A stretch of DNA of 64,000 bases from the NCBI GenBank assembly GCA_937924525.1, contig CALDSU010000008.1:434001-498000 (forward strand), given 5' to 3'. The stretch is from an uncultured Bryobacteraceae bacterium. GTDB lineage: Bacteria > Acidobacteriota > Terriglobia > Bryobacterales > Bryobacteraceae. The notes under the pieces are model-generated. The model worked only from the letters and a program-made list of their open reading frames with translations. It was not told the DNA's origin and searched no databases. Of the stretch, positions 1 to 64,000 are shown piece by piece (position 1 is the first letter of the stretch; each line of letters opens with the position of its first letter). Made by a program: the position numbers and the translations under genes.

Positions 1-590
1 CCGAAGACGAAGAAGTAGGTGACCATGAGCAGCAGCGGGCTCAGTACGGTCCAGAACGCGCCCATGAAAGAGCCGCGATAGCGCGCCAGGATGTCGCGCC
101 GCACCATGGACCGCACCAGGCCCCAGTTGGCGAAAATGGCGCGGAAGGGCAGCGTGAACAATCGCCCAACGGCGCGCCACCAGCGTTCGCGGCGCAGCGT
201 GCGGGCGGTGGCCAGGCGCAGCTTCTGCCAGTCCGCCCGCCCGTGCTCGACGACGGCATCGAGCAGCAGGAATGGCCAGCCGCGCTCGGAGTACCACGCC
301 ACGCCTTCGCGCAAAGGCGAAACCACAATGCGATAGCGGCCTGGCTCGGGTGGCAGATCGATCGACAGCGCCAGCGGAGCTTCTCCTTCCGGCGGGAGAA
401 CGCCGGGAAGCAGGGCCCGCGGACCATCGCGCACCAGCGTGTCGCTTTCCGGATCGAACATCAAATAGCCGAAGGCGAATCCCTGGTCTGCGGGCCACGG
501 CTCCCCGGAGCGGTTCCGCGCGGTGAACTCGATCCGGAGGCGAAGATCGCCCTCCCGGACGACACGAGGCTGCTGGTAGCCGACGCTCAT
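1..590 (-). CDS. ABC-2 type polysaccharide export permease, N-terminal part (partial)
   Basis: The frame is open from an ATG at 590 through the left edge, so only about 196 residues are visible. Residues ~150-196 read like the start of a Wzm/TagG-type permease: the segment MVRRDILARYRGSFMG is followed by a hydrophobic helix (FWTVLSPLLLMVTYFFVFG). Such permeases pair with an ATPase to export O-antigen or similar glycans across the inner membrane. Unusually, residues 1-110 are not membrane-like. They look like a beta-sandwich domain (alternating hydrophobic strands, PPEPGRYRIVVSPLR), recalling the glycan-binding C-terminal domain of Wzt ATPases but attached to the permease. The start overlaps the stop of the upstream GT4-methyltransferase gene by 4 bp (ATGA), so the two are probably translationally coupled. 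The family call is firm for the visible helix; the N-terminal domain assignment is inference. Confidence 0.72.
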   Translation of the reverse strand, partial: MSVGYQQPRVVREGDLRLRIEFTARNRSGEPWPADQGFAFGYLMFDPESDTLVRDGPRALLPGVLPPEGEAPLALSIDLPPEPGRYRIVVSPLREGVAWYSERGWPFLLLDAVVEHGRADWQKLRLATARTLRRERWWRAVGRLFTLPFRAIFANWGLVRSMVRRDILARYRGSFMGAFWTVLSPLLLMVTYFFVF

Positions 591-2569
591 GAGTAGAGCC
601 AGGAAGGATAGCGGTCGCGCACCGGACCCGTCTTGCGGCCCACGGCGTAAATGCCGTCGCCCCGGAGGTGCACGGGCAGGTTGTAGCCGCGCAGCAGGTG
701 CTCTACCCAGGCATACTCCGGATGAGCTTCCTCGCGAAAGGGACCCGTTTCGAGCAGCGTCACCTCGAAACCGGAGTTTTCCAGAAGCTGGTGGATCTCG
801 CGGGGGGTGTACTCCCGGTTGTGGCGGGCCGCGGGTTCTTCCGCGCCGGCAGGCCGGAGGTAGGCGTGGAAGAAGCCGGGGTGGTAGCCCTCCAGCATGG
901 CCGCCAGCCCGCGCAGCGCGGCGATATTGGGCGTCGTCAACACCAGGCTCCCGCCGGGCCGCAGGATGCGGTGCACCTCCGTCAGGAGATGCATGGGATC
1001 GGCGTACAAGTGCTCGATCAGCTCGCAACAGAGCACCGTGGTGAAGGACTCGTCCGCGTACGGGTAGCGATCCCGTTCGGCGTCGAAATGATCGATGTCG
1101 CAGACAAAGGTTTCACCGCTCGCGGAGCGGACTTCCTTGTGATCCACCACGCCGAGCTTGCCATAATAACAGCCGCGCACATGCCCGTAGCCCAACTGAA
1201 AGCGCAACGCCGGCGTGATTTGCAGGTAAGCGCCCATCTCCAGGATGTGATCGTCGGGCCCGCCGGGGGGAATGATCGACAGCGTCTTTTGCAGGCGGCT
1301 GACATGCGCGGCGGCGTAAGCGCGCGCGTTTGGTTCCTGCACCCAGTCGAGAATGATTTCCGGCGGCGGCGTGGGAGCCGGCGCTTGGGCCGGCGCCGGC
1401 CCGGGCGATGGCTGAGGCCCGGGATCCTGATAAGGGCGTCCCTCGGTCGCCGCGCGGGCGAACTCCAGGTAGCGGCGCGCGGCCAGTTCCCAGCTACACT
1501 CCCGCGCGACGTAGCGCCGGGCCGCCTCGCCCAGGGTGCGCGCCAGGTCCAGGCGCGAGGTCAGCAGGTTCAGATACTCGAAGATCAGGTCTTCCTCGCC
1601 CGCGCCCACGGGAATCTTCAGGCAGATCTCGTCGGGCAGTTCCGCGAAGGAACCTACGTCGGAAACGAGCACGGCCTTTCCCATGCCCAGCGCGCGCAAG
1701 AGACTGCCCGACGTTTCGCCCACGGTGGGATAGCGCAAGTTCAGGACGATGTCGCAGGCGGCCAGGCAGCCTTCAAAGTCCTCGAGCGGCGCGAAACCGG
1801 TTAGCCGGACATACGGCGTCAACTCCAGGGATTGAATCAGCGCGCGCACCGGAAAATCGGGGTGCTCCTCACCCACCAGGATCATGCGCACCCGGGGATG
1901 GAGCCGGACCAGGCGGCGAAAGGCGCGCAGCGACTCGGCGATGCGTTTGTACGGTTTCAGAAAACCGAAGATTCCCACCAGCGGCGTAGCTGGGTCGAGG
2001 CCCAGCGCATGCCGGTGCTCCTGCCCGCTCGCGCGCGGAATCCACGCGCCGTGCGGGATACAGGCCACGGGTCCCGCAAAACCGAACCGGCGCATCTGGT
2101 CCGCCATGTAACGGCTGTGCACGATGACTCCGCTGGCGGCTTCGAGCAGGCGGCGGACCATCGGGAGGCCCTCGTAGTCGGGCCCGGTTTCACCGTTGCG
2201 CACACGGCGGGCATGGGCGAGCGCCGCGGGTCCGCCTTCGTATTCACACTCGCGCAGGTAGGCGTCCCAGTCGCCCTGCTTGATGGTGATGTCCGCCAGC
2301 AGGTGGTGCAGGTTAGCCTCGTGCATCACCACCAGCCGGGGCGGCGGCGAGCCCGCCAGCGCCAGCGCGCTGCGATACGCGTCAGCGTGATAGGCGTTAT
2401 TGCCCACCTGGAAAAGCAGTGCGTCGCAGGCGGCAGCCTCGCGCGCCGGCCGGCGCCCATCGAACACCTCCACGTCAGCCAGCGGCCGCAGGTGCTCGAG
2501 CAGCGTCTGCGCGTAATCGGCGATGCCGCTGCGCGCCGGAGGCAGCGGGGAAAAAAAACCGAGACGCAC
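587..2569 (-). CDS. GT4 glycosyltransferase fused to SAM-dependent methyltransferase
   Basis: This is a 660-residue two-enzyme fusion. Residues 1-~385 form a GT-B glycosyltransferase (family 4-like), with a glycine-rich start (FFSPLPPARSGIADYA), the donor-domain segment GIFGFLKPYKR and the late GETSGSLLRALGMGKAVL loop. A Pro/Ala-rich linker (~390-410) leads to a class I methyltransferase at ~415-650. It carries an ILEMGAYLQ motif I-like segment, CCELIEHL, and ILRPGGSLVLTTPN, as in Methyltransf_11/23 proteins. The likely role is adding a sugar and methylating a glycan or its terminus in the cytoplasm during surface-polysaccharide assembly. The methyl acceptor cannot be inferred. The gene starts 1 bp after the DUF3108 gene and overlaps the ABC permease start by 4 bp, so it belongs to the same operon. 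Confidence 0.85.
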   Translation of the reverse strand: MRLGFFSPLPPARSGIADYAQTLLEHLRPLADVEVFDGRRPAREAAACDALLFQVGNNAYHADAYRSALALAGSPPPRLVVMHEANLHHLLADITIKQGDWDAYLRECEYEGGPAALAHARRVRNGETGPDYEGLPMVRRLLEAASGVIVHSRYMADQMRRFGFAGPVACIPHGAWIPRASGQEHRHALGLDPATPLVGIFGFLKPYKRIAESLRAFRRLVRLHPRVRMILVGEEHPDFPVRALIQSLELTPYVRLTGFAPLEDFEGCLAACDIVLNLRYPTVGETSGSLLRALGMGKAVLVSDVGSFAELPDEICLKIPVGAGEEDLIFEYLNLLTSRLDLARTLGEAARRYVARECSWELAARRYLEFARAATEGRPYQDPGPQPSPGPAPAQAPAPTPPPEIILDWVQEPNARAYAAAHVSRLQKTLSIIPPGGPDDHILEMGAYLQITPALRFQLGYGHVRGCYYGKLGVVDHKEVRSASGETFVCDIDHFDAERDRYPYADESFTTVLCCELIEHLYADPMHLLTEVHRILRPGGSLVLTTPNIAALRGLAAMLEGYHPGFFHAYLRPAGAEEPAARHNREYTPREIHQLLENSGFEVTLLETGPFREEAHPEYAWVEHLLRGYNLPVHLRGDGIYAVGRKTGPVRDRYPSWLYS

Positions 2570-2570
2570 G

Positions 2571-3257
2571 TTACGGCTCCAACTCCAGCGTCAGGGACGC
2601 CACCGGGAGCGGAATGCGGATGCGCAACGGCGTGCGAGCGTCGTCCTGCGCCAGCCAGAACTCGAAGGACCCTTTTGACTTGGGCCCCGCGAAGGAACCG
2701 GCGATGCGATCGGCCTTCCGTTCCCGGTTTCCCATGAGGATCTTCTCCGAGCCGGCTCTCTTCAGTTCCACCTGATAGGTGGAGCCGAACACCACGGGCT
2801 GCGGAGGCGGGAGTTTCTTGCGGCGCATCTCCGCGCGCGTGTAATACAGCAGGGTCAGCGGGTCGCGCGCGCAGGCGGGGATGGCGACTTCGGAGAAGCC
2901 GCCCCCGTGCGTGACGCGCAGGGCACGCTGGCGTTCCTGGTAGAACACCACCGTCTCGCCGCGGCGGCGGCTGCCATACTCGGCGGACTTGTCGAACTGC
3001 CCGGAGCAAAAATCCGCCGCAAGCGACCGGTAGCGGTCGCGAATCGGCATGCCGGGCAGGGAGAAATCGGCGGACGCCTCAAATAGCCAGGTGGCGGCCG
3101 CGCCGGCCACGCGCCGGGCCTCGAACCGCACGGCGCCCCCCGCGGGTGCGCCGGCCACCAGGACGCGGTAGCGCAGCGTCTCGTCGGCCTCCGGGAAGCC
3201 CGCGGGCGCCGCCAACAGCCACCCCGGAAGCCAGAAAACCGCTAGCTTACTCCTCAT
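2571..3257 (-). CDS. DUF3108 domain protein, secreted
   Basis: This 228-residue protein has a hydrophobic N-terminus that fits a signal peptide (LAVFWLPGWLLAAPAGFPEA). The body matches what is known of DUF3108 proteins: a YRVLVAGAPAGGAVRFEA start, strands rich in aromatic residues, a DPLTLLYY segment near residue 135 and a final beta-rich region. DUF3108 proteins are predicted periplasmic and have no established biochemical role. The gene overlaps the upstream GT4 gene by 4 bp (ATGA) and is followed after 1 bp by the GT4-methyltransferase, so it is part of the glycan operon. Its position hints at a periplasmic role in glycan export or envelope assembly, but that is inference. Confidence 0.7.
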   Translation of the reverse strand: MRSKLAVFWLPGWLLAAPAGFPEADETLRYRVLVAGAPAGGAVRFEARRVAGAAATWLFEASADFSLPGMPIRDRYRSLAADFCSGQFDKSAEYGSRRRGETVVFYQERQRALRVTHGGGFSEVAIPACARDPLTLLYYTRAEMRRKKLPPPQPVVFGSTYQVELKRAGSEKILMGNRERKADRIAGSFAGPKSKGSFEFWLAQDDARTPLRIRIPLPVASLTLELEP

Positions 3258-4408
3258 CGCGACAGCGTGGCGGAATGCGCCCCGACGGGCGCCATCTGCC
3301 GCTGCTGTTCCGCCACCCGGGCGTAAACGGCGAGCGTCCTGCGCGCGGTGTCCTGCCAGTTAAACGTGGCGCATCGCTGCTGGCCCAGGCGTTCCATGCG
3401 CACGCGCAACTCGGGGTCGCGCAGCAGATCGGCGATGGCCCGCGTCATGTCCGCCACCGAGTGGGGATCGAACAGGATCGCCGCGCCGTCGGCGACTTCG
3501 GGCATGGCCGACGTGTTCGCGCAGGCTACGGCGCGCCCACAAGCCATCGCCTCCAGCACCGGCAGCCCGAAACCTTCGTACAGCGAGGGGAACACAAAAA
3601 TCTCCGCGGCGTTGTACAGGTGAAGCAATTCCTCGTCCGTCACAAAGCCGAGCAGGCGGATGCGGTCCGGCATGCCGGAGGCACGCACCGCCTCGCGCAC
3701 CTTGGAACTGAACCAGGTGTCCTTGCCCGCGAGCACCAGGCGGTGCCGCAGTTGGGGGAACGCCCGCACCAGTTCGCTAAACGCCCGAATCAAGCCGATC
3801 TGGTTCTTGCGCGGTTGCAGATCGCCCACGCACAGCACGTACGGAGCGGGCAACTGGAAACGCTTGCGCACCGCGTCGAGCGCGTTGTCGATGTGCAGCG
3901 GACGGAAGAACGGGCTGGCGGCGTTGGGGATCACCTCCACCTGACTGGGTTGCAGGCCATACGCCCGGCAAATGGAACGGCGCGAGAACTCGGTCCCCGT
4001 GAGGATCCGTGCGGCCCGCCGCACGGTTCGCCGAACCGTCAACCGGAGTTGCAGCGCCCGGGCGCGGGTGAAATATTCGGGATGTTCGAGAAAGCTGACG
4101 TCGTGCACGCTCACGACAATGGGCGTGGGGCAGTTGAGCGGCGCCGTGTATTGGACGTGGATGAGGTCGGGCCGGTCCTCCCGCAGCTTGGCCGTCAGAT
4201 CGTACCCCAGACGCACAAAAGGATTCGGGGAGACCGGGCGCATCCGGAAACGGGATGGAATCCACGACCGCGCATCCGATACCGACACGTACGCAATGAA
4301 CTCGGACTCGGCGTCCACTTGAGCGAATGCGTTGAGGAGGCTGCGCACGTACACCTCGTTGCCGGTGAGGTGCTGGCCGATCTGGTGAGCGTCAACAGCT
4401 ACTCGCAT
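3254..4408 (-). CDS. GT4 family glycosyltransferase
   Basis: A cytoplasmic GT-B glycosyltransferase of 384 residues. The chosen start is the ATG at 4408 (MRVAVDAHQIGQ), where homology begins; the frame stays open upstream but that stretch looks non-coding. Diagnostic segments are the N-terminal acceptor-site loop, DLIHVQYTAPL, VVSVHDVSFLEHPE, GTEFSRRSI, the phosphate-binding VLCVGDLQPRKN at mid-protein, and the donor-site FVFPSLYEGFGLPVLEAMACG, whose E-x7-E spacing is typical of GT4 enzymes. These use nucleotide-activated sugars, often mannose, rhamnose or N-acetylhexosamine; the specific sugar is unknown. It heads the second half of the minus-strand glycan operon and overlaps the DUF3108 gene by 4 bp. 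Confidence 0.88.
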   Translation of the reverse strand: MRVAVDAHQIGQHLTGNEVYVRSLLNAFAQVDAESEFIAYVSVSDARSWIPSRFRMRPVSPNPFVRLGYDLTAKLREDRPDLIHVQYTAPLNCPTPIVVSVHDVSFLEHPEYFTRARALQLRLTVRRTVRRAARILTGTEFSRRSICRAYGLQPSQVEVIPNAASPFFRPLHIDNALDAVRKRFQLPAPYVLCVGDLQPRKNQIGLIRAFSELVRAFPQLRHRLVLAGKDTWFSSKVREAVRASGMPDRIRLLGFVTDEELLHLYNAAEIFVFPSLYEGFGLPVLEAMACGRAVACANTSAMPEVADGAAILFDPHSVADMTRAIADLLRDPELRVRMERLGQQRCATFNWQDTARRTLAVYARVAEQQRQMAPVGAHSATLSR

Positions 4409-4542
4409 CCAAACTCTCAGTATAGGGGGAATCACCCTTCCGCGCGAAAGCGCGACCTTTACATTTCTTAACTTTTCGCCGTGTAACGAATTGCTACTGG
4501 CCCGCGCCGAATCAGTGTGCAGTCGCGCGGTTACGGCTGCGC
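4409..4542. promoter_or_regulatory. Divergent intergenic region with a GAAA-tetraloop hairpin
   Basis: This 134-bp gap separates the minus-strand GT4 gene from the plus-strand secreted gene, so it should hold both promoters. It is less GC-rich than its flanks. Positions 4441-4454 form a perfect 5-bp stem with a GAAA loop (CGCGC-GAAA-GCGCG). No confident -10/-35 pair could be picked by eye. Confidence 0.35.
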
Positions 4543-5739
4543 GTGACGTGGTTGAGAGAATACGTGAGAGTCGGCTTCCTTGTCCCCGCCATGCTGTTCG
4601 CTCTCTTCCCCGCGAGCGCGCCTGCGCAGCGCGTGGAACTCCGCCCCGCCTCTGCCGCCTACATGCTGTCGCGCGTGGATTCCAACAGCCCCGCCTACTG
4701 GCGCCAGGGGCGGTTCCATGTTCTGAACTCCGCCGGTTTCCCATATCGCACGAGCGGGTGGGGCCCGCTTACCCTGCAGGAAGTCCGCGAAGCGATGATC
4801 AGTCCGACGACGCACTACCCCGCCTGGATCGAAGCGGCATGGCAGGACGAAGACGGCGCCCTGTTCGCCTGGTATCACCACGAACCCGAGGGGGTTTGTC
4901 CCGGCGGAGAATTGACCGCGCCAAAGATCGGCGCGATCGTTTCCTACGATGGCGGACTGCGGTTTCGGGATCTTGGCATTGTGCTGGAATCCGGCGATCC
5001 TCCGGATTGCGGCGCGCGAAACGGTTTTTTCGCGGGCGGCTACGGCGATTTTTCCGTGATTGCCGATCGCGAGAACGGTTATTTCTACTTCCTGTTCAGC
5101 AGCTACGGCGGAGACGTGAGCCAGCAGGGCATCGCCATGGCCCGGATGGCCTTTGCCGACCGCTGGTCGCCGGTGGGCCGGGTCTATAAGTACTTTCGGG
5201 GCGCATGGCTGGAGCCGGGACTCGGCGGGCGCCTCACGCCGGTCTTTCCGGTGGTCGTACCCTGGCAGCGCAGCGATGCGAACGCCTTCTGGGGTCCCTC
5301 GGTCCATTGGAATACGTCCGCGCGGTCGTACGTCATGCTGCTGAATCGCGCCTGTTGCGCGCCGCGCTGGCCGCAGGAGGGAATCTACGTCAGCTTCTCG
5401 CGGGAGCTCGACCAGCCGGAACGATGGAGCGAGCCGGTGAAGATCCTGGACGACGTCGGTTTCTCTCCTGGCTGGTATCCCCAGGTGCTTGGCTTGCAGC
5501 CCGGCGAGACGGACACGCTGGCCGGACGTGTCGCGCGGCTATACGTGCATGGCGTGTCCAAATGGGAACTGGTCTTCTCCGATCTGGAAGCAGAGACTCC
5601 GGAGGCCCGCGAACAGCCGGAGGAGCGAGACAGTGAAGACGCCGACGACGGCGGGGCCGAGCAACCCCCAGTCATCCCGATCGAGGAACCCAGACTCCTG
5701 CCGGCCATCGCTTCAGGGCCAGGCCAGCGCGCTCCCTAA
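4543..5739 (+). CDS. Secreted beta-propeller-like protein (glycoside-hydrolase-like), function unknown
   Basis: About 398 residues, opening with a signal peptide (VGFLVPAMLFALFPASAPAQ). The longest start is a GTG at 4543; a second GTG at 4564 has GAGAG just upstream and gives a more typical signal peptide, so it may be the real one. The body shows repeated strand motifs of five-bladed beta-propeller proteins (IVSYDGGLRFRDLG, FSVIADRENGYFYFLFSSYGG, FWGPSVHWNTSARSYVMLLNR), as in DUF4185 or GH43-like families. No catalytic triad could be assigned. The last ~50 residues are acidic and Pro-rich. It sits alone on the plus strand inside the glycan locus and overlaps the converging GT gene by 27 bp, which suggests insertion into the locus. 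Confidence 0.65.
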   Translation: MTWLREYVRVGFLVPAMLFALFPASAPAQRVELRPASAAYMLSRVDSNSPAYWRQGRFHVLNSAGFPYRTSGWGPLTLQEVREAMISPTTHYPAWIEAAWQDEDGALFAWYHHEPEGVCPGGELTAPKIGAIVSYDGGLRFRDLGIVLESGDPPDCGARNGFFAGGYGDFSVIADRENGYFYFLFSSYGGDVSQQGIAMARMAFADRWSPVGRVYKYFRGAWLEPGLGGRLTPVFPVVVPWQRSDANAFWGPSVHWNTSARSYVMLLNRACCAPRWPQEGIYVSFSRELDQPERWSEPVKILDDVGFSPGWYPQVLGLQPGETDTLAGRVARLYVHGVSKWELVFSDLEAETPEAREQPEERDSEDADDGGAEQPPVIPIEEPRLLPAIASGPGQRAP

Positions 5740-6951
5740 GAGCGGCCAGACGGTGGCCCAGTGCAGGCGCGATTCAAAGAGCGCGCGGCCGCGAGCGCCC
5801 AAGGCGGCGCGCCGGGCGGGCGAAGCCAGTAAATCCGAGACAGCCGCCGCGAAGCGGTCCGGTTCGTCCGCCAGGATCAGGTCGCGCCCGTCCTCGGCGG
5901 GCAGGCCCTCCGCTCCCAGCGTGGTCGACACCACGGCCCGCCCGGCCGCCCAGGCTTCCACAATCTTGAGGCGGGTTCCGCTGCCGGACAAGAGCGGCAC
6001 CACGACTACTTTGCAGCCCGCCAGCTCCGCGACCGCGTCCTCCACTGGTCCGGAGCACTCGATGCGCGGATCCCCGGCGACCAAATCCGCCACGGACGCC
6101 GGATGCCGCCCGATCAAGCGCCACGTGAGAGCGGGCCACTCGTGCCGCAGCCGCGGCCAAACCTGCCGCGCGAAAAAACGCACTGCCAACCGGTTTGGCT
6201 CATAGTCGAAGCTGCCGGAGAAACCAATGATCTCGCGCTCGGGCCGACGGGGCTGGTCCCGCCACGGCAAGGCATTGGGATACACGTGTACCCGGGCGCC
6301 AGGCGCGATGCCGCGTACGTGCTCCGCGTCTGCTTGCGAGGTCGCCAGCACGCAGGCGAAACGCGGCAGATACGCGCGCTCCAGCGAGAGGCATGCCTCG
6401 CGGAAAACCCGGTGGGCGACCTGCACCGGCGACCAAGCGCCCGTGGCGCGCGCCTCCGCCTCCGCGCATCGCTGATGCCACACCGACTCCACGTTGTGCA
6501 GGTCCAGGACGACGCGGGCGCTGCGCGTTTCGAGCTGATCCAGATAGGGTGCGCACCAGAAGTGCTCGATGACGGCCAAATCGTAACGGTAGCCGTCCAC
6601 AAACCGGACCAGCTCGGCTTCAAAACCGGAGAAACGATCGATGAGGGGAGGCCGGTGCTTGACCAGCCGCCAGCCGTTGCGCAAGGCCTTAGTCACCGGG
6701 TCGCGCGCGTGATACGGCAGCCCGATCGTGTGGATCCGGCGGATGTGATGGTGCGCGGCCAGCGGCGCGGGATCGGGCGCGCCCGGTTGCCGGAACACCA
6801 CCAGGTCCACAGCGTAGTGCTGCGTCAGGAATTCCAGCACCGACGCCGCGCGCAGCGCGCCGCCGCCCACCAGCGGATAGGGCGATTCCGGGGCGAGCAG
6901 CAGCGCTGGCGGGCGGCGTTCAAGCGTTGGCGCCGGAGATTGCGTCGACAT
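5713..6951 (-). CDS. GT4-like glycosyltransferase
   Basis: 412 residues from the ATG at 6951 (MSTQSPAPTLERR), chosen because an AGG-rich site lies just upstream and the further upstream frame is low quality. The start lies 32 bp inside the end of the preceding GT gene. N-domain motifs include LLAPESPYPLVGGGALR and VVLDLHNVESVWHQR; C-domain motifs include EIIGFSGSFDYEPN, GSGTRLKIVEAWAAGRAVVST and LGAEGLP. This pattern matches the Glyco_trans_1_4 subgroup (TIGR03087-like sugar transferases) used in exopolysaccharide assembly. The sugar specificity is unknown. It is the last gene of the rfb-linked transcription unit before the inserted plus-strand gene. Confidence 0.82.
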   Translation of the reverse strand: MSTQSPAPTLERRPPALLLAPESPYPLVGGGALRAASVLEFLTQHYAVDLVVFRQPGAPDPAPLAAHHHIRRIHTIGLPYHARDPVTKALRNGWRLVKHRPPLIDRFSGFEAELVRFVDGYRYDLAVIEHFWCAPYLDQLETRSARVVLDLHNVESVWHQRCAEAEARATGAWSPVQVAHRVFREACLSLERAYLPRFACVLATSQADAEHVRGIAPGARVHVYPNALPWRDQPRRPEREIIGFSGSFDYEPNRLAVRFFARQVWPRLRHEWPALTWRLIGRHPASVADLVAGDPRIECSGPVEDAVAELAGCKVVVVPLLSGSGTRLKIVEAWAAGRAVVSTTLGAEGLPAEDGRDLILADEPDRFAAAVSDLLASPARRAALGARGRALFESRLHWATVWPLLGSALAWP

Positions 6952-7990
6952 AGACCTGCCTTGTTTCCCGCGCGGTGCGCGCCCAGGAAAACAGGGCCGC
7001 GCGCCGCCGCGAGAGCTCGCGGCGGACCCGCCAGCAGGCGTCAGCCGCCGCGCAGCTTTGCATCGCCGCGGACCAGGCTCGGCCGTCCCGGGCATCCAGG
7101 CACACCGCTGCCCCACCCGCCACTTCCACGATCGCCGGGTCCCGGGAGGTGATCACCGCCGCGCCGCATTGCATGGCTTCCAGCACCGGCAGCCCGAAAC
7201 CTTCATACAGCGACGGATACACCAGCGCAAGCGCTCCGCTGTACCAGGCAGGCAACTCGGCGTCAGGCACTTCGCCCGCCAGATGCAGGCCGGGCTCGGA
7301 GGCGAAATCCGGACCGTCGGCGCGCCGGCGCCCAATCAGCACCAGATCCGCCTGTTCCCGCAGCGGCCGCCACGCTTCCACCAGCATGGGGAGATTCTTG
7401 CGCGGCTCGAGCGTTCCCACAAAAAGAAAGTAAGGCCGGCTGCGCACGGGCGGCGGGGAAGGGCGGAACCGGGGACTGGCCGCCAGCCACACGGCCCTCA
7501 CGCGCTCTGCCGGAAGGCGGAACCGTTCGATCACCTGCCGGCGCACGGCCTCCGTGAGCGTCACGACGCACCGGGCCAGCCCCATCCGCAACAGCCACGG
7601 CGTCCTTCGCCGCACGGATCCCGCGTGCTGGTGCCACGCCGGGTCCAGCCAGGGAGACAAGTCCAGCACCGTGACCACGCTGGGCCGCACCGGCCAAAAT
7701 GGCGCGGCGAAGTTTGTGCCGTGAAATACGTCCGCCCGCGCCTGCTTCAAGCGCCGGGGCAAGCCCCAGGACCACCACCGGCGTTCCGCCCATGAACGCG
7801 GTCCCGGCAGTTGCCGCAGGTTCAGCGGGCTGTCCGGAGGCAGGGGAAAGGGCTGATCCGACGCCAGCAGGATTTCGTCGGTTTCGCATTCGGTCGCCAG
7901 CGCCCGCGCCAGTTCGGCGGTATAGCGCGGCAGGCCTCCCGAGGTCAGCGTCAGCGGCGTTCCGTCCAGCACCACCCGCACGCGCGTCAC
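6920..7990 (-). CDS. GT4 family glycosyltransferase
   Basis: 356 residues from a GTG at 7990 whose GTGA overlaps the rfbB stop by 4 bp; this coupling and the homology start (RVRVVLDGTPLTLTSGGLPRY) decide the start over longer possibilities. GT-B features are DVFHGTNFAAPFWP, PSVVTVLDLSPW, YFLFVGTLEPRKNLP and ALVYPSLYEGFGLPVLEAMQCG, as in mannosyl/rhamnosyl transferases of the WbaZ/RfaB type. Placement directly after dTDP-rhamnose synthesis genes makes rhamnose a reasonable donor, but this is inferred from context only. The C-terminus overlaps the next GT gene by 32 bp. Confidence 0.87.
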   Translation of the reverse strand: MTRVRVVLDGTPLTLTSGGLPRYTAELARALATECETDEILLASDQPFPLPPDSPLNLRQLPGPRSWAERRWWSWGLPRRLKQARADVFHGTNFAAPFWPVRPSVVTVLDLSPWLDPAWHQHAGSVRRRTPWLLRMGLARCVVTLTEAVRRQVIERFRLPAERVRAVWLAASPRFRPSPPPVRSRPYFLFVGTLEPRKNLPMLVEAWRPLREQADLVLIGRRRADGPDFASEPGLHLAGEVPDAELPAWYSGALALVYPSLYEGFGLPVLEAMQCGAAVITSRDPAIVEVAGGAAVCLDARDGRAWSAAMQSCAAADACWRVRRELSRRRAALFSWARTARETRQVYVDAISGANA

Positions 7991-9012
7991 TTCGCGACCG
8001 TTGCGCGCCCCCCGTAGTTGCGTTCGTAATAGGTGCGGTATTCGCCGGACTTGACAGCGGCCACCCAGTCGTGGTTCGCGCGATACCAGGCCACCGTGGC
8101 GGCCAGGCCCGCCGCGAAATCCTGCCGTGGCGCCCAGCCGGTTTCCCGCTTCAGTTTCGCGCTGGACAGCGCGTAGCGGCGATCGTGGCCGGGCCGGTCG
8201 GCGACATACCGGATCAGGCTCTCCGGCTTGCCGGTGGCCGCCAGGATCTGGCGGACCACCGCGAGGTTGGGCAGCGAACAATTCCCCCCAATATTGTAGA
8301 TTTCGCCATCGCGGCCCCGGTCCAGCACCGCGCGGATACCGCGGCAATGATCGTCCACATAAAGCCAGTCCCGCACCTGCTGGCCATCGCCGTAGACCGG
8401 CAACGGCAGGTCTTCCAGGGCGTTGGAGATCATGAGGGGAATCAGTTTTTCGGGAAACTGATACGGCCCATAGTTATTGGAAGCTCGCGTGATGAGCACG
8501 GGGAGTTTGTGCGTAAGGAAATACGACCGCGCCAGCAAGTCCGAGCCCGCTTTGGTGGAGGAGTAAGGGCTGCTCGGATTCAACGGAAAGTTCTCGTCCG
8601 CCTCCAGGGGTGCTTCCAAGCTGCCGTAGACCTCATCGGTGGAGACGTGCACGAAGCGGCCGATCCGGTGCGCGCGCGCCGCCTCCAGCAGGGTGAACGT
8701 GCCCCGCAGATTGGTCTCAAACGCCGGACTCGCCGACAGGATGCTGCGGTCCACGTGGGACTCAGCGGCGAAGTGCACGATCGCATCCGGCCCTTCCTCG
8801 CCGAGCAGGCTGTCCACCAGAGCCGCGTCGCAAATGTCGCCCTTAACGAAGCGGTGGCGGGCATCAGCGACCACCTCCGCCAAGTTGGCCAGATTGCCGG
8901 CGTAAGTGAGTTTGTCGAGGTTAACGATCTGGAGCGAAGGATCGGCCGCCAGCGACAGCCGGATAAAGGCCGACCCGATAAATCCCGCGCCACCGGTAAC
9001 CAAAAGTTTCAT
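7987..9012 (-). CDS. rfbB: dTDP-glucose 4,6-dehydratase
   Basis: A 341-residue extended short-chain dehydrogenase that converts dTDP-glucose to dTDP-4-keto-6-deoxyglucose, the second step of dTDP-rhamnose synthesis. It shows the NAD-binding TGGAGFIGSAF at the start, LDKLTYAGNLANL (a signature of this enzyme), FAAESHVDRSI, the STDEVYGSL segment with catalytic Thr-Asp-Glu, the YSSTKAGSD YxxxK motif, and NNYGPYQFPEKLIP. Length matches the family. It lies 6 bp downstream of rfbC and overlaps the next GT start by 4 bp. Confidence 0.96.
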   Translation of the reverse strand: MKLLVTGGAGFIGSAFIRLSLAADPSLQIVNLDKLTYAGNLANLAEVVADARHRFVKGDICDAALVDSLLGEEGPDAIVHFAAESHVDRSILSASPAFETNLRGTFTLLEAARAHRIGRFVHVSTDEVYGSLEAPLEADENFPLNPSSPYSSTKAGSDLLARSYFLTHKLPVLITRASNNYGPYQFPEKLIPLMISNALEDLPLPVYGDGQQVRDWLYVDDHCRGIRAVLDRGRDGEIYNIGGNCSLPNLAVVRQILAATGKPESLIRYVADRPGHDRRYALSSAKLKRETGWAPRQDFAAGLAATVAWYRANHDWVAAVKSGEYRTYYERNYGGRATVAK

Positions 9013-9018
9013 ATAGGC

Positions 9019-9597
9019 TCACTTGTGCTGCAATTCCCAGTCGTAATGGATGCCCGGATCGTCATAGGCCAGGCGCCCCTCGTCCGCGGGGTTGTAAAAG
9101 TGATCCGTGAGATAGACGAGCACCGCCGGTTCCGTGCCGATCACCTTGTATCCGTGGCCGATGCCGGGCGGAATCAACACCTGCCAGGGACGCAGCGCAC
9201 CGATGTAGATGGTGTTGCGCAAGCCAAACGTCGGCGACCCGGCGCGCAGATCCACCAGCGCCACCTGGTACTGGCCCGCGACCGGCGTCCAGCAGTCCGT
9301 CTGATGCAGGTGATAATGAAACGCCTTGATGATCCCGGGGTAGTTGAACGCCGCCGAGACCTGGGTGGTCTCCGGCGGGAACTGCGCGGCCAGCCCCCGT
9401 CCCAGGCGCTGCACTTCGAGGAAATATCCGCGGTCGTCCGGCCACAACGCGAGGGGCTGGATGCGCACGCCCCCGATCAGGTCGGCCGAGTCCGGGGCGT
9501 TGATCACCCGGCCAATGCCTTTCTGATTCTCCGGCGTCCGCAATTCCAGCGCGCCGGCGGCCACGATCCGCCCCGGCAAGGCGTCGGGCGGCGTCAT
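9019..9597 (-). CDS. rfbC: dTDP-4-dehydrorhamnose 3,5-epimerase family protein
   Basis: 192 residues from the ATG at 9597, chosen because it overlaps the rfbA stop (ATGA) and gives the usual family length. The cupin-fold epimerase shows the expected segments: DDRGYFLEVQR, QVSAAFNYPGIIKAFHYHLHQTD with the catalytic His, PWQVLIPPGIGHGYKV, and DHFYNPADEGRLAYDDP near the C-terminus. It isomerises the 4-keto sugar made by RfbB. The active-site region departs slightly from the textbook SxxGVLRGLH motif (PGIIKAFHYH here), so a related sugar epimerase is possible. Confidence 0.9.
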   Translation of the reverse strand: MTPPDALPGRIVAAGALELRTPENQKGIGRVINAPDSADLIGGVRIQPLALWPDDRGYFLEVQRLGRGLAAQFPPETTQVSAAFNYPGIIKAFHYHLHQTDCWTPVAGQYQVALVDLRAGSPTFGLRNTIYIGALRPWQVLIPPGIGHGYKVIGTEPAVLVYLTDHFYNPADEGRLAYDDPGIHYDWELQHK

Positions 9598-10337
9598 GCT
9601 TCCCCGCTCCGCGGCGCCCCGCCCTCGGTCTGGGCCACCAGGTTGCTGGCGCGCAACAAGGAATCGAACGTGCCGGCGTCGGTCCACCAGCCTTCGAGAA
9701 AGGAGAAAGTCATCGTTCCTTCCCGGATATACGCGTTATTGACGTCCGTAATTTCGAGTTCACCGCGTCCGGAGGGAACCAGATCCTTGATCTTGTCGAA
9801 AACGGTCCCATCGTACATATAAATGCCGGTTACCGCGTAATTCGACTTGGGCCTTCTGGGCTTTTCTTCAATGTTGACCACGCGCCCGCCGTCGACTTCC
9901 GCGACGCCGAAACGTTCCGCGTCGGGGACCTCCTTGAGCAGGATCTTCGCGCCCCGCTCCTGCCGCCGGAAGTCGTCGGCGGCCTGACGGATCGAGCGTT
10001 CGATGATGTTGTCGCCCAGGATCACGCAGATCTTCCCCCCATCCGCGAAGTGGTGGGCCAGATTCAGCGCGTCCGCGATGCCGCCTTCCCCTTCCTGATA
10101 GGTGTAGTCAATATGGCTCAGGCCGAATTCCTTGCCGTTGGCGAGGAGCCGCAAAAAATCTCCGGCATTTCGCCCGCCGGTCACGATCAAAATGTCCCGG
10201 ATTCCCGCATCGACCAGCGTGCGAATCGGGTAATAAATCATCGGCTTATCATAAACCGGGAGCAAATGCTTGTTGGTGATTTTGGTAAGTGGAAACAGCC
10301 GGCTGCCCGTTCCGCCCGCCAGGACGACGCCCTTCAT
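9594..10337 (-). CDS. rfbA: Glucose-1-phosphate thymidylyltransferase
   Basis: A 247-residue nucleotidyltransferase that makes dTDP-glucose from dTTP and glucose-1-phosphate. The signature LAGGTGSRLFPLTKITNKHLLPVYDKPMI is split over residues 6-34 and carries the nucleotide-binding GGTGSRL plus the catalytic Lys. Further motifs are CVILGDN (metal Asp), VVNIEEKP, AVTGIYMYD and GWWTDAGTFDSLL. It is shorter than the ~290-residue E. coli enzyme, matching the compact RfbA form found in many genomes. It is the first gene of the minus-strand rfbA-rfbC-rfbB-GT-GT unit, and its start is only 8 bp from the divergent cupin gene. Confidence 0.94.
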   Translation of the reverse strand: MKGVVLAGGTGSRLFPLTKITNKHLLPVYDKPMIYYPIRTLVDAGIRDILIVTGGRNAGDFLRLLANGKEFGLSHIDYTYQEGEGGIADALNLAHHFADGGKICVILGDNIIERSIRQAADDFRRQERGAKILLKEVPDAERFGVAEVDGGRVVNIEEKPRRPKSNYAVTGIYMYDGTVFDKIKDLVPSGRGELEITDVNNAYIREGTMTFSFLEGWWTDAGTFDSLLRASNLVAQTEGGAPRSGEA

Positions 10338-10345
10338 AACTCCAC

Positions 10346-10711
10346 ATGATACACTACGCCCTCGTGGACCTTTACACCTGGAACGCCATCCCCGAAGAGC
10401 GGATGAACGACTACGTGACCCGGCAGGTCATTCACGGCAGCCTGCTGACCGTGGCGCGCCTGCGTCTCCGGCGGGGCGCGGTGGTGCCGCTGCACCGCCA
10501 TGCCAACGAGCAGATCAGCCTTCTCGAGTCCGGCCGGCTCCGCTTCGTGATCGACGGGATCGAGACGGTTGCCGTGGCTGGCCAGGCGGTGCGGATTCCG
10601 CCGCACGCCGCGCATGCCGTCACGGCCGAAGAGGACAGCGTCGCGCTGGACCTGTTCGCCCCCGTGCGGGAGGACTGGATCCGCGGCGACGACGCCTACC
10701 TGCGGCGCTGA
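10346..10711 (+). CDS. Small cupin-domain protein
   Basis: 121 residues forming a single beta-barrel cupin. Motif 1 is visible as VVPLHRHANEQISLLESGRLRFVIDG (split here for length), with two His and a Glu as likely metal ligands, and motif 2 as IPPHAAHAVTAEEDS. Such stand-alone cupins bind a metal and may be isomerases, dioxygenases or sensors; no substrate can be named. The ATG at 10346 is used, but a GTG at 10364 (DLYTWNAIPEERMNDYV) starts nearer the conserved region and would leave more room for a promoter. It is divergent from rfbA. Confidence 0.75.
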   Translation: MIHYALVDLYTWNAIPEERMNDYVTRQVIHGSLLTVARLRLRRGAVVPLHRHANEQISLLESGRLRFVIDGIETVAVAGQAVRIPPHAAHAVTAEEDSVALDLFAPVREDWIRGDDAYLRR

Positions 10712-10835
10712 CTGGCTGCCTACACGCGGATGCGAGCGTAACGAATGGCGGTGGCCGGCGCGCCCTCGCAAATCCCTGCCAGGTCCAAGAGCGGCGACGG
10801 TCGCGAGCCGCCCCGCTCGGTCGCAGTGAGGAAAT

Positions 10836-11524
10836 TCACGGGTAGCGGAGGTTTAGCCGCGGGCCAGTGACCGGCGCCCCGTTCGCGGCGATCGCCAGCA
10901 GGCGGTTGTCATGAAGCGGCGGCGCGCCGGGAGTTTCGTGCCGCACCGAAGCGATCACGAACAGCCGGCCGTCCGGCGTCGCGTGGAAACGGCCGCAGAC
11001 CGGAATCTCGGAACCGTCCTGGTCGCCGCCGGCCAGCAGGGTCCGGACGCCGACGATCTGGCGGTTGCGCACCATCGCATATGCGAGCGTGATCCGCAAA
11101 GGCAGGCCCGGGAAAAACCGGTCCCGGAACGCGGGCGTAGCCACGTTGCGTTTCAGGTAGAGCAGGTGCGCCGCGCCCGCGGGGTCCAGCCAAAGATCCA
11201 GGTTGGTGAGATGGCCCGCGGTTTCCTCGACGTTGGCGGCCTCGATCACCTCGCCGAAATCCCCGGCGGCCGCATCCGGGTTGAAGGCGTAAAAAGGCGC
11301 CACGTGTCCAGACCCGCGAGAAAAACGGTGTCGCCCTCGCGGACGATGCCCGGCGCGCCGTAGGCCCACCGCGGTCCCGCGCCGGTGTCCGCCGGAACGA
11401 ACGTGCACACTTCCTCCTCTGCCTGCACGCGCGGGCCGGGCGCGGCGGCGCGCACGGGAAGCGCTCCCGCCATGGTCTGTGCCGCGAACTGGCGGCGGGT
11501 GGTCGGCATCGGGTCGGCCCTCAC
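10836..11524 (-). pseudogene. Twin-arginine-signal secreted protein broken by a frameshift
   Basis: Two minus-strand frames together make one protein. The first (from a GTG at 11524, overlapping the upstream stop as GTGA) encodes a Tat-type leader (MPTTRRQFAAQTMAGALPV) and continues to GIVREGDTVFLAGLD near 11310. The second picks up with HVAPFYAFNPDAAAGDFGE and runs to a stop at 10836, with segments NLDLWLDPAGAAHLLYLKRN and GRLFVIASVRHE. The shift lies near 11295-11315, where one base seems lost. The second half reads like a beta-propeller, but no family is certain. It could be a true pseudogene or an assembly error; the protein quality on both sides favours a recent event. Confidence 0.6.
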
Positions 11525-12399
11525 TTCCGGGCGGCCTCCAACTGGGCCGCGGCGTCGAAGTCCTGGAGGCGTCCCTCGAAGAAAATCAGGTGACCCTTGA
11601 TGGATGCTTCCGTTCCGGGCGGCAGGTCGGGAAAGCGGGGATCGGCATGCATGCAGGGGTGATTCGGGTTCGAGACCAGCGAGAGGGTGTGCTCATGCCA
11701 CGTCATGGCTGCCAGGCGGTCGCCACGCGTGGACACCGTCACCATGACCGGCAGGTCGGCCATGGGCTTGCCGCTCCAGCGCCAGCCGACCCGATAAGGC
11801 ATGCCTTCCACCGGATCCGCTTTCAGCGCCTGGTTCACGGGAATCCATCCCTGCGGGGTGTGCACGAACTTGTTGGCCGTGGTGTAGTCGCCGAACTCGC
11901 GGATGGCGCGCAGGAAAGCGCAGGTCTGGAGCGAAATCCGGTTGAGAGGCTGGCGCGATCCGTTGCGCAGGCGCAGTTGCAGTTCCACGGCGTTCGCGTT
12001 CTTGCGCGTCACGCTGCCGCCGAAGCGAATCCCGCTGGGCAGCGCGCGTTCGAACGCAATGCCTCCGGTGGTGGAGCGCCAGGACACCGCCGGCAAGTCC
12101 GGGTGCGCCACCGGGAACGGCGGGTTCACGTGGCTCAGAAAGAGCAGTCCCTGGCTGGTGAACACCGCCTCCGGGAAGTCCAGCCAAAGATAGTCCTGGC
12201 TTGGCCAGGACGGGCTGACCCAGGCGATCTGCTCGAACGGATAGTGCGGCCGCCACATCCCGGGAAGGATGCGAATCCCCCTGGCGTGCGTGTCGTACGT
12301 TTCCCGCTGGGCGAGAGCGCCGCCGGCGAGCGCGACGCCGATCAGGATTCCAGGCAGCAGCGCCCGCCGCCGGAACTTAACAAAGTGCAACCAACCCAT
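11521..12399 (-). CDS. Secreted protein of unknown function
   Basis: 292 residues from the ATG at 12399 (MGWLHFVKFRRRALLPG), chosen because a signal peptide follows at once (ALLPGILIGVALAGGALAQ). The mature part has repeated beta-strand patterns and many Trp and Pro residues (PGMWRPHYPFEQIAWVSPSWP, YLWLDFPEAVF, GWRWSGKPMADLPVMVTVSTRGD, LAAMTWHEHTLSLVSNPNHPC). I do not recognise the family; similar proteins without assigned function occur in Acidobacteria and Planctomycetes. It overlaps the start of the frameshifted Tat protein by 4 bp, so the two were probably one operon. Confidence 0.7.
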   Translation of the reverse strand: MGWLHFVKFRRRALLPGILIGVALAGGALAQRETYDTHARGIRILPGMWRPHYPFEQIAWVSPSWPSQDYLWLDFPEAVFTSQGLLFLSHVNPPFPVAHPDLPAVSWRSTTGGIAFERALPSGIRFGGSVTRKNANAVELQLRLRNGSRQPLNRISLQTCAFLRAIREFGDYTTANKFVHTPQGWIPVNQALKADPVEGMPYRVGWRWSGKPMADLPVMVTVSTRGDRLAAMTWHEHTLSLVSNPNHPCMHADPRFPDLPPGTEASIKGHLIFFEGRLQDFDAAAQLEAARK

Positions 12400-12571
12400 G
12401 GCGGTCCTCCGCGAGCGCGGCGTTTCGGCGGCGGGACTGTTCGTCCGCTTCCGAGGGAAGCCCGCCCGCCGTTCAGCTTCGAGAGTACCAGAAGGGCCCG
12501 GCTTTGCGGCACAATTCAAGAGCAACCTCATAGCGGAACGGCGCACCTGTTGCGTAAGGAGAAGCAGGCGA

Positions 12572-12952
12572 TTGGATAAGTATCTGGTGGTGCTCGCGGG
12601 CGCGGGCTTCGGCGGCTTGGCCCGGTTCGTGCTCGGCACGTGGGTGATGGCCAAGTACGGGGGGCGCTTCCCCCTGGGCACGTTCGTCGTCAACGTCAGC
12701 GGCGCGTTTCTCATGGGGCTGCTGATGACGCTGCTGACCGAACGGCTGGCGCAGCCGCACCCTTTGTGGCGGCTGTTTCTGGTGGTGGGCGTCCTCGGCG
12801 GCTATACAACGTTTTCCAGTTTTGAGTACGAGACCTGGCAGGCGGTGCGCGGAGGCGAACGCTGGATGGGCCTGTTGTACGTGGGCGGCAGCGTGCTGCT
12901 GGGGTATGTGGCGCTTTGGCTCGGCGTGATGGCCGCGACCGCGCGCCGCTAG
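12572..12952 (+). CDS. crcB: Fluoride ion channel CrcB/FluC
   Basis: A 126-residue four-helix membrane protein that lets fluoride leave the cell. The start is a TTG at 12572 with a good AAGGAG site about 10 bases upstream; no ATG fits. Family motifs are GAGFGGLARF near the N-terminus, PLGTFVVNVSGAFLMGLL with the conserved Asn, and GGYTTFSSFEYE, where the family has GxxTTFSTF with the Phe residues lining the pore. FluC works as a dual-topology dimer. The DUF190 gene that often accompanies crcB lies 296 bp downstream. No convincing fluoride riboswitch was seen upstream (12400-12570). Confidence 0.93.
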   Translation: MDKYLVVLAGAGFGGLARFVLGTWVMAKYGGRFPLGTFVVNVSGAFLMGLLMTLLTERLAQPHPLWRLFLVVGVLGGYTTFSSFEYETWQAVRGGERWMGLLYVGGSVLLGYVALWLGVMAATARR

Positions 12953-13021
12953 CCGGCGACGTTCCGCGGCGGAGCCTGATCGTGCCCTGGCTGAGGCGAG
13001 GCAGAAGCACAACACCCGGCT

Positions 13022-13180
13022 TTGCTCGCTGCCGCGGACCGGACGACCCGGCAGGCGGCGCGGGGAGGCGAGCGCGGGACGGGCGTCTGGCACGGGGGCG
13101 GCAGCGTGCGGCTGGCATGCGTGGCGCTTTGGGCTGGCGCGTTCCGGGCTGGAGCAGACCGGCCGCGGAAACCGGCTCCG
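13022..13180 (+). pseudogene. Decayed duplicate of the crcB 3' end
   Basis: Bases 13045-13141 align without gaps to crcB bases 12832-12928 and match at roughly three quarters of positions by eye. Translated, TRQAARGGERGTGVWHGGGS mirrors TWQAVRGGERWMGLLYVGGS of crcB, followed by VRLACVALWAG against VLLGYVALWLG. The conserved N-terminal half, with its pore motifs, is absent, so this is a remnant of a second crcB copy or of a local duplication. The rest of the 12953-13248 gap shows nothing recognisable. Confidence 0.65.
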
Positions 13181-13248
13181 GGCGGGACACCCTCACCACC
13201 GCTATCCGCCATTTGCGATGCTAACTATGACCGGAAGGGGAGGACGCC

Positions 13249-14001
13249 ATGCTGACCAAGGGTCCCGCCAAGAAGGTGACCATTTATCTGAACGAGGACG
13301 CGCAGCACCATCTGACGGCGCTGCATGACGCCATCATGACGTATCTGCTCCACAAAGGCGTGGCGGGCGCGACGGCGACGCGGGCGTACTCCGGGTTTGG
13401 CTCCCACCAGACGCTGCACACGCCCAAGGTGGAGGTGCTGGCGCAACACCTGCCCATCCGCATCGAGTTCGTCGAATCGTCGGCCAAGGTGGACGAAGTG
13501 CTGCCCACCCTGTATGAGATGGTGACCGACGGGCTGATTGAGGTGCAGGAGACGACCGTCGTGAAGGCGGCCCGCAAGTCCAGCCAGCCCGAACCCGCGT
13601 TGCCGCACGAGCGGCGCGTGGGACCGGCCAAGCTGCTGCGGGTCTTTCTCGGCGAGGACGACCGCTGGCACGGCGAACCGCTGTACGACGCGCTGGTAAA
13701 GAGGTTGCGCATGATGGAGATCGCCGGCGCCACGGTCTATCGCGGCATTCTCGGCTACGGCGCCAAAGGGCATCCGCACCGGCGCAGCTTTTTCCACCCG
13801 GCCCGCGACCTGCCGGTGATGGTGTCCGTGATTGACACCGCGGAGAAGATCCGGGAGGCGGTGGAGGCCATCGAGGCGATGCTGGAAGATGGCTTGATTG
13901 TCATTTCGGACGTGGAGATGATCCGGCTGGTGCGCGGGTCCGCCGGGACCGCAGGTCCCGACACGGGCCGGCCGGACGGCGAAACCCGCGTTCCCGAGTA
14001 G
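13249..14001 (+). CDS. Tandem DUF190 domain protein
   Basis: 250 residues with two DUF190 (PII-like, ferredoxin-fold) modules. The first (residues ~1-110) reads KVTIYLNEDAQHHLTALHDA and GVAGATATRAYSGFGSH; the second (~125-235) reads KLLRVFLGEDDRWHGEPLYD and IAGATVYRGILGYGAKG. DUF190 proteins resemble GlnB/PII trimers and are often encoded beside crcB, so a regulatory role in fluoride or ion homeostasis is likely but unproven. Many DUF190 proteins have one domain, so this copy is a duplication-fusion. It starts 296 bp after crcB and is followed within 13 bp by the enolase-superfamily gene. Confidence 0.85.
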   Translation: MLTKGPAKKVTIYLNEDAQHHLTALHDAIMTYLLHKGVAGATATRAYSGFGSHQTLHTPKVEVLAQHLPIRIEFVESSAKVDEVLPTLYEMVTDGLIEVQETTVVKAARKSSQPEPALPHERRVGPAKLLRVFLGEDDRWHGEPLYDALVKRLRMMEIAGATVYRGILGYGAKGHPHRRSFFHPARDLPVMVSVIDTAEKIREAVEAIEAMLEDGLIVISDVEMIRLVRGSAGTAGPDTGRPDGETRVPE

Positions 14002-14013
14002 GAGGTTCCCTTC

Positions 14014-15309
14014 ATGAAGACCAGCCGCCGGCAATTCCTCTCCACCGCGACGGCAGCATCCGCGCCGGTCGCCTGGTCCTCGTGTACTTCCGCCAACCGC
14101 AGGTCTTCGCCGCCCGGCGCCCGGGACCCAGCGCTCGAGGAGCGCTACCGGAAACTGGATGACGCGTTGCGGCGCTCGGTGCTGAAGAAGGAGCTTTTCC
14201 GGGCGCCCGTGATCCTCGAGTCGGTCGAGTTGCTGCGCCACGGCAACAGTTTCCTGTGCCGGGTGCGGTCCCGCGATGGGGCCGAAGGGATTTCTGTGGC
14301 GCACAGCGCCATGAGCACGCTCTACCCCATCTTCCTCAAGAACCTCCAGCCGTTCTTCCCCGGTAAGGACGCCCGCGAGTTGGACCTGATTCTCGAAAAG
14401 ATCTACATCTTCGGATTCAACTTCCGCTATAACGGCCTCGCGCTGGGGCTGCCGCTGGCCACCATCGAGTTCGCGATCCTGGATATGCTTGGCCGGATGG
14501 CGGGCAAGCCCGTGGGCGAGTTGATTGGCGAGATCCACAACCCCGAAGTCGCCGTATATATCGCCACCGAGTGGCGGGAAAAGCCGGTGGACGAATCCAT
14601 CCGGCTGATCCAGGAAGCGGTAGCGGCCTACGACGCCAAGGCGCTGAAGATCAAAGTCGGCGGGCTGATGTTCATGACCACGGACATGTACGCCCAGGGT
14701 CCGCCAGGGCGCACCGAGCAGATCGTCCCGCTGGTCCGCAAGACCTTCGGTGACGACATGGCCCTCTATGCCGACTCGAACAGCTTCTACTCGGTCCCGG
14801 AAGCCATCCGCGTGGGCAAACTGCTCGAGGAGTACGAGTACGCCTACTTTGAAGAACCCGTGATGTTCGACCACCTGGAGGAGATCAAACAGGTGGCCGA
14901 TGCGCTCACGCTGCCGGTCGCCAACGGCGAGCAGGACTACAGCTTTTATGGCTTCCGCTGGCTGCTGGCGCACGACGGGCTCGACATCGTGCAGCCGGAT
15001 AATTACTACTTCGGCGGGCTGATCCGGTCGATGAAGGTGGCGCGCATGGCGGCGGCGTTCGGCAAGACCATCATTCCGCACATGTCCGGAGGAGGGCTGG
15101 GCTACCTGTACAACATTCAGTTTGTCTCCGCGGTCCCGAACGCGGGGGCGCACCACGAGTTTAAGGGCTTCAAAACCCACGTGCAGTTCGAATGCAAGAC
15201 CTCTCCGCTCCGGGTGGCAAACGGGAAAATCAAGGTTCCCACCGGGCCGGGGTTTGGTGTCGATCTCGACCCGGGCTGGGTGAAGAAGCACCAGCCCGTC
15301 AGTCTGTGA
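14014..15309 (+). CDS. Enolase-superfamily (mandelate racemase/muconate lactonizing) enzyme with Tat-like leader
   Basis: 431 residues. The N-terminus has a twin-arginine-like signal ([20 protein letters not shown]) and a Cys soon after, so export to the periplasm, possibly as a lipoprotein, is likely. The barrel carries KALKIKVGG (catalytic Lys pair), YADSN (first metal Asp), FEEPV (second metal Glu), ANGEQDY (third metal Glu), QPDNYYFGG and a late IIPHMSGGG that supplies a His. These enzymes abstract a proton alpha to a carboxylate, most often as sugar-acid dehydratases or racemases; the substrate cannot be told. An RBS (GGAGG) lies just upstream. Confidence 0.87.
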
Positions 15310-15383
15310 TGGCGTCCGGCGGCGCCAGGGCGCAGGAGCTTGCACGCCGCGGGCTCGCGGCTCGTCTATTCGTGCAGGGGCCC

Positions 15384-15881
15384 ATGCGCGAACGCGGCTT
15401 CACCCTGGTGGAAATCCTGATCGTGGTGACGGTTCTGCTGTTGCTGTTGGGCTGGGCCGCGCCGCGGTACGCCGCCGCGCGCGTCGCGGCGAACGAAGCC
15501 GCGGCCATCCGCAACCTGCGGACGCTGCACGAAGCGCAGGCGCAGTACTATGCCGAGTTCGGCCGGCACGCCCGCAGCCTCGAAGAACTGGGCACACCGA
15601 AGGGCACACTGCCGGGACCCACGGGCGCCGGACTGATCGCCGGCGACCTGGCGCGCGGCCAGAAGCACGGCTACTCGTTCGAAGTCCGCGAAACGAAAAG
15701 CGGCTATGAGTTGCGCGCCAAACCCCTGCTGTTCGGCATCACCGGCCGGCGGACATTCGTTTCCAACGAGACCCTGGGCCTGTACCAGAGCGAAACCGAG
15801 GAATTGCCGGAGGCGCCCGAAACCGAGGAGACCGGCACTGAGTCGCAAGGCCGCTCCATCGAGCGGCGGGCGAAGCCGTGA
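15384..15881 (+). CDS. Type IV pilin-like / pseudopilin protein
   Basis: 165 residues starting with a class III leader, MRERG followed by FTLVEILIVVTVLLLLLGWAAP: the prepilin peptidase site (Gly before Phe, Glu at +5) and hydrophobic helix typical of type IV pilins and type II secretion pseudopilins. The globular part includes NLRTLHEAQAQYYAEFG, common in short pilin-like proteins, and ends in an acidic tail. A longer start at 15309 (ATG overlapping the previous stop) would add 25 residues; the short leader is more typical. No other pilus or secretion gene is nearby, so it is an orphan. Confidence 0.82.
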   Translation: MRERGFTLVEILIVVTVLLLLLGWAAPRYAAARVAANEAAAIRNLRTLHEAQAQYYAEFGRHARSLEELGTPKGTLPGPTGAGLIAGDLARGQKHGYSFEVRETKSGYELRAKPLLFGITGRRTFVSNETLGLYQSETEELPEAPETEETGTESQGRSIERRAKP

Positions 15882-15914
15882 GCCACGCCGCCGGCGCCCA
15901 CCTTCCCGAGCTGT

Positions 15915-16012
15915 GAAAAACCCGGGACGGGCAGCCTTTGTCGATCAGCGAGCAGTGCAGCATCTAACGCCAGGCGGCTCGAAAAAGTTGTTAGTCCCCG
16001 GATTTTTTCCCA
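15915..16012. repeat. Dispersed intergenic repeat, copy A
   Basis: This ~98-bp stretch resembles 22081-22177, with about 70% of positions alike by eye. The best-kept blocks are a GAAAAACC start, GGGACGG, CAGCCTTT, TCAGCGAGCAGTGC (identical 14 bases), CTCGAAA and CCCCGGAT. Both copies lie just after a plus-strand gene end. No ORF explains them. Confidence 0.65.
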
Positions 16013-16065
16013 CGCCCTTCCGGCCGCGGCCGGCGTGCGTTAGCATTGCGGTGGAGGTTCTACGG

Positions 16066-17229
16066 ATGGAGACGAATCGTCGCGACATCTTGAAGGCGGC
16101 GCCGCTGGTGCTGAGCGCCAGCGTGTGGGGCGCCAATGATCGTCCCGCGTTCGGGATGATCGGCACGGGCCTGCGGGGGCGCTGGCTGCACGGAGCGTTC
16201 CAACGGTTGCACGCGCGCTGTGTGGCCATCTGCGACGTCTACGAGCCCAACGTGGAGCTGGCGCGGGCCAATTCACCCGCGGACGTCAAGGCCTATGTCG
16301 ACTACCGCGAGGTGCTCGCCAGCAAAGACGTGGATTTTGTCGTCATCGCGACGCCCGACCATCATCATTGCCCCATGCTGCTGGATTCCCTGGCGGCGGG
16401 CAAAGACGTCTATCTGGAAAAGCCGCTGTCCATGAATCTGGAAGAAAGCCAGAAGATGGTGGACGCGGTTCGCGCTTCCAAGCAGATCGTGCAAATCGGC
16501 ATGCACCGCCGCAGCATGCAGTTCGTCTACGACGCCAAGAAAATGGTGGACGACGGCGCGCTCGGCAGGATCTCGATGGTCAAGGCGATGTGGAACTGGC
16601 ATTTCCGCATGCCGCTCGACAGTTCGCCCTTGCCGGGCAAACTGGATTGGGAGCGCTTCGTCGGTCCCGCCCCGAAGCGGCCGCTTGACCCGATGCGTTA
16701 CCGCTGGTGGCGGGGGTTCTGGGATTATTCCGGCGGGAACATGACTGACCAGGGCACGCACCTGATGGACGTGGTGCAGTGGATGACCAATTCCGGTCCG
16801 CCGCTGTCCGCCGTCGCGCAGGGGAAGGTGATCGGGATCACGGGCGCCGAAGTGCCGAACGTGTTCAGCGCCGCATTTGAGTTCCCCGATTTCATCGCCA
16901 CCTGGACCTTGAACTATCGCAGCACTTACGAGAACGACTGGTCCATTCAGTTCCAGGGCGAGAAAGCGGCCATGATCCTGGACCGCAACGGACTGCACCT
17001 GTACAAGGACTTCGGCGAAAGCCGCGAGCCCTGGAAGCTGCGCGAGAAACCGGAGTTGATCGCCGACAAACCGGACCTGGACAAGCCCGAAGCGCACCCG
17101 CAAAACTTTCTGGATTGCATCCGGTCGCGGCGGCAGCCCAACTGCACGGTGGAGATCGCCGCGGCGGCGGTGGCGGGTCCGCACATGGCGAACCTGGCGT
17201 TGAAGCAGCGGCGCATGGTCACGGCGTAG
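16066..17229 (+). CDS. Gfo/Idh/MocA family oxidoreductase with Tat-like leader
   Basis: 387 residues from the ATG at 16066, with GGAGG 8 bases upstream. The N-terminus METNRRDILKAAPLVLSAS is twin-arginine-like. The Rossmann domain shows FGMIGTGLRGRW, AICDVYEPN, VIATPDHHH and the family signature DVYLEKPLS (catalytic Lys). The C-domain has RYRWWRGFWDYSGG, DQGTHLMDVVQW (conserved His) and a closing NFLDCIRSRRQPN. The family oxidises or epimerises sugars and cyclitols with NAD(P). Tat export fits proteins that fold with the cofactor before transport. The substrate is unknown. A paralogue lies at 18850-20031. Confidence 0.9.
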   Translation: METNRRDILKAAPLVLSASVWGANDRPAFGMIGTGLRGRWLHGAFQRLHARCVAICDVYEPNVELARANSPADVKAYVDYREVLASKDVDFVVIATPDHHHCPMLLDSLAAGKDVYLEKPLSMNLEESQKMVDAVRASKQIVQIGMHRRSMQFVYDAKKMVDDGALGRISMVKAMWNWHFRMPLDSSPLPGKLDWERFVGPAPKRPLDPMRYRWWRGFWDYSGGNMTDQGTHLMDVVQWMTNSGPPLSAVAQGKVIGITGAEVPNVFSAAFEFPDFIATWTLNYRSTYENDWSIQFQGEKAAMILDRNGLHLYKDFGESREPWKLREKPELIADKPDLDKPEAHPQNFLDCIRSRRQPNCTVEIAAAAVAGPHMANLALKQRRMVTA

Positions 17230-17240
17230 CCGCCCGGCGG

Positions 17241-18110
17241 CTACGGCAACAGCGCGCGGAAGAGTTCACCAGCCCGGGGGGCGGCGTCGCGTCCCCCGGA
17301 GCCGTGCTCCAGGTACACCACCACCACGAACCGGGGATCGCGGGCGGGCGCGAAGCCGGCGAACCAGCCATGGCGTACCGGCCCCGCGCCGGTGGACGTG
17401 CCCGTCTTGCCCGCCACCGGGAACGGCAAGTCTGACGGATTCGCCAGCCGCGCCGTTCCGTACTCGGTGGCGGCTTCCAGCCCCGCGAAGATCAGATCCA
17501 TCGCTTCGTCCGGTTCGCGGAGCGTCTTCCGGCGGAGGGCGAGTTTCCGGTAGGCTTCCGCCACCGCCAGCGGAGTGACTTCCACGCCGGCTTCGCCGAG
17601 CGCCTGCAAGACGACCTGCGCCGAACCGGCCGGCCGCCGCGCCCAACCCGCGGCCTCGCCCGCCATCAAACCCGTCGGCGACGTGAGACCCAGCCGGTTG
17701 AGCAACTCCGGCAGTTCGCCGGGCGGCATCCCCGCCGCGGCAGTGGCGAAGAAGCAGTTGCAGGAGTAGGCCAGCGCCGCCGTGGCATCCAACGGGAGCG
17801 GACTCACCGGATGCGAGCAGTCCAGGATGCGGCCGGCCACGCGCAGGCGCCGCGGACAGACCTGCGCCGTCGGCGTGCGCACGCGCCCGGTATTCACCAG
17901 CGCCAGCAGCGTGAACGGCTTCAACGTAGAACCGGGCCGCACCAGGCGCCGGGCCGCCAGGTCAGGCCGGGTGCACGCCAGCAGCCGCCCGCTGTCGACC
18001 TCCAGGACAATGGCAACGCCCTGCGCGTCCCGCATCACCCGGCCGGCCGCCGCGGGCACGGACTCCCCGCGCGCGACCGCCAACGCCAGCAGCATCCAGG
18101 CGACTACCAC
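17241..18110 (-). CDS. Minimal penicillin-binding transpeptidase
   Basis: About 289 residues from a GTG at 18110; an upstream ATG at 18194 would give 317 residues but overlap the divergent gene. A membrane anchor (VVVAWMLLALAVARG) is followed by a small transpeptidase domain with the three active-site motifs: SxxK in RPGSTLKPF, SxN in ALAYSCNCFF, and KTG in VAGKTGTSTG. It should therefore acylate peptidoglycan or a related substrate, or act as a beta-lactam sensor. It lacks the N-terminal glycosyltransferase or dimerisation domain of large PBPs and is very short. The neighbours give no pathway context. Confidence 0.78.
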   Translation of the reverse strand: MVVAWMLLALAVARGESVPAAAGRVMRDAQGVAIVLEVDSGRLLACTRPDLAARRLVRPGSTLKPFTLLALVNTGRVRTPTAQVCPRRLRVAGRILDCSHPVSPLPLDATAALAYSCNCFFATAAAGMPPGELPELLNRLGLTSPTGLMAGEAAGWARRPAGSAQVVLQALGEAGVEVTPLAVAEAYRKLALRRKTLREPDEAMDLIFAGLEAATEYGTARLANPSDLPFPVAGKTGTSTGAGPVRHGWFAGFAPARDPRFVVVVYLEHGSGGRDAAPRAGELFRALLP

Positions 18111-18145
18111 TGCCGTTATGGTACCCGCGGGCGTATCCTGGAGCC

Positions 18146-18829
18146 ATGAGGCATTGGCTGTCCGCCGCGCTCCTGCTGGCCGCTCCTCCTGCATGGCCGG
18201 GCGCCCAAGGTACGCCGCCCAAAGAGAAACCCGCCGATTATCCCGTATCCGCGGCGGCCGGGCCGCTCACCATCGCCGCGGACTATCTGGTCCGCTCTTT
18301 TGGCCGTGAGGGGGCCATGTTCTGGACGCCGGATTACCTGGTGGTCGAAGTGGCGCTCTTTAGCGCTACGCGGGAACCGGTAGAGGTGGCGCATTCCTGG
18401 TTCACCCTCCAGATCAATGGGAAAAAGCAGGTCTTGATGTCCCAGGCGCCAGGACTGGTCGCCGCGTCAATCCGATATTCGGACTGGGAGATGGAGCGCC
18501 GGCTCGAAGTGGGCGCCGGCGTCGGCGACACGGGGGTGGTGCTCGGGCGCCCCACGCCGCAGGAACGCTTTCCGGGCGATGGCAGCGGCCCGCGGCGCCT
18601 GCCTCCGGCGCCCCGTGCCCCCGATGCCGACGACCGGACAGGTCTGGAACGGGAGCCTGCCCGGACTGCTCCGGAGATGGCCGTGGAGGCCGCTTTGCCG
18701 GAAGGCGCGCAGACCTTGCCCATCGCCGGGTACGTCTATTTCCCGTTCAAAGGCAAACCGAAGTCGATCCGAACTTTGGAACTGCTGGCAGCCACGCCGG
18801 CGGGCGCGGCCACGCTCAAGCTGAAGTAA
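18146..18829 (+). CDS. Secreted hypothetical protein
   Basis: 227 residues with a clear signal peptide (MRHWLSAALLLAAPPAWPGAQG). The mature part has a beta-rich domain (ADYLVRSFG, YLVVEVALFSATREPVEVAHSWFTLQING), a Pro/Arg-rich low-complexity stretch (~145-180), and a final YVYFPFKGKPKSIRTLELL strand pair, a pattern seen in proteins that end with an immunoglobulin-like fold. I do not recognise a named family. It is divergent from the transpeptidase and converges on the MocA-family gene. Confidence 0.65.
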   Translation: MRHWLSAALLLAAPPAWPGAQGTPPKEKPADYPVSAAAGPLTIAADYLVRSFGREGAMFWTPDYLVVEVALFSATREPVEVAHSWFTLQINGKKQVLMSQAPGLVAASIRYSDWEMERRLEVGAGVGDTGVVLGRPTPQERFPGDGSGPRRLPPAPRAPDADDRTGLEREPARTAPEMAVEAALPEGAQTLPIAGYVYFPFKGKPKSIRTLELLAATPAGAATLKLK

Positions 18830-18849
18830 GCGCGCACGCCGGCCGGCGG

Positions 18850-20031
18850 CTAAACTTCTACCTTGCGCGCCGCAGCGTTCCATTTCAGCCGCCGCCCGGT
18901 GCGGAGCGACTCCATGGCCATACAGAGCGCAATGTTGGTCGCCTGTCCGGCTTCCACCGGAGCCGTCGGCTCTTTTCGCGACCGCACACACTCGAGGAAG
19001 TTCCGGATGTGCGCCCGGCTGGCCGATCCAAAGCTGCCAGGGCGTTTTTCAAGCATCGACGGCTTCATATCGATCGCTTTGGGATCTTCTGGGTACAAGG
19101 CGTAGCCTTCGCGCCACACGTCGAAGCGCGCCTTGTTTCCGTGGAAGTTCTTCATCTGGTCGTTGAAGCCGCTGTAGCGCATCGCCTTGTAGCCCAGCGT
19201 GAATGTCGCCAGGTAATTCTCCGGGTACTCAACGATCATGCTGGCCGTCTCGGGCACTTCCGCGCCCAGGTTCGACTGGCCCCCGGCGCAGGTCACCGCC
19301 AAGGGCGCCTGGGAATTCATGAACCATTGAATGGCGTCGATGATGTGGGCCGCCTGGCCAACCAGCAGGCCGCCCGAGTAGTCCCAGTAGTAATACCAGT
19401 GGAAGAATCGCTTCTCATCCATCGGCCGGTCTGGCGCGCTGCCCAGCCACTGCTTCCAGTCCAGCTTGCCCTCCAGTTTGCGGCTGGAGAGGGACGTCTG
19501 GTGGTTGTACCAATAGGAGGTCACCAGCCGGATTTCGCCAAGCTGGCCGGAATCCATCACCTGCTTGGCCTCCTGGAACAAGTCGAAGCTGCGGCGCTGG
19601 GTGCCCACCTGCACGATCCGCCTGGTGCGGCGGACCGCGTCGATCACGTCGAAGCCTTCCGGAATGGTGTGCGCCATCGGCTTTTCGACGTAGACATCCT
19701 TGCCGGCGTTCACGGCGTCGATCACCATGCGGGCGTGCCAGTGGTCGGGAGTGGCCACCACGATGACATCCAGCGACTTATCGTCTAGCATGCGGCGGTA
19801 GTCCGTGTAAGGCTGGGCGGTGGAGGAAGCAACCTTCAGGCCGGCCTGGAGGTTCGTTTCGTAGACATCGCAGACCGCGGCCATCTCGACGCCGATCTCT
19901 TTGAACTCGGCGGTGAGGTAGCGGCCGCGGCCGCCCGCGCCGATCAGGGCGCCGCGCAGGCGGTCATTGGCGCCCAGCACCCGGCTGGCCGCCAGGGCGG
20001 TGGTGGCATAGAGAGCGGTTCGGCGGTTCAT
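18850..20031 (-). CDS. Gfo/Idh/MocA family oxidoreductase with Tat-like leader
   Basis: 393 residues. MNRRTALYATTALAASRVLGAND is a twin-arginine-like leader. The Rossmann half has ALIGAGGRGRYL, AVCDVYETN, VVATPDHWHA and VYVEKPMAH with the signature Lys; the C-terminal half has FHWYYYWDYSGG, GQAAHIIDAIQW (conserved His) and NFLECVRSRKEPTAPVEAG. It closely follows the layout of the 16066-17229 protein but differs in the substrate-domain strand pattern, so it is probably a paralogue with another sugar-like substrate. Nearby genes do not define a pathway. Confidence 0.9.
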   Translation of the reverse strand: MNRRTALYATTALAASRVLGANDRLRGALIGAGGRGRYLTAEFKEIGVEMAAVCDVYETNLQAGLKVASSTAQPYTDYRRMLDDKSLDVIVVATPDHWHARMVIDAVNAGKDVYVEKPMAHTIPEGFDVIDAVRRTRRIVQVGTQRRSFDLFQEAKQVMDSGQLGEIRLVTSYWYNHQTSLSSRKLEGKLDWKQWLGSAPDRPMDEKRFFHWYYYWDYSGGLLVGQAAHIIDAIQWFMNSQAPLAVTCAGGQSNLGAEVPETASMIVEYPENYLATFTLGYKAMRYSGFNDQMKNFHGNKARFDVWREGYALYPEDPKAIDMKPSMLEKRPGSFGSASRAHIRNFLECVRSRKEPTAPVEAGQATNIALCMAMESLRTGRRLKWNAAARKVEV

Positions 20032-20127
20032 CGTGGGCTAGTGTAGCCAATCCTCACCCATGACGGAAATCGAATCTCAGGTAAACACCCATCGAATTCC
20101 GATATGCGGGGGTCGTAAGATGGAAGT

Positions 20128-20355
20128 ATGGATAAACGGATCGCGACGCTGGCCGGAGCTGCCTTGGCCGTGTTCGGAGCCTCCGTGATCATCCTCTTGA
20201 AGCTCCTGCCCGATCGGCGCACGGAAGCCGACTACCTGATCATCGGCAGCGTCGCGACCCTGATCGCGCTCGCCGTGCTGTTCGCCATGCTGACCCTGAC
20301 CGGCAGCGGCGGCAAGCGCGATGTGTTTTTCAAGCGGCGGCCGAAGGGCGGTTAG
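20128..20355 (+). CDS. Small two-helix membrane protein
   Basis: 75 residues with two predicted membrane helices (TLAGAALAVFGASVIILLKLL and IIGSVATLIALAVLFAMLTL) joined by a charged loop (PDRRTEADY), and a basic C-terminus (FFKRRPKGG). No family recognised. It converges on the bactofilin gene with the two stop codons overlapping (20352-20355). Confidence 0.6.
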   Translation: MDKRIATLAGAALAVFGASVIILLKLLPDRRTEADYLIIGSVATLIALAVLFAMLTLTGSGGKRDVFFKRRPKGG

Positions 20356-20840
20356 CGTCCGCCGGCCTGCGCCATGGCCGGTTCGCTGCGCGCCTGCCCC
20401 GGAGGCTTGGCCGCCTCGCCCTTGACGATATCGATGCTCCCCTTGAAATAGGCGCCGTCTTCGATCACGATGCCGGACGTCTTGACGTCTCCCACCAAGT
20501 GGGCGTCTTTATGGATGGTGATGCGGTCGGCGGCATGGACATTGCCTTTGACGTCGCCGCGGATGACCACTTCGCGCGCGCGGATCTGCGCGCGCACCTT
20601 ACCGCTGGCGCCCACGGTGACCCGGTCCTGGGAATCGACCGCGCCTTCCACCTCTCCTTCAATCGTCAGCTCCTCTTTGGCGATCACCTCGCCCTTGATG
20701 ACGACGCTCGCGCCGATGGTGGACGCACGCCGGGACGCCGGAGCGGAAGGCGGCGCGAGAGCAGCCGGCGGGACTGCCGGCCGCGGTTCCACGGGCCTGG
20801 GGGGGACTTCCGGTTCGTTGCGTCTGCTCCACATGGACAT
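20352..20840 (-). CDS. Bactofilin family protein
   Basis: 162 residues from the ATG at 20840, with GAGGAAG upstream. A Pro-rich N-terminus (~1-40) is followed by the right-handed beta-helix core of bactofilins: TIGASVVIKGEVIAKEELTIEG, the repeated hexad-like strands VEGAVDSQDRVTVG, VRAQIRAREVVIRGDVKGNV and HLVGDVKTSGIVIEDGAYFKG. Bactofilins (DUF583, PF04519) polymerise without nucleotides into filaments that scaffold cell shape, stalks or polar proteins in the cytoplasm. The C-terminus has a short flexible tail. Confidence 0.92.
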   Translation of the reverse strand: MSMWSRRNEPEVPPRPVEPRPAVPPAALAPPSAPASRRASTIGASVVIKGEVIAKEELTIEGEVEGAVDSQDRVTVGASGKVRAQIRAREVVIRGDVKGNVHAADRITIHKDAHLVGDVKTSGIVIEDGAYFKGSIDIVKGEAAKPPGQARSEPAMAQAGGR

Positions 20841-20993
20841 GTTTGGTTTTTCTTCCTCAGGTTGTTGAGTATTGGAGTTCAGACCGGAGATCTGCATGCA
20901 CGACACCCGCCAAAGCCTCGGACGCGCCGGACCATGGGGTTAAGCGGCTGGCCGGTAAGAAGTGCCTGGGCTTGGCGGTAAGATTTACTTGCC

Positions 20994-22049
20994 ATGCGGA
21001 AAATCTTCCTGGTCGCTGGGATCCTCGCCGGTCTGCTCGGGGGAGAGTCTTCATTGTACGACAACAAGACGGATTTGCTCGTGGTTCGCGACGCGCCCAC
21101 CGGACCCGCCCGGCCGGTCCAAACCCCCGCCGATTGGGCGCGGCGCCGCGCCCACATCCTGGCGAACATGGAGCGGGTGATGGGCGAATTTCCGCGGCGG
21201 CCGCGCCCTGTGCCGCGGTTCGAAGTCGCCGCGGAAGCGGACACCGGCAAATCCCTGCGCCGCCTGATCTGGTACGAACCCGAGGAGGGAGACCGCGTGC
21301 CCGCCTACCTGTTCCTGCCGAAATCGCCCGGCAGACATCGCGCCGTGCTCGCGCTGCACCAGACCACGCGCATCGGCAAGGCGGAACCGGCGGGTCTGGG
21401 CGGCTATGTCAACCTGCATTATGGCCAAGAGCTGGCTGAGCGTGGCTATGTAGTGCTGGCGCCCGACTATCCGAACTTCGGCGATTATCCCTTCGACCCC
21501 TACGCGCACGGCTACGTGAGCGCGACCATGAAGGGCATCTGGAACCACTCGCGGGCCGTGGATTTGCTGGCGTCGCTGCCGGAAGTGGATTCCGCGCGCC
21601 TGGGCGTCATCGGCCATTCGCTGGGCGGTCACAATGCGCTGTTCGCCGCCGCGTTTGACGAGCGTCTGAAGGCGGTGGTGACCAGTTGCGGGTTCAATTC
21701 CTTCGCCAAGTACATGGGCGGCGACCTGACCGGCTGGAGCCACCGGGGCTACATGCCGCGCGTCGCCAGCGAATACGGCGCGCGCGCGGACCGGATGCCG
21801 TTCGACTTCAGCGAAGTGCTGGCCGCCATCGCGCCCAGGGCGGTTTATATCAACGCGCCGCTCGGCGACGACAACTTCGAGGTGTCCGGGGTAAAGGACG
21901 CGGTGGCGGCGGCGCGGCCCGTCTTCGAGCGGATCTTCGGCGCGGGCGACCGCCTGGTGGCGGAACACCCCGACGCCGGCCACGACTTCCCGCTACCCCA
22001 GCGGATGCAGGCGTACGCGTTCTTGGACCGGCGCCTCGACGGCCGGTAA
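20994..22049 (+). CDS. Secreted alpha/beta hydrolase (dienelactone hydrolase/acetyl xylan esterase-like)
   Basis: 351 residues with an N-terminal signal peptide (MRKIFLVAGILAGLLGG). The alpha/beta-hydrolase core shows the oxyanion segment AVLALHQTT, the nucleophile elbow GVIGHSLGGHNALF (Ser), then AAIAPRAVYINAPLGDDNFE with the likely acid, and the catalytic His in EHPDAGHDFP. The order matches the dienelactone hydrolase/acetyl xylan esterase group seen in secreted carbohydrate-degrading sets of Acidobacteria. The substrate is probably an ester on a plant or microbial polysaccharide; this is inference. Confidence 0.83.
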   Translation: MRKIFLVAGILAGLLGGESSLYDNKTDLLVVRDAPTGPARPVQTPADWARRRAHILANMERVMGEFPRRPRPVPRFEVAAEADTGKSLRRLIWYEPEEGDRVPAYLFLPKSPGRHRAVLALHQTTRIGKAEPAGLGGYVNLHYGQELAERGYVVLAPDYPNFGDYPFDPYAHGYVSATMKGIWNHSRAVDLLASLPEVDSARLGVIGHSLGGHNALFAAAFDERLKAVVTSCGFNSFAKYMGGDLTGWSHRGYMPRVASEYGARADRMPFDFSEVLAAIAPRAVYINAPLGDDNFEVSGVKDAVAAARPVFERIFGAGDRLVAEHPDAGHDFPLPQRMQAYAFLDRRLDGR

Positions 22050-22080
22050 TGCGGCGCTCGCCGCCACCTGCCGAGGCGGG

Positions 22081-22177
22081 GAAAAACCGGGGACGGACAG
22101 CCTTTTTCACTCAGCGAGCAGTGCCGAATTCACGCTTGGTGACTCGAAACAGGCGTCCCTCCCCGGATCTTCACCCA
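22081..22177. repeat. Dispersed intergenic repeat, copy B
   Basis: The second copy of the ~97-bp repeat at 15915-16012, sharing GAAAAACC, GGGACGG, CAGCCTTT, the identical 14-mer TCAGCGAGCAGTGC, CTCGAAA and CCCCGGAT in the same order and spacing. It sits between the hydrolase stop and the truncated minus-strand gene at 22180. Confidence 0.65.
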
Positions 22178-22179
22178 AC

Positions 22180-22491
22180 CTACTGCGCGGGGAGCGCGGG
22201 CGGCGCCGTTTCCAGCCACTTCAGGTTGAAGCGGTAATCGTTGATGCCGCTGATCAGGTGGATCATGCCGTCGCGCGACTGGACCGTGGCCAGGTCGCCT
22301 TTCGGTTCCGCGCTCGAGCGGCTCAAGGTGAACATTTCGTCGTGCCCCATCACGAAGGAACCCGGCTCGATGCGGATGAACTCCATGCCAAGCGAGTTCC
22401 GGTACCGTTTGCCGCTGGGCATTTCCGCCGCAGTGGCGGCCAGGACGGCGGCCGCAGCCGCCAGCAGCAAACGGAGGGTGCGGTGTTTCAT
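22180..22491 (-). pseudogene. Probable deletion relic: FGE-sulfatase start joined to a BNR-repeat end
   Basis: A 103-residue frame with a signal peptide (MKHRTLRLLLAAAAAVLAAT). Residues ~28-47 (NSLGMEFIRIEPGSFVMG) match the opening of formylglycine-generating-enzyme/sulfatase-modifying proteins. The frame then changes character and ends LATVQSRDGMIHLISGINDY followed by RFNLKWLE, which is typical of the last blade of BNR/sialidase-like proteins. The core of both domains is missing. The simplest reading is an in-frame deletion that fused two genes or the ends of one multidomain gene; a genuine small secreted protein remains possible. Confidence 0.5.
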
Positions 22492-22873
22492 GGATCCTCC
22501 CGGGCCGCGTTCTCGCGCGGAAACCGCGGCGCACCGTTCCATGGTGCCGGATCCGCGACTCCCGGGGGAAGCGCTCGGGCTGTTCGGAGACCGGCCGAGG
22601 ACCTGGGGGAGGCGAGATTCCCCGCAGCGCCCTCGCTGGTGGCGCGCTGCGGCGCGCAGAAAAGCTTTCGCTTCCCCGTTCGCGCGATGGCCTGAGGGCA
22701 GCGTAACCGGCGCGCCCAGGCGAGGAGGAACAGCATGCGGCAGGCAACTGGTGAGCGAGGCTGGAACCGAGCCGGCGCGGGCCCGGCAAGCGCCCGGCGG
22801 AGGGGGAGCGAAAGCCCCAGGCAAGCGTGCGCTGCGCGCCGGCCGTGCCGCCGTGTCCCGCTGCACCGATACA
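22492..22873. other. Gene-poor region with a strong hairpin
   Basis: These 382 bp show no convincing coding sequence. A perfect 6-bp stem (GCGCGC-TGCG-GCGCGC) lies at 22642-22657, followed by an A-rich run. The GC-rich, degenerate look suggests leftover sequence from the deletion inferred for the neighbouring relic. Confidence 0.35.
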
Positions 22874-23470
22874 ATGAAAAGGATGCTGCTTCGTATCGCC
22901 GCCTGTCTGACCGCTGCCGCCGCGGCGGCCGCTGCCCAGGCGCCACCGGGGAAAGCGTTTGGCAATCAGGCCGCGCCCCTGCGGATTGAGGTGTTCAGCG
23001 ACTTCCAGTGTCCGGCGTGCAAGAATCTGCACGAAGGCGCGCTGGCTCAGGTCCACCGGGATTACGTGCGCGCCGGCAAAGTGTACCTGATCCACCGCGA
23101 GTTCCCGCTGCCCATGCACCGGTACGCGCGCGAAGCGGCGGCCTACGCGACCGCGGCGGCGCGGCTGAACCGCTACGAGGCCGTGGCGGCGGCGCTGTTC
23201 CGCCAGCAGGCGTTCTGGTCGAACTCCGGCAATGTGGAGGCGGTGGTCGCGGGCGCGGTTTCGCCCGCGGAAATGCAAAAGCTCCGAGCGCTCGTGCGGG
23301 ACCCGCAAACGCAGATGGCCATCGAACAGGACATCGCGCTTGGCAAGCAGAACGCGCTGTCGCAGACGCCGACCATGGTGATCACTAAGGGCTTCCGCCG
23401 CTACCCGGTCGGCGGGAATCAGAACTACGCAATCCTGAAGCGGTTTCTGGACGATTTACTGAGCAAATGA
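22874..23470 (+). CDS. DsbA-family thioredoxin-fold protein
   Basis: 198 residues from the ATG at 22874; the frame runs further upstream but is not coding-like there. A signal peptide (LLRIAACLTAAAAAAAAQ) precedes a thioredoxin fold with the active site FSDFQCPACKNLH (CPAC), an inserted helical domain, and the cis-Pro loop SQTPTMVI. This matches periplasmic disulfide oxidoreductases of the DsbA/DsbG thioredoxin_4 type. It overlaps the MauE-like gene by 4 bp (ATGA), which suggests that the membrane partner passes electrons to or from this protein. Confidence 0.87.
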   Translation: MKRMLLRIAACLTAAAAAAAAQAPPGKAFGNQAAPLRIEVFSDFQCPACKNLHEGALAQVHRDYVRAGKVYLIHREFPLPMHRYAREAAAYATAAARLNRYEAVAAALFRQQAFWSNSGNVEAVVAGAVSPAEMQKLRALVRDPQTQMAIEQDIALGKQNALSQTPTMVITKGFRRYPVGGNQNYAILKRFLDDLLSK

Positions 23471-23916
23471 TGCGCTGGATCCTGCGGTTGCTCCGATGGG
23501 CGATGGGCGGCGTCTTTCTGTATGCCGCCTACACCAAGCTGCGCGAGCCATGGCTGATGTTCGCGATGGCGATCGACTCGTATCAACTGTTGCCGGAGTG
23601 GGCCGTGCTGGCCGTGGCGCGCACGCTGCCCTGGTTCGAACTGGCGCTGGGGCTGGTGCTGCTGAGCGGCTACGGGTTGAAGTATGCGGCGGCGGTGGCG
23701 AGCGGGTTGCTGGGCGGCTTCTTCGCCGTGATGATCTGGGCCTACCTGAAAGGCATGAACGTCGACTGCGGTTGTTTCGGCGCGGGCGACCCGTTGGGTC
23801 CGCGGACGTTGATCCGGGATGGCATTCTGCTGGCGGGCGCGCTGCTGCTGACCGTGCTGGCGTTCCGGCCGGCGCGGGCCTCGGCGAGGGACGAGACGTC
23901 GGTCCTTAGCGCCTGA
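23467..23916 (+). CDS. MauE/DoxX-family membrane protein
   Basis: 149 residues with four predicted helices: WAMGGVFLYAAYTKL near the start, the FELALGLVLLSGYGLKYAA helix, FFAVMIWAYLKG, and a last helix after residue 120. The segment NVDCGCFGAGDPLG, between helices 3 and 4, holds a Cys-Gly-Cys pair as in MauE (methylamine utilisation) and related DoxX-like redox proteins. The DsbA-like gene directly upstream overlaps it by 4 bp, so a MauD/MauE-like thiol-disulfide relay is likely. No methylamine dehydrogenase genes are present, so the client protein is unknown. It ends 11 bp inside the converging hpnD. Confidence 0.82.
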   Translation: MMRWILRLLRWAMGGVFLYAAYTKLREPWLMFAMAIDSYQLLPEWAVLAVARTLPWFELALGLVLLSGYGLKYAAAVASGLLGGFFAVMIWAYLKGMNVDCGCFGAGDPLGPRTLIRDGILLAGALLLTVLAFRPARASARDETSVLSA

Positions 23917-24757
23917 AGCCCGCGGCCGCGCGCGCGACGATCCAGGTTTTCTCGAGCGGGGACAGGGCGATGCGGCGACGGAGCACATCGAAGCCGGAGC
24001 GTTCGATCTTAGCCAGCAATTCTCTATAGATCGCCATCAAAGCCCACAGCGAGGACTGGCAGCGGGGATGCACCATCCGCACCAGCGGCCGCGCCGCCGC
24101 GTAGTAGGCCTTGGCGCGCTGTGCTTCAAACGCCAGCAGGCCGGCGAGCGCGGGCGAAGGGCGGCTTTGCTCCAACTCCCGGGGGGCCACGCCAAAACTC
24201 GCGAGGTCTTCCTCCGGCAGGTAGAGGCGGCCCCGGGCGGCGTCCTCCCGCACGTCCCGAATGATGTTCGTGAGTTGGAAAGCCACGCCGCACTGTTCGG
24301 CCAGCTCGAGCGCGGCCGGGTCATGAAACTCGAAAATGTGCACCGTGGTCAGCCCGACCACGCTGGCCACCTGGTAACAGTAGTGGTAAAGCTGTGCGAA
24401 GTCGGCGAAGCGCCGTGGTTCCAGGTCGGAGGAGACGCCGTCGATCATGTCGTGGAAGTACTGTTTGGGGATGCCGAAGCGGCGGACGGTGTCGTGAAAC
24501 GCCGGCAAGGTGCGGTCGTCGCCGTAGTCGCCCTGCCAGGCGCGCTCGAGGGCCTGCCGCCAGCGCTCCAAGGGCTGGCGGGAAGCGCCGGGTTCGTCGC
24601 TCAGGTCGTCGCAGTACCGCATGAAGGCGTAGACGGCGCACATGGCGTCGCGATGCGCCGCCGGCAGCAGCAGGAACGAGTAGTAAAAATTGCGGGCGCG
24701 CCGCCGGGCTACCGAGCGGCAGTGCGCGTAGGAGGCGGCCAGCCGGTCCGGCATCAC
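23906..24757 (-). CDS. hpnD: Presqualene diphosphate synthase HpnD
   Basis: 283 residues of the squalene/phytoene synthase family. In hopanoid bacteria HpnD condenses two farnesyl diphosphates to presqualene diphosphate. Visible motifs are NFYYSFLLLP, the first Asp-rich motif AFMRYCDDLSDE (family DxxxD), and the second, QLTNIIRDVREDAARGRLYLP. The start is a GTG at 24757 (or the ATG at 24754), overlapping the hpnC stop by 4 bp. It is the last gene of the operon. Assignment to HpnD rather than HpnC rests on gene order and the YLPEEDL ending of motif two, so some uncertainty remains. Confidence 0.88.
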   Translation of the reverse strand: MMPDRLAASYAHCRSVARRRARNFYYSFLLLPAAHRDAMCAVYAFMRYCDDLSDEPGASRQPLERWRQALERAWQGDYGDDRTLPAFHDTVRRFGIPKQYFHDMIDGVSSDLEPRRFADFAQLYHYCYQVASVVGLTTVHIFEFHDPAALELAEQCGVAFQLTNIIRDVREDAARGRLYLPEEDLASFGVAPRELEQSRPSPALAGLLAFEAQRAKAYYAAARPLVRMVHPRCQSSLWALMAIYRELLAKIERSGFDVLRRRIALSPLEKTWIVARAAAGFRR

Positions 24758-25740
24758 GCAGCCTTCCGGAAAACCTGGCGGAGGACGCAGCGCAGCAGCA
24801 GGCCCATCCGCTCGCCCCTGCCGATGGCGGGGCGGACGGACAGCACGTCATAATCGAGCGCGCGAATCTTCTCGAGCACCCGCATCCCTCCGCGGCTGAA
24901 TAACTCCAGGTCGAAGCCCAGGCGGCGATCCACCGTGCCGGCCAGCGGCAGCCCTTCGTGAAAGAATCGTTCGGCCACATCCACGGCTTCGCGCAAGGCC
25001 GCGCGGAAGCCGGGCGTGGCCCGCCCGGCCGCAATGTCCTCCTCGCGCGCCCCGTGCCGGGCCAGCAGATCCTGCGGCAGGTAGACGCGGTTCTTCCGCC
25101 AGTCGACGGCGACGTCCTGCCAGAAGTTCGCAAGCTGGAGCGCGGTGCAGGTCGCATCCGCCAGGCGACGGCGCCCGTCGTCGCGATAGCCGCACAAATG
25201 CAGCACCAACCGGCCAACCGGGTTGGCCGAGTAGCGGCAGTATTCGAGCAGTTCCGGGAAATTCCGGTAGCGGGTGACGGTCTGGTCCTGCACGAATGCG
25301 CGGATCAGGTCCGCGAACGGCTCCCTGGGAACGCCGTGGCGGCGCACCGTGCCGGCCAGGGCCACGAAGACGGGGTGAGTCGCCTCGCCGCGATACATCG
25401 CCTCCAGTCCGTCGCGCCACCAGCCGAGCAGGCGCAGGCTTTCCTGCGGATCCCCGACCTCATCGCCCAAGTCGTCCGCCCAGCGGCAGAACGCGTAGAC
25501 GTTGTAAAAATCCTGGTGCAGGCGTTTGGGCAACAGAAAGCTAACGACGTGGAAGTTCTCGTAATGCCGGGTGGCGAGCCAGCGGGTATAGCGCTCGGCT
25601 TCGCCGGGAGGATAGGCGCGGGCGCACTCCTCCGGCGAGGCGACAAATTCGCGCGGGGAAAGGAACCCGGCCTCGGCGCCGCGGCGCACGCGCCGGATCC
25701 GGTCTGGAGGCTCGCCGGCGGGCCGGCCGGAACCCAGCAT
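24754..25740 (-). CDS. hpnC: Hydroxysqualene synthase HpnC
   Basis: 328 residues, a second squalene/phytoene-synthase paralogue. HpnC turns presqualene diphosphate into hydroxysqualene, which HpnE then reduces to squalene. Motifs: HYENFHVVSFLLPKRLHQD, the Asp-rich AFCRWADDLGDE, and QLANFWQDVAVDWRKNRVYLP, where the WQDV-x-DW form is typical of HpnC. It overlaps hpnD by 4 bp and follows the first dehydrogenase by 16 bp. The partner hpnE (an FAD amine-oxidase-like gene) is not seen in this window, so it must be elsewhere if this route works. Confidence 0.88.
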   Translation of the reverse strand: MLGSGRPAGEPPDRIRRVRRGAEAGFLSPREFVASPEECARAYPPGEAERYTRWLATRHYENFHVVSFLLPKRLHQDFYNVYAFCRWADDLGDEVGDPQESLRLLGWWRDGLEAMYRGEATHPVFVALAGTVRRHGVPREPFADLIRAFVQDQTVTRYRNFPELLEYCRYSANPVGRLVLHLCGYRDDGRRRLADATCTALQLANFWQDVAVDWRKNRVYLPQDLLARHGAREEDIAAGRATPGFRAALREAVDVAERFFHEGLPLAGTVDRRLGFDLELFSRGGMRVLEKIRALDYDVLSVRPAIGRGERMGLLLRCVLRQVFRKAA

Positions 25741-25756
25741 GGCGACGGAGGCTGGA

Positions 25757-26806
25757 TCAGGGAATGATGGCGGTCTTCAGATGGCCGTTATGGCTCATCA
25801 GGTGCCGCATCACTTCCAGCAGGTTGGATAGCGGTTCTTCCCGGTTGACGAAGTCGCTCGCCGTGATTCCCCGCTGGGTGACGATATCGAGGGCTTTGCG
25901 AACGTGGGCGGGCGTGTGATGGAAACTGGCCTTGCAGGTGATCTCCGAATAATGGAGCAGCGAGGTGTCCAGGCTGACCTTGCTCTCGTTCGGGCAGCCG
26001 CCGAAGAAGTTCACGGTGCCGCCGCGGCGGACCATGTCGACCGCCCAATGCCAGGTTTCCGGCTTGCCAACCGCCTCAATGGCGATATCGGCGCCGCGCC
26101 CTCCCGTCAGTTCACGGACGCGCTCGATGGGGCGCACGTTGTGCGCCGTGCTGATCAGTTCGTCGGCGCCCATGGCTTGGGCGCGTTCGAGTTGCTTCTT
26201 GCGGCGGCCAATGGCGATCACCCGGGCGCCGAACAGCTTGGCCAGCCGCACAAACATCAGGCCGATGGGACCGAGGCCGATGATGGTTACGGTATCGCCC
26301 GCCCGGACGCCGGTCTCCTCCAGGCCGCGCAGCACACATGCCAGCGGCTCAATCAGCGCCGCGTCATGATAGCTCACCGTTTCCGGGATCACGTACGTGT
26401 TCCGTTCCACAATGCGACCGGGAATGCGGATGAATTCGGCGTACGCGCCATTGTTAAACAGGAGGTCCTCACAGAGGTTCTGGAGGTCCCTCTGGCAGAA
26501 GAAACACTGGTTGCAGGGAGCCGAATTGGCGGCCACCACCCGATCGCCCACCCGGAAGCGGGTCACGGCCTCACCCGCGGCGACGACGTCCCCGGCCAGC
26601 TCGTGGCCGAAAACCGCCGGCGGGACGATCATCCGGGCATGGTAGCCGCGGCGAAACACCTTCACGTCGGTACCGCAGGTCAGAGCGACGCGTACGCGCA
26701 CGAGCAGATCAGACGGGCCGATGGCAGGCACCGCCACCGGTTCAATCTGCAAATGCTCGCGGCCGTACAGGACGGCAGCCATCATCTGGCTTTTCACTGT
26801 GAACAC
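25757..26806 (-). CDS. Zinc-dependent medium-chain dehydrogenase in the hopanoid operon
   Basis: A 349-residue MDR alcohol dehydrogenase. The GTG start at 26806 is used; an ATG at 26785 (MMAAVLYGREHL) is a plausible shorter start. Catalytic zinc ligands lie in ALTCGTDVKV and VFGHELAG; the structural zinc site is the four-Cys CNQCFFCQRDLQNLC. The Rossmann segment is IIGLGPIGLMFVRLAKLFG. It resembles sorbitol/threonine dehydrogenase-type enzymes and oxidises or reduces polyols with NAD(P). It overlaps the next dehydrogenase by 13 bp and sits between hpnG and hpnC, so a role in hopanoid side-chain chemistry is possible but unproven. Confidence 0.87.
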   Translation of the reverse strand: MFTVKSQMMAAVLYGREHLQIEPVAVPAIGPSDLLVRVRVALTCGTDVKVFRRGYHARMIVPPAVFGHELAGDVVAAGEAVTRFRVGDRVVAANSAPCNQCFFCQRDLQNLCEDLLFNNGAYAEFIRIPGRIVERNTYVIPETVSYHDAALIEPLACVLRGLEETGVRAGDTVTIIGLGPIGLMFVRLAKLFGARVIAIGRRKKQLERAQAMGADELISTAHNVRPIERVRELTGGRGADIAIEAVGKPETWHWAVDMVRRGGTVNFFGGCPNESKVSLDTSLLHYSEITCKASFHHTPAHVRKALDIVTQRGITASDFVNREEPLSNLLEVMRHLMSHNGHLKTAIIP

Positions 26807-27852
26807 CTCTGAGGACGAACAATAATCTTCATCGATTGACCGTCAGGACGCAAAGCCATCTGGAAGCCCCGACCGATTTCCTCGAGGCTAACCCGATGAG
26901 AAATCAAGGCTTCAATCGGAAGTTGTCCGTTGAAGACCAGGTTTGCCGCCTCGGACTGAAGATCGATGGAGGCGCTGTAACACCCAATCAACGCCCGTTC
27001 CTCCTTACAGATGCTACCACCGGACAACTCGATTCGCTCCCGGTCAGAGGTTTGGGCGAACAGCAAAATCCTGGCGCCGGGGCGGGAGCAGGCCACCGCC
27101 TGCTCCACAATGCCGGGCGCGGAAGCCGCGATAATCACCTGATCGGCGCCGCGGCCCTCGGTGCGCTCGCCCAACCGCCGGCGCAGGTCGGCGGATCGAG
27201 GGTCCCAGGCTTCCCGCGCGCCGCAGCGCACCGAAAGCTCGCGCCGGAACGGCAAGGTGTCCGTCGCGTAAGTGGCCGCCCCGCGCCGGTGCAGCAGCAT
27301 GGTGAACAGCAATCCGATCGGGCCCTGCCCCAACACGGCCACCGTGTCGCCGGGCTGCGGATCAAGTTGGACCACCGCTTTCAGGCAGGTATTGAGCGGC
27401 TCCACAAAGCAGGCGCGGTCGAACGGCACGCCGTCGGGAATCTTTTCCACACCGCGGGCCACAATCCAATCCATCACCCGCACATACTCGGCGAAGCCGC
27501 CGCCGGCGGGTTCAAAACCGGCCGTGACCCCGACCTTCTTGTACGTCTCGCACTGCGCGTACACTTTGCGGCGGCAGTAAAAGCACGCCAGACAGGGCAC
27601 GTGGTGGAACACCACGACGCGATCGCCGGGGGCGAAGGCCGTCACGCCGCGGCCGGCCGCCACGACGGTGCCGGCCGTCTCATGCCCGTACACGCGCGGG
27701 GCGGGCAGCAGGTCGTATTCGATCTTCTTCAGATCGGTGTGGCAGATGCCGCACGATTCGACGCGGACCAGCAGTTCGCCAGGCCCGACCGGTGGCACCG
27801 GAATGGACTGCACCCGTACGGTGCGGTTGCCTTCATAGACCGCCGCCCGCAT
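26794..27852 (-). CDS. Second zinc-dependent medium-chain dehydrogenase in the hopanoid operon
   Basis: 352 residues from the ATG at 27852 (MRAAVYEGNRTVRV), chosen as the family start; upstream sequence in frame is not coding-like. Catalytic zinc site SCGICHTDL and YGHETAG; structural four-Cys site CLACFYCRRKVYAQC; Rossmann motif AVLGQGPIGLLFTMLLHRRG. The two dehydrogenases are clearly paralogous yet diverged, so they may act on two related steps or form one heteromeric enzyme. The gene lies 31 bp downstream of hpnG in the operon. Its substrate cannot be told from sequence. Confidence 0.87.
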   Translation of the reverse strand: MRAAVYEGNRTVRVQSIPVPPVGPGELLVRVESCGICHTDLKKIEYDLLPAPRVYGHETAGTVVAAGRGVTAFAPGDRVVVFHHVPCLACFYCRRKVYAQCETYKKVGVTAGFEPAGGGFAEYVRVMDWIVARGVEKIPDGVPFDRACFVEPLNTCLKAVVQLDPQPGDTVAVLGQGPIGLLFTMLLHRRGAATYATDTLPFRRELSVRCGAREAWDPRSADLRRRLGERTEGRGADQVIIAASAPGIVEQAVACSRPGARILLFAQTSDRERIELSGGSICKEERALIGCYSASIDLQSEAANLVFNGQLPIEALISHRVSLEEIGRGFQMALRPDGQSMKIIVRPQRCSQ

Positions 27853-27883
27853 CGTTTGGGGCAAGCTACTCGGCGGCCCGGAT

Positions 27884-28591
27884 TCAGAATCGGCAGTCAG
27901 CAAGAAAGTCTCCCAGGCTTCGCGCTGCCTTCGCACTCTGGCGGCGCAACCGAAGCAACTCCGCAGGACCCCGTACCGGCTGGCGCAGCGCTTGCCACAC
28001 GAGGCGCGCCTCGCTGATACGGCCGTCGGGCCGGCGCGCGCCATTCAGATCGAGACAAAAATCCTCCGACGCCAGATCGCTGACCGAGCGGACACAAAAA
28101 AAGGGCACGTTCCATTGTCGCACTAGCGGAACCAGTCCCGCAGCTTCCATTTCGACGGCCATCGCTCCCGAGGCCGCCAGACGCCGCTTTTCGCCGGCGC
28201 TGGCGACCACGCGATCCAGCGACAAGACCGGACCGGCGTGAAACCCGCGAGCGGCGGCAGGCAGCGGTAGGGGCAGGGGTTCACCCGCGCCGCGCAACTC
28301 GGTCGCCGCGACGATGGCGCCAACGGGCAAGCTCGCCTGGAGCGCCCCACAGAATCCCGTGCTGACCACGACCGCGCGGCCGCCCTGCCCATGCAGGAAC
28401 CTCAACGCCTCGGCCGCCCGCCGCGGCCCCGCCCCGTTGGCCGCCATCCAGACCGCGCGGCCCTGCAGTTCGCCTTTTCGGAGCCAGTCCAGCGGACCGG
28501 CCATCCTCCGCACGCCGCGGCAGTGGCGCAGCAGGCCCGCGAATTCGCGCGGATCGGCCGCCACCAGCCAAAGCTCCCTGCCCTCGCCCAT
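27884..28591 (-). CDS. hpnG: Hopanoid-associated phosphorylase/nucleosidase HpnG
   Basis: A 235-residue PNP/UDP phosphorylase-like protein. HpnG removes adenine from adenosylhopane to give the ribosyl/phosphoribosyl hopane on the route to bacteriohopanetetrol. Segments matching the fold are VVSTGFCGALQASLPVGAIVAATEL, AVEMEAAGLVPLV (the Glu that contacts the ribose) and FFCVRSVSDLASEDF. The ATG at 28591 directly abuts the hpnA stop with no gap. The length is normal for the family. Confidence 0.85.
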   Translation of the reverse strand: MGEGRELWLVAADPREFAGLLRHCRGVRRMAGPLDWLRKGELQGRAVWMAANGAGPRRAAEALRFLHGQGGRAVVVSTGFCGALQASLPVGAIVAATELRGAGEPLPLPLPAAARGFHAGPVLSLDRVVASAGEKRRLAASGAMAVEMEAAGLVPLVRQWNVPFFCVRSVSDLASEDFCLDLNGARRPDGRISEARLVWQALRQPVRGPAELLRLRRQSAKAARSLGDFLADCRF

Positions 28592-29563
28592 CTACACCAA
28601 GCCTTTGGCACGGAACCACTCGACGGCTCGCAGCAAAGCGTCGTCCACGGGGCCGGGCGCGTAGCCGAGTTCCCTGGCGGCTTTGGCATGCGAGACCCAC
28701 ATCTTTTTCCTTGCCATCCGGACGGCGTCCAGGGGAACCCGGGGGGGAATTCCGGTCCAGTTGGCCAAAGCCGTGGAAATCCAGCCTGCCAGGAAGGCCA
28801 CCGCATGGGGCAGCCGGATGCGGGGCGCGGCGCCGCCCGTCAGCCGCGCCAGGCGCTCAAGGATCTCGGCCAGGGTGAGGTTGGCGGCGCCCAGGATGTA
28901 GCGCTCACCGCGACGGCCACGTTCGGCGGCCAGCAGATGCCCCCTGGCGACGTCGCGCACGTCCACCAAGTTCAAGCCGGTATCGACGAACGCCGGCAGG
29001 GCGCCGCGCAGGTAGTCGAGAATGATCTTCCCGGTCGGGGTGGGTTTGAAGTCGTGATCTCCCACTGGCGCGGTCGGGTTGACCACCACCAGATCCACGC
29101 GGGGCGCATACTCCAGCGCCAACCGCTCGGCCAGGAATTTTGAGCGCTTGTAGGCGCCCGTCATGTCCTCGACCGACACCGGCTGGGCCTCGTCGCCGAC
29201 GCCGTCCGGGGGCACGCCGATGCAACCCACCGTGCTCGTGTAAACCACCCGCTCGACGCCGGCGGAACAAGCCGCCTCCAGCATGTGGCGGGTCCCCTCG
29301 ACGTTGGACTCGTACAGCTCGCGCGGCTGTTTCGCCCAGAGCCGGTAGTCGGCGGCCACGTGAAAAACCAACGCGCATCCGGCGACAGCTCGCCCCACAG
29401 AGGCAGGCTCGCGCAAATCTCCGGCGACCGGCTCCACCTCGAGCTCGCGGACGCGGCTCAAGGGCCGGACCAGGGCGCGCACCGGATAGCCGGCTTCCGT
29501 CAGCAGGCGGGCGACATGCCAGCCGACGAATCCCGAAGCTCCCGTGACCAGGACCGGCCGCAA
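28592..29563 (-). CDS. hpnA: Hopanoid-associated sugar epimerase HpnA
   Basis: 323 residues, NAD-dependent epimerase/dehydratase family, from a TTG start at 29563. Markers: the NAD motif VTGASGFVGWHVARLL, FHVAADYRLWAKQP, the TSTVGCIG segment, YKRSKFLAE (YxxxK), VVVNPTAPVGDHDFKPTPTG and FVDTGLNLVDVRDVARGHLL, which are characteristic of the HpnA subgroup. HpnA is regularly found in hopanoid clusters but its reaction is not established. It is 7 bp after hpnH and abuts hpnG. Confidence 0.92.
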   Translation of the reverse strand: MRPVLVTGASGFVGWHVARLLTEAGYPVRALVRPLSRVRELEVEPVAGDLREPASVGRAVAGCALVFHVAADYRLWAKQPRELYESNVEGTRHMLEAACSAGVERVVYTSTVGCIGVPPDGVGDEAQPVSVEDMTGAYKRSKFLAERLALEYAPRVDLVVVNPTAPVGDHDFKPTPTGKIILDYLRGALPAFVDTGLNLVDVRDVARGHLLAAERGRRGERYILGAANLTLAEILERLARLTGGAAPRIRLPHAVAFLAGWISTALANWTGIPPRVPLDAVRMARKKMWVSHAKAARELGYAPGPVDDALLRAVEWFRAKGLV

Positions 29564-29570
29564 GGCGGCG

Positions 29571-30692
29571 TCACCGGATCGCCCAGCTCAGCATTTTGAA
29601 GCTGTCCGCCAGGGTCGTGTTCACCCCAAGGGCGGCGGAGGGCTCATAGCCGCAGTGCACCATGCAGTGCTCGCAGCGCGGGTCGCCGTTCCCGGCGCCG
29701 TACCGCTCCCAGGGCGTTTTCGTCATCAACTCTTCGAACGTCTTGTAGTGGGCGTCGGTGATCAGGTAGCAAGGGCCCTTCCAGCCCTTCACGTTGTAGG
29801 TGGGATTCCCCCACGCCGTGCAGGGCAGATCGCGCTCGCCGCGGAGGAATTCCAGGTAGACCGGAGTCTGGTTGAGCTTGAACCGCTTCAGGAGCTTAGC
29901 GGCCTCGCGGAATTTCTCGTGGACCTCCTCGCGGGTCATGAAAATCTCGCGGTCGTTGACCGCGGAGTAACCGTAGGCCGGCGACAACTGGTGGCCATCC
30001 ACCCCGAATTGCTCCAGGTACTCGAACAATTCGGCGATCTCCCGCATATCCGTTTCCTTGTACACCGTAGTGTTGGTGCACACCAGGAACCCGGCCGCCT
30101 TGGCGGCCTGGATGCCCTCGATGGCCTCGCGGAAAACGCCCTTGCGCTCGACGGCGAGATCATGCGTCCGCTCCATGCCGTCGAGGTGCACGTTGAAGAA
30201 AAAGCGCCGGTCCGGCTGGAATTCGTGCAGCCGCTTGCGGATGAACATGCCGTTCGTGCACAGGTAGATGTGCTTGTTCCGCGCCAGAATGCCCGCGGTC
30301 AGCTCCCCGATTTGTGGGTACATCATCGGTTCACCGCCGCAGATCGAGACCATGGGCGCGCCGCATTCGTCCACCGCGGCCAGGCATTCTTCCAGCGGCA
30401 CGCGCTCTGTGATCGTGGATTCGTATTCGCGGATGCGCCCGCAGCCGGTGCAAGTCAGATTGCAGGCGTGCAGCGGCTCCAGCATCAGCACCACGGGAAA
30501 CCGTTTCTTCATCAAGGGATGCGGCTCTCGCTCCCCCCCCTCGGCCGGCAGGCGATCGGGCAGAATCCGGAAGGGATTCGCCGCATCCGCCTCGGCCGTG
30601 CGCACATCCACTTGCCATTCCGGCCGGGGCCGCACCTTGTTGCGCAAGATATACCCGGCCATTCCGACCGTCATCGACAAAGGGAATCTCAT
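29571..30692 (-). CDS. hpnH: Radical SAM adenosylhopane synthase HpnH
   Basis: A 373-residue radical SAM enzyme that adds a 5'-deoxyadenosyl group to diploptene to form adenosylhopane. The [4Fe-4S]/SAM motif is Cys77-x3-Cys81-x2-Cys84 in LHACNLTCTGCG. Other HpnH markers are PMVSICGGEPMMYPQIGEL, FNVHLDGMERTHD, HQLSPAYGYSAVND and the C-terminal GNGDPRCEHCMVHCGYEPSA, with three more Cys that may bind a second cluster. The start overlaps the shc stop by 4 bp (ATGA). Length and motifs fit the family closely. Confidence 0.95.
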   Translation of the reverse strand: MRFPLSMTVGMAGYILRNKVRPRPEWQVDVRTAEADAANPFRILPDRLPAEGGEREPHPLMKKRFPVVLMLEPLHACNLTCTGCGRIREYESTITERVPLEECLAAVDECGAPMVSICGGEPMMYPQIGELTAGILARNKHIYLCTNGMFIRKRLHEFQPDRRFFFNVHLDGMERTHDLAVERKGVFREAIEGIQAAKAAGFLVCTNTTVYKETDMREIAELFEYLEQFGVDGHQLSPAYGYSAVNDREIFMTREEVHEKFREAAKLLKRFKLNQTPVYLEFLRGERDLPCTAWGNPTYNVKGWKGPCYLITDAHYKTFEELMTKTPWERYGAGNGDPRCEHCMVHCGYEPSAALGVNTTLADSFKMLSWAIR

Positions 30693-32623
30693 AGGCGATC
30701 CAAGGTGGAACCGGCTTTCGTCTTTTGATAGGCAGCCAGCGCCATCAGCGGGAAATAATCCCGGTAATAGTGGTATGTCAGGTAGAAGACCTTCGGGAAA
30801 CCGGTGCCGGTAGCCAGGTCTTCGTCCCAGGAGCCGTCCGACTTCTGCGTACGGACCAGATAGTCGACGCCGCGGCGCACGCTCTCGCTGGCGGCATCGC
30901 CGCCGGCGAGCAAGCCGAGCACCGCCCAGGCGGTCTGGGAAGGCGTGCTGGCGGCCGGTACGAACTCGTCCGCGTTATAGCTCTGGCAGCTTTCGCCCCA
31001 GCCGCCGTCGGCGTTCTGCACCGAGCGCAGCCACTCGGTGGCCCGCAGCATGTGGACTTCACGATCGCTTTCGCCCGCCGCGCGCAGACCCCGGAGCGCG
31101 AAGCAGGTGCCGTAGAGGAAGGCGACCCCCCAACGGCCATACCAACTGCCGTCCGGACGCTGCCGCCGCACCAGGTAGTCCACGCCGCGCCGCAGCGCGG
31201 GGTGATGGCCGGCGATCCCGTGGGCCGCCAGCCCTTCCAGCACCCGCCCCGTAATGTCGGGACAGGTGGGATCCAACATCGCATTGTGGTCCGCGAAGGG
31301 GACGTCGCTCAAGAACTCCCAATCGTTGTCGGCGTCGAACGCCGCCCAGCCGCCATCCCGGCTCTGCATGGCCAGCAGCCAGTTCACCGCCCGCCGGATA
31401 CACGCCTGCTGGCGCGGCCGGTCCGGGCTGCGCGCGTGCGCCAGCGCCAACAGCACCATCGCCGTGTCGTCGATATCGGGATAGAACTCGTTGTGGTACT
31501 CGAACGCCCAGCCGGAAGGCTCCACGTTGGGGCGCACTACAGCCCAGTCGCCCCGGCGGCGGATCTCGCGGTTCAGCAACCAGTCCGCGGAGCGTTCCAG
31601 GGTTTGCCGCGCGGCGCTGCCCCCCTCGCCCAGCGCGAACGCCGTGATCGCCGTGTCCCACACCGGCGAAAAACATGGCTGGAAAAAGAAGCGCTGCCCA
31701 TCGTCCACCAGCAGGCGGAAAAACTGCTTCTTCGCTTCCACCAGCAGCGGATGGTCCTCCGGATAACCAAGCGTTTGCAGCGCCATGATGGCGTACATCA
31801 TCGGCGGATAGATGGCGCCGAGCCCATCCGATCCCTCGAAGCGCTCGATCATCCATTGCTCGCAGCGGCGGATCGCCTTCTGGCGGATGGCGCGCGAGCC
31901 GTGCCGCTCCCACCACTTCAGAAACTTGTCGGCGGTCAGAAAGAAATTCCGCCAGCTAAAAAAGCGGTCCGCCTTACGGAACGCCGGACTGACATCCGGC
32001 CGGAACAGTTCCTGTAGGGAGAACCCGGCCGGCACGGGCCGCCGCGGGTTGGGCGCGTGCACCAGCGCCAGTGAGATCACGATCGCGCGCGTCCACGAGG
32101 ACATCCGATAGATAAAGTTCCCCAGCAGGATAAACTCGGGAGGAATCGAAGGGACGTGCTCGCGCGGATACAGGTCGAATAGGCTGAGGTTGATCTTGAC
32201 GTAGCTGTTGGCCGATTGAATGCCGCCGAGCGCGAGAATGCGCTCGCGCAACCGGGTCATGGCCGGGTTATCCGCCGGCACGCCAGCCACTTTCAGGGCG
32301 AAGTACGCCTTGACGGAAGCGCTGACATCCGCGGGGCCCTGAGGATGGATGTTGAACCCGCCGTCGGGAAGCTGCCGGGCGAGAATCGAGCGGACTGCGC
32401 GGTCGATCCGGGTGCGATCCGGAGGATTCCAGGACGCTCCCTCGGGGGGATGCATCCATAATTCCAGCAGAATGTAGTCGGATTCCAGCGTGGTATCCGC
32501 GGTCAGTTCCGCGCACCAGTGCCCGTCCTCCCTCTGGAGCGAAACCAGAAAGTCGGAAGCCGCCCGGACTGCCCGGGCGACCGAAACCGACCGGAGATCT
32601 TGAACATCAAGCGTGGGACTCAT
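30689..32623 (-). CDS. shc: Squalene-hopene cyclase
   Basis: 644 residues from the ATG at 32623 (MSPTLDVQDLRS); sequence in frame further upstream is not coding-like. The membrane-associated enzyme cyclises squalene to hopene/hopanol. Present are the catalytic acid motif DIDDTAM near residue 383, several QW repeats (e.g. QLPDGGFN, QSRDGGWAAFD, QRPDGSWYGRWG, QNADGGWGES) and FSWRNFFLTADKFLKWWE in the middle. It overlaps ispH by 4 bp upstream and hpnH by 4 bp downstream. Confidence 0.97.
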   Translation of the reverse strand: MSPTLDVQDLRSVSVARAVRAASDFLVSLQREDGHWCAELTADTTLESDYILLELWMHPPEGASWNPPDRTRIDRAVRSILARQLPDGGFNIHPQGPADVSASVKAYFALKVAGVPADNPAMTRLRERILALGGIQSANSYVKINLSLFDLYPREHVPSIPPEFILLGNFIYRMSSWTRAIVISLALVHAPNPRRPVPAGFSLQELFRPDVSPAFRKADRFFSWRNFFLTADKFLKWWERHGSRAIRQKAIRRCEQWMIERFEGSDGLGAIYPPMMYAIMALQTLGYPEDHPLLVEAKKQFFRLLVDDGQRFFFQPCFSPVWDTAITAFALGEGGSAARQTLERSADWLLNREIRRRGDWAVVRPNVEPSGWAFEYHNEFYPDIDDTAMVLLALAHARSPDRPRQQACIRRAVNWLLAMQSRDGGWAAFDADNDWEFLSDVPFADHNAMLDPTCPDITGRVLEGLAAHGIAGHHPALRRGVDYLVRRQRPDGSWYGRWGVAFLYGTCFALRGLRAAGESDREVHMLRATEWLRSVQNADGGWGESCQSYNADEFVPAASTPSQTAWAVLGLLAGGDAASESVRRGVDYLVRTQKSDGSWDEDLATGTGFPKVFYLTYHYYRDYFPLMALAAYQKTKAGSTLDRL

Positions 32624-33612
32624 GGAAGGCCAATGGAATGGAGCCTGGCGGCTCCTTTCAACTCGGAGGGCAGCGAGAAACGGACGTCCTCGTCCACCAA
32701 CTCGATTTCTTCCAGCGTGAGGAAGCCGTGCGCGCGAAGGTACGCGATGAGCTGCTGCACCAGGTTTTCGGGCGCCGAGGCTCCGGCCGTGACGGCCACC
32801 GAGCGGACCCCGTCGAGCCACGCCTCATCCACCTGGCTGGCGTCGTCCACCAGGAACGAGCGGACCCCCGCTTTTTCGCAAACCTCCACCAGGCGCTTCG
32901 AATTGGAACTGTTCTGCGAACCCACCACCAGCAACAACTGACAAAACGGCGCCACGGCCTTTACCGCCATTTGCCGGTTCTCCGTGGCGTAGCAAATATC
33001 CTGGGCGGGCGGTCCCTGCATGCGCGGAAACCGCTCCCGCAGTTTGGCGATGATGTCGCGCGTTTCATCGAGGCTCAGCGTGGTCTGCGTCAAATAAACC
33101 ACGCGGTCCGGGTCCGGCACGCGCACCTGTTCGGCGTCCTCGACCGTTTCCACCAGGATAGTCCGGTCCGGAGCTTCCCCCAGGGTGCCTTCCACTTCCT
33201 CGTGGTCGCGATGGCCGATCAGGAGAATCGTATAGCCCTCCCGCGCGTATTTCACCGCCTCCAGATGGACCTTGGTGACGAGCGGGCAGGTGGCGTCAAT
33301 GACGTTCAGCCCGCGCGCTTTGGCCTGCTGACGCACGGCTGGAGACACGCCGTGCGCGCTGAAAATCGCCCGTGCTCCGAAGGGCACTTCCTGCAATTCG
33401 TCGACAAACACCGCGCCCAACTGGCGCAATTCGTCGACCACGTGTTTGTTGTGGACGATCTCCTTGCGCACATAGATGGGCGGACCGAAGGCATCCAGCG
33501 CAATCCGCACCACGTCTATCGCCCGCACCACGCCGGCGCAAAACCCCCGTGGTTTCAGCAGAAAGATCTTGCGTTCGGCGCCGTTGTTGGGCGCGAAAGG
33601 CTTCAGCGGCAT
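32620..33612 (-). CDS. ispH: 4-hydroxy-3-methylbut-2-enyl diphosphate reductase
   Basis: 330 residues. IspH/LytB makes IPP and DMAPP in the last step of the MEP pathway. Conserved Cys ligands of its Fe-S cluster lie in PRGFCAGVVRA (Cys25), DATCPLV and PAQDICYATENRQ; other signatures are VYVRKEIVHN-like VRKEIVHNKHVV, IFSAHGVSP, VGSQNSSNSKRL and VTAGASAPENLV. It is the first gene of the hopanoid operon and overlaps shc by 4 bp, which ties precursor supply to hopanoid synthesis. Confidence 0.95.
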   Translation of the reverse strand: MPLKPFAPNNGAERKIFLLKPRGFCAGVVRAIDVVRIALDAFGPPIYVRKEIVHNKHVVDELRQLGAVFVDELQEVPFGARAIFSAHGVSPAVRQQAKARGLNVIDATCPLVTKVHLEAVKYAREGYTILLIGHRDHEEVEGTLGEAPDRTILVETVEDAEQVRVPDPDRVVYLTQTTLSLDETRDIIAKLRERFPRMQGPPAQDICYATENRQMAVKAVAPFCQLLLVVGSQNSSNSKRLVEVCEKAGVRSFLVDDASQVDEAWLDGVRSVAVTAGASAPENLVQQLIAYLRAHGFLTLEEIELVDEDVRFSLPSELKGAARLHSIGLP

Positions 33613-33629
33613 AAGGCAGGACGCTTATT

Positions 33630-33635
33630 AGTATA
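33630..33635 (-). promoter_or_regulatory. Possible -10 element of the hopanoid operon
   Basis: On the minus strand a TATACT hexamer lies 18 bases before the ispH ATG, in the only AT-rich patch of this gap. No good -35 partner is visible 16-18 bases upstream, so the call is weak. Confidence 0.3.
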
Positions 33636-33796
33636 GCAGCCGCGTCCCGCAGGCAGCCCGAAAGTCCCTGGGTCACGCAAGATGAGGCCGACCCCAGTGG
33701 ACACGGGCGAGCGAAGGCGTCCCCGCCCGGAGGGCCAGCCGGGTATCGGCGCGCGGACCAGATCTGGACGAGCTTCGGCGCGCGCGCTGGACCCCA

Positions 33797-33991
33797 TCAA
33801 GCGGACGGGGGGGCGCCGTGCCTGGCGGCGACGCGGACGATCACATCAAGTTTTTCGCGGATCAGGTCGGCGGCGGCGGCCGCCGCCAGAGAGGATTTCC
33901 TCTTTGAGGTCTCTCGCCCCTTAACCGTTGGCTTGGTCTCCGGTTTGCAGCCGCTCCGCTTGCATCGCCGCGGCGGACTCGGTATCGTCAT
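33797..33991 (-). CDS. Possible small protein upstream of the hopanoid operon
   Basis: A 64-codon frame from an ATG at 33991. The C-terminal half looks protein-like, with a basic patch ([20 protein letters not shown]) and a short amphipathic helix ([17 protein letters not shown]); the N-terminal half is Arg/Pro-rich and less convincing, and the ribosome-binding site is poorly spaced. No homologue is recognised. It lies in the 400-bp gap between ispH and the acyl-CoA dehydrogenase. The rest of that gap shows nothing. Confidence 0.25.
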
Positions 33992-34013
33992 CCTTTCCAG
34001 GCAGGAAGAACCC

Positions 34014-35219
34014 ATGCTGTGGCCGATTTCCGCGCGCGCCCAAGACCTCCACACCCGGCTGACCGCCTTCATGGAGGAACACATTTACCCGAACGAAGCG
34101 CTGTTCTTCCGGCAGATGGACGAAGGCCCGCGCTGGAAGCCGATCCCGATTCTCGAGGAACTCAAACCGCGCGCCCGGGCCGCCGGACTGTGGAACCTGT
34201 TTCTCCCGGACAGTGAATACGGGGCTGGTCTCACCAATCTTGAGTACGCCCCCCTGTGCGAAGTGATGGGGCGCTCGTTGATGGCGCCGGACGTATTCAA
34301 CTGCAACGCGCCGGATACGGGCAACATGGAAGTGCTGGTCCGTTACGGCACGCCGGAACAGAGGAAACAGTGGCTGGAGCCGCTGCTGGCGGGCGAGATC
34401 CGCTCCTGCTTCGCGATGACCGAGCCCGACGTGGCTTCCTCCGACGCCACCAACATCCGCGCCAGCATTCGCCGGGAAGGCGATGAATACGTGCTGAACG
34501 GAGTGAAGTGGTGGCAGACCGGCGCGGGCGATCCGCGGTGCAAGCTGATCATCTTCATGGGCAAAACCCATCCCGACGCGCCACGGCACCAGCAGCAGTC
34601 GATGATCCTGGTTCCGATGGATGCGCCGGGCGTCACCGTGCGGCGCTTGCTGACCGTGATGGGGTACGACGACCCGCCGCACGGCCACGCGGAAATCTCT
34701 TTCGACAATGTCCGTGTGCCCGCGTCCAATTTGCTGCTGGGAGAAGGCCGCGGCTTCGAAATCGCGCAGGGACGCCTGGGTCCCGGCCGGATTCATCACT
34801 GCATGCGGCTGGTGGGACTGGCCGAACGGGCGCTCGAGTTCCTGTGCCGGCGCGTGCAACAGCGCGTCGCCTTCGGCAAGCCGATCGCCGAACACGGGAC
34901 CATCCGCGCCGACATCGCCGACAGCCGCATTGAAATCGAACAGGCGCGGCTGCTCACGCTGCGCGCCGCGCACCTGATGGACACCGCCGGCAATAAGGCC
35001 GCCCGGGCGGAAATCGCGATGATCAAGGTAGTGGCGCCGAACATGGCGCTCCGCGTTCTGGATCGCGCGATCCAGGCGCACGGGGCGGCCGGCCTGTGCG
35101 AGGATTTCCCGCTGGCGCGCTCCTGGGCGCTGGCCCGGACGCTGCGCCTTGCCGATGGACCCGACGAAGTGCACCGCGCATCCATCGCGCGCCTGGAACT
35201 CAAGAAACACGCGTTATGA
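34014..35219 (+). CDS. Acyl-CoA dehydrogenase family protein
   Basis: 401 residues from the ATG at 34014 with AGGAAG upstream. FAD-dependent acyl-CoA dehydrogenase layout: helical N-domain (residues 1-125), the beta-domain with [18 protein letters not shown] (FAD-binding), [13 protein letters not shown], and the C-terminal helices with [14 protein letters not shown], and [15 protein letters not shown]. The ACAD10/11-like group, which acts on long-chain or unusual acyl-CoAs, fits best. It overlaps yjbQ by 4 bp. The exact chain-length specificity cannot be read. Confidence 0.9.
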
Positions 35220-35635
35220 AAAGCTATCGCAAGGAACTCTGGTTCGAAGCGCCCACCCGCCGGGCTTTCCTCAACATTACACCCCAGGTGCGGGAGTGCG
35301 TGGCCGAAAGCGGCATCCGCGAAGGGCTCTGCCTGGTGAACGCCATGCACATCACCGCCTCGGTGTTCATCAACGATGACGAATCCGGGCTGCACGCGGA
35401 CTACGAAAAGTGGCTCGAGAAACTGGCGCCGCACGCCCCCACCTCCCAGTACCAGCACAACCTGACGGGGGAAGACAATGCCGATGCCCACTTGAAACGG
35501 CAGGTCATGGGCCGCGAGGTGGTCGTGGCCATCACCCAGGGCAAGCTGGACTTCGGGCCGTGGGAACAGATCTTCTACGGCGAATTCGACGGCCGGCGGC
35601 GCAAACGCGTGCTGGTGAAACTGATCGGCGAGTAA
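35216..35635 (+). CDS. yjbQ: YjbQ (UPF0047) family protein
   Basis: 139 residues. The family signature is present: [35 protein letters not shown] with the conserved His and Asp/Glu, and the C-terminal [41 protein letters not shown] (both split here), which match the YjbQ fold. YjbQ proteins have been reported to have weak thiamine-phosphate synthase activity; the cellular role is unclear. The ATG at 35216 overlaps the upstream stop by 4 bp. Confidence 0.9.
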
Positions 35636-35646
35636 GCCCGCCGGCC

Positions 35647-36672
35647 TCACGCCGAGATCGGATACGCGCCGTACCGTTTCACGGCCGCCGCCATCGCCCG
35701 AATGTTCTCAATTTTGCAGTACGACGCGAGGCTGTTGCCGCTGCTCAGGATGTATCCTCCGCCCGGGGCGATGTCCCGCAGTAAGCCTCTCACCTCCTCT
35801 TCCACCTGGGCCGGCGTCCCGGCGCTGAGCGTATTCACGTTCACGTTGCCGATGAGGCAGATGCGGCTGCCATAGCGCTTCTTCACCGCCCGGATGTCCA
35901 TGGCGTCGGGTTCGATCGGGTGGAGACCGCGAATGCCCAGATCCACCAAGTCGTCGAGGACCGCGGTGAGATCGCCGTCCGAATGATAGATCCAGGGTAC
36001 GGTGACCGCTTCGGCGACGCGGCGGACGTAGGGCAGAATGCGCTCGCGGAACATTTTCGGCGAGAACAGCAACCCCGTTTTGAAGGCGATGTCGTCCGCG
36101 GTCCAGACCGCGTCGAATCCCAGTCCGGCAAGCCGCTTCATTACTGCCGCGCTCCACGTGCTGTACCGGTAAAGCACTTCCTCCACCAGTCCGGGGTCGT
36201 CGTAAAGGGCCAGCGAGAAAAACTCCTGGCCAAGGCTTAGGTACGTGGGTGAGATCCCCACGCGGCAACTGGCGCAAAGCGCGAATTCGTCCTTCTGGGC
36301 GGCGAAACTGCGCGCGGCGGCGTAGAACCCTTCGGCGTTGGGATCCGGAAGCGCCAGCCGGTCCAGGTCCGCCGCTCCCTTGAGGAAGCCATCACCGTAA
36401 AAGGCAATGTTTCCTTCACCGGTGTGCTTTTCCGCAAAAATGGGCGGGCAGAAGTTGAAGCGGATCATGTCCCGGCCGATGGCGCGCGACAGGGCCTTTT
36501 CCACCTCCACGGGTTGGTCGGCGTACTCCCCCGCGTCGAAGACCCGCCCGGCAGGGATCTGCTCTCCGAGCAGCTGGCGGATGACGGGTTCATCCACGCC
36601 CAGTTCGCAATACGGGACGCGGTCGGGAATGCCGCCGCCGAGGGCGCAAAGAAACCGTTCGCGGGAATTCAT
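35647..36672 (-). CDS. Uroporphyrinogen-decarboxylase-like (URO-D/MtaA family) protein
   Basis: 341 residues from the ATG at 36672 ([21 protein letters not shown]). The opening REr-l-A-l--g-pDRVP pattern, the [16 protein letters not shown] segment, [27 protein letters not shown] and the C-terminal [12 protein letters not shown] are typical of the URO-D superfamily, which includes both heme-pathway decarboxylases and corrinoid methyltransferases (MtaA/CmuA). The conserved His-Asp near residue 240 is a metal or substrate site. As the window shows no heme-synthesis neighbours, a corrinoid-linked methyltransferase role is as likely as decarboxylation. Confidence 0.78.
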
Positions 36673-36775
36673 CGGGAGCCGGGCCTCGTTCGTAGTGTAT
36701 CGGGAGCGCGGGCGGGAAGCGACGCCCGGGAAAACCTGGGCGAATCCTGCCGTCCTGCGCGATAATCTAACAGAA

Positions 36776-36803
36776 GGGCGCGCCGATCTGGGAGCGCGCG
36801 CCC
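36776..36803 (+). promoter_or_regulatory. 5' leader hairpin of the sod gene
   Basis: A perfect 8-bp stem (GGGCGCGC at 36776-36783, GCGCGCCC at 36796-36803) with a 12-base loop lies between a GATAAT hexamer at 36761-36766 and the sod ATG at 36851. It would sit in the untranslated leader if that hexamer is the -10 element. Confidence 0.4.
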
Positions 36804-36850
36804 GCTGCCTTCTCTCAAGCAACTGTTCACTTGTGATTCAAGGAGAATCT

Positions 36851-37465
36851 ATGCCGTTTACACTTCCCGATTTGCCCTACGCACACGATGCCCTGGAGCC
36901 CCACATCGACACGACGACGATGCAGATCCACCACGGCAAGCATCACAACGCTTACGTGACCAACCTGAACAAGGCGCTCGAATCCGCGCCCGAACTGGCG
37001 GGCAAGACCATCGAGGAACTGCTGGCCAACAATCTGGCCGCGGTTCCCGAATCGATCCGCACCGCGGTGCGCAACAATGGCGGCGGCCACGCCAACCATA
37101 CGCTGTTCTGGTCGATTATGGGCCCGAACGCGGGCGGCGCGCCGGTGGGAAACCTGGCCCAGGCCATCAACAAGGCGTTTGGCAGCTTTGACGCGTTCAA
37201 GGAAAAGTTCGCCGCGGCGGCGGTGGGACGCTTCGGCTCCGGGTGGGCGTGGCTAATCAAGAATGCCGACGGTTCGGTGGAGATTACCTCCACTCCGAAC
37301 CAGGACACGCCGTTGATGGAAGGCAAGTTCCCGGTGATCGGCCTGGACGTGTGGGAGCACGCCTACTACCTGAAGTATCAGAACCGCCGGCCCGATTACA
37401 TCGCGGCGTGGTGGAACGTGGTCAACTGGCAGGAAGCCGAGCGGCGCTACCACGCCGGCCGGTAG
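36851..37465 (+). CDS. sod: Superoxide dismutase (Fe/Mn family)
   Basis: 204 residues with AGGAG 7 bases before the ATG. Converts superoxide to peroxide and oxygen in the cytoplasm. Metal ligands are His in MQIHHGKHH, His in GHANHTLFW, and Asp/His in [21 protein letters not shown] (split). Whether it uses Fe or Mn cannot be decided; the GPNAGGAP loop and WAWL segment occur in both. It converges on the GarR-like gene with a strong hairpin between. Confidence 0.96.
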
Positions 37466-37467
37466 AT

Positions 37468-37494
37468 CCCGCCGCGGACGAGCCGCGCGGCGGG
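37468..37494. terminator. Hairpin terminator between convergent genes
   Basis: A 9-bp perfect stem (CCCGCCGCG at 37468-37476 pairing with CGCGGCGGG at 37486-37494) with a 9-base loop starts directly after the sod stop, between sod and the converging GarR-like gene. There is no T-tract on either side, so it may slow polymerase rather than act as a classic intrinsic terminator. Confidence 0.5.
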
Positions 37495-37520
37495 TCGATC
37501 CGCCGCGCGGCGTCGTTGCC

Positions 37521-38405
37521 TTACTCTACGGTTACCCCCGTCAGCGCCTCGAAATACTGCACGATCCCGCCGTGGTCGTCTTTGCCCTTCCCCTCCGCGA
37601 TCAGCTTCTCCAGAATGTCGAACGCTAGGTGCGTGAAAGGCAGCGGGTGCCCGGTCGCGTCCCCCGTGTCGAGCGCGTTCCGCAGATCCTTGCGGTGCAG
37701 TTCGATGCGAAAACCCGGTTTGAAATTGCGGGCGAACATCAGCGGCGACTTGGCGTTCATGACGTTCGACCCGGCCAGCCCGCCCTTGATGGCTTCGAAG
37801 ACGACTTTGGGGTCGGTGTTCGCCTTCGCCGCCAGCGTGTAGGCCTCCGAGACGGCGATGATGTTGAGGGCGACCACGATCTGGTTGGCCAGTTTACACA
37901 CGTTGCCGCTGCCGCTCCCGCCAATGTACACCGCCGACTTGCCCATGGTCAGGAGCAGATCCTTGACTTTCGCGAACGCCTCAGCGTCCCCCCCCACCAT
38001 GATGGCGAGGGTGGCGTTGATGGCGCCGGGTTCACCGCCGCTCACCGGCGCATCGAGCATGGGGATGCCCTTGCGGGCCGCCGCCTCGGCCATCTCGCGC
38101 GAAGCCTCCGGAGCGATCGAACTCATATCCACGAGAATGACGCCCGGGGCGGCGCCTTCCAGCACGCCGTCCGGGCCCAGGACCACCTGCCTGACCTCCG
38201 GCGAATTGGGCAGCATGGTGATGACGACGTCGACGCTCTGCGCCGTCTCCCGGGGCGTCGCGCAGGGGGTGGCGCCCAGCGCGGCCAGGTCCGCCACCGG
38301 CTCCGGGTTGACGTCGCAGACGCGCAGCGAGTACCCCGCTTTCAGCAGGTTTTTGGCCATGGGCCGTCCCATGATGCCTAGTCCGATGAATCCAACGGTT
38401 TTCAT
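37521..38405 (-). CDS. garR: 2-hydroxy-3-oxopropionate reductase (GarR/GlxR)-like dehydrogenase
   Basis: 294 residues of the 3-hydroxyisobutyrate dehydrogenase superfamily. The NAD motif is GFIGLGIMGRPMAKNLLKAG, followed by VVITMLPNSPEV, VDMSSIAPEASREMA, LDAPVSGGEPGA (substrate site) and SGNVCKLANQIVVALNI with the catalytic Lys. GarR reduces tartronate semialdehyde to glycerate; 3-hydroxyisobutyrate dehydrogenase and gamma-hydroxybutyrate dehydrogenase are close relatives. The GarL-like aldolase gene is divergent and would make tartronate semialdehyde, which supports the GarR reading, but sequence alone does not settle it. Confidence 0.82.
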   Translation of the reverse strand: MKTVGFIGLGIMGRPMAKNLLKAGYSLRVCDVNPEPVADLAALGATPCATPRETAQSVDVVITMLPNSPEVRQVVLGPDGVLEGAAPGVILVDMSSIAPEASREMAEAAARKGIPMLDAPVSGGEPGAINATLAIMVGGDAEAFAKVKDLLLTMGKSAVYIGGSGSGNVCKLANQIVVALNIIAVSEAYTLAAKANTDPKVVFEAIKGGLAGSNVMNAKSPLMFARNFKPGFRIELHRKDLRNALDTGDATGHPLPFTHLAFDILEKLIAEGKGKDDHGGIVQYFEALTGVTVE

Positions 38406-38529
38406 TGCCGCTCCTTCATGTCGAGAGGATTTCGTGTTTCGACGGGAGAATCAGGGCGAAGAGCGGGCGCCTGCGACGGCGCGCAAGGGCCCCCGGCTCG
38501 CCGGACCATCCCAGGGCAAGCATACCGCA

Positions 38530-38543
38530 CCTGCGTCCGCAGG
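38530..38543. promoter_or_regulatory. Palindrome in the garR-garL divergent region
   Basis: A perfect 14-bp inverted repeat, CCTGCG-TC-CGCAGG, sits in the 189-bp space between the two divergent genes, with further CCG/CGG matches outside it. It is a plausible operator for a regulator of both genes; no regulator gene is nearby. Confidence 0.4.
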
Positions 38544-38594
38544 CGGTTATGATGAAGGACCGGCGCTCCCCGCCGGAAGAAAAGAGCGAGGCGG

Positions 38595-39365
38595 ATGAAA
38601 GATCTTCGCGCCCGGTTGCGCAACCGGGAAACGGTGCTGGGTTGTTTTCTGAATCTGGGTTCGCCCCTGACGGCGGAAGTGGTCGGTTTGGCGGGATTCG
38701 ATTGGGTGCTGATCGACCTCGAGCACGGCGCGGGCCGCGAAGGCGACTTGTTGGGGCAGTTGCAGGCTCTGGAACACACGCCGGCGGCGCCGGTGGTGCG
38801 CGTGGAAAGCCACGAGCGGCAGCGCGCCCATCGGGTGCTGGACCTGGGCGCCTGCGGCGTGATGTTCCCGCGTGTGAACACCGCGGCGGAAGCGGCCGCG
38901 GTGGTGGCGGCCATGCGCTATCCGCTCGAAGGAGTACGGGGCGTCGCGCAAATGATCCGGGCGACGCAATTCGGCGCGGACTTTGCGGCGTACCAGCGGC
39001 AGGCGGCCGAGAGCCTCGTGTGCATCGCCCAGATCGAAACGCCCGTAGCGGTCGAAAACGTGGAGGCGATCGCCGCGGTCGACGGGGTGGATGTGCTCTT
39101 CATCGGCCCGTCGGACTTATCGATGAGTATGGGCATTTTCGGCCAGTTGGATCATCCCGACTTTCTGGCCGCGCTGCGCCGCACCGCCGAAGCAGCGGCG
39201 CGCCAGGAGCGCACCGCGGGGGTTCTGCTGCGCGAGCCCGGTGAAATGGGGAAATACCGCGAACTCGGGTACCGCTTTCTGGCTTGCGGGTCGGACGGTG
39301 GCCTGCTGGCCGGCGCCGCGCGGAACCTGGCGCAGACGCTGCGAACCCGCACCGCGCAGGCGTAG
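38595..39365 (+). CDS. garL: HpcH/HpaI-family aldolase (2-dehydro-3-deoxyglucarate aldolase-like)
   Basis: 256 residues of the HpcH/HpaI class II aldolase family. Motifs: LGCFLNLGSPLTAEV near the start, WVLIDLEHGAG, CGVMFPRVN, VCIAQIETPVAVENVEAI with the metal Glu, and DVLFIGPSDLSMSMG with the metal Asp, then GHP-like LDHPDF. GarL splits 2-keto-3-deoxyglucarate into pyruvate and tartronate semialdehyde; relatives act on 4-hydroxy-2-oxo acids or 2-keto-3-deoxy-rhamnonate. The divergent GarR-like gene supports a sugar-acid pathway, but substrate remains open. It ends 4 bp before the converging ruvB. Confidence 0.8.
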   Translation: MKDLRARLRNRETVLGCFLNLGSPLTAEVVGLAGFDWVLIDLEHGAGREGDLLGQLQALEHTPAAPVVRVESHERQRAHRVLDLGACGVMFPRVNTAAEAAAVVAAMRYPLEGVRGVAQMIRATQFGADFAAYQRQAAESLVCIAQIETPVAVENVEAIAAVDGVDVLFIGPSDLSMSMGIFGQLDHPDFLAALRRTAEAAARQERTAGVLLREPGEMGKYRELGYRFLACGSDGGLLAGAARNLAQTLRTRTAQA

Positions 39366-39369
39366 GCCG

Positions 39370-40410
39370 CTACCACAACGCGGCCTGCTCACCGCGCCCG
39401 CGCCGGGAAAGACCGAAGTATTCAAACGCCCGCGGCGTGCCCATCCGGCCGCGCGGCGTGCGGTCGAGGAAGCCGAGCTGGATCAGGTACGGTTCGTACA
39501 CTTCCTCGATGGTGCTGGGCTCCTCGCCGATCGAAGCCGAGATCGTGTTCAGGCCCACCGGGCCGCCGGAGTATTTCTCCAGCACGGTGAGCATGATCTT
39601 CTGGTCGATTTCGTCGAGCCCGTAGCGGTCGACTTCCAGCAGATCGAGCGCGGTGGCGGCGATGGCGGCGGTAATCCGCCCGTCCGCGCGCACCTGCGCA
39701 TAGTCGCGCACCCGGCGCAGCAGCCGGTTGGCGATGCGGGGGGTGCCGCGGCTGCGGCGGGCGATCTCGTGCGCGCCCTCCTCGTCGAGGCGAGCCTCCA
39801 GCAGGCGCGCCGAGCGCTGCACGATCCGCGCCAGATCTTCCTCGCCGTAAGGGTTCAGCCGCAACACGAGGCCGAAGCGGCTCCGCAGCGGCGCGCTGAC
39901 CAGGCCCTGCCGCGTCGTGGCGCCAATCGCGGTGAAGGGCGGGATGGGCAGCGAGTGGACCCGCGCGCCCGCGCCTTGCCCTACCAGGATGTCCACCCGG
40001 AAATCCTCGATTGCCGCGTACAACATCTCCTCGACATCGGGCAGCAGGCGGTGGATCTCATCGATGAAAAAGACCTGTTGGGGCTGGATATTGCTGAGAA
40101 TGCCGGTAAGGTCGAGTTTTTTCTGCAAGACCGGTCCGGAAGTTTGCAGAAAGCGGACGCCGAGTTCCTCGGCCACGATGGCGCCCAGGGTCGTTTTGCC
40201 TAATCCGGGTGGTCCATACAACAGGATGTGATCGAGCGCTTCGCCGCGATGGCGGGCGGCGGCGATGGCAATCTCCAGATTCTCTTTCAGCTTCGCCTGA
40301 CCGATGAAATCGCTGAGCCGCTTGGGGCGCAGGCCGGCTTCGAATTGAAGATCCTCAGGCTGGCGCGCCGCGGAGGTGACGCCCCGGTCCTTGGCGGATT
40401 GGCCGCTCAT
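39370..40410 (-). CDS. ruvB: Holliday junction branch migration helicase RuvB
   Basis: A 346-residue AAA+ motor that drives branch migration with RuvA. Clear signatures: RPKRLSDFIGQAKLKENLEIAI, Walker A ILLYGPPGLGKTTLG, Walker B FFIDEIHRLLPDVEEMLYAA, the sensor-1 region FTAIGATTRQGLVSAPLRSRFG with the arginine finger, and the C-terminal winged helix ending TPRGRMGTPRAFEYFG. It lies 15 bp downstream of ruvA on the same strand. ruvC is not in the window. Confidence 0.97.
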   Translation of the reverse strand: MSGQSAKDRGVTSAARQPEDLQFEAGLRPKRLSDFIGQAKLKENLEIAIAAARHRGEALDHILLYGPPGLGKTTLGAIVAEELGVRFLQTSGPVLQKKLDLTGILSNIQPQQVFFIDEIHRLLPDVEEMLYAAIEDFRVDILVGQGAGARVHSLPIPPFTAIGATTRQGLVSAPLRSRFGLVLRLNPYGEEDLARIVQRSARLLEARLDEEGAHEIARRSRGTPRIANRLLRRVRDYAQVRADGRITAAIAATALDLLEVDRYGLDEIDQKIMLTVLEKYSGGPVGLNTISASIGEEPSTIEEVYEPYLIQLGFLDRTPRGRMGTPRAFEYFGLSRRGRGEQAALW

Positions 40411-40425
40411 GCAATCGCTCTCAGC

Positions 40426-41019
40426 TTACCGCACCCGTTCGAGCGCCTGGCGAAACAGGGTCTCAAAGCCGGCGTGCGGGAGGGCGGCGCTGGTCTTGCG
40501 GACAGCCGCTTCGGCGGCGGGCCGGGCGCAGCCCAGGTTGACCAGCGCGGAGAGCACGTCCTGTTCGAGCGGCGAGAGCGCGCCGGGCGCGGGCGGCGGC
40601 GTCTCTTCGCCCGCGACGGGCGGGACCTTGTCGCGCAACTCCATCACCAGCCGCTCGGCGGTCTTCTTCCCGATGCCCGGAATCCGGACCAGGCGCTCCG
40701 TTTCGCCGCGGCGGAGGGCGGCGGACAGGTCCGGGGCGGGCAAGCCCGACATCACGGTGATCGCCAGGCGCGGCCCCACGCCGGACACCAAGATCAGCTT
40801 CTCAAACAGCGACCGCTCGTCGCGGCTGAGAAAACCGAACAGCGCGATGGCGTCCTCGCGGACGTGGGTGTGGATGTGAAGCCGCACTTCCTGGCCGGGT
40901 TCGGGCAGCCGGGAAAACGTGGGCACGGCGATCATGACGTCGTAACCCACGCCGCCCGCCTCGACAATGGCCTGATTGGGATGCTTTTCCAGCAGGATGC
41001 CGCGTAAATGCGCGAACAT
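40426..41019 (-). CDS. ruvA: Holliday junction DNA-binding protein RuvA
   Basis: 197 residues from the ATG at 41019 (MFAHLRGILLEK), which matches the usual MIxxLxGxL start; an ATG at 41028 would add three residues. It has the N-terminal OB-fold (GGVGYDVMIAVPTF, HVREDAIALFGF), the helix-hairpin-helix motifs LVSGVGPRLAITVMSG and RIPGIGKKTAERLVMELRDK, an acidic/Pro linker, and the small C-terminal domain that contacts RuvB. The start lies only 12 bp from the divergent rsmE start. Confidence 0.95.
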   Translation of the reverse strand: MFAHLRGILLEKHPNQAIVEAGGVGYDVMIAVPTFSRLPEPGQEVRLHIHTHVREDAIALFGFLSRDERSLFEKLILVSGVGPRLAITVMSGLPAPDLSAALRRGETERLVRIPGIGKKTAERLVMELRDKVPPVAGEETPPPAPGALSPLEQDVLSALVNLGCARPAAEAAVRKTSAALPHAGFETLFRQALERVR

Positions 41020-41031
41020 AAATTTCATACT

Positions 41032-41787
41032 ATGGCGCGGCGGAGGTTTTTTGTCGAGCAAGTGCATCGGGGCGAAGCCGTGTTGGAAGGAGAGGACGCC
41101 GAACATCTGACGCGCGTGCTGCGGGTGGAGAACGGACAGCGTTTTGAAATTTCCGACAACCATGGGGTGTACTTGGCCCAGGTGGTGGAAGCGCGCAGGC
41201 AGCGGGTGCGGTTTGCGGTGGTCGAGCCCGTGCCGGTGACGCCGGCGCCGGTGGAGATCACGCTGTATGCGGCGTTGATCAAGTTCGACCGGTTCGAGTG
41301 GATGGTGGAGAAAGCGACCGAGCTCGGGGTGGACCGGATTACGCCGGTGCAAACCGAACGGAGCGAACCGGGCCTCGAACGAGCGGCGGGGAAACGCCTG
41401 GCGCGCTGGCGACGAATTGGCAAAGAGGCCAGCCAGCAGGCGCGGCGGGCGCGTCTGCCGGAGGTTTCCGCCGTCGTGGCCTTGCCCGAGGCGCTGGCGG
41501 CGGAGGAGCGGTGGCGGTTCCTGCTGGACGAGGCCGAAGGGGTCGTCCCGTTGGGTTCCCTGTTGCCGGCGGAACGCGCCGGCGGCGACCGGGTGGCTCT
41601 GCTGGTGGGCCCGGAGGGCGGCTGGACCGGCCGGGAGCGGGAATGCGCCCTCCAGGGCGGCTGGCGCGCGGCCTCCCTGGGCCCCGAGGTGCTCCGCGCC
41701 GAGACTGCGGCGCTCACCGCGCTGGCGCTGATTCGCCACGCGTGGTGGAGCGCGGCGGGGGCCGCCAGAACGGGTACGTTACACTAA
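41032..41787 (+). CDS. rsmE: 16S rRNA (uracil-1498-N3)-methyltransferase RsmE
   Basis: 251 residues from the ATG at 41032 (MARRRFFVEQVH). RsmE methylates U1498 of 16S rRNA. The PUA-like N-domain (EHLTRVLRVENGQRFEISD) is followed by the SPOUT knot with ATELGVDRITPVQTERSEPG, LLVGPEGGWTGRERE, and SLGPEVLRAETAALTALALI, the trefoil-knot SAM site. It is 12 bp from the divergent ruvA start, so the promoters must overlap or lie within coding sequence. Confidence 0.95.
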   Translation: MARRRFFVEQVHRGEAVLEGEDAEHLTRVLRVENGQRFEISDNHGVYLAQVVEARRQRVRFAVVEPVPVTPAPVEITLYAALIKFDRFEWMVEKATELGVDRITPVQTERSEPGLERAAGKRLARWRRIGKEASQQARRARLPEVSAVVALPEALAAEERWRFLLDEAEGVVPLGSLLPAERAGGDRVALLVGPEGGWTGRERECALQGGWRAASLGPEVLRAETAALTALALIRHAWWSAAGAARTGTLH

Positions 41788-41799
41788 ACGAGGACCGGG

Positions 41800-42960
41800 A
41801 TGCGGCTTTTATTGGACTTCGCCATCGTCGCGGTGGCGGTTTGGGCTCAGTGGGCGCTGGGCCGCCGCCTGGAACAGTCGGCCCGGGGCATGTCGCGTGC
41901 AGGCGCCGCCTTCGCCCGCGCGGCGTGGACCTTGTGCGCCGCCTGGTGCCTGTCCGGCCTGCTGGTCAACGTTTGGGCCGGATACAGCCACTACCCTTTG
42001 AGCGCGAACGTGCGGATCTTCTGGTGCGGCGCGGCGTTCGTCTGGGCCTTGGGTTCCACGGGGGCCGCGCTCTGGCTCCGCTGCTGGGAGGTGGTGACGC
42101 GGCGCATCCCCCAAGCCAACCCCGGACGCAGAAAACTGCTGCGCACGGCAGGCATCGCAGTGGCTGGGGCGCCGTTCGCGGTGACCGGCTTCGGGACTTT
42201 TGTCCAGCGCACCAGGTTTCGCGTGCGCGAGACTGCCATCTCGATTCCCGGGCTGGCTCCGGACTTGGCCGGCTTCCGCATTGTGCAACTCAGCGATATT
42301 CACCTTGGGCCCTTTTTGAGCGCCCCCGAACTGGCTCGCGCGGTGGCGGCGGCCAACGAGTTGCAGGGCGATCTGGCGGTCATCACCGGCGATCTGATTT
42401 CGGTAGCCGGCGACCCGCTGGATGAATGCCTGGCGGAACTGGCGCGCCTCCGGTCGCCGCACGGCTTGTTCGGCTGCCTGGGCAATCACGAACTGCATGC
42501 CGAAGCCGAAGACTATACCGAGCGCGAGGGACGCCGGCGGGGAATCGAATTCCTCCGCCGCCGGGCCGTCCTCCTGCGCATCGGCGGCGCGCGCCTCAAT
42601 CTCGCCGGCGTGGACTACCAGCGCACCAAGGACCGGCCACGCTACCTGCACGGTTGCGAAACGCTGCGGGCGGAAGGGGCGTTGAACCTTCTGCTGTCCC
42701 ATAACCCCGACGTTTTCCCGGCCGCAGTCCGGAAAGGGTTTGACCTCACGCTGGCGGGACATACCCACGGCGGACAGGTCACCGTGGAGATTCTGGAACA
42801 AACGGTAAACGTCGCGCGGTTCGTGACGCCCTTTGTCGCCGGGCGCTACCAGCAGGGAGGAAAATCGCTTTACGTCAGCCGGGGCATCGGCACCATCGGC
42901 ATGCCCACCCGTCTCGGGGCCTCGCCGGAAATCACGCTCGTGCGGCTGGAGCCGGCTTGA
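41800..42960 (+). CDS. Membrane-anchored metallophosphoesterase (YaeI-like)
   Basis: 386 residues. Residues ~1-120 carry several helices (FAIVAVAVWAQWALG and others) and a KLLRTAGIAVAGAPFAVTGFGTF anchor. The catalytic domain has all calcineurin-like metal motifs: IVQLSDIHLGPFL, VITGDLISVAG, LGNHELHAEAEDY, LLSHNPDVF and LAGHTHGGQV. It resembles YaeI/YkuE-type phosphoesterases acting on membrane lipids such as lipid A precursors or UDP-sugars. It starts 13 bp after rsmE and is followed by a second phosphoesterase. Confidence 0.88.
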   Translation: MRLLLDFAIVAVAVWAQWALGRRLEQSARGMSRAGAAFARAAWTLCAAWCLSGLLVNVWAGYSHYPLSANVRIFWCGAAFVWALGSTGAALWLRCWEVVTRRIPQANPGRRKLLRTAGIAVAGAPFAVTGFGTFVQRTRFRVRETAISIPGLAPDLAGFRIVQLSDIHLGPFLSAPELARAVAAANELQGDLAVITGDLISVAGDPLDECLAELARLRSPHGLFGCLGNHELHAEAEDYTEREGRRRGIEFLRRRAVLLRIGGARLNLAGVDYQRTKDRPRYLHGCETLRAEGALNLLLSHNPDVFPAAVRKGFDLTLAGHTHGGQVTVEILEQTVNVARFVTPFVAGRYQQGGKSLYVSRGIGTIGMPTRLGASPEITLVRLEPA

Positions 42961-42968
42961 GGGTTGGC

Positions 42969-43709
42969 GTGCAGTACTTGATTCTGAGCGATATTCACGC
43001 GAATCTCGAGGCCTTGGGAGCGGTGTGCCAGGCGGCCGCCGGACAGTATGATCACATTCTCTGCCTGGGGGATCTGGTTGGCTACGGTCCCGATCCCAAC
43101 GCGGTCGTGGAGTGGGCCCGGGAGCACGTCGCCACCATCGTGCGCGGCAACCACGACAAAGCCGCCTGTGGGATTGACGATCCGGCCTGGTTTAATCCGG
43201 TCGCCGAGGCGGCGGCGCGCTGGACGCGCGCTCAGCTTACCGCGGAGAACGAGGCCTACGTGCGCGGCCTGGCGAAGGGCCCGCGCTCGGCGGAGGGATA
43301 TACCTTGGCGCATGGATCGCCGCTCGACGAGGACGGCTACATCGCCACGCTCTCCGAAGCGCGCCAGGTTTTCCAGTACATTGAACGGCCGGTCACGTTT
43401 ATCGGCCACACCCACGTGCAGGGTGGTTTCGAGTGCCGCCGCCGGGAGGTGAGACAGCTCGCCCGTCGTCCGGTGTCGGAGGAGGGTCTCCTGGTAGAGT
43501 TGCGCGACGACACGGCGTATCTATTGAACCCCGGTTCGGTGGGTCAGCCTCGGGATGGAGATCCACGCGCCGGTTACCTGACGTATGATTCCCTACGCAA
43601 CGTCGTACGCTTCCATCGGGTGGAATATGACGTCACGGTGGTGCAGGCTCGCATCCGGCGCGCGGGGCTTCCGGCGGTGCTGGCGGATCGCTTGTCCTCC
43701 GGGCGTTGA
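42969..43709 (+). CDS. Metallophosphoesterase (YfcE/MJ0936-like)
   Basis: 246 residues from a GTG at 42969 with GAGGG upstream; a TTG at 42957 overlapping the previous stop is possible. Metal motifs: LILSDIHANLEAL, CLGDLVGYGPDPN, VRGNHDKAACG, TLAHGSPLDED and IGHTHVQGGFE. The GDLVGYGPDPN form is typical of small cytoplasmic phosphodiesterase-like members of the MJ0936 group. Substrate unknown. The gene is coupled to the upstream phosphoesterase. Confidence 0.87.
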   Translation: MQYLILSDIHANLEALGAVCQAAAGQYDHILCLGDLVGYGPDPNAVVEWAREHVATIVRGNHDKAACGIDDPAWFNPVAEAAARWTRAQLTAENEAYVRGLAKGPRSAEGYTLAHGSPLDEDGYIATLSEARQVFQYIERPVTFIGHTHVQGGFECRRREVRQLARRPVSEEGLLVELRDDTAYLLNPGSVGQPRDGDPRAGYLTYDSLRNVVRFHRVEYDVTVVQARIRRAGLPAVLADRLSSGR

Positions 43710-44192
43710 GAGCCTGGACTCCGGTGTAGCTGGCCCAAAGATCTAGTACTCCCATCTTCTGACCCCCTCACAATAGCCGTCATCCTCCCCCAAGACCCGC
43801 CCGGAATTCGGTCCGGAAAACCCTGCTCGGGCAAGAAGTGGTTCACGGGGATTTGTATTCCGATAAACATATGTTTATCAACTACTTACATATAATCTAG
43901 ATCTAAATTTTCCCAAAACACGCGCTAAGTTGGGTGCGGAGAAAGCGGGGTTCCTTACGGGGAAATCCGTAACCCAAATATGAACGACGAACCGATCGTC
44001 ATTCCCCCTCCTGTTCTGTGGTTTTAACTAGATAGGGAAGAATCTTCCCTGAATCCGCTGCCACAGGCGGTTTACGGACAACCATCAAACACTCGGTAGT
44101 GTTGCCACGACACGGCGAAAATCGGTATTCTGCTCCCTGGGGAGATACCTCGCTAATCGGGATATCCCCAGGGATCGGATCTCGGCACCCCG
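43710..44192. promoter_or_regulatory. AT-rich, hairpin-rich leader region of the CHAT operon
   Basis: This 483-bp gap has clearly lower GC than its surroundings and holds no gene. It contains four separate inverted repeats: the palindrome at 43862-43879 (own entry); TTACGG/CCGTAA at 43955-43972; AGGGAAG-AAT-CTTCCCT at 44034-44050 (7-bp stem, 3-base loop); and TCCCTGGGGA at 44134-44143 pairing with TCCCCAGGGA at 44165-44174 (10-bp stem, 21-base loop). The last two would lie in the mRNA leader, with the final stem only 18 bases before the ATG at 44193. Confidence 0.6.
43862..43879 (+). promoter_or_regulatory. 18-bp perfect palindrome beside a TATAAT box
   Basis: GATAAACATATGTTTATC reads the same on both strands over all 18 bases. 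A consensus TATAAT hexamer lies 11 bases after it at 43891-43896, so the palindrome covers the expected -35 position. This is a good operator candidate for a dimeric repressor or activator of the downstream CHAT operon. Confidence 0.6.
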
Positions 44193-46568
44193 ATGCGGAT
44201 AGTGGGCGCGCTGTTTATTGCGCTTGCATTCATTCCGCAGGGCAGTTCGATTCGCAGCAACGGGCGGCCTACCCAGTCGGTTTCGACGGGTTCCTACGAG
44301 CGGTTGGGGGGAAGTGCGTCCGCAGTTCCCCAGCTCCTGCATTCCGCCAAGGAAGCATTCCACAAGCAGGAAATCAGCAAGTCGATTGAGATCTATGAGC
44401 GGGCGCTGCGACTGGCCGAGCAGGGCGGCGGCGTACGTGACAGGGGCTTGGCCCATTGGGGACTCGGAGCGGGCTGGTTTGTGGCGCGCGACTACGGGCG
44501 GGCGTGGACTCACCTATTGGCGGCGCGCGAACTCCTTCGCGAGAGCCGGGAATCGGAATTGGCCGCTGGGGTTGAGGCGAATCTCTCCTCCCTGTACTTC
44601 CACCTCGGCGAAGCGGATGCGGCGCTCGAGGTGGGGGAGCGGGCCGTGGCGCTGCTGCCCGGCCGGACGCGGCATCGGCTGGCGGCGCCCGTGCTGTTCA
44701 ACCTCGCCGCCATCCAGGCCGGAACGGGGCGCCTGGATCAGGCGATCCACACTTTCTCCGAGGGAATCCAGGCCGCCGAATTCGCGGCGGACCGGGAGAG
44801 CGAGGCGACAGGCTGGTCTAAATTGGGCTTCGAACTGTTTCAGGCTGGCCGGCTGGCGGAAGCCGAAGCCGCCCTGGTCGAATCTTTCCGTTTGCGCCGG
44901 CTCTTCCGGCTCCCCCACCTGGATGTCTCCCGGGAGACGTTAAGCCAGATCAAGCTGGAGCAGGGCGATCTGCGAGCCGCAGAGAGGATTCTAGGTCCGG
45001 AACCCGAGGCGCCTTCCTGGAGGTATTTTTACGCGCGCGGCCGGCTCCGGGAAGCGCGCGGAAGCCTGGATGCCGCGGTGCGGGACCTGCGGAAGGCGGT
45101 CGAGTTGTTGCAGCGTCACCGGGAAAGGCTGCCGCAGAGCGACGCCCTGCGCCTCAGCGCGGATTGGGTGTGGCAGCGGGTGCCCAAAGCATACGCGGAA
45201 ACGGCGGCCCGCTTGGCGCTGCGGACCGGCAGCTCGCTCCTGGCGGATAAGGCTCTGGGAGTTCTGGAGCACCACCGGTCTGCCAGCCTGCTCCACCGGC
45301 TGCGAGCTCGCCCGTACCCGTTCGCCCGAAGCGCCCTGCCGGACTCGGTGGCTGTTGCGCTGGGCAAAGCCGAAGCAGCCTTGCTGCGCGCGGATCGGGA
45401 AAGCCAGTCGCGGTTTTTCCGGCAAATGCGCGCCGCCTGGATCGAAGCAGAGGCGGCGCAAGGGGATGCGGCGCATCAACAGGTTCCGCGGGCGGCGCAG
45501 GCCCTCCGGGCGTCTCTGGCTCCTGACGAAGCGCTCCTCAGTTTCGCCCTCGGGCAGGAGCGTTCGCTCGCCTGGATGGCGACCCGCAGCGGCGTCTGGG
45601 TGCGCGCACTGCCCCCGCGGGAGCTGCTGGCGGCCCGCATTGCCGAGTTTCGCAACGACTTGGAGCACGATCGCACAGGCTCGCGCGCCGGAGAGGAGTT
45701 GTGCCGCGCGCTGCTGGACCGGGCGCCGGAACCGGTGAGGTCCCGCCCGGTGTGGCTGCTGTCGCTGGAGCGGGATTTGTTCACGCTTCCCTTCGCGGCG
45801 TTGCCTTGCGGCAAGTCCGGCCGCCCGCTGGTCCACGATCACACCTTGCACGTGGCGCCCGGAGCGTGGATGGCCAGACTGCGCGAGGCGACGCCGGTCC
45901 AGCCCGGCTGGTTCCTCGGAGTGGGAGACCCGGTTTATAATCCGGCCGACCCGCGGCGGAAAGGCTGGCGGCGCTGGCCGCGTTCGGAGCGCTGGTTGAG
46001 CAGGCTGCCGGGCACCGCTGAAGAGGTGCGGGCGAGCGCGTCGCAATGGCCTGGGCCTGCGCGGTTGCTGGTGGGTCCCCAGGCAACCCGGCAGCAACTC
46101 CGGGCGGCGCTGGAAGATGGGCCGGCCGTGGTTCATCTTGCGACGCATGTCGTTCAGCCTCCCGCGCCCGGTCCAGCCCACAACTTCCTCGCTCTCAGCC
46201 TGACGCCGGCTGGCGATCCCGAGATGGTGGGGCAGTTCGAAATCTCCGCAGGCTGGCGTACGGACGCCCGGCTGGTGGTGCTGAGCGGGTGCGCATCCGG
46301 GCAGGGAGTGGCCCGGGATGGCGCGGGGCTGGAGGGAATGACGCGGGCGTGGCTGGCGGCAGGCGCGCACGCGGTGCTGGCAACGCTTTGGCCGGTGCGG
46401 GACGAAAGTGCAAGCTTCTTCTCGGAATTCTATGAGGCGCTTCGCGCCGATCCCGCCCGAGACCCCGCCCGGGCGCTGCGGCAGGCTCAACTTCGCGCCC
46501 TCGAGGCGGGAAGCTGGCGAGCTCGTCCCAGTCTCTGGGCGTCCTATTTCTTGATCAGCACAAGGTGA
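44193..46568 (+). CDS. CHAT-domain (caspase-like) protease with N-terminal TPR repeats
   Basis: 791 residues. MRIVGALFIALAFIPQGSS is signal-peptide-like, which would place the protein outside the cytoplasm. Residues ~40-330 are TPR-like helical repeats (e.g. EISKSIEIYERALRLAEQGG, GEADAALEVGERAVALLPG, GRLDQAIHTFSEGIQAAEFA). Residues ~460-790 are a CHAT domain with the dyad His near 651 (VVHLATHVVQ) and Cys near 700 (VVLSGCASGQGV), and the closing LWASYFLIS. CHAT proteases (separase/caspase clan) cut proteins on signal. It overlaps the sigma gene by 4 bp (GTGA). The export idea is an inference from the N-terminus only. Confidence 0.9.
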   Translation: MRIVGALFIALAFIPQGSSIRSNGRPTQSVSTGSYERLGGSASAVPQLLHSAKEAFHKQEISKSIEIYERALRLAEQGGGVRDRGLAHWGLGAGWFVARDYGRAWTHLLAARELLRESRESELAAGVEANLSSLYFHLGEADAALEVGERAVALLPGRTRHRLAAPVLFNLAAIQAGTGRLDQAIHTFSEGIQAAEFAADRESEATGWSKLGFELFQAGRLAEAEAALVESFRLRRLFRLPHLDVSRETLSQIKLEQGDLRAAERILGPEPEAPSWRYFYARGRLREARGSLDAAVRDLRKAVELLQRHRERLPQSDALRLSADWVWQRVPKAYAETAARLALRTGSSLLADKALGVLEHHRSASLLHRLRARPYPFARSALPDSVAVALGKAEAALLRADRESQSRFFRQMRAAWIEAEAAQGDAAHQQVPRAAQALRASLAPDEALLSFALGQERSLAWMATRSGVWVRALPPRELLAARIAEFRNDLEHDRTGSRAGEELCRALLDRAPEPVRSRPVWLLSLERDLFTLPFAALPCGKSGRPLVHDHTLHVAPGAWMARLREATPVQPGWFLGVGDPVYNPADPRRKGWRRWPRSERWLSRLPGTAEEVRASASQWPGPARLLVGPQATRQQLRAALEDGPAVVHLATHVVQPPAPGPAHNFLALSLTPAGDPEMVGQFEISAGWRTDARLVVLSGCASGQGVARDGAGLEGMTRAWLAAGAHAVLATLWPVRDESASFFSEFYEALRADPARDPARALRQAQLRALEAGSWRARPSLWASYFLISTR

Positions 46569-47239
46569 ATCCCGTGGCGCCAGGTCTTTCTTCTTCCTTC
46601 CATGCCCCCGGCCGCAAGCCGGGCGCGGAAACCCGCCGGGAGGAGGAAGCCGGGTGCGCAAGCACGCCGCCGGCTCCGGATTGGGCGGACCTGGTTACCC
46701 GCATCCAACGGGACGACGCGGCCGCCATGATGGAGCTGTACCGGCTCTTCTCCCGCGGCATCCGCTTCTATCTTTGCCGCCAGCTTGGTCCGCAGGATCT
46801 TGACGATAAGGTCCACGACACGTTCGTGATCGTCGTCCAGGCGATCCAGCGGGGCGAGCTGCGGGAGGCAGACCGGCTGATGGGTTTTGTCCGCACCGTG
46901 GTCCGCCGACAGGTGGCCGGCTACATCGACCGGGCCATTCAGAACCGGAAGGGAAGGGTGGATCTGGAGCAAGGCATCCATGTGCGGGACGCCCGCCTGG
47001 ACCCCGAAGAGGAAGCCATGAATCGGCAGATGGCGAAGATCGCGGAACGGGTGCTCCGCGGGGTTTCCGATCGCGACCGCGAGATTCTGACCCGGTTCTA
47101 CCTTCAGGAACAGAGTCAGGAGGAGATCTGCCGGGAAATGGGCCTCACCGAAACTCAGTTTCGCCTGCTTAAGTCCCGGGCGAAGGCCCGCTTCGGGGCG
47201 CTGGGGAAGAAAAAACTGCTGAAGGCTCATTTTCGATGA
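46565..47239 (+). CDS. ECF-type RNA polymerase sigma factor
   Basis: 224 residues from a GTG at 46565 that overlaps the CHAT stop. A ~40-residue Pro/Arg-rich start precedes region 2 (MMELYRLFSRGIRFYLCRQL, QDLDDKVHDTFVIVVQAIQ, with the region 2.4-like LMGFVRTVVRRQVAGYI) and region 4 (GVSDRDREILTRFYLQEQSQ, EEICREMGLTETQFRLLKSRAKARF as HTH). Regions 1 and 3 are absent, as in ECF factors. It should redirect RNA polymerase on a signal. The anti-sigma factor is encoded next, 64 bp on, and the CHAT protease directly before. Confidence 0.93.
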   Translation: MNPVAPGLSSSFHAPGRKPGAETRREEEAGCASTPPAPDWADLVTRIQRDDAAAMMELYRLFSRGIRFYLCRQLGPQDLDDKVHDTFVIVVQAIQRGELREADRLMGFVRTVVRRQVAGYIDRAIQNRKGRVDLEQGIHVRDARLDPEEEAMNRQMAKIAERVLRGVSDRDREILTRFYLQEQSQEEICREMGLTETQFRLLKSRAKARFGALGKKKLLKAHFR

Positions 47240-47303
47240 GAATCTTGCCGGGCAGCGGGGACTAACTACTGGGGGCTGGTGTGCCCTCCGGAATGGAGCC
47301 GTG

Positions 47304-47972
47304 ATGGCCGAACACGATGGCTCATGTTGGGAGGAGGAGGAGATCGAGGGGTATGCGTTGGGAAAAATGAGCGCTTCCCGCGCCGCCGCGTTCGAGGAAC
47401 ATCTTCTGATCTGTCACCGCTGCCAGGACCGGCTGGCGGAACTGGACGCCTTCGTGCGGGCGCTGCGGGCGGTGGCGCCCCGCCTGCGGGAGGAGGACAG
47501 GAAAAAAAACTTCGCGGGCGCGCGGATCCTCCCATGGATTGAAACCCTGCGGCACTGGGGAGAGACTTTGCCCCGGGTTCCCGCCTTGGCCGGCATGCTG
47601 CTGGTCGTGGGCCTGCTGGTCGTGGTCCCCTGGGGCTTCCGCCGTGGGAATGCTCGCCTGGCCAGGACCCCGGCGGTCGTGGAACTGGAGGCATACCGCA
47701 GCGCCCCCGGGGCGGTGGCGTCCGGGCGGAGCGACCGGCCTCTGACGATCCGGACCCGGGCGGTGGGACTACCCTCCTCGCCGAGCTATCTCCTGGAGAT
47801 CGCATCTGTTACTGGGCAGCGCGAGTGGGCGCAACCCGTTCAGGACCGCGGCGGTTGGCTGGAGGCCACCACGCCTCGACCACTTGCCCCCGGCCAGCAT
47901 TTCGTGCGCCTGTACCTGCCGGGCGGCGCACTGGTGCGTGAGTTCAGTTTGCGCGTCGACCGAGCCCGCTAA
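47304..47972 (+). CDS. Zinc-finger anti-sigma factor, membrane-spanning
   Basis: 222 residues from the ATG at 47304 (GGAG upstream). The N-terminal ~60 residues form an anti-sigma zinc finger (AAAFEEHLLICHRCQDRLAEL, the His-x3-Cys-x2-Cys pattern). One membrane helix follows (LAGMLLVVGLLVVVPWGF, residues ~98-115), then a ~100-residue exported domain with beta-like strands (YLLEIASVTGQREW, GQHFVRLYLPGG). It should hold the sigma factor at the membrane and release it when the outer domain is cut or changed. It is the last gene of the three-gene operon. Confidence 0.88.
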   Translation: MAEHDGSCWEEEEIEGYALGKMSASRAAAFEEHLLICHRCQDRLAELDAFVRALRAVAPRLREEDRKKNFAGARILPWIETLRHWGETLPRVPALAGMLLVVGLLVVVPWGFRRGNARLARTPAVVELEAYRSAPGAVASGRSDRPLTIRTRAVGLPSSPSYLLEIASVTGQREWAQPVQDRGGWLEATTPRPLAPGQHFVRLYLPGGALVREFSLRVDRAR

Positions 47973-48069
47973 CTTCACTAGCCAAGGGCTCCGCCCTTGA
48001 TATCCCACTGAATCCAAGGGTTTGCCGATACAGCGCGAACAAAATTCCCGTTTCGAGGTCCATAACGGT

Positions 48070-48651
48070 CTAACCGCGCCGGCGCCGCTCCACCAGCCAG
48101 GCGGCCGCGTATAGCACGGCGAAGAGGGCCACCGCGAATCCCGCCAGGCGCCCCGCGTGCTGCCGCAGATAATCCGCAGCCCCGGCCCCCATTTGCACGC
48201 CCAGCCACGCCTCTCCGCCATAGCGCAGGATCCGCGCCAGGAAGATCGTCGAGAGGAAGATAACAGGCCGCACCCCGAAGACGCCGGTCAGGATGACGAA
48301 CGCCTTCAAAGGCAAAGGGATAGGAACCAGCGCGGGAACGAATACCGTGAGCATGCCATAGCGGTGAAACCAGTGCGCCACTTTGCGGATTCTCCCGCCC
48401 TGGTCTCGCTTCTCGAGAAAGCGCTGCCCGCCCCGCCGCGCCAGCGTGTAGAGCACAATGTTGCCTGCCGCCGAACCGAGCACCGCCGCCACAGTCACCA
48501 GCAAGGCGGATTCCGGCTGGCGGACGCACAGGAAGATGAGGTAAGCGTCCAGCCCTACGGTGACGGGGATGCCGGCGGAGTCAATGAAAGTCAGCGCCAG
48601 GACGCCCCATACGCCCAGGCTTTCGAGGTATGCGAGAAATTGACGGAGCAA
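48070..48651 (-). CDS. DedA family membrane protein
   Basis: 193 residues with six or so helices. DedA family markers: IDSAGIPVTVGLDAYLIFLC early on, the GSAAGNIVLYTLARRGGQRFLEKR segment with the conserved Gly-rich turn, and YGMLTVFVPALVPIPLPLKAFVILTGVFG, where DedA proteins have a re-entrant loop. The family is linked to lipid flipping and undecaprenyl-phosphate recycling. Here the family Arg in the re-entrant loop is not obvious, so a side branch is possible. It converges on the anti-sigma gene. Confidence 0.83.
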   Translation of the reverse strand: MLRQFLAYLESLGVWGVLALTFIDSAGIPVTVGLDAYLIFLCVRQPESALLVTVAAVLGSAAGNIVLYTLARRGGQRFLEKRDQGGRIRKVAHWFHRYGMLTVFVPALVPIPLPLKAFVILTGVFGVRPVIFLSTIFLARILRYGGEAWLGVQMGAGAADYLRQHAGRLAGFAVALFAVLYAAAWLVERRRRG

Positions 48652-48834
48652 GCTCCCATTTTACTTACGGGTAAGCGGGAGCCGGACGAACCGAGGACGT
48701 CCACCGAGGCGACAGTCGCGCGATCGAGTCCGCGGCTGGCGCACCAGGCAGCGGGTAGATTCGTCAAGCGAGGTCGCCGCGGTCGCTGGCTCGCCCGCCG
48801 CCAGCCTTGGTTTTCCAAAGAATCAGGAGGCTTG

Positions 48835-48847
48835 TGATTGGGAATCA
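48835..48847 (+). promoter_or_regulatory. Inverted repeat before the Lrp-type gene
   Basis: TGATT-GGG-AATCA lies 19 bases before the ATG at 48867. Lrp/AsnC regulators commonly bind such short A/T-ended inverted repeats to control their own gene, so this is a candidate autoregulatory site. Confidence 0.4.
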
Positions 48848-48866
48848 TAAGTGAAATCATGGGGGC

Positions 48867-49343
48867 ATGCGCGACCAACTGACGGCGGCCGATTGGAAAG
48901 TTCTGCGGGTGCTGACCGCGGACGGCCGGGCGACGTGGGCGGAATTGGGCGCTGCGCTGGGCGTCACGCCTCCCGCGGCGGCCGAGCGCGTCCGGCGCCT
49001 GGAAGAACGCGGCGTGATTTGCGGTTACACCGCCGTGCTGGACGCCGGGGCGGTGGGATGCCGGCTGACGGCGTTCGCCTCCGTCACGCTCGACCGGCAG
49101 AAGTTCCGGGGCGCGTTTCTCAAGTGGGTTCACAAGCAGGCGGAGATCGCCGAGTGCCATCATGTGACGGGCGAGGATGAATTCCTGCTGAAGCTGCGCT
49201 GCCGGGACACGTCCGACCTGGCGCGGCTGCTGCAACAGTTAAAAGACCAGGACGGGGTATCCCGGGCGCGGACGATGGTGGTGCTTGCGACCGAGAAGGA
49301 AAGCACCCACCCGCCGCTGCCCAAGAGCGCGGAAGGCAAGTGA
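48867..49343 (+). CDS. Lrp/AsnC family transcriptional regulator
   Basis: 158 residues. The N-terminal HTH (LTAADWKVLRVLTADGRATW, LGAALGVTPPAAAERVRRLEERGVI) and the C-terminal RAM domain (LTAFASVTLDRQKF, AEIAECHHVTGEDEFLLKLRC, LARLLQQLKDQDGVSRARTMVVL) match the Lrp/AsnC family closely. Such proteins sense amino acids and form octamers. The effector is unknown. It stands alone, with no linked metabolic gene downstream. Confidence 0.93.
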   Translation: MRDQLTAADWKVLRVLTADGRATWAELGAALGVTPPAAAERVRRLEERGVICGYTAVLDAGAVGCRLTAFASVTLDRQKFRGAFLKWVHKQAEIAECHHVTGEDEFLLKLRCRDTSDLARLLQQLKDQDGVSRARTMVVLATEKESTHPPLPKSAEGK

Positions 49344-49722
49344 GCTTCGAGGGGAGTGGTCAGCCCCCGTCCCTCAGAGCCCCGAGTGGGAGGGAGAGGG
49401 CGCAACCCGACCGAGCCCCAACTGCGGAGCCAGGACCGGGAGGGAGCGGGCCTGCCCTCAGTGGTGGAAGGCCGCCGTGGGGCAACTCTCCGACTTGCCC
49501 GTCGCGTTTCTGGATTCCTCCGCCGGCTGTCAGCCGGCCGCGCCGGTCGGACAGCGGCGCCACGTGGACCGGCCGTCCGCCAAGCAAGTGGGAGCGCCCC
49601 ATGGCCTTCCGGGCTACCAGAGGTCATGAAAATGGGCGCGATGCAGGGATTCCGCACTGGAGCCCTCGAGCACCTTCGGTTATGAGGCTGGCGTCCGTCG
49701 ATGGGAGGCGACGCCCGGTCTC
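49344..49722. other. Gene-free GC-rich interval
   Basis: No convincing coding sequence in these 379 bp. It holds two rough copies of a purine-rich stretch (GAGTGGGAGGGAGAGGGC at ~49385 and GACCGGGAGGGAGCGGGC at ~49434), which look like degenerate intergenic repeats. Nothing else stands out. Confidence 0.35.
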
Positions 49723-50874
49723 TCACCCCTCCGCGTCCAGCGGATGGCGGCGATCCTGCAACGGGAACGGCACCCGCCCGCCAGATTGCTGCGACCGGTA
49801 GACGCCCATCACCATTTCAATGGTCCAGCGCCCGTCGCGAGCGCTGCACGCCGGCTCGCGATTCCCTTCGATCGCCTGGAGCAGATCCTCCACCATCAAG
49901 GCGTTGGCGCGGCGGCGGTCGTTTTCGTTTTCGTCCTCCACCGGGATCCGCTCCCAGCCGCCCAGATCGGAGACCCAGGAGGGGGAGCGCAGCAGGTACG
50001 GCGGCGCGCTGGGGACGGAAGTCAGCGGCAGGTACAGGATGCCGCGGCTACCGCACAGCGTCACGCCGAAGCGGGGACCGCCGCGCTGGTCGTTTGCCAT
50101 CGAACCGAAATAGCCGTGGACGCCGCCGGGGAAAGCGAACATGGCCGCCACCTGGTTGCCCGCCACCCGGCCGATGGGCTCGGAAGGCCGGCGGCTGTCG
50201 GCGGGAGTAATCTCACGGCCATCCTGCGTCACATGGGCAAAAACCCACTGTGGGTCCCCGCCAAACATCCGCAGCAGGTCGAACGTGTGGGTGCCGAGCA
50301 CCATCAAGTCCTCTCCGCCCGCGCGGCGGTCCTCTTTACCCCGGGCGCGGATCTCGAGCAGCGTCCCGATCTCCCCGGAGTCGACCATCTGTTTGACCCG
50401 CAGGGTCATGCGGGACGTGCGGGCGGTGTGGCCCACCTGCATCTTCACCCGGTGGCGCTCGACGGCGGCGACCATCGCGTCCGCGTCGGTGAGCGAACGG
50501 GCGAATGGTTTCTCCATCAGGATGTGCGCGCCCGTCTCGGCGGCGGCAGTGACCATCTCGACGCGCTGATCCAGCCAGCGGGGACCGATCGCCACCAGGT
50601 CCGGCTTCTCGCGGCGGAGCATCTCGCGGTAATCGGCATATTCGCGGGCGGCGCCGCTGGCCGCCTTGGCTTTCTGCCGGCCCGCTTCCACCGGATCGGC
50701 GACGGCCACCACTTCGATGTTCGAAAAGCCGTTCCACGCGGTGTCCCAGTCATGACCGTAGTTGCCGCGCCCGGTGTGGCCAATCACGGCCGCCCGATAC
50801 CGTTTCGCAGCGCCCAAGGCGGGACCGGAAAACGCGGAGGCCGCCGTAGCGGAAAGGAATGCGCGTCGATCCAT
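49723..50874 (-). CDS. Gfo/Idh/MocA family oxidoreductase with Tat-like leader
   Basis: 383 residues. MDRRAFLSATAASAFSGPALG is a Tat-like leader. The Rossmann core has AAVIGHTGRGNYG, VAVADPVEAG, AIGPRWLDQR and ILMEKPFARS with the signature Lys; the C-domain has VLGTHTFDLLRMFGGD with a His in the usual place, and a VEDLLQAIEGNREPACSARDG ending. It is more diverged from the other two MocA proteins in the window than they are from each other, so the substrate may differ. It stands alone here. Confidence 0.87.
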   Translation of the reverse strand: MDRRAFLSATAASAFSGPALGAAKRYRAAVIGHTGRGNYGHDWDTAWNGFSNIEVVAVADPVEAGRQKAKAASGAAREYADYREMLRREKPDLVAIGPRWLDQRVEMVTAAAETGAHILMEKPFARSLTDADAMVAAVERHRVKMQVGHTARTSRMTLRVKQMVDSGEIGTLLEIRARGKEDRRAGGEDLMVLGTHTFDLLRMFGGDPQWVFAHVTQDGREITPADSRRPSEPIGRVAGNQVAAMFAFPGGVHGYFGSMANDQRGGPRFGVTLCGSRGILYLPLTSVPSAPPYLLRSPSWVSDLGGWERIPVEDENENDRRRANALMVEDLLQAIEGNREPACSARDGRWTIEMVMGVYRSQQSGGRVPFPLQDRRHPLDAEG

Positions 50875-51097
50875 CTAAGCAAAGCATGCTCCGCCAAGCC
50901 CGGTTTCGCAAGCAGCGAAAGTGGGGCAGGGAGTGGTTTCGCCCAACCCCACCTGGGTGAAACGACACCAGAGTGAAATCGGCGGCTGCCCGAAAACGGG
51001 CCGCGTGAGGGGTTTCCCTGAACTTGCGGTTTGGTACGCGGTTTGCACCTCCGGGACATTCTCGGTCCGGTTTATCCACGATCCAGGTGGTTGCGGG

Positions 51098-51562
51098 ATG
51101 CAGTTGACACGGGCGGCTGACTACGCGTTGCGGGTGATGATTCACCTGGCGGGCGAGCCTGCCGGCGTCCGGGCTTGCCGCGAGGAACTGGCCCAAGCGG
51201 CCGAAGTGCCGCCCCAGTTCATGGCGAAGATCCTCCAGAGCCTGACCCGCGCGAACCTGATCCACTCGCACCGGGGAGCACAGGGCGGCTTCGAACTGGC
51301 CAAACCGGGCGCCCAGATCAGCGTGCTGCAAGTAGTCGAAGCGATCGAGGGCCCCATTTGCCTGAACGTGTGCCTGGCGGAAGATGACCGCTGCGGCAGG
51401 CGGTGGTGGTGCGGCGCCCACGAGGTGTGGAAAGAGGCGCAGGCGGCGATGGTGGAGGTGCTCAGGCGGGCGACGCTCGCGCGCCTGGCCGAGGAGTCGC
51501 GGACCCGGAAGCAGGGGACTGTCGCACTCCGGGCGCAGACGGGAGGTGCCGCATGGAACTGA
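51098..51562 (+). CDS. Rrf2 family transcriptional regulator
   Basis: 154 residues from the ATG at 51098 (MQLTRAADYALRVMIHLAG). The Rrf2 start, the wing segment EVPPQFMAKILQSLTRANLI and HSHRGAQGGFELAKP are canonical. The Cys set ICLNVCLAEDDRCGRRWWCG near residue 88-107 fits an Fe-S cluster as in IscR/NsrR, so it may sense oxygen, NO or Fe-S status. The CcoS-like remnant directly downstream overlaps it by 10 bp, consistent with control of the decayed respiratory locus. Confidence 0.9.
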   Translation: MQLTRAADYALRVMIHLAGEPAGVRACREELAQAAEVPPQFMAKILQSLTRANLIHSHRGAQGGFELAKPGAQISVLQVVEAIEGPICLNVCLAEDDRCGRRWWCGAHEVWKEAQAAMVEVLRRATLARLAEESRTRKQGTVALRAQTGGAAWN

Positions 51563-51693
51563 CGTGGGTGACCATCGCGGCGAGCTTGTGCATGGGCCTG
51601 GGCGCGGCGTTCCTGTTCGTGTTCGCAGTGAAGAGGGATTAGTTCCCGAACCTCGAGGACGCCAAATACCAGGTGTTCTGGTCGGACATTGAA
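51553..51693 (+). pseudogene. CcoS-like small respiratory protein with in-frame TAG
   Basis: MELTWVTIAASLCMGLGAAF starts a single-helix protein that reads on as LFVFAVKRD, then a TAG at 51640-51642, then FPNLEDAKYQVFWSDIE in the same frame. CcoS-like proteins of cbb3 oxidase assembly have this plan: one helix, then an x-F-x-D/N-L-E motif. The stop falls exactly where the family has a residue before the Phe. Either a nonsense mutation, an assembly error, or a read-through codon would explain it. Confidence 0.6.
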
Positions 51694-51791
51694 AACTCGC
51701 AGATTCCCCGCAGGAGCAGACGAATGGCAGTGAGCCCGAGAAGAAGTAGCGCCGCGGATGCCGCCACCGGGGGAGACGCCGGGCCGCGCAG

Positions 51792-52541
51792 GGTCTTGGT
51801 CTGGCTGAGCACCTGCCGTGGGATCAGTTGGCTTGCTGGGCGATCACGGTGGGCGCCGCCATCGCCGGGTACGCGCCGGTGTTCGGCAAGGACATTCAGT
51901 TTCTCCTCCTGGGCGACGCCAACGTCGGCCAGGAGGCGCTGTTGCGCTGCTACGTGCCGCACGTGGCGGTGCTGCCGGCGATTCCGACGCTGCTGATTGC
52001 GATCCATTTCTGGCGGATCCGCAAGGACGGCGGCCTGTCGCGGCCGGAGGAGGCGGAGGTCGAGCCGGTCCTTGAAATAGGCGGTGCGGAGCTGGCGGTC
52101 ACCGTCAAGGCCCTGCCACTCGAACCCAAGCGCACCTGCGGCCTGCAAGGCCTGGTGCGCGGCCCGCTTACCAAGGTAGGCAACGTGCCGGACCGGTCGG
52201 TGTTCTCGTAGCCGAACGTGGTGATCGCGGAGTTGTTCGTTTTCGTGATCACGCTGGCCGCGATCCTGGTGCGGTCGCTGCTGTTCGACGCGCCGCTCAC
52301 GGAACCGGTGAACGTGATGCATCCGCCGAATCCCGCCCAAGCGCCCTGGTATTTCCTGGGGCTCCAGGAAATGGTGAGGTATTGGGCGTTTTGGGGAGGC
52401 GTCGGAATTCCGACGATCTTCGTCATCCTGCTGGTGCTGCTGGGAAGCGGCGCGGTGGACAAGGTGATCGGTCATTCGCTGCGCCTGTACGCACGGGGAA
52501 ATTTCGCCGAGGCAGGTTCGGCCACGCCGCGCTTGCGGTGA
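51792..52541 (+). pseudogene. Truncated cytochrome b/b6-type gene with internal TAG
   Basis: The frame reads LGLAEHLPWDQLACWAITVG with the conserved LPWDQ of cytochrome b, then YVPHVAVLPAIPTLLIAIHFW holding two heme-ligand-position His, and at 52209-52211 meets a TAG. It continues in frame with VVIAELFVFVITLAAILVRS and PPNPAQAPWYFLGLQEM, the signature of the second half of cytochrome b. Expected upstream helices, including the other two heme His, are missing. A TAG also precedes this stretch at 51747. The locus is a decayed quinol-oxidising complex. Confidence 0.75.
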
Positions 52542-52544
52542 GAC

Positions 52545-53840
52545 TCAGCGCGCCCGGGCGTGTCTCTTGCGGATGCTCACCGCTACCCACACCGCCAGCC
52601 ACGCCAGCACCGGAACATAGGTCAGCCACCGCATTTCGTGCACGCCCTGCCACTGGCGGGCATAGATCCAGCCCAGCACCGGGACGTGCGCCAGCGGGGC
52701 GCAAACGGTCCACAGCAACAGGGGCGGAACATCCACAAACACCAGCAGCGGGAGCAGCCAGGTCAGGTACCACGGATGGCAGTTTCCGGAAACCAGCAGG
52801 AGAGACGCCACAAAAACCAGCGTTCCTTCAAGCGGCCGCAGCCGCAGCCAGACGGCGGCGGCCAGCGCCAGTGCGGCCAGGCCAAACGCCAGCCGCTTGG
52901 CGAGGTAGAAATCCCCTCCGGCCAGCCACAGCAAGCCGCCGAAAAGGCTGTCGTTATTCCGCCAGCCGCCGACAAAGCCGGAAGCGAACCGGGCGTCGAG
53001 GATCAGCGTCTCCCAACCCGGCCAGAACGGCGCCCACAGCGCGGCGATGACGATGAAAAAGAGCCAGGAGTGCCTCCATCCCTGGCGGAGCAGCGGAACC
53101 AGACCAGCGGGCCAGAGTTTGGCGCCGGCGGCCAGGGCCAGCGCCGGCCAAGCCGCGCGCCAGCGGCCCGCCTCCGCCGCCAGCAGCGCCGCGGTAAGAA
53201 ACGCCAGCGCGATGGCGTCGTTATGTCCCATCCCCCAAAACTCGAACACCGGCAGCGGCGACCAGGCGTAGATCACGATCCGCTCGTACGGCAGCCCGCG
53301 CCACCGGAGAAAGCGCCAGAGCAGGGCGATCGTGACCAGGTCAAACAGCAGGGCGGGCAGTTTGAACCAGGCCGCCTGCGCGAACGGATCGCCGCTCATG
53401 CGGCGCGCCAGTTCCCAGGTCCAGCGCTCCAGTTGAAGCGTAAAGGCTCCATAGATCGAGGGAAACTCGACGCCGGGAATGTGGTCGAACGTCTCATCCC
53501 GGAGATGCGCCCAGCGGGCGTCGGCCGGGCGGCTCAGGTACGGGTTGCCGCCCTCGGCCTGCACCCGCCCCTCCCAGCGGTAGCGGTTCAGGTCGTCGGT
53601 AAAGGCGGGTTCCAGCCCCGCCAGCGTCAGGCGGAAGAGCAGCGCGGCGGCCAACAGCCAGCGGGCGTGCGCCGGTTGCGTTCGCTCGAGGGCCATGCTA
53701 CGGTGACACGCGTACAGGTAGAATAAACCCAGAGCCAGCAAAAGGAGGATCGTGCCGACAATGTGCTGGCGGATGTCCTCCGCAAAGCGGATGCGCGCGT
53801 ACAGGGCCTCCTGGGCTCCTGCCAGCAGGAGCCAGATCAT
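52545..53840 (-). CDS. GT-C type membrane glycosyltransferase (DUF2029/GT87-like)
   Basis: 431 residues with about ten membrane helices. The N-terminal FTDDLNRYRWEGRVQAEGGNPY carries the Asp pair typical of GT-C glycosyltransferases, and GVEFPSIYGAFTLQLERW and VFEFWGMGHNDAIALAF are typical of the DUF2029/GT87 alpha-mannosyltransferase family, which uses polyprenyl-phosphate sugars. The periplasmic face acts on glycolipids or glycans. It is divergent from the GT2 gene 51 bp away, which may make its lipid-linked donor. Confidence 0.78.
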   Translation of the reverse strand: MIWLLLAGAQEALYARIRFAEDIRQHIVGTILLLLALGLFYLYACHRSMALERTQPAHARWLLAAALLFRLTLAGLEPAFTDDLNRYRWEGRVQAEGGNPYLSRPADARWAHLRDETFDHIPGVEFPSIYGAFTLQLERWTWELARRMSGDPFAQAAWFKLPALLFDLVTIALLWRFLRWRGLPYERIVIYAWSPLPVFEFWGMGHNDAIALAFLTAALLAAEAGRWRAAWPALALAAGAKLWPAGLVPLLRQGWRHSWLFFIVIAALWAPFWPGWETLILDARFASGFVGGWRNNDSLFGGLLWLAGGDFYLAKRLAFGLAALALAAAVWLRLRPLEGTLVFVASLLLVSGNCHPWYLTWLLPLLVFVDVPPLLLWTVCAPLAHVPVLGWIYARQWQGVHEMRWLTYVPVLAWLAVWVAVSIRKRHARAR

Positions 53841-53891
53841 GAGCGTACTCGGTCGCCAGGGGCCTGCGCGCGGAAGAACAAGCTGCCTACT

Positions 53892-55505
53892 ATGCTAGCA
53901 ACCTGGATGCCAGCGGCCTGGCTGGCGGGAAACCCGCAGATCGACCGGATGATGCGCATCTGGCTGGACGATACGTTTGCGGGAATCCACCAGCTCAACT
54001 GGTTTGATTTCCTGATGCTAGGACCGTACTTCGGCGCGCTGCTCATTCTGTCCATATACGGTCTCCACCGCTACCAGATCATCCGCACCTACTTCCAGCA
54101 CCGGAAGCGCGTCGGCCAAGAGCCACCGCTCCGCTTTGCCGAATTGCCGCGGGTGACGATCCAGTTGCCGCTCTACAACGAGCGCTACGTGGTGGAGCGG
54201 CTGATCGAGGAAGTGGTGAAGATCGAGTACCCGAAGGACCGGTTGCAGATCCAGGTGCTCGACGATTCCACCGACGACACCCACCCATTTGCCGAAGCGC
54301 TGGTGGCGCGCTACCACGCGCTTGGCTACCCCATCGAGTATCACCACCGCGCGAATCGGGAAGGGTTCAAGGCGGGCGCCTTGCAGGAAGGGCTCAAAAC
54401 CGCCACCGGGGAGTTTATTGCGATCTTCGACGCGGACTTCGTGCCTCCCCCCGATTTTCTCACCCGCACGATTCACTATTTCGCGGACCCGGGCGTGGGC
54501 GTGGTCCAGACCCGGTGGACGTACCTGAATAAGGACTACAACTTCCTTACGCAGGTGGAAGCGATGCTGCTGGACGGCCACTTCATCCTGGAGCACGGCG
54601 CGCGCGCCGGCGCGGGGTTGTTTTTCAACTTCAATGGCACGGCCGGCATCCTGCGCCGGCGGATGATCGACGACGCCGGCGGCTGGCAACACGATACGCT
54701 CACCGAGGACTCCGATCTCAGCTACCGGGCGCAGCTCAAGGGATGGCGTTTCGTGTACGTGCCCGGGCTGGAATGTCCCTCCGAGCTTCCGGTTGACATG
54801 TACGCCTTCCAGGTGCAACAGTCGCGCTGGGCCAAAGGCCTGATGCAGTGCGCCATCAAACTGCTGCCCTCGCTGTGGCGGGCCACCCTGCCGTGGCGGG
54901 TGAAGGTCGAGGCGTTCATGCACCTGACGCCAAACATTTCTTACCCGCTGATGATCGTGGTTTCCTCGCTGATGCTGCCGGTGATGATCGTCCGGTTCTA
55001 CATGGGCGTCTGGCAGATGGTGTTGATCGATCTGCCGTTGATCATCGCGTCGTTCTGGTCGATCTCGGCTTTCTATGTGCTGGCGCAGCGCGAACTCTAT
55101 CCGAGCGCCTGGAAGCGGTCGATCCTGCGGTTGCCGCTGCTGATCGCCGTAGGGGTAGGCCTGACCATCATCAATACCCGCGCGGTGCTGGAAGCCTTTT
55201 TTGGAGTTCAGACTGCTTTTGTCCGCACGCCGAAGTTCGCGATTGAGGGCCAGCGCGTCAATCTCAAGCACAAGAAATACCGTTGGCGGAGCGGCTGGCT
55301 GCCGTACATCGAACTGGCCATCGGCACCTATTTCCTGGGGATGACCGCGTACGCCATCGACACGTACAATTTCCTGACCATCCCGTTTCTGCTGTTGTTC
55401 GTGTTTGGGTATTACTGGGCGGGTTTGGCGACGCTCTACCATGAGTATCAGGGCCGGTTGAAGTGGCTGGAGCAGCAGCGCCTGCAACTGGAAACGGCCC
55501 GGTAA
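53892..55505 (+). CDS. Membrane GT2 glycosyltransferase (cellulose synthase-like)
   Basis: 537 residues from the ATG at 53892. One N-terminal helix (FLMLGPYFGALLILSIYG), then a GT2 catalytic domain with VTIQLPLYNE, VLDDSTDDT, FIAIFDADFVPPPDFL (DxD), HDTLTEDSDLSYRAQLKGWRF and the donor/acceptor motif QQSRWAKG (QxxRW), followed by several helices (LPVMIVRFYMGVW, LRLPLLIAVGVGLTIIN). This is the layout of processive or lipid-glucosylating GT2 enzymes such as BcsA-like and ceramide glucosyltransferase-like proteins. There is no PilZ domain. It may build an exopolysaccharide or glycolipid. Confidence 0.88.
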   Translation: MLATWMPAAWLAGNPQIDRMMRIWLDDTFAGIHQLNWFDFLMLGPYFGALLILSIYGLHRYQIIRTYFQHRKRVGQEPPLRFAELPRVTIQLPLYNERYVVERLIEEVVKIEYPKDRLQIQVLDDSTDDTHPFAEALVARYHALGYPIEYHHRANREGFKAGALQEGLKTATGEFIAIFDADFVPPPDFLTRTIHYFADPGVGVVQTRWTYLNKDYNFLTQVEAMLLDGHFILEHGARAGAGLFFNFNGTAGILRRRMIDDAGGWQHDTLTEDSDLSYRAQLKGWRFVYVPGLECPSELPVDMYAFQVQQSRWAKGLMQCAIKLLPSLWRATLPWRVKVEAFMHLTPNISYPLMIVVSSLMLPVMIVRFYMGVWQMVLIDLPLIIASFWSISAFYVLAQRELYPSAWKRSILRLPLLIAVGVGLTIINTRAVLEAFFGVQTAFVRTPKFAIEGQRVNLKHKKYRWRSGWLPYIELAIGTYFLGMTAYAIDTYNFLTIPFLLLFVFGYYWAGLATLYHEYQGRLKWLEQQRLQLETAR

Positions 55506-55675
55506 CCGGGGAATACGTGCCTGGGCGCCGGGTTCCTCCGACGGGTAAGGCCAACGGTTCCAGCAATCTGAAACTCGGGGGTGAGGTGTTCGCTCTACTG
55601 TATCCGCGTGGTATGCCAATGGATAATACGGTTTGCTGGATAGTACGATAGGGGTGCTTCGGCAGGAGTGATTCC

Positions 55676-56932
55676 ATGGAATTCCGATACCAGAAGCTGC
55701 AGCAGGATTTGGGGACGCTGAAGTCCTCCTTTGAAGCGCTGGCGCATCAGTTGGCCGAGGCGGCCCACGAGATAGGCGTCAAGGGCACGATGCCCGGCGA
55801 GCGGCTGGCCGAGGGGATCGCCTCGGCGCGCCGGCAGTTCGACGCGGTCCGGTCGGCGGTGTTCGCCCTGGCCCAGGACGTGCTCGTGCCGTCGGTCCCG
55901 GCGTTGGACAATCTGCGCTCCTTGCAGGCGGTCGAGCAGTTGCTCGCGGAAGCCGCGGCCAGCGAAACCCAGCGGCATTCGGCGGAATCCGAACAAGGGC
56001 GCGCGCTGGAGGTGCTCGACCAGGTGCTGCGGCTGCGGCATCGCGACAGTCCGGATTTCAAGCCGCTGGCGGACTGCCAACGCCAGGCGCGGGAACTGCG
56101 CCAGGCCATCGCCGCCGCGCGCTGGCCGCAGACCCACCCGGAGACCGCCCATCTGCTGAGCGGCAAGCACGCCTTCCACGCTCTGCTGACCCTGGTGGCC
56201 CAGGGCGACGAACTGGATGACGAAAGCTACGCCCGGCTGGACGAACTGGTGACGGATGCGTTTGGCAGAACGCTCGGCGTCGCGGTCACGCGCGGGAAAC
56301 TGACGCAGGCGAGCGGTTCCGAGGAGGGAACAACGCCGGCGCCCGCAGCGGCCGTTGCGCCGCCGCCCCCTCCTCCGCCTCCGGTAGCCGAACCGTCTCA
56401 GTTCGTGAGCTCGGTGGCTGAGCCGGCGCCGGTGGTGGCGGCTATGCCCAATCCGTTTCCCGCGCCGGTCTCCGTCGTGATGGAAGCCGCTCCGGTGGAG
56501 CCTCCCCCCGCCGAGCCCGTTCTCGCCGGGGCGCCGCCCGTGGAGACGCCGGCGCCCGAGCCCGAGCCGCCGATCATCGTGATGCAGGCCGAAACGGAAT
56601 CTCCGTCGCCAAAGGCGGAGCTCGCCACTTCCTCGAACGACACCGTGGAGATTGCCCGGGAAGAGCTTGCGCAACCGGCTGCTTCGCAGGTGGAGGAGGC
56701 CGCCGGGAGCCCGGCGCCCGAGCCCGAGCCAGAGCCGGCGCGCGTCGCCGCGACCGACGCCACCGTCGCACTGGCCGAGGCGGTGAGCAAAGCCGATGCG
56801 CCGCGTCCGGCGGCCGAAACGCCCGAGAGCGCCAGCCCGCTGCGGCCCGCCCTGAAAACCGAGGACAAGCCCGGCGAGGCCGGCACCGCCGCGCGCCCGC
56901 AACGTTGGGGATTCTGGCGCGGCAACCGCTGA
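55676..56932 (+). CDS. Helical N-domain protein with long Pro/Ala/Glu-rich tail
   Basis: 418 residues with AGGAG 8 bases before the ATG. Residues 1-~215 are helical and without membrane segments (KLQQDLGTLKSSFEALAHQL, LDDESYARLDELVTDAFG). Residues ~220-410 are low-complexity, rich in Pro, Ala and Glu with runs such as PPPPPPPP, ending in a WGFWRGNR tail. It may tether or sense something at the envelope, but no family is recognised. The antisense strand of the tail holds a long spurious frame. The gene follows the GT2 gene by 170 bp. Confidence 0.7.
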   Translation: MEFRYQKLQQDLGTLKSSFEALAHQLAEAAHEIGVKGTMPGERLAEGIASARRQFDAVRSAVFALAQDVLVPSVPALDNLRSLQAVEQLLAEAAASETQRHSAESEQGRALEVLDQVLRLRHRDSPDFKPLADCQRQARELRQAIAAARWPQTHPETAHLLSGKHAFHALLTLVAQGDELDDESYARLDELVTDAFGRTLGVAVTRGKLTQASGSEEGTTPAPAAAVAPPPPPPPPVAEPSQFVSSVAEPAPVVAAMPNPFPAPVSVVMEAAPVEPPPAEPVLAGAPPVETPAPEPEPPIIVMQAETESPSPKAELATSSNDTVEIAREELAQPAASQVEEAAGSPAPEPEPEPARVAATDATVALAEAVSKADAPRPAAETPESASPLRPALKTEDKPGEAGTAARPQRWGFWRGNR

Positions 56933-57027
56933 ACGGCAGCCAACCGCGAGTGTTGATTTCCGGAGCGCGACCGGGCAACCGCCTTCGCTGGCCACCACGG
57001 CGCGGACAAACCTGGAGGTCTCCAATT

Positions 57028-58179
57028 GTGGCTGACTTCCTTTGGCGCTCCTGCGCAATGCTGGTCCTCTCCGCCGCGACACTCGTCTGCGCGGCTGGAG
57101 GCCGGGATCCCGCGGTGCTGGCGGACGCATCCATCGCCGCCCAGGATCCGTTCGCGTTTCCGGCGGCTCAGGGCAAGCATTCGATGGTGTTCCGCGGCGT
57201 CGAGGGCAAGTCGGGATTCAACCTGCACTCGTATCTGGCCTATCATGGCGGCCGTTTTTGGGCGATGTGGTCGTCGGCGGCAGTCCATGAGGAAGACCCG
57301 GATCAGCAGGTGGTGTATTCCACCAGCCGGGACGGCCACTCCTGGAGCGCGCCCAAGGTACTCGCGCGCGATCCCGACGGACCCGCCGGCCCAGCCCGCT
57401 GGATCGCGCGCGGGCTTTTCCTCCATGACGGCCGCCTGACCGCGCTGGCCGCCTACCAGGAGAGCGCCGATTACGGCAAGCGCGGCAAGGCTGTCGTGTG
57501 GAAGAACCTCCGCCTCGTTTACTTCCAGTGGGAGGGCGGCCGGTGGAAGGAAAAGGGCGTCTTCGCCGACAACTGTATGAACAACTTTCCGCCGGAGCGC
57601 CTGGGCGGCAGCCTGGCCATGGTCTGCCGCGATCACAATATGGACGTCAGCATGGCCCTCCTGGAAGACGGACACCGGAGGTCGTGGCAACGCACGCCCC
57701 TGGTTGCCGCCCCGCCGTTCCACTTGATGGACGAACCTACCTGGTACCGCGATCCCGAGGGCCTCGTGCACATGATCGTCCGCGACAACAACCGCTCGCG
57801 GAAACTGATCCGTGCCCTCAGCCGCGATGGCGGCCTCACCTGGTCGGCGCCGGTGCTGACGAACTACCCCGACGCCACCAGCAAAAATTTCACCGGACGG
57901 TTGTCCAACGGCTGGTATTACCTGATCAACAATCCCAACCCGGAAAAGCGGGACCCCCTCTGCATCTCCTTCAGCCGTGACGGCTGGGTCTTCACTCACC
58001 CCTGGAATCTCCGCCAGGGCGGCGCCGACCGACGTTTCGCGGGGCGCGCCAAGCCCAGCGAAAGCTTTCAGTATCCGCACGCGATCGAGCACGCGGGGTC
58101 ATTGTGGGTGATCTATGCGACGAACAAGGAGGATATTGAAATCTCCGAGTTTCCGGTTACCCGCCTCGCACCTCCATAA
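57028..58179 (+). CDS. Secreted BNR-repeat/sialidase-like protein
   Basis: 383 residues from a GTG at 57028 with GGAGG 9 bases upstream. A signal peptide (SCAMLVLSAATLVCAAGG) leads into a six-bladed-type propeller with Asp-box-like turns STSRDGHSWSAP, ALSRDGGLTWSAP and ISFSRDGWVF, plus FHLMDEPTWYRDPEGLVHMI. These BNR proteins include sialidases and other glycan-active enzymes; no catalytic Asp/Glu/Tyr set could be confirmed, so the activity is unknown. It is followed by a repeat cluster rather than an operon partner. Confidence 0.8.
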   Translation: MADFLWRSCAMLVLSAATLVCAAGGRDPAVLADASIAAQDPFAFPAAQGKHSMVFRGVEGKSGFNLHSYLAYHGGRFWAMWSSAAVHEEDPDQQVVYSTSRDGHSWSAPKVLARDPDGPAGPARWIARGLFLHDGRLTALAAYQESADYGKRGKAVVWKNLRLVYFQWEGGRWKEKGVFADNCMNNFPPERLGGSLAMVCRDHNMDVSMALLEDGHRRSWQRTPLVAAPPFHLMDEPTWYRDPEGLVHMIVRDNNRSRKLIRALSRDGGLTWSAPVLTNYPDATSKNFTGRLSNGWYYLINNPNPEKRDPLCISFSRDGWVFTHPWNLRQGGADRRFAGRAKPSESFQYPHAIEHAGSLWVIYATNKEDIEISEFPVTRLAPP

Positions 58180-58183
58180 CCGC

Positions 58184-58290
58184 GGAAACCTGGGGAAACC
58201 TGGTGTCGGGAAACCTGGTGTCGGAAACCTGGTGTCAGACGGAACGTTTCCTGGGAAACCTGGTGTCAGACGGAACGTTTCCTAGTTTTC
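58184..58290. repeat. REP-like short repeat cluster
   Basis: GGAAACCTGG occurs five times at 58184, 58194, 58209, 58223 and 58254, with spacings of 10, 15, 14 and 31 bases. The last two copies belong to a longer 29-base unit that reads GGAAACCTGGTGTCAGACGG, then AACGTTTCC, and has a self-complementary GGAAAC/GTTTCC pair at its ends. It resembles REP-type palindromic elements that spread through intergenic DNA. The 58180-58402 gap holds no gene. Confidence 0.7.
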
Positions 58291-58402
58291 CCGCGGCCGG
58301 CCGGGTCTGGACAGGCGCCCCATCCTGGACAACCTGCGCCGCCGGACGCGGGCGACCATGGCGCTGGCGCGGGCGGGACAGATCACCTAACGCGGCCGGA
58401 TC

Positions 58403-59272
58403 TCACGCGCCGGGCGTAAACTGGGGGGTTTCCCCGCGCAACAGCCGGCTGAGTTCGCCTGCCGGACAACGCAGCCCCACATAGAACGGTCCGAACAGCG
58501 CATAGACCGCGCTGGCCTCGTCGAAGCGCATTTCGTAGATCAAGCGCTTGAAAACCACGGGGTCGTCCGCAAACAGATCAACGCCCCATTCCCAGTCGTC
58601 GAAGCCGATCGATCCCGAGATGATCTGCTTGACTTCGCCGGCGTACTTGCGCCCGATAAGTCCGTGCTCGTGCATCATGCGCTGGCGGTCGCGCATGGGC
58701 GCCTCGTACCAGTTCTTTGTCTCGCCGCGCTTCTTGTCCATGGGATAGAAGCAAAGGTAACGCCGGGGCGGGACTTCGGGCCACAGGCGCGGGTGCATGG
58801 CGCGGCGCTGCTGGGCCAGCAGGTTCTCGGTTTCCTGTTCCCACTCCGCGCTGCCGGGCTCCACGCCGCGCGCCGTGAGCGCGCTGTGGAGTTTCACGGT
58901 GGATTCGTAGAGCCCCAGCTCGACCACGGATACATACGAAGTGGCGGGTTCCAGAAAATCGGCCAGTTCCCAGCGCGTCAGGGTAAGCTGCGCGGCGTTC
59001 AGCTCGGCAAAGTCGCGTCGGAAGTGAAGGAACAGCAGGTCGCCCTTATGACCGAGCATCGAGAACAGCGCGCTTTGCACGCCGGGAACTGCGGGCTGCT
59101 CCCAAGCCGCCAGCGCGGCGGCAGCCTCGGCGGCGACGCGCTCCTGGTCCTGCGGGGCAAGCTTCCGCCAGGCGCTCCACCGGAAGCGGAACATCTGGTG
59201 CAGCACGGCCGCGCCCTCCAGAGTCAGGGGCGCCAGAGGCAAGGGGATCGAGGGGTGCGCGCGCTCGGCCAT
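58403..59272 (-). CDS. hemQ: Coproheme decarboxylase HemQ/ChdC-like
   Basis: 289 residues of the chlorite-dismutase fold. HemQ turns coproheme into heme b in the late coproporphyrin-dependent pathway. Markers are the N-terminal FRWSAWRKLAPQ, GHKGDLLFLHFRRDFAELN, the family motif LCFYPMDKKRGETKNWYEAPM (YPMxKxR with the catalytic Tyr and Lys), and the late IGFDDWEWGVDLFADDPVVFKRLIYEMRFDE. The length fits. The stop is 3 bp from the downstream nth start region in the same direction. Confidence 0.92.
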   Translation of the reverse strand: MAERAHPSIPLPLAPLTLEGAAVLHQMFRFRWSAWRKLAPQDQERVAAEAAAALAAWEQPAVPGVQSALFSMLGHKGDLLFLHFRRDFAELNAAQLTLTRWELADFLEPATSYVSVVELGLYESTVKLHSALTARGVEPGSAEWEQETENLLAQQRRAMHPRLWPEVPPRRYLCFYPMDKKRGETKNWYEAPMRDRQRMMHEHGLIGRKYAGEVKQIISGSIGFDDWEWGVDLFADDPVVFKRLIYEMRFDEASAVYALFGPFYVGLRCPAGELSRLLRGETPQFTPGA

Positions 59273-59275
59273 GGT

Positions 59276-59992
59276 TCAGACTTTCTTATCTTTTGAATAG
59301 CACAGCGGCTCCAGCGGGCACTGCGCGCAGCGGGGAGATCGCGCGACGCAGATCTCGCGTCCGAAATGGATCACCTGGTGCGAGAACAGAATCCAGCGTT
59401 CGCGCGGCACCGTCTTCATCAGGTCGCGCTCGATTTTGACCGGGTTGGTTTCCTTGGTCAGGTCCAGCCGCCTTGCGATGCGCTGGACGTGGGTGTCCAC
59501 CACCACGCCGGACGCGATGCCGTACGCCGTGCCAAGCACGACGTTGGCGGTCTTGCGCGCCGCGCCGGGCACCGTCAACAAGGTCTCCAGGTCCCGCGGC
59601 ACTTCCCCGCCGAACTCGTGGACGATCTTGTTGGCCGCCCCCACGATGGATTTCGCCTTGTTGTTAAAGAACCCGGTGGACCGGATATCCTGCGCGAGCA
59701 CCTCGGGCCTGACGGCGGCGAAATCCTGCGGGGTGGGGTACTTCGCGAACAGCCCCGGGGTAACCTCGTTGACGCGCTTATCGGTGCACTGCGCGGATAG
59801 AATGGTCGCCACGAGCAACTCCCAGGGGCTGCGGTGGCGCAAAGCGCAGGTCACGTTCGGATACAACTGGTCCAGCCGGCGCAGGATCTCCGCGACGCGC
59901 TCGCGGCGGGCCGTGGCGTTCGCGGGACGGGCGGAACTGGCGCCGGACCGCGCGCGGGACGGGCGGGACTGGGCAGGAGCAGCCTTGGACAC
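59276..59992 (-). CDS. nth: Endonuclease III (DNA glycosylase/AP lyase)
   Basis: 238 residues. Repairs oxidised pyrimidines. The helix-hairpin-helix LLTVPGAARKTANVVLGTA keeps the catalytic Lys (the family usually has GVGRKTA, here GAARKTA); the catalytic Asp is in VVDTHVQRIARRL; the [4Fe-4S] motif is CVARSPRCAQCPLEPLC (Cys-x6-Cys-x2-Cys-x5-Cys). An Arg/Ser-rich N-terminal extension of ~30 residues precedes the core. It lies 3 bp upstream of hemQ on the same strand and diverges from the TPR gene. Confidence 0.95.
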   Translation of the reverse strand: MSKAAPAQSRPSRARSGASSARPANATARRERVAEILRRLDQLYPNVTCALRHRSPWELLVATILSAQCTDKRVNEVTPGLFAKYPTPQDFAAVRPEVLAQDIRSTGFFNNKAKSIVGAANKIVHEFGGEVPRDLETLLTVPGAARKTANVVLGTAYGIASGVVVDTHVQRIARRLDLTKETNPVKIERDLMKTVPRERWILFSHQVIHFGREICVARSPRCAQCPLEPLCYSKDKKV

Positions 59993-60017
59993 GGAAGCCC
60001 GTATAATACCATGGACC

Positions 60018-61520
60018 TTGCGAGACTCCCTGCTGGTGGCCGCGGCGGTCCTGATTACCTGGGGCGCCAGCCTGGCGGGCCCCTTCCATTTTGACGATTA
60101 CGCGCTGCTGGCGGACCCGGCGGTGGCCTCGCCGGACGGCTGGAAGCAGCTGGGACGCGCCGCGCAGACGCGTCCGCTCACGTACCTGACCTTCTGGTTG
60201 AACTACCAGCTTGGCGGCAGCGACCCCGTGGGGTATCACGCGGTGAACCTGGCGCTACACCTGGCGGTGGTTCTGTGGCTGCGCGCGGTGCTGGTCCGGC
60301 TGCTGCCGGCGCGTGCCGCAACGCTGGCGGCGCTCCTGTGCGCGGTCCATCCCATCCAAAGCGAGCCGGTGAATTATATCTTTGCGCGCGCCATCCTGCT
60401 GGCGGCGCTGCTGTGTGTGGCCGCGCTCGAGCTGTGGCTGCGCGGGCGGCGGTGGAGCGCGGCGGCGGCGTTCGCCGGCGCGCTGCTGGCCAAGGAAGAG
60501 TGCGCGGCGTTCCCGCTGCTGCTGGTGTTGCTGCACGTCTCGCTAGGGCGCGACCGCCGGGAATGGCGGCCGATCGGCGTCATGCTGGCCCTGTCGCTGG
60601 CGGCGGGGCTGCGGGTGTTCCACGCACTGGCCGCGGGCCGGGTGGAAGGCGCGGGCGCGACGGCAGGCATCTCCGCGCTCGATTACTTTTGGACGCAAGG
60701 GGTAGCGATTTGGCGCTACCTGCGGCTGCTCGCGCTGCCCTGGGGGTTCAGCGTGGATCCGCCGGTGGAACCGGCTCCCGCAGGCGTGGGCCTGGCCGCC
60801 TGGCTGGTGCTGGCGGCGACCGCCGTCCTGGCGACGCGCCGCTTCACGCACGCGCGGGAGGGGTTCTGGTGGATCGCCGGGCTGGTGTTGCTGCTGCCGA
60901 GTTCGTCCGTGTTTCCGGCGGCCGATCTGGCGGCCGACCGCCGGCTGTACCTTCCGTTGCTGGCCTGGGCGCCCGCGGCGGCGCCATGGCTGGCGCGCTG
61001 GCGGACGGCTTCCCTCGCCCCCCTGGTGCTGATGTGGGTGGTGCTGGGCGTGGGCCGCACCGCGGTGTGGAACGACAGCCGGGCGCTGTGGGAGGAAGCC
61101 GCGGCGCGCGCACCGGACAAAGTTCGCCCCAAAATCCAGCTCGCGCGCCATTTGCCGCCCGAGCAGGCGCTGGCTTTGCTGGCGGAGGCCGAAAGATTGG
61201 CCCCCCGGGATCCCACCATTGCGACCGAACAGGGCCGCGCCTGGCTGGCCGCGAACCAGCCGGCGGAAGCGCTGGCCGCGTTTGGCCGGGCGCTGGCTCT
61301 GGAGCCCGGCAATGCCCGGTACCGCAATAACCGCGGTCTGGCCCTGTCCCTGCTCGGCCAGACCGACGCCGCCGCCCGCGATTTCGAATCCGCGCTGATG
61401 TCAGATCCGTGCCTGTTCGACGCGCATCTAAATTTGCGGCGGCTGGGCCGCCCGGTCGCGCCGCCCGCGGGGTGCCGCTGGACGGCGCCGCAGCAGGCCG
61501 CGTTCGAACAAGCGCAATGA
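60018..61520 (+). CDS. Membrane TPR protein (TMTC-like GT-C)
   Basis: 500 residues from a TTG at 60018; an ATG at 60011 is out of frame. Around ten helices form a GT-C-like membrane part with GPFHFDDYALLADPAV, TRPLTYLTFWLNYQLGG, GYHAVNLALHLAVVLWLRAV and AVHPIQSEPVNYI, as in TMTC/DUF1736-type O-glycosyltransferases. The last ~130 residues carry TPR repeats (NQPAEALAAFGRALALEPGN). A TATAAT lies at 60002-60007, very near the start, so the mRNA may be leaderless. It overlaps the next gene by 4 bp. Confidence 0.75.
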   Translation: MRDSLLVAAAVLITWGASLAGPFHFDDYALLADPAVASPDGWKQLGRAAQTRPLTYLTFWLNYQLGGSDPVGYHAVNLALHLAVVLWLRAVLVRLLPARAATLAALLCAVHPIQSEPVNYIFARAILLAALLCVAALELWLRGRRWSAAAAFAGALLAKEECAAFPLLLVLLHVSLGRDRREWRPIGVMLALSLAAGLRVFHALAAGRVEGAGATAGISALDYFWTQGVAIWRYLRLLALPWGFSVDPPVEPAPAGVGLAAWLVLAATAVLATRRFTHAREGFWWIAGLVLLLPSSSVFPAADLAADRRLYLPLLAWAPAAAPWLARWRTASLAPLVLMWVVLGVGRTAVWNDSRALWEEAAARAPDKVRPKIQLARHLPPEQALALLAEAERLAPRDPTIATEQGRAWLAANQPAEALAAFGRALALEPGNARYRNNRGLALSLLGQTDAAARDFESALMSDPCLFDAHLNLRRLGRPVAPPAGCRWTAPQQAAFEQAQ

Positions 61521-62011
61521 ACCCCTACGTTTTGCAATGTGAGATGATCGCCCCGGTCACCTTGGAAGAGGCGTTCCGGGTGTTTGAGGATCCCTACAAC
61601 TTAGCGCGCATCACACCCCCGTGGCTCAGTTTCCGGGTGACTTCGCGGGAACGCGTCGTGATGCGCCCGGGAGCGGAAATCACCTATACGATCCGCTGGC
61701 TGGGTCTGCCGATGAAGTGGAAGACGCTGATCAGCCGCTACGATCCTCCCCATTGCTTCGTCGACCAGCAGGAAGAAGGGCCGTACGTCCTTTGGCGCCA
61801 CACCCACACCTTCACGCCCGTGGCGGAGGGCGTCCGAGTTGCCGACGAAGTCCAATACATCCTGCCCCTGGGTCCGCTCGGCAAGGCGGCGCACGCATTG
61901 CTGGTTGGCCGCCAGTTGAAAGGGATTTTCGAGTACCGGCAGCGGACTCTGCCGCCCTTGATTGGGGGAGACTTACACCGTTACCGCAGTTCGGAGGTGG
62001 TGATCCGGTGA
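61517..62011 (+). CDS. SRPBCC (START-like) family protein
   Basis: 164 residues. The ATG at 61517 overlaps the upstream stop by 4 bp. Pattern of the SRPBCC ligase-associated/cyclase group: CEMIAPVTLEEAFRVFEDPYNLARITPPWLSFRV, ITYTIRWLGLPMKWKTLIS, FVDQQEEGPYVLWRHTHTF and the C-terminal FEYRQRTLPPLIG (segments split). These bind small hydrophobic ligands and may act in lipid or polyketide chemistry. The link to the membrane TPR protein suggests a shared pathway, not identified. Confidence 0.82.
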   Translation: MNPYVLQCEMIAPVTLEEAFRVFEDPYNLARITPPWLSFRVTSRERVVMRPGAEITYTIRWLGLPMKWKTLISRYDPPHCFVDQQEEGPYVLWRHTHTFTPVAEGVRVADEVQYILPLGPLGKAAHALLVGRQLKGIFEYRQRTLPPLIGGDLHRYRSSEVVIR

Positions 62012-62014
62012 GGA

Positions 62015-62710
62015 TTACTTCACCGGTTCCAGCCGCGCGGTGAGGAATTGCCAGTCCGGAAGCTCGTACGCCTTCTTAGTGGTATTGAGCGGTGCGCTAA
62101 ACTCCTTGGATTCATAGGGTCCTAAAGCGCCCCCCTTCAGCAGGCACTCGCCGACCATCACCGGCGGGGAATCGTTCGCCTTCGCCATCAGGCGGACCTT
62201 CGCGTTGAGGTCCGTCACGGCGGCGGCCGAATGGTTCACCACCACGAAGCGCATCTCGACTTTCTGGCCCGCGCTTTGAATCAGGCGCAGCCCGGTGACT
62301 TCGAGGTGCTTGAGCATGGGGTCGGCCTTGCCCGACGCCTCCTCGGCGACGGTCACGTTTTCGAGCTTCAGGGCGCCCGCCGCGCCCCGTCCGCTTCGAT
62401 TCTCAATGTAGTAGTACACGCCCCCGACGATGGCGCCGAACACCGCCGCAAACAGGATGGTCAACAGCCAGGTCGGCATCCCCTGGCGAGGCTGGGGCAC
62501 GGAATATACGGGCGGATGCGGCGGCGGGGGCAGGTAGGGCGCCTGAGGTGGCAGATAAGAGGCCTGGGGCGGTAGGACAGGGGACGCGGCGGCGGGCGGC
62601 GGCGCCGCGGCGGGCGCAGCCCTCGCCTTCTCCCGCGCGACGCAGTCGGGACACTCGGTCATCGAGGGCGCGCACTCACGCCCGCATTGCGGACAGATCC
62701 ACGTAAACAT
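62015..62710 (-). CDS. Zinc-ribbon membrane protein, function unknown
   Basis: 231 residues. An N-terminal zinc ribbon (WICPQCGRECAPSMTECPDC, four Cys) is followed by a Pro-rich linker, one helix (TWLLTILFAAVFGAIVGGVYYY) and a beta-rich exported domain (NVTVAEEASG, LEVTGLRLIQSAGQKVEMRFVVVNH) of the FxLYD-like type. Such proteins may sense or bind at the envelope; no partner is known. Confidence 0.75.
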   Translation of the reverse strand: MFTWICPQCGRECAPSMTECPDCVAREKARAAPAAAPPPAAASPVLPPQASYLPPQAPYLPPPPHPPVYSVPQPRQGMPTWLLTILFAAVFGAIVGGVYYYIENRSGRGAAGALKLENVTVAEEASGKADPMLKHLEVTGLRLIQSAGQKVEMRFVVVNHSAAAVTDLNAKVRLMAKANDSPPVMVGECLLKGGALGPYESKEFSAPLNTTKKAYELPDWQFLTARLEPVK

Positions 62711-62791
62711 CTTTCGCTGTCAGGACAGAGGCGGCGGCTACGCTCACCAGCTCCTCTTCAACTGTATCGCACCCGGCCTCCGGGCGCGGGC

Positions 62792-63565
62792 TCAAAAGCG
62801 GCGCAGCGACCGCAGCAGCGGCGCCGTGTCGCGCCCGTCGGGCCGCTGGACGAAGTGGATCACATTCCACTCGCGATCCATCGCACCGATGTAGCGCAGC
62901 GAATCCTTGTCGCCGCCCATCAGCACCACGCTATAGCCGCGCGCGGGATAGTCGAGCACCCGATATTGAATTTCGGCCGATCCCATCCGTTCGCGGACGC
63001 TGGCAGGCTGCCCCAGGCGGTGAATCACCGCATGGTAATCGTCCTGGTAGCGAAGTTCCAGAAACGCCTGATCGCGGTTCGTGTAGGAAACGCGGGGCAC
63101 CACGGTCTTTTCGCGCGTGACCAGGACGAGGGCAAACAGGGCGACGGCGAGCACGGCCAGAGTGGCGAGAATCAGGCGGCCCACGCGCTGCTCCGCGGGA
63201 GACTCCAGCCGGATCGCCCCCGCCCCCGTGGGCGCGGGCGGGGTGAACGCCGCGGTCTCCCCGGCAGGCGCGGGAGGCATCTCAATCACCCGTTTTTGGC
63301 GCGGCCACACGGCTCCCGCGCGAAACTCCAGTTCTTTCGTCAGCCCCACGATGACCACGGGATCCGCCACCGGCGACACCTCGCCGAAGAAACGCCGCGG
63401 GATCCACAGGTCCAAGCCGCTTTTCGCGTTGCGGACCTCGATCTCGGACCAGGTGGCGCGGCCGAAACGCCACTCGTTATGTTCAATGCCGAAAATCGCG
63501 GGGTAAAAGGAAAACGGACGCTCTCCCAACTGCGCATACTGCGGAGGCAGAGGAGCGACGCTCAT
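62792..63565 (-). CDS. Membrane protein of unknown function
   Basis: 257 residues. N-terminal soluble part (FYPAIFGIEHNEWRFGRATW, LWIPRRFFGEVSP), a Pro/Ala linker, one membrane helix (LILATLAVLAVALFALVLV), and a C-terminal domain with LELRYQDDYHAVIHRLGQP and SVVLMGGDKDSLRYIGAMDR. No family recognised. It is on the same strand as its neighbours on both sides, so it may form an operon with the partial gene to the right. Confidence 0.7.
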   Translation of the reverse strand: MSVAPLPPQYAQLGERPFSFYPAIFGIEHNEWRFGRATWSEIEVRNAKSGLDLWIPRRFFGEVSPVADPVVIVGLTKELEFRAGAVWPRQKRVIEMPPAPAGETAAFTPPAPTGAGAIRLESPAEQRVGRLILATLAVLAVALFALVLVTREKTVVPRVSYTNRDQAFLELRYQDDYHAVIHRLGQPASVRERMGSAEIQYRVLDYPARGYSVVLMGGDKDSLRYIGAMDREWNVIHFVQRPDGRDTAPLLRSLRRF

Positions 63566-63595
63566 GGACGCCTCTCAATCATAACAGCGCCGGTT

Positions 63596-64000
63596 TCAGG
63601 CCATGTCGAGCGCGTCCAGAATGCCGGCGACGTCCTCTCCGGTAACGCGTACTTCGGCGTGGGCGGCCAGCCGGGGATGCTCCCACCGATCGAGCGCCTG
63701 GAACAGGGCCATCTTGGCGATGGCGTAACGCTCGGTGCTGTTGAGCGCATGATGAGCGGCTTCCCACGGCGCCAGCACGGCGCGCGCGAGGAAGACCGAT
63801 ACAGGGGCGTAGGCCTTGCGGTCGCCGGACACCTGAAAGACGTACTGCGTGCCCGTCTGGTGATCGCGGGAGGCGGCACGCTGGCCCTCGTAGAAGTATT
63901 GGTAGACGTAGCCGCTCAAGGCGGTGTAGAGCTTGAGCCGGCGGATGGCAGGCGCGCCGGTCAGCGGCGGTTCGGGCGGCCGCTTTAATTTGTGGAACCA
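63596..64000 (-). CDS. Hypothetical protein, cut by the right edge (partial)
   Basis: The frame is open from the stop at 63596 to the right edge (135 codons visible), so the start lies outside; a TTG at 63919 is a possible internal start. Segments seen: IRRLKLYTALSGYVYQYFYEG, HQTGTQYVFQVSGDRKAYAP, and STERYAIAKMALFQALDRWEHP. No family is recognised, though the pattern is that of a soluble protein. It is 30 bp upstream of the membrane protein at 62792-63565. Confidence 0.65.
   Translation of the reverse strand, partial: WFHKLKRPPEPPLTGAPAIRRLKLYTALSGYVYQYFYEGQRAASRDHQTGTQYVFQVSGDRKAYAPVSVFLARAVLAPWEAAHHALNSTERYAIAKMALFQALDRWEHPRLAAHAEVRVTGEDVAGILDALDMA

Follow-up and report, generated by a model that had tools for sequence, protein, structure and literature searches.

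The window analysed here, a 64,000-nucleotide stretch from an uncultured Bryobacteraceae bacterium, carries on its forward strand three adjacent genes which encode a TPR-CHAT protein, an ECF sigma factor and a zinc-finger membrane anti-sigma factor (Table 1). The first two overlap by 4 bp if GTG 46565 is the start codon of the sigma gene, and given this start the coordinates agree with the order and overlap proposed in the initial annotation. For the anti-sigma gene, GTG 47301 is also a possible start.

Table 1. Features of the three-gene locus and of its upstream region (positions are those of the window)
Feature	Position	Strand	Basis
Sigma70-like promoter match TTGCCA-N18-TATTCT, 5' of the CHAT gene	44102–44131	+	Consensus scan
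Inverted repeat/leader hairpin immediately 5' of the CHAT gene	44122–44185	+	Fold and alignment
TPR-CHAT protein, 791 aa	44193–46568	+	Pfam; structure model (pLDDT 88.4, pTM 0.88); N-terminal comparison
TPR-CHAT domains: signal-like N-terminus (~aa 1–20), TPR region (~aa 42–420), CHAT domain (aa 501–788)
His652 codon, catalytic-type His	46146–46148	+	Invariant, 53/53 orthologues
Cys700 codon, catalytic-type Cys	46290–46292	+	Invariant, 53/53 orthologues
Divergent ECF sigma factor, 224 aa	46565–47239	+	TIGR02937 above cut-off; orthologues 49–70% identical
Zinc-finger membrane anti-sigma factor, 222 aa	47304–47972	+	zf-HC2 above cut-off; model pLDDT 84.5
Anti-sigma factor, membrane-spanning helix (aa 96–112)	47589–47639	+	Helix in model; hydrophobic stretch
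Anti-sigma factor, outer beta domain (aa 124–219)	47673–47960	+	Eight strands in model; pLDDT mostly >90 except aa 131–140
Arg132 codon, proposed cut site Arg132-Ser133	47697–47699	+	Arg in 106/108 outer-domain rows

The promoter match agrees with the consensus at 9 of 12 positions and is the only one in 4.7 kb, where shuffled sequences average 0.3; it resembles a TTGCCA ... TGGTATGAT stretch found 5' of the CHAT gene in relatives. The leader folds with an energy of -29.8 kcal/mol (z -1.99), a value equalled by 7 of 200 shuffles. When it was aligned with 39 distinct copies taken from relatives, compensatory changes were seen in 14 of the 17 pairs (0 of 500 shuffles); the window's own copy was missed by the strict pattern and was put into this alignment by eye. 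An Rfam scan around the three genes returned no family at gathering score.

The CHAT domain is matched by Pfam with an E-value of 1.2e-45 (156.6 bits against a cut-off of 24) and has TPRs N-terminal to it. This arrangement, together with the His and Cys, places the protein by domain among the TPR-CHAT proteases of peptidase clan CD, and it is a putative endopeptidase. The His-Cys pair, initially described as intact, is unchanged in every aligned orthologue, a set which includes the window protein itself. Csx29 and separase are among the top structural matches of the model; a PDB sequence search with the entire protein as query returned matches to TPR proteins only. The start of the CHAT orthologues has a conserved basic-hydrophobic pattern, and the most hydrophobic 11-residue stretch sits at the N-terminus in 45 of 46 CHAT proteins; one orthologue has a lipobox-like LLAGC. 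The signal-like start noted initially is thus a conserved property, and the protein probably works outside the inner membrane.

The sigma factor scores 49.1 bits against TIGR02937 (sigma70-ECF; cut-off 42.9). As Pfam region 4_2 passes its cut-off while region 2, at 17.1 bits, stays under a cut-off of 24, it is considered a divergent ECF sigma factor; in keeping with this class, sigma regions 2 and 4 are the only ones present. The anti-sigma factor scores 23.3 bits against zf-HC2 (cut-off 22.2) and combines an HxxxCxxC zinc-finger motif, H33-x3-C37-x2-C40, with one membrane helix, as zinc-finger membrane anti-sigma factors do. By family, it is presumed to bind and inhibit the sigma factor. Searches with its outer domain found only common beta-sandwich proteins, near an E-value of 3e-4.

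Conservation of the three genes in Bryobacteraceae

Gene order was followed in 52 CHAT loci from other genomes (L033–L084). The sigma gene lies directly 3' of the CHAT gene in 49 of the 51 loci with any room for it, and the anti-sigma gene follows in order in 41 of the 48 with room. The remaining seven genomes contain a full-length anti-sigma gene elsewhere; in one of them, G053, the sigma and anti-sigma genes lie together on a different contig from CHAT. None of the four nearest neighbours of the trio in the window recurs in any of the 52 other CHAT regions. The same three-gene order, for which a search in other genomes had been suggested, is therefore common: the trio is a module found across the family Bryobacteraceae and, because its order recurs while its surroundings vary, chance adjacency can be ruled out.

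Joint loss of CHAT and the outer domain

Of 237 family genomes, mostly incomplete metagenome assemblies, 84 were scored for CHAT and for the outer domain of the anti-sigma factor, with states assigned by hand from several searches; E-values of orthologues and paralogues overlap where contigs are cut. CHAT-negative rows were chosen for the absence of CHAT, and a genus is mostly represented by a single positive row. Since the named genome set overlaps the unnamed one, its six CHAT-less loci are not extra events. Three loci were omitted, two (L044, L246) with the anti-sigma gene cut by a contig end and one (L259) with a contig end on the CHAT side. Four (L235, L242, L247, L248) were scored negative for the outer domain, having no anti-sigma gene beside sigma and no strong match in the genome, and L250 was scored positive on its E-value alone (5.8e-44). 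The sigma tree comprised 48 of the 49 sigma matches in L033–L084, 38 further loci (L222–L259) and the window. Outside it were L077 (sigma cut by a contig end), L041 (from G053, in the tree as L237), L054 and L065 (no sigma within the stretch) and L260 (no sigma).

Both features occur in 63 of the 84 genomes and neither in 20; one genome has the outer domain only, and none has CHAT only. In CHAT-less genomes the outer domain is missing while the sigma factor and the zinc-finger part stay. The tree requires 12 CHAT changes and 11 outer-domain changes. In seven independent pairs on well-supported branches, the outer domain changes in the same direction in 6.7 on average and in the opposite direction in none (sign test on these pairs, p 0.0156–0.0312).

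A search of the CHAT-less genomes gave no CHAT match at 1e-20 in 6 of 26. Leftover CHAT proteins of such genomes were considered as hidden orthologues and rejected, since the tree shows them to be paralogues: a well-supported branch parts the best matches from the orthologues, G171 excepted. G171 has a CHAT orthologue and no sigma match, but its contig stops 147 bases past the CHAT match and the missing sigma may therefore be missing data. Locus L133, which appeared to combine CHAT with a shortened anti-sigma factor, was also discarded as an exception: its outer domain continues in another frame.

Arg132 lies in a loop of the outer domain that is modelled with less confidence than its surroundings (pLDDT 72 for block 131–140, against 91 and 96 for the neighbouring blocks). 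The two rows without it comprise one alignment gap and the sole exception to the co-loss, G058, in which the outer domain is present and the CHAT orthologue absent; here the position is occupied by Thr, while Arg202 and Glu213 are kept. A further row that seemed to lack Arg132, L158/L238, was found to contain the VELRALRGG stretch, the aligner having misplaced its long linker insert. Arg202 (108/108) and Glu213 (107/108) are conserved too, and the conservation of Arg132 may thus be structural.

The co-loss supports the view that CHAT and the outer domain work together. Because of this pattern, and because Arg132 has become Thr in the only genome that keeps the outer domain without CHAT, the outer domain is probably what CHAT acts on, and a cut after Arg132 would be the simplest way. 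The co-loss could also reflect the dropping of a whole input branch, and does not demand a cut. Of the release circuit proposed initially, in which CHAT cleaves the anti-sigma factor to free the sigma factor, the joint working of the two proteins has gained support, while the cleavage is a step that we still infer. Two of the three refuting conditions named initially, a cytoplasmic CHAT protein and rare adjacency of the genes elsewhere, were checked in silico by N-terminal comparison and by gene order, and neither was borne out.

A proposed envelope switch and its rivals

We give a little better than an even chance to an envelope signalling switch in which an exported CHAT protein cuts the anti-sigma factor just outside the membrane. 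Judging from the protein families, the anti-sigma factor would use its zinc-finger domain to keep the ECF sigma factor at the inner membrane face. The TPR-CHAT protein would be exported and its TPR part would sense a signal. Once triggered, CHAT would cut the flexible loop of the anti-sigma factor that lies just outside the membrane, most probably on the C-terminal side of Arg132, and the stump could then be proteolysed further, for example by a site-2 protease, so that the sigma factor is freed. Two points weigh against a cutting switch: CHAT proteins are common and not all of them need be proteases in vivo, and a periplasmic Cys protease requires a reduced Cys.

It is unlikely, though the co-loss data fit this too, that the input involves no cut, with the TPR part binding a ligand and CHAT docking on the outer domain as a sensor or scaffold. 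TPR-CHAT and anti-sigma share one chain in DdvA, and the TPR part resembles TPR sensors such as Rap (VIA Z ~23); Rap-type TPR proteins are ligand sensors. However, the His and Cys never vary among the orthologues, which would be unnecessary in a pure scaffold, and a lone conserved Arg in a flexible loop would seem more typical of a cut site than of a docking face. Somewhat less likely again is a role for CHAT as output, in which the sigma factor would control its own operon and the exported protease would do other envelope work. The position of CHAT as first gene of the unit, with a conserved leader of its own, is consistent with this, as is gene adjacency taken alone, but this reading predicts neither the loss of the outer domain along with CHAT from genomes that keep sigma and the zinc-finger part, nor the Arg132 change in G058. 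That CHAT stays in the cytoplasm and there cleaves the anti-sigma factor or some other protein, as Csx29 acts in the cytoplasm according to PMC10028731, is the least probable, given the signal-like N-terminus of nearly all the CHAT proteins compared and the fact that the anti-sigma part lost with CHAT is the outer one.

The proposed cutting switch, if true, would bring an extracytoplasmic caspase-like protease into the known routes of ECF sigma release, and would account for the trio being kept together across a whole acidobacterial family in changing surroundings. With Arg132, His652 and Cys700 named, and about ten CHAT-less genera as natural knock-outs, it is directly testable.

Comparison with known systems

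The initial annotation knew of no description of such a circuit. This holds for the split, exported form, of which no description was found in openly licensed papers, but not for the broader design, as the Csx29–Csx30 system is published (PMC10028731) and DdvA is the closest structure. In Myxococcus xanthus DdvS/DdvA (8rot, 8rw5), an ECF sigma factor and a membrane anti-sigma factor are likewise linked with a TPR-CHAT region. A Foldseek search with the CHAT model ranks DdvA first (E 1.5e-14, TM 0.50/0.45, 18% identity); residues 16–789 of the model align with DdvA 322–991 (VIA Z 21.1, 594 residues, rmsd 6.3). Among PDB sequences, DdvA is also the one that best matches the CHAT profile (E 1.3e-7), and the His and Cys positions align. 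In DdvA, however, anti-sigma and TPR-CHAT are fused into one polypeptide of 991 residues, whereas in the window they are two proteins from separate genes: CHAT has a signal-like N-terminus of its own, and the anti-sigma factor carries a small outer beta domain which holds Arg132. In the 38 loci inspected, no zinc-finger motif was found within the first 250 residues of the CHAT frames.

Csx29 of the type III-E CRISPR system (Craspase) shares its fold with the window CHAT protein (VIA Z up to 26.9). It is a TPR-CHAT protease which cleaves the sigma-factor inhibitor Csx30 and so relieves the ECF-like CASP-sigma (PMC10028731); unlike the proposed switch, the system is cytoplasmic, is switched on by target RNA and has no membrane anti-sigma factor. 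PADLOC found no CRISPR-associated family among the three trio proteins, the best match being a weak one to BovA. The CalpL-CalpT-CalpS system (type III CRISPR) has protease, anti-sigma and sigma in one operon, as the trio does; CalpL, which is not known to be a CHAT protease, is activated by cyclic nucleotides.

Membrane anti-sigma factors cut from outside and then processed further are exemplified by RseA/DegS and RsiW (PMC10028731); there, unlike in the proposed switch, the first protease is not of the caspase-like CHAT type. In the ECF54 group, ECF sigma genes lie near CHAT, subtilase or carboxypeptidase genes and proteolytic control has been proposed (PMC8999054), but the group is described as having no anti-sigma factor, whereas the window sigma gene adjoins one. 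A wider form of our proposal is that the extracytoplasmic CHAT is the first-step protease, cutting after Arg132, and that the split exported, fused DdvA and RNA-guided CRISPR forms are three versions of one old TPR-CHAT/ECF design; to this we assign slightly less than an even chance. If true, it would suggest how DdvA, whose signal is called unknown in PMC4374960, relates to the CRISPR Csx29 system.

The three-gene unit and its conservation

The layout proposed by the initial annotation, in which a CHAT protease, an ECF sigma factor and a membrane-spanning anti-sigma factor are encoded in that order, is borne out by the window sequence. The first product (791 residues) combines tetratricopeptide repeats (TPRs) with a CHAT domain (Pfam E 1.2e-45). 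Next comes an ECF sigma factor that passes the TIGR02937 cut-off but counts as divergent, since its Pfam region 2 score falls short of the threshold. The last gene encodes an anti-sigma factor of the zinc-finger type, whose zf-HC2 score is barely over cut-off. This genome has a single CHAT gene (Pfam CHAT) and a single such sigma factor (E 0.001), both located in the window.

Features discussed in the text, with coordinates in the window or in the named locus
Feature	Position	Strand	Remark
Promoter-like stretch and inverted repeat	44102-44185		5' of the CHAT gene; copies in L033-L084 and named loci
TPR-CHAT gene	44193-46568	+	
ECF sigma factor gene	46565-47239	+	
Zinc-finger anti-sigma factor gene	47304-47972	+	
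Sigma, anti-sigma, CHAT order	L085:3045-7575		
Anti-sigma factor with frame change	L133:5624-6300		metagenome assembly

When the CHAT protein was searched against 101 genomes, comprising the window's own and its relatives, matches at the threshold of E 1e-20 were found in 60, most of them from the same family. Sixty regions were collected, 52 of which (L033-L084) are orthologous CHAT loci within the family, and the same three-gene order is found there: the sigma gene immediately follows CHAT in 49 of the 51 loci having any room (in L054 the contig ends 1 base past CHAT), and the anti-sigma gene is next in 41 of the 48 loci where there is room for it. For the seven remaining loci, a full-length anti-sigma factor is encoded at another site of the same genome (E 1e-46 to 1e-61). 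In L041, one of the two exceptions, CHAT stands on its own and the sigma and anti-sigma genes lie together on a separate contig; in L065 there is no sigma gene within 358 bases after CHAT, and the pair starts another contig. Among the named genomes, CHAT lies 5' of the sigma gene in 74 of 80 sigma loci. The related records come from Bryobacterales, Bryobacteraceae, Solibacteraceae, Candidatus Solibacter usitatus and other acidobacteria. Beyond this family one seldom meets the sigma factor: in 399 genomes from the class, 108 match at 1e-20, 97 of them in the family, and only one of the 11 outside (G502, 1.2e-56) beats 1e-22.

Conservation applies to the three-gene unit and not to its region. 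Some of the 52 regions are shortened by contig ends, and the four nearest neighbours in the window (two metallophosphoesterases, a VTT protein and an AsnC-type regulator) were found in none of the 52; three more distant genes recur in 1, 1 and 2.

Probable export of CHAT and joint loss with the outer domain

The CHAT protein model (mean pLDDT 88.4, pTM 0.88) begins with a short helix (2-12) and is then disordered up to roughly residue 40, after which come the TPR superhelix and the CHAT domain. The catalytic-type pair, His652 and Cys700, is intact as first described, being invariant in 53/53 aligned sequences. The signal-like start is likewise upheld: for the 46 CHAT proteins whose start is complete, the median of the highest 11-residue hydropathy is 2.70 in the N-terminal part, compared with 1.94 in the remainder and 1.40 in sigma frames, and the N-terminal value exceeds that of the rest of the protein in 45; the L071 orthologue also carries LLAGC, which resembles a lipobox. 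Both features are consistent with export. The anti-sigma model comprises the zinc-finger helices, a further helix (96-112) and an outer beta domain of eight strands. If the zinc finger is on the inner side, as is general for such anti-sigma factors, the beta domain would face outward.

Genomes that lack the CHAT orthologue often retain the sigma gene with a shortened anti-sigma gene adjoining it. The anti-sigma factor stops ahead of a clear membrane helix, or has none, in L222, L223, L225, L227-L234, L243-L245 and L249; in L224 it retains the helix and terminates there; and no anti-sigma gene adjoins sigma in L235, L242, L247 and L248. Members of the same genera with CHAT have a full anti-sigma factor, e.g. 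G250 versus G033, G248, G249 and G251. Paralogues of CHAT can nonetheless be numerous in genomes without the orthologue (G248, G249, G251, G255, G058 and G273; up to 15 matches per genome).

Of the 87 sigma sequences placed in a tree, 84 were scorable for both characters: 63 have CHAT and the outer domain, 20 neither, 1 the outer domain only and none CHAT only. The tree requires 12 changes for CHAT and 11 for the outer domain. In seven independent pairs on well-supported branches, the outer domain changes in the same direction 6.7 times on average and never in the opposite one (p 0.0156-0.0312). In G053 and six other genomes, where the genes have only become separated, CHAT and a full anti-sigma factor are both retained; therefore adjacency is unnecessary and joint presence necessary. 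A further CHAT orthologue with His and Cys intact (L262) comes from a genome without a sigma match; its contig ends 147 bases past the CHAT match, so the rest of the trio may be missing data.

The initial annotation had suggested a circuit in which exported CHAT cuts the anti-sigma factor and frees the sigma factor. Comparison makes this likelier than adjacency alone implies: it gives good support to a probable export of CHAT and to its putative joint action with the outer domain, and cutting would be the simplest mechanism.

Arg132 as a candidate cut site

Position 132, in a loop modelled with lower confidence (131-140), is Arg in 106 of 108 outer-domain rows, usually followed by Gly (85), else by Ser or Ala, with Leu four residues earlier. 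One non-Arg row (L158/L238) has an alignment gap there, Arg-Gly being nonetheless present; the other is G058 (L226), the sole genome with an outer domain but without CHAT, which has Thr. Clan CD proteases such as separase cleave after Arg. Taken together, these points suggest that CHAT would cut the anti-sigma factor after Arg132, at a point some 20 residues beyond the membrane helix on its outer side. Arg132 could instead be structural, since Arg202 and Glu213, which are likely structural, are as conserved; G058 retains both of these while having Thr at 132.

Two anti-sigma sequences are unusual. In that of L158/L238, a tract of short, nearly identical ETTAK repeats separates the Arg-Gly motif from the outer beta domain, and in L133 the outer domain lies in another frame than the zinc-finger part, probably a sequencing error or recent frameshift.

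Leader element, second arrangement and known relatives

Relatives share an element 5' of CHAT in which a TTGCCA ... TGGTATGAT stretch precedes an inverted repeat. A strict pattern for it has 54 matches on both strands of about 2.0 million bases (1 on one strand of shuffled sequence). All 53 placeable matches are at the head of CHAT and on its strand, and the 54th (L241) is likewise within a CHAT-bearing locus. The pattern is present in 28 of 52 CHAT loci and at none of the CHAT-less sigma loci. Compensatory change occurs at 14 of 17 leader pairs (40 aligned sequences), the observed values being reached by 0/500 shuffles. The inverted repeat may form a hairpin in the RNA or serve as a palindromic operator. 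The window copy departs from the strict pattern and folds just moderately better than shuffles (z -1.99).

In other acidobacterial loci the order sigma, anti-sigma, CHAT occurs with another ECF sigma factor. A zinc-finger-motif frame with a hydrophobic stretch lies just 5' of CHAT in three other CHAT loci among 38 inspected. The arrangement is solid in L085, where an ECF sigma factor (region 2 E 3.9e-15) precedes a zf-HC2 anti-sigma factor containing LRTARGA, which resembles the Arg132 motif; L087 and L284, with no zinc-finger family significant for their frames, are tentative cases.

A Foldseek search with the CHAT model places DdvA, titled a transmembrane anti-sigma factor, first, above Csx29 and separase. 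By VIA, Csx29 chains are top (Z up to 26.9), with DdvA at Z 21.1 across 594 residues. Against PDB sequences, the CHAT-domain profile matches DdvA best (E 1.3e-7), and the His and Cys of DdvA line up in that match. In M. xanthus, DdvS governs an antiphage island that includes a type III-B CRISPR system (PMC12288465). From the matches by structure and by CHAT profile, DdvA therefore combines an anti-sigma factor and a TPR-CHAT region on one chain, whereas in the window these are encoded by separate genes.
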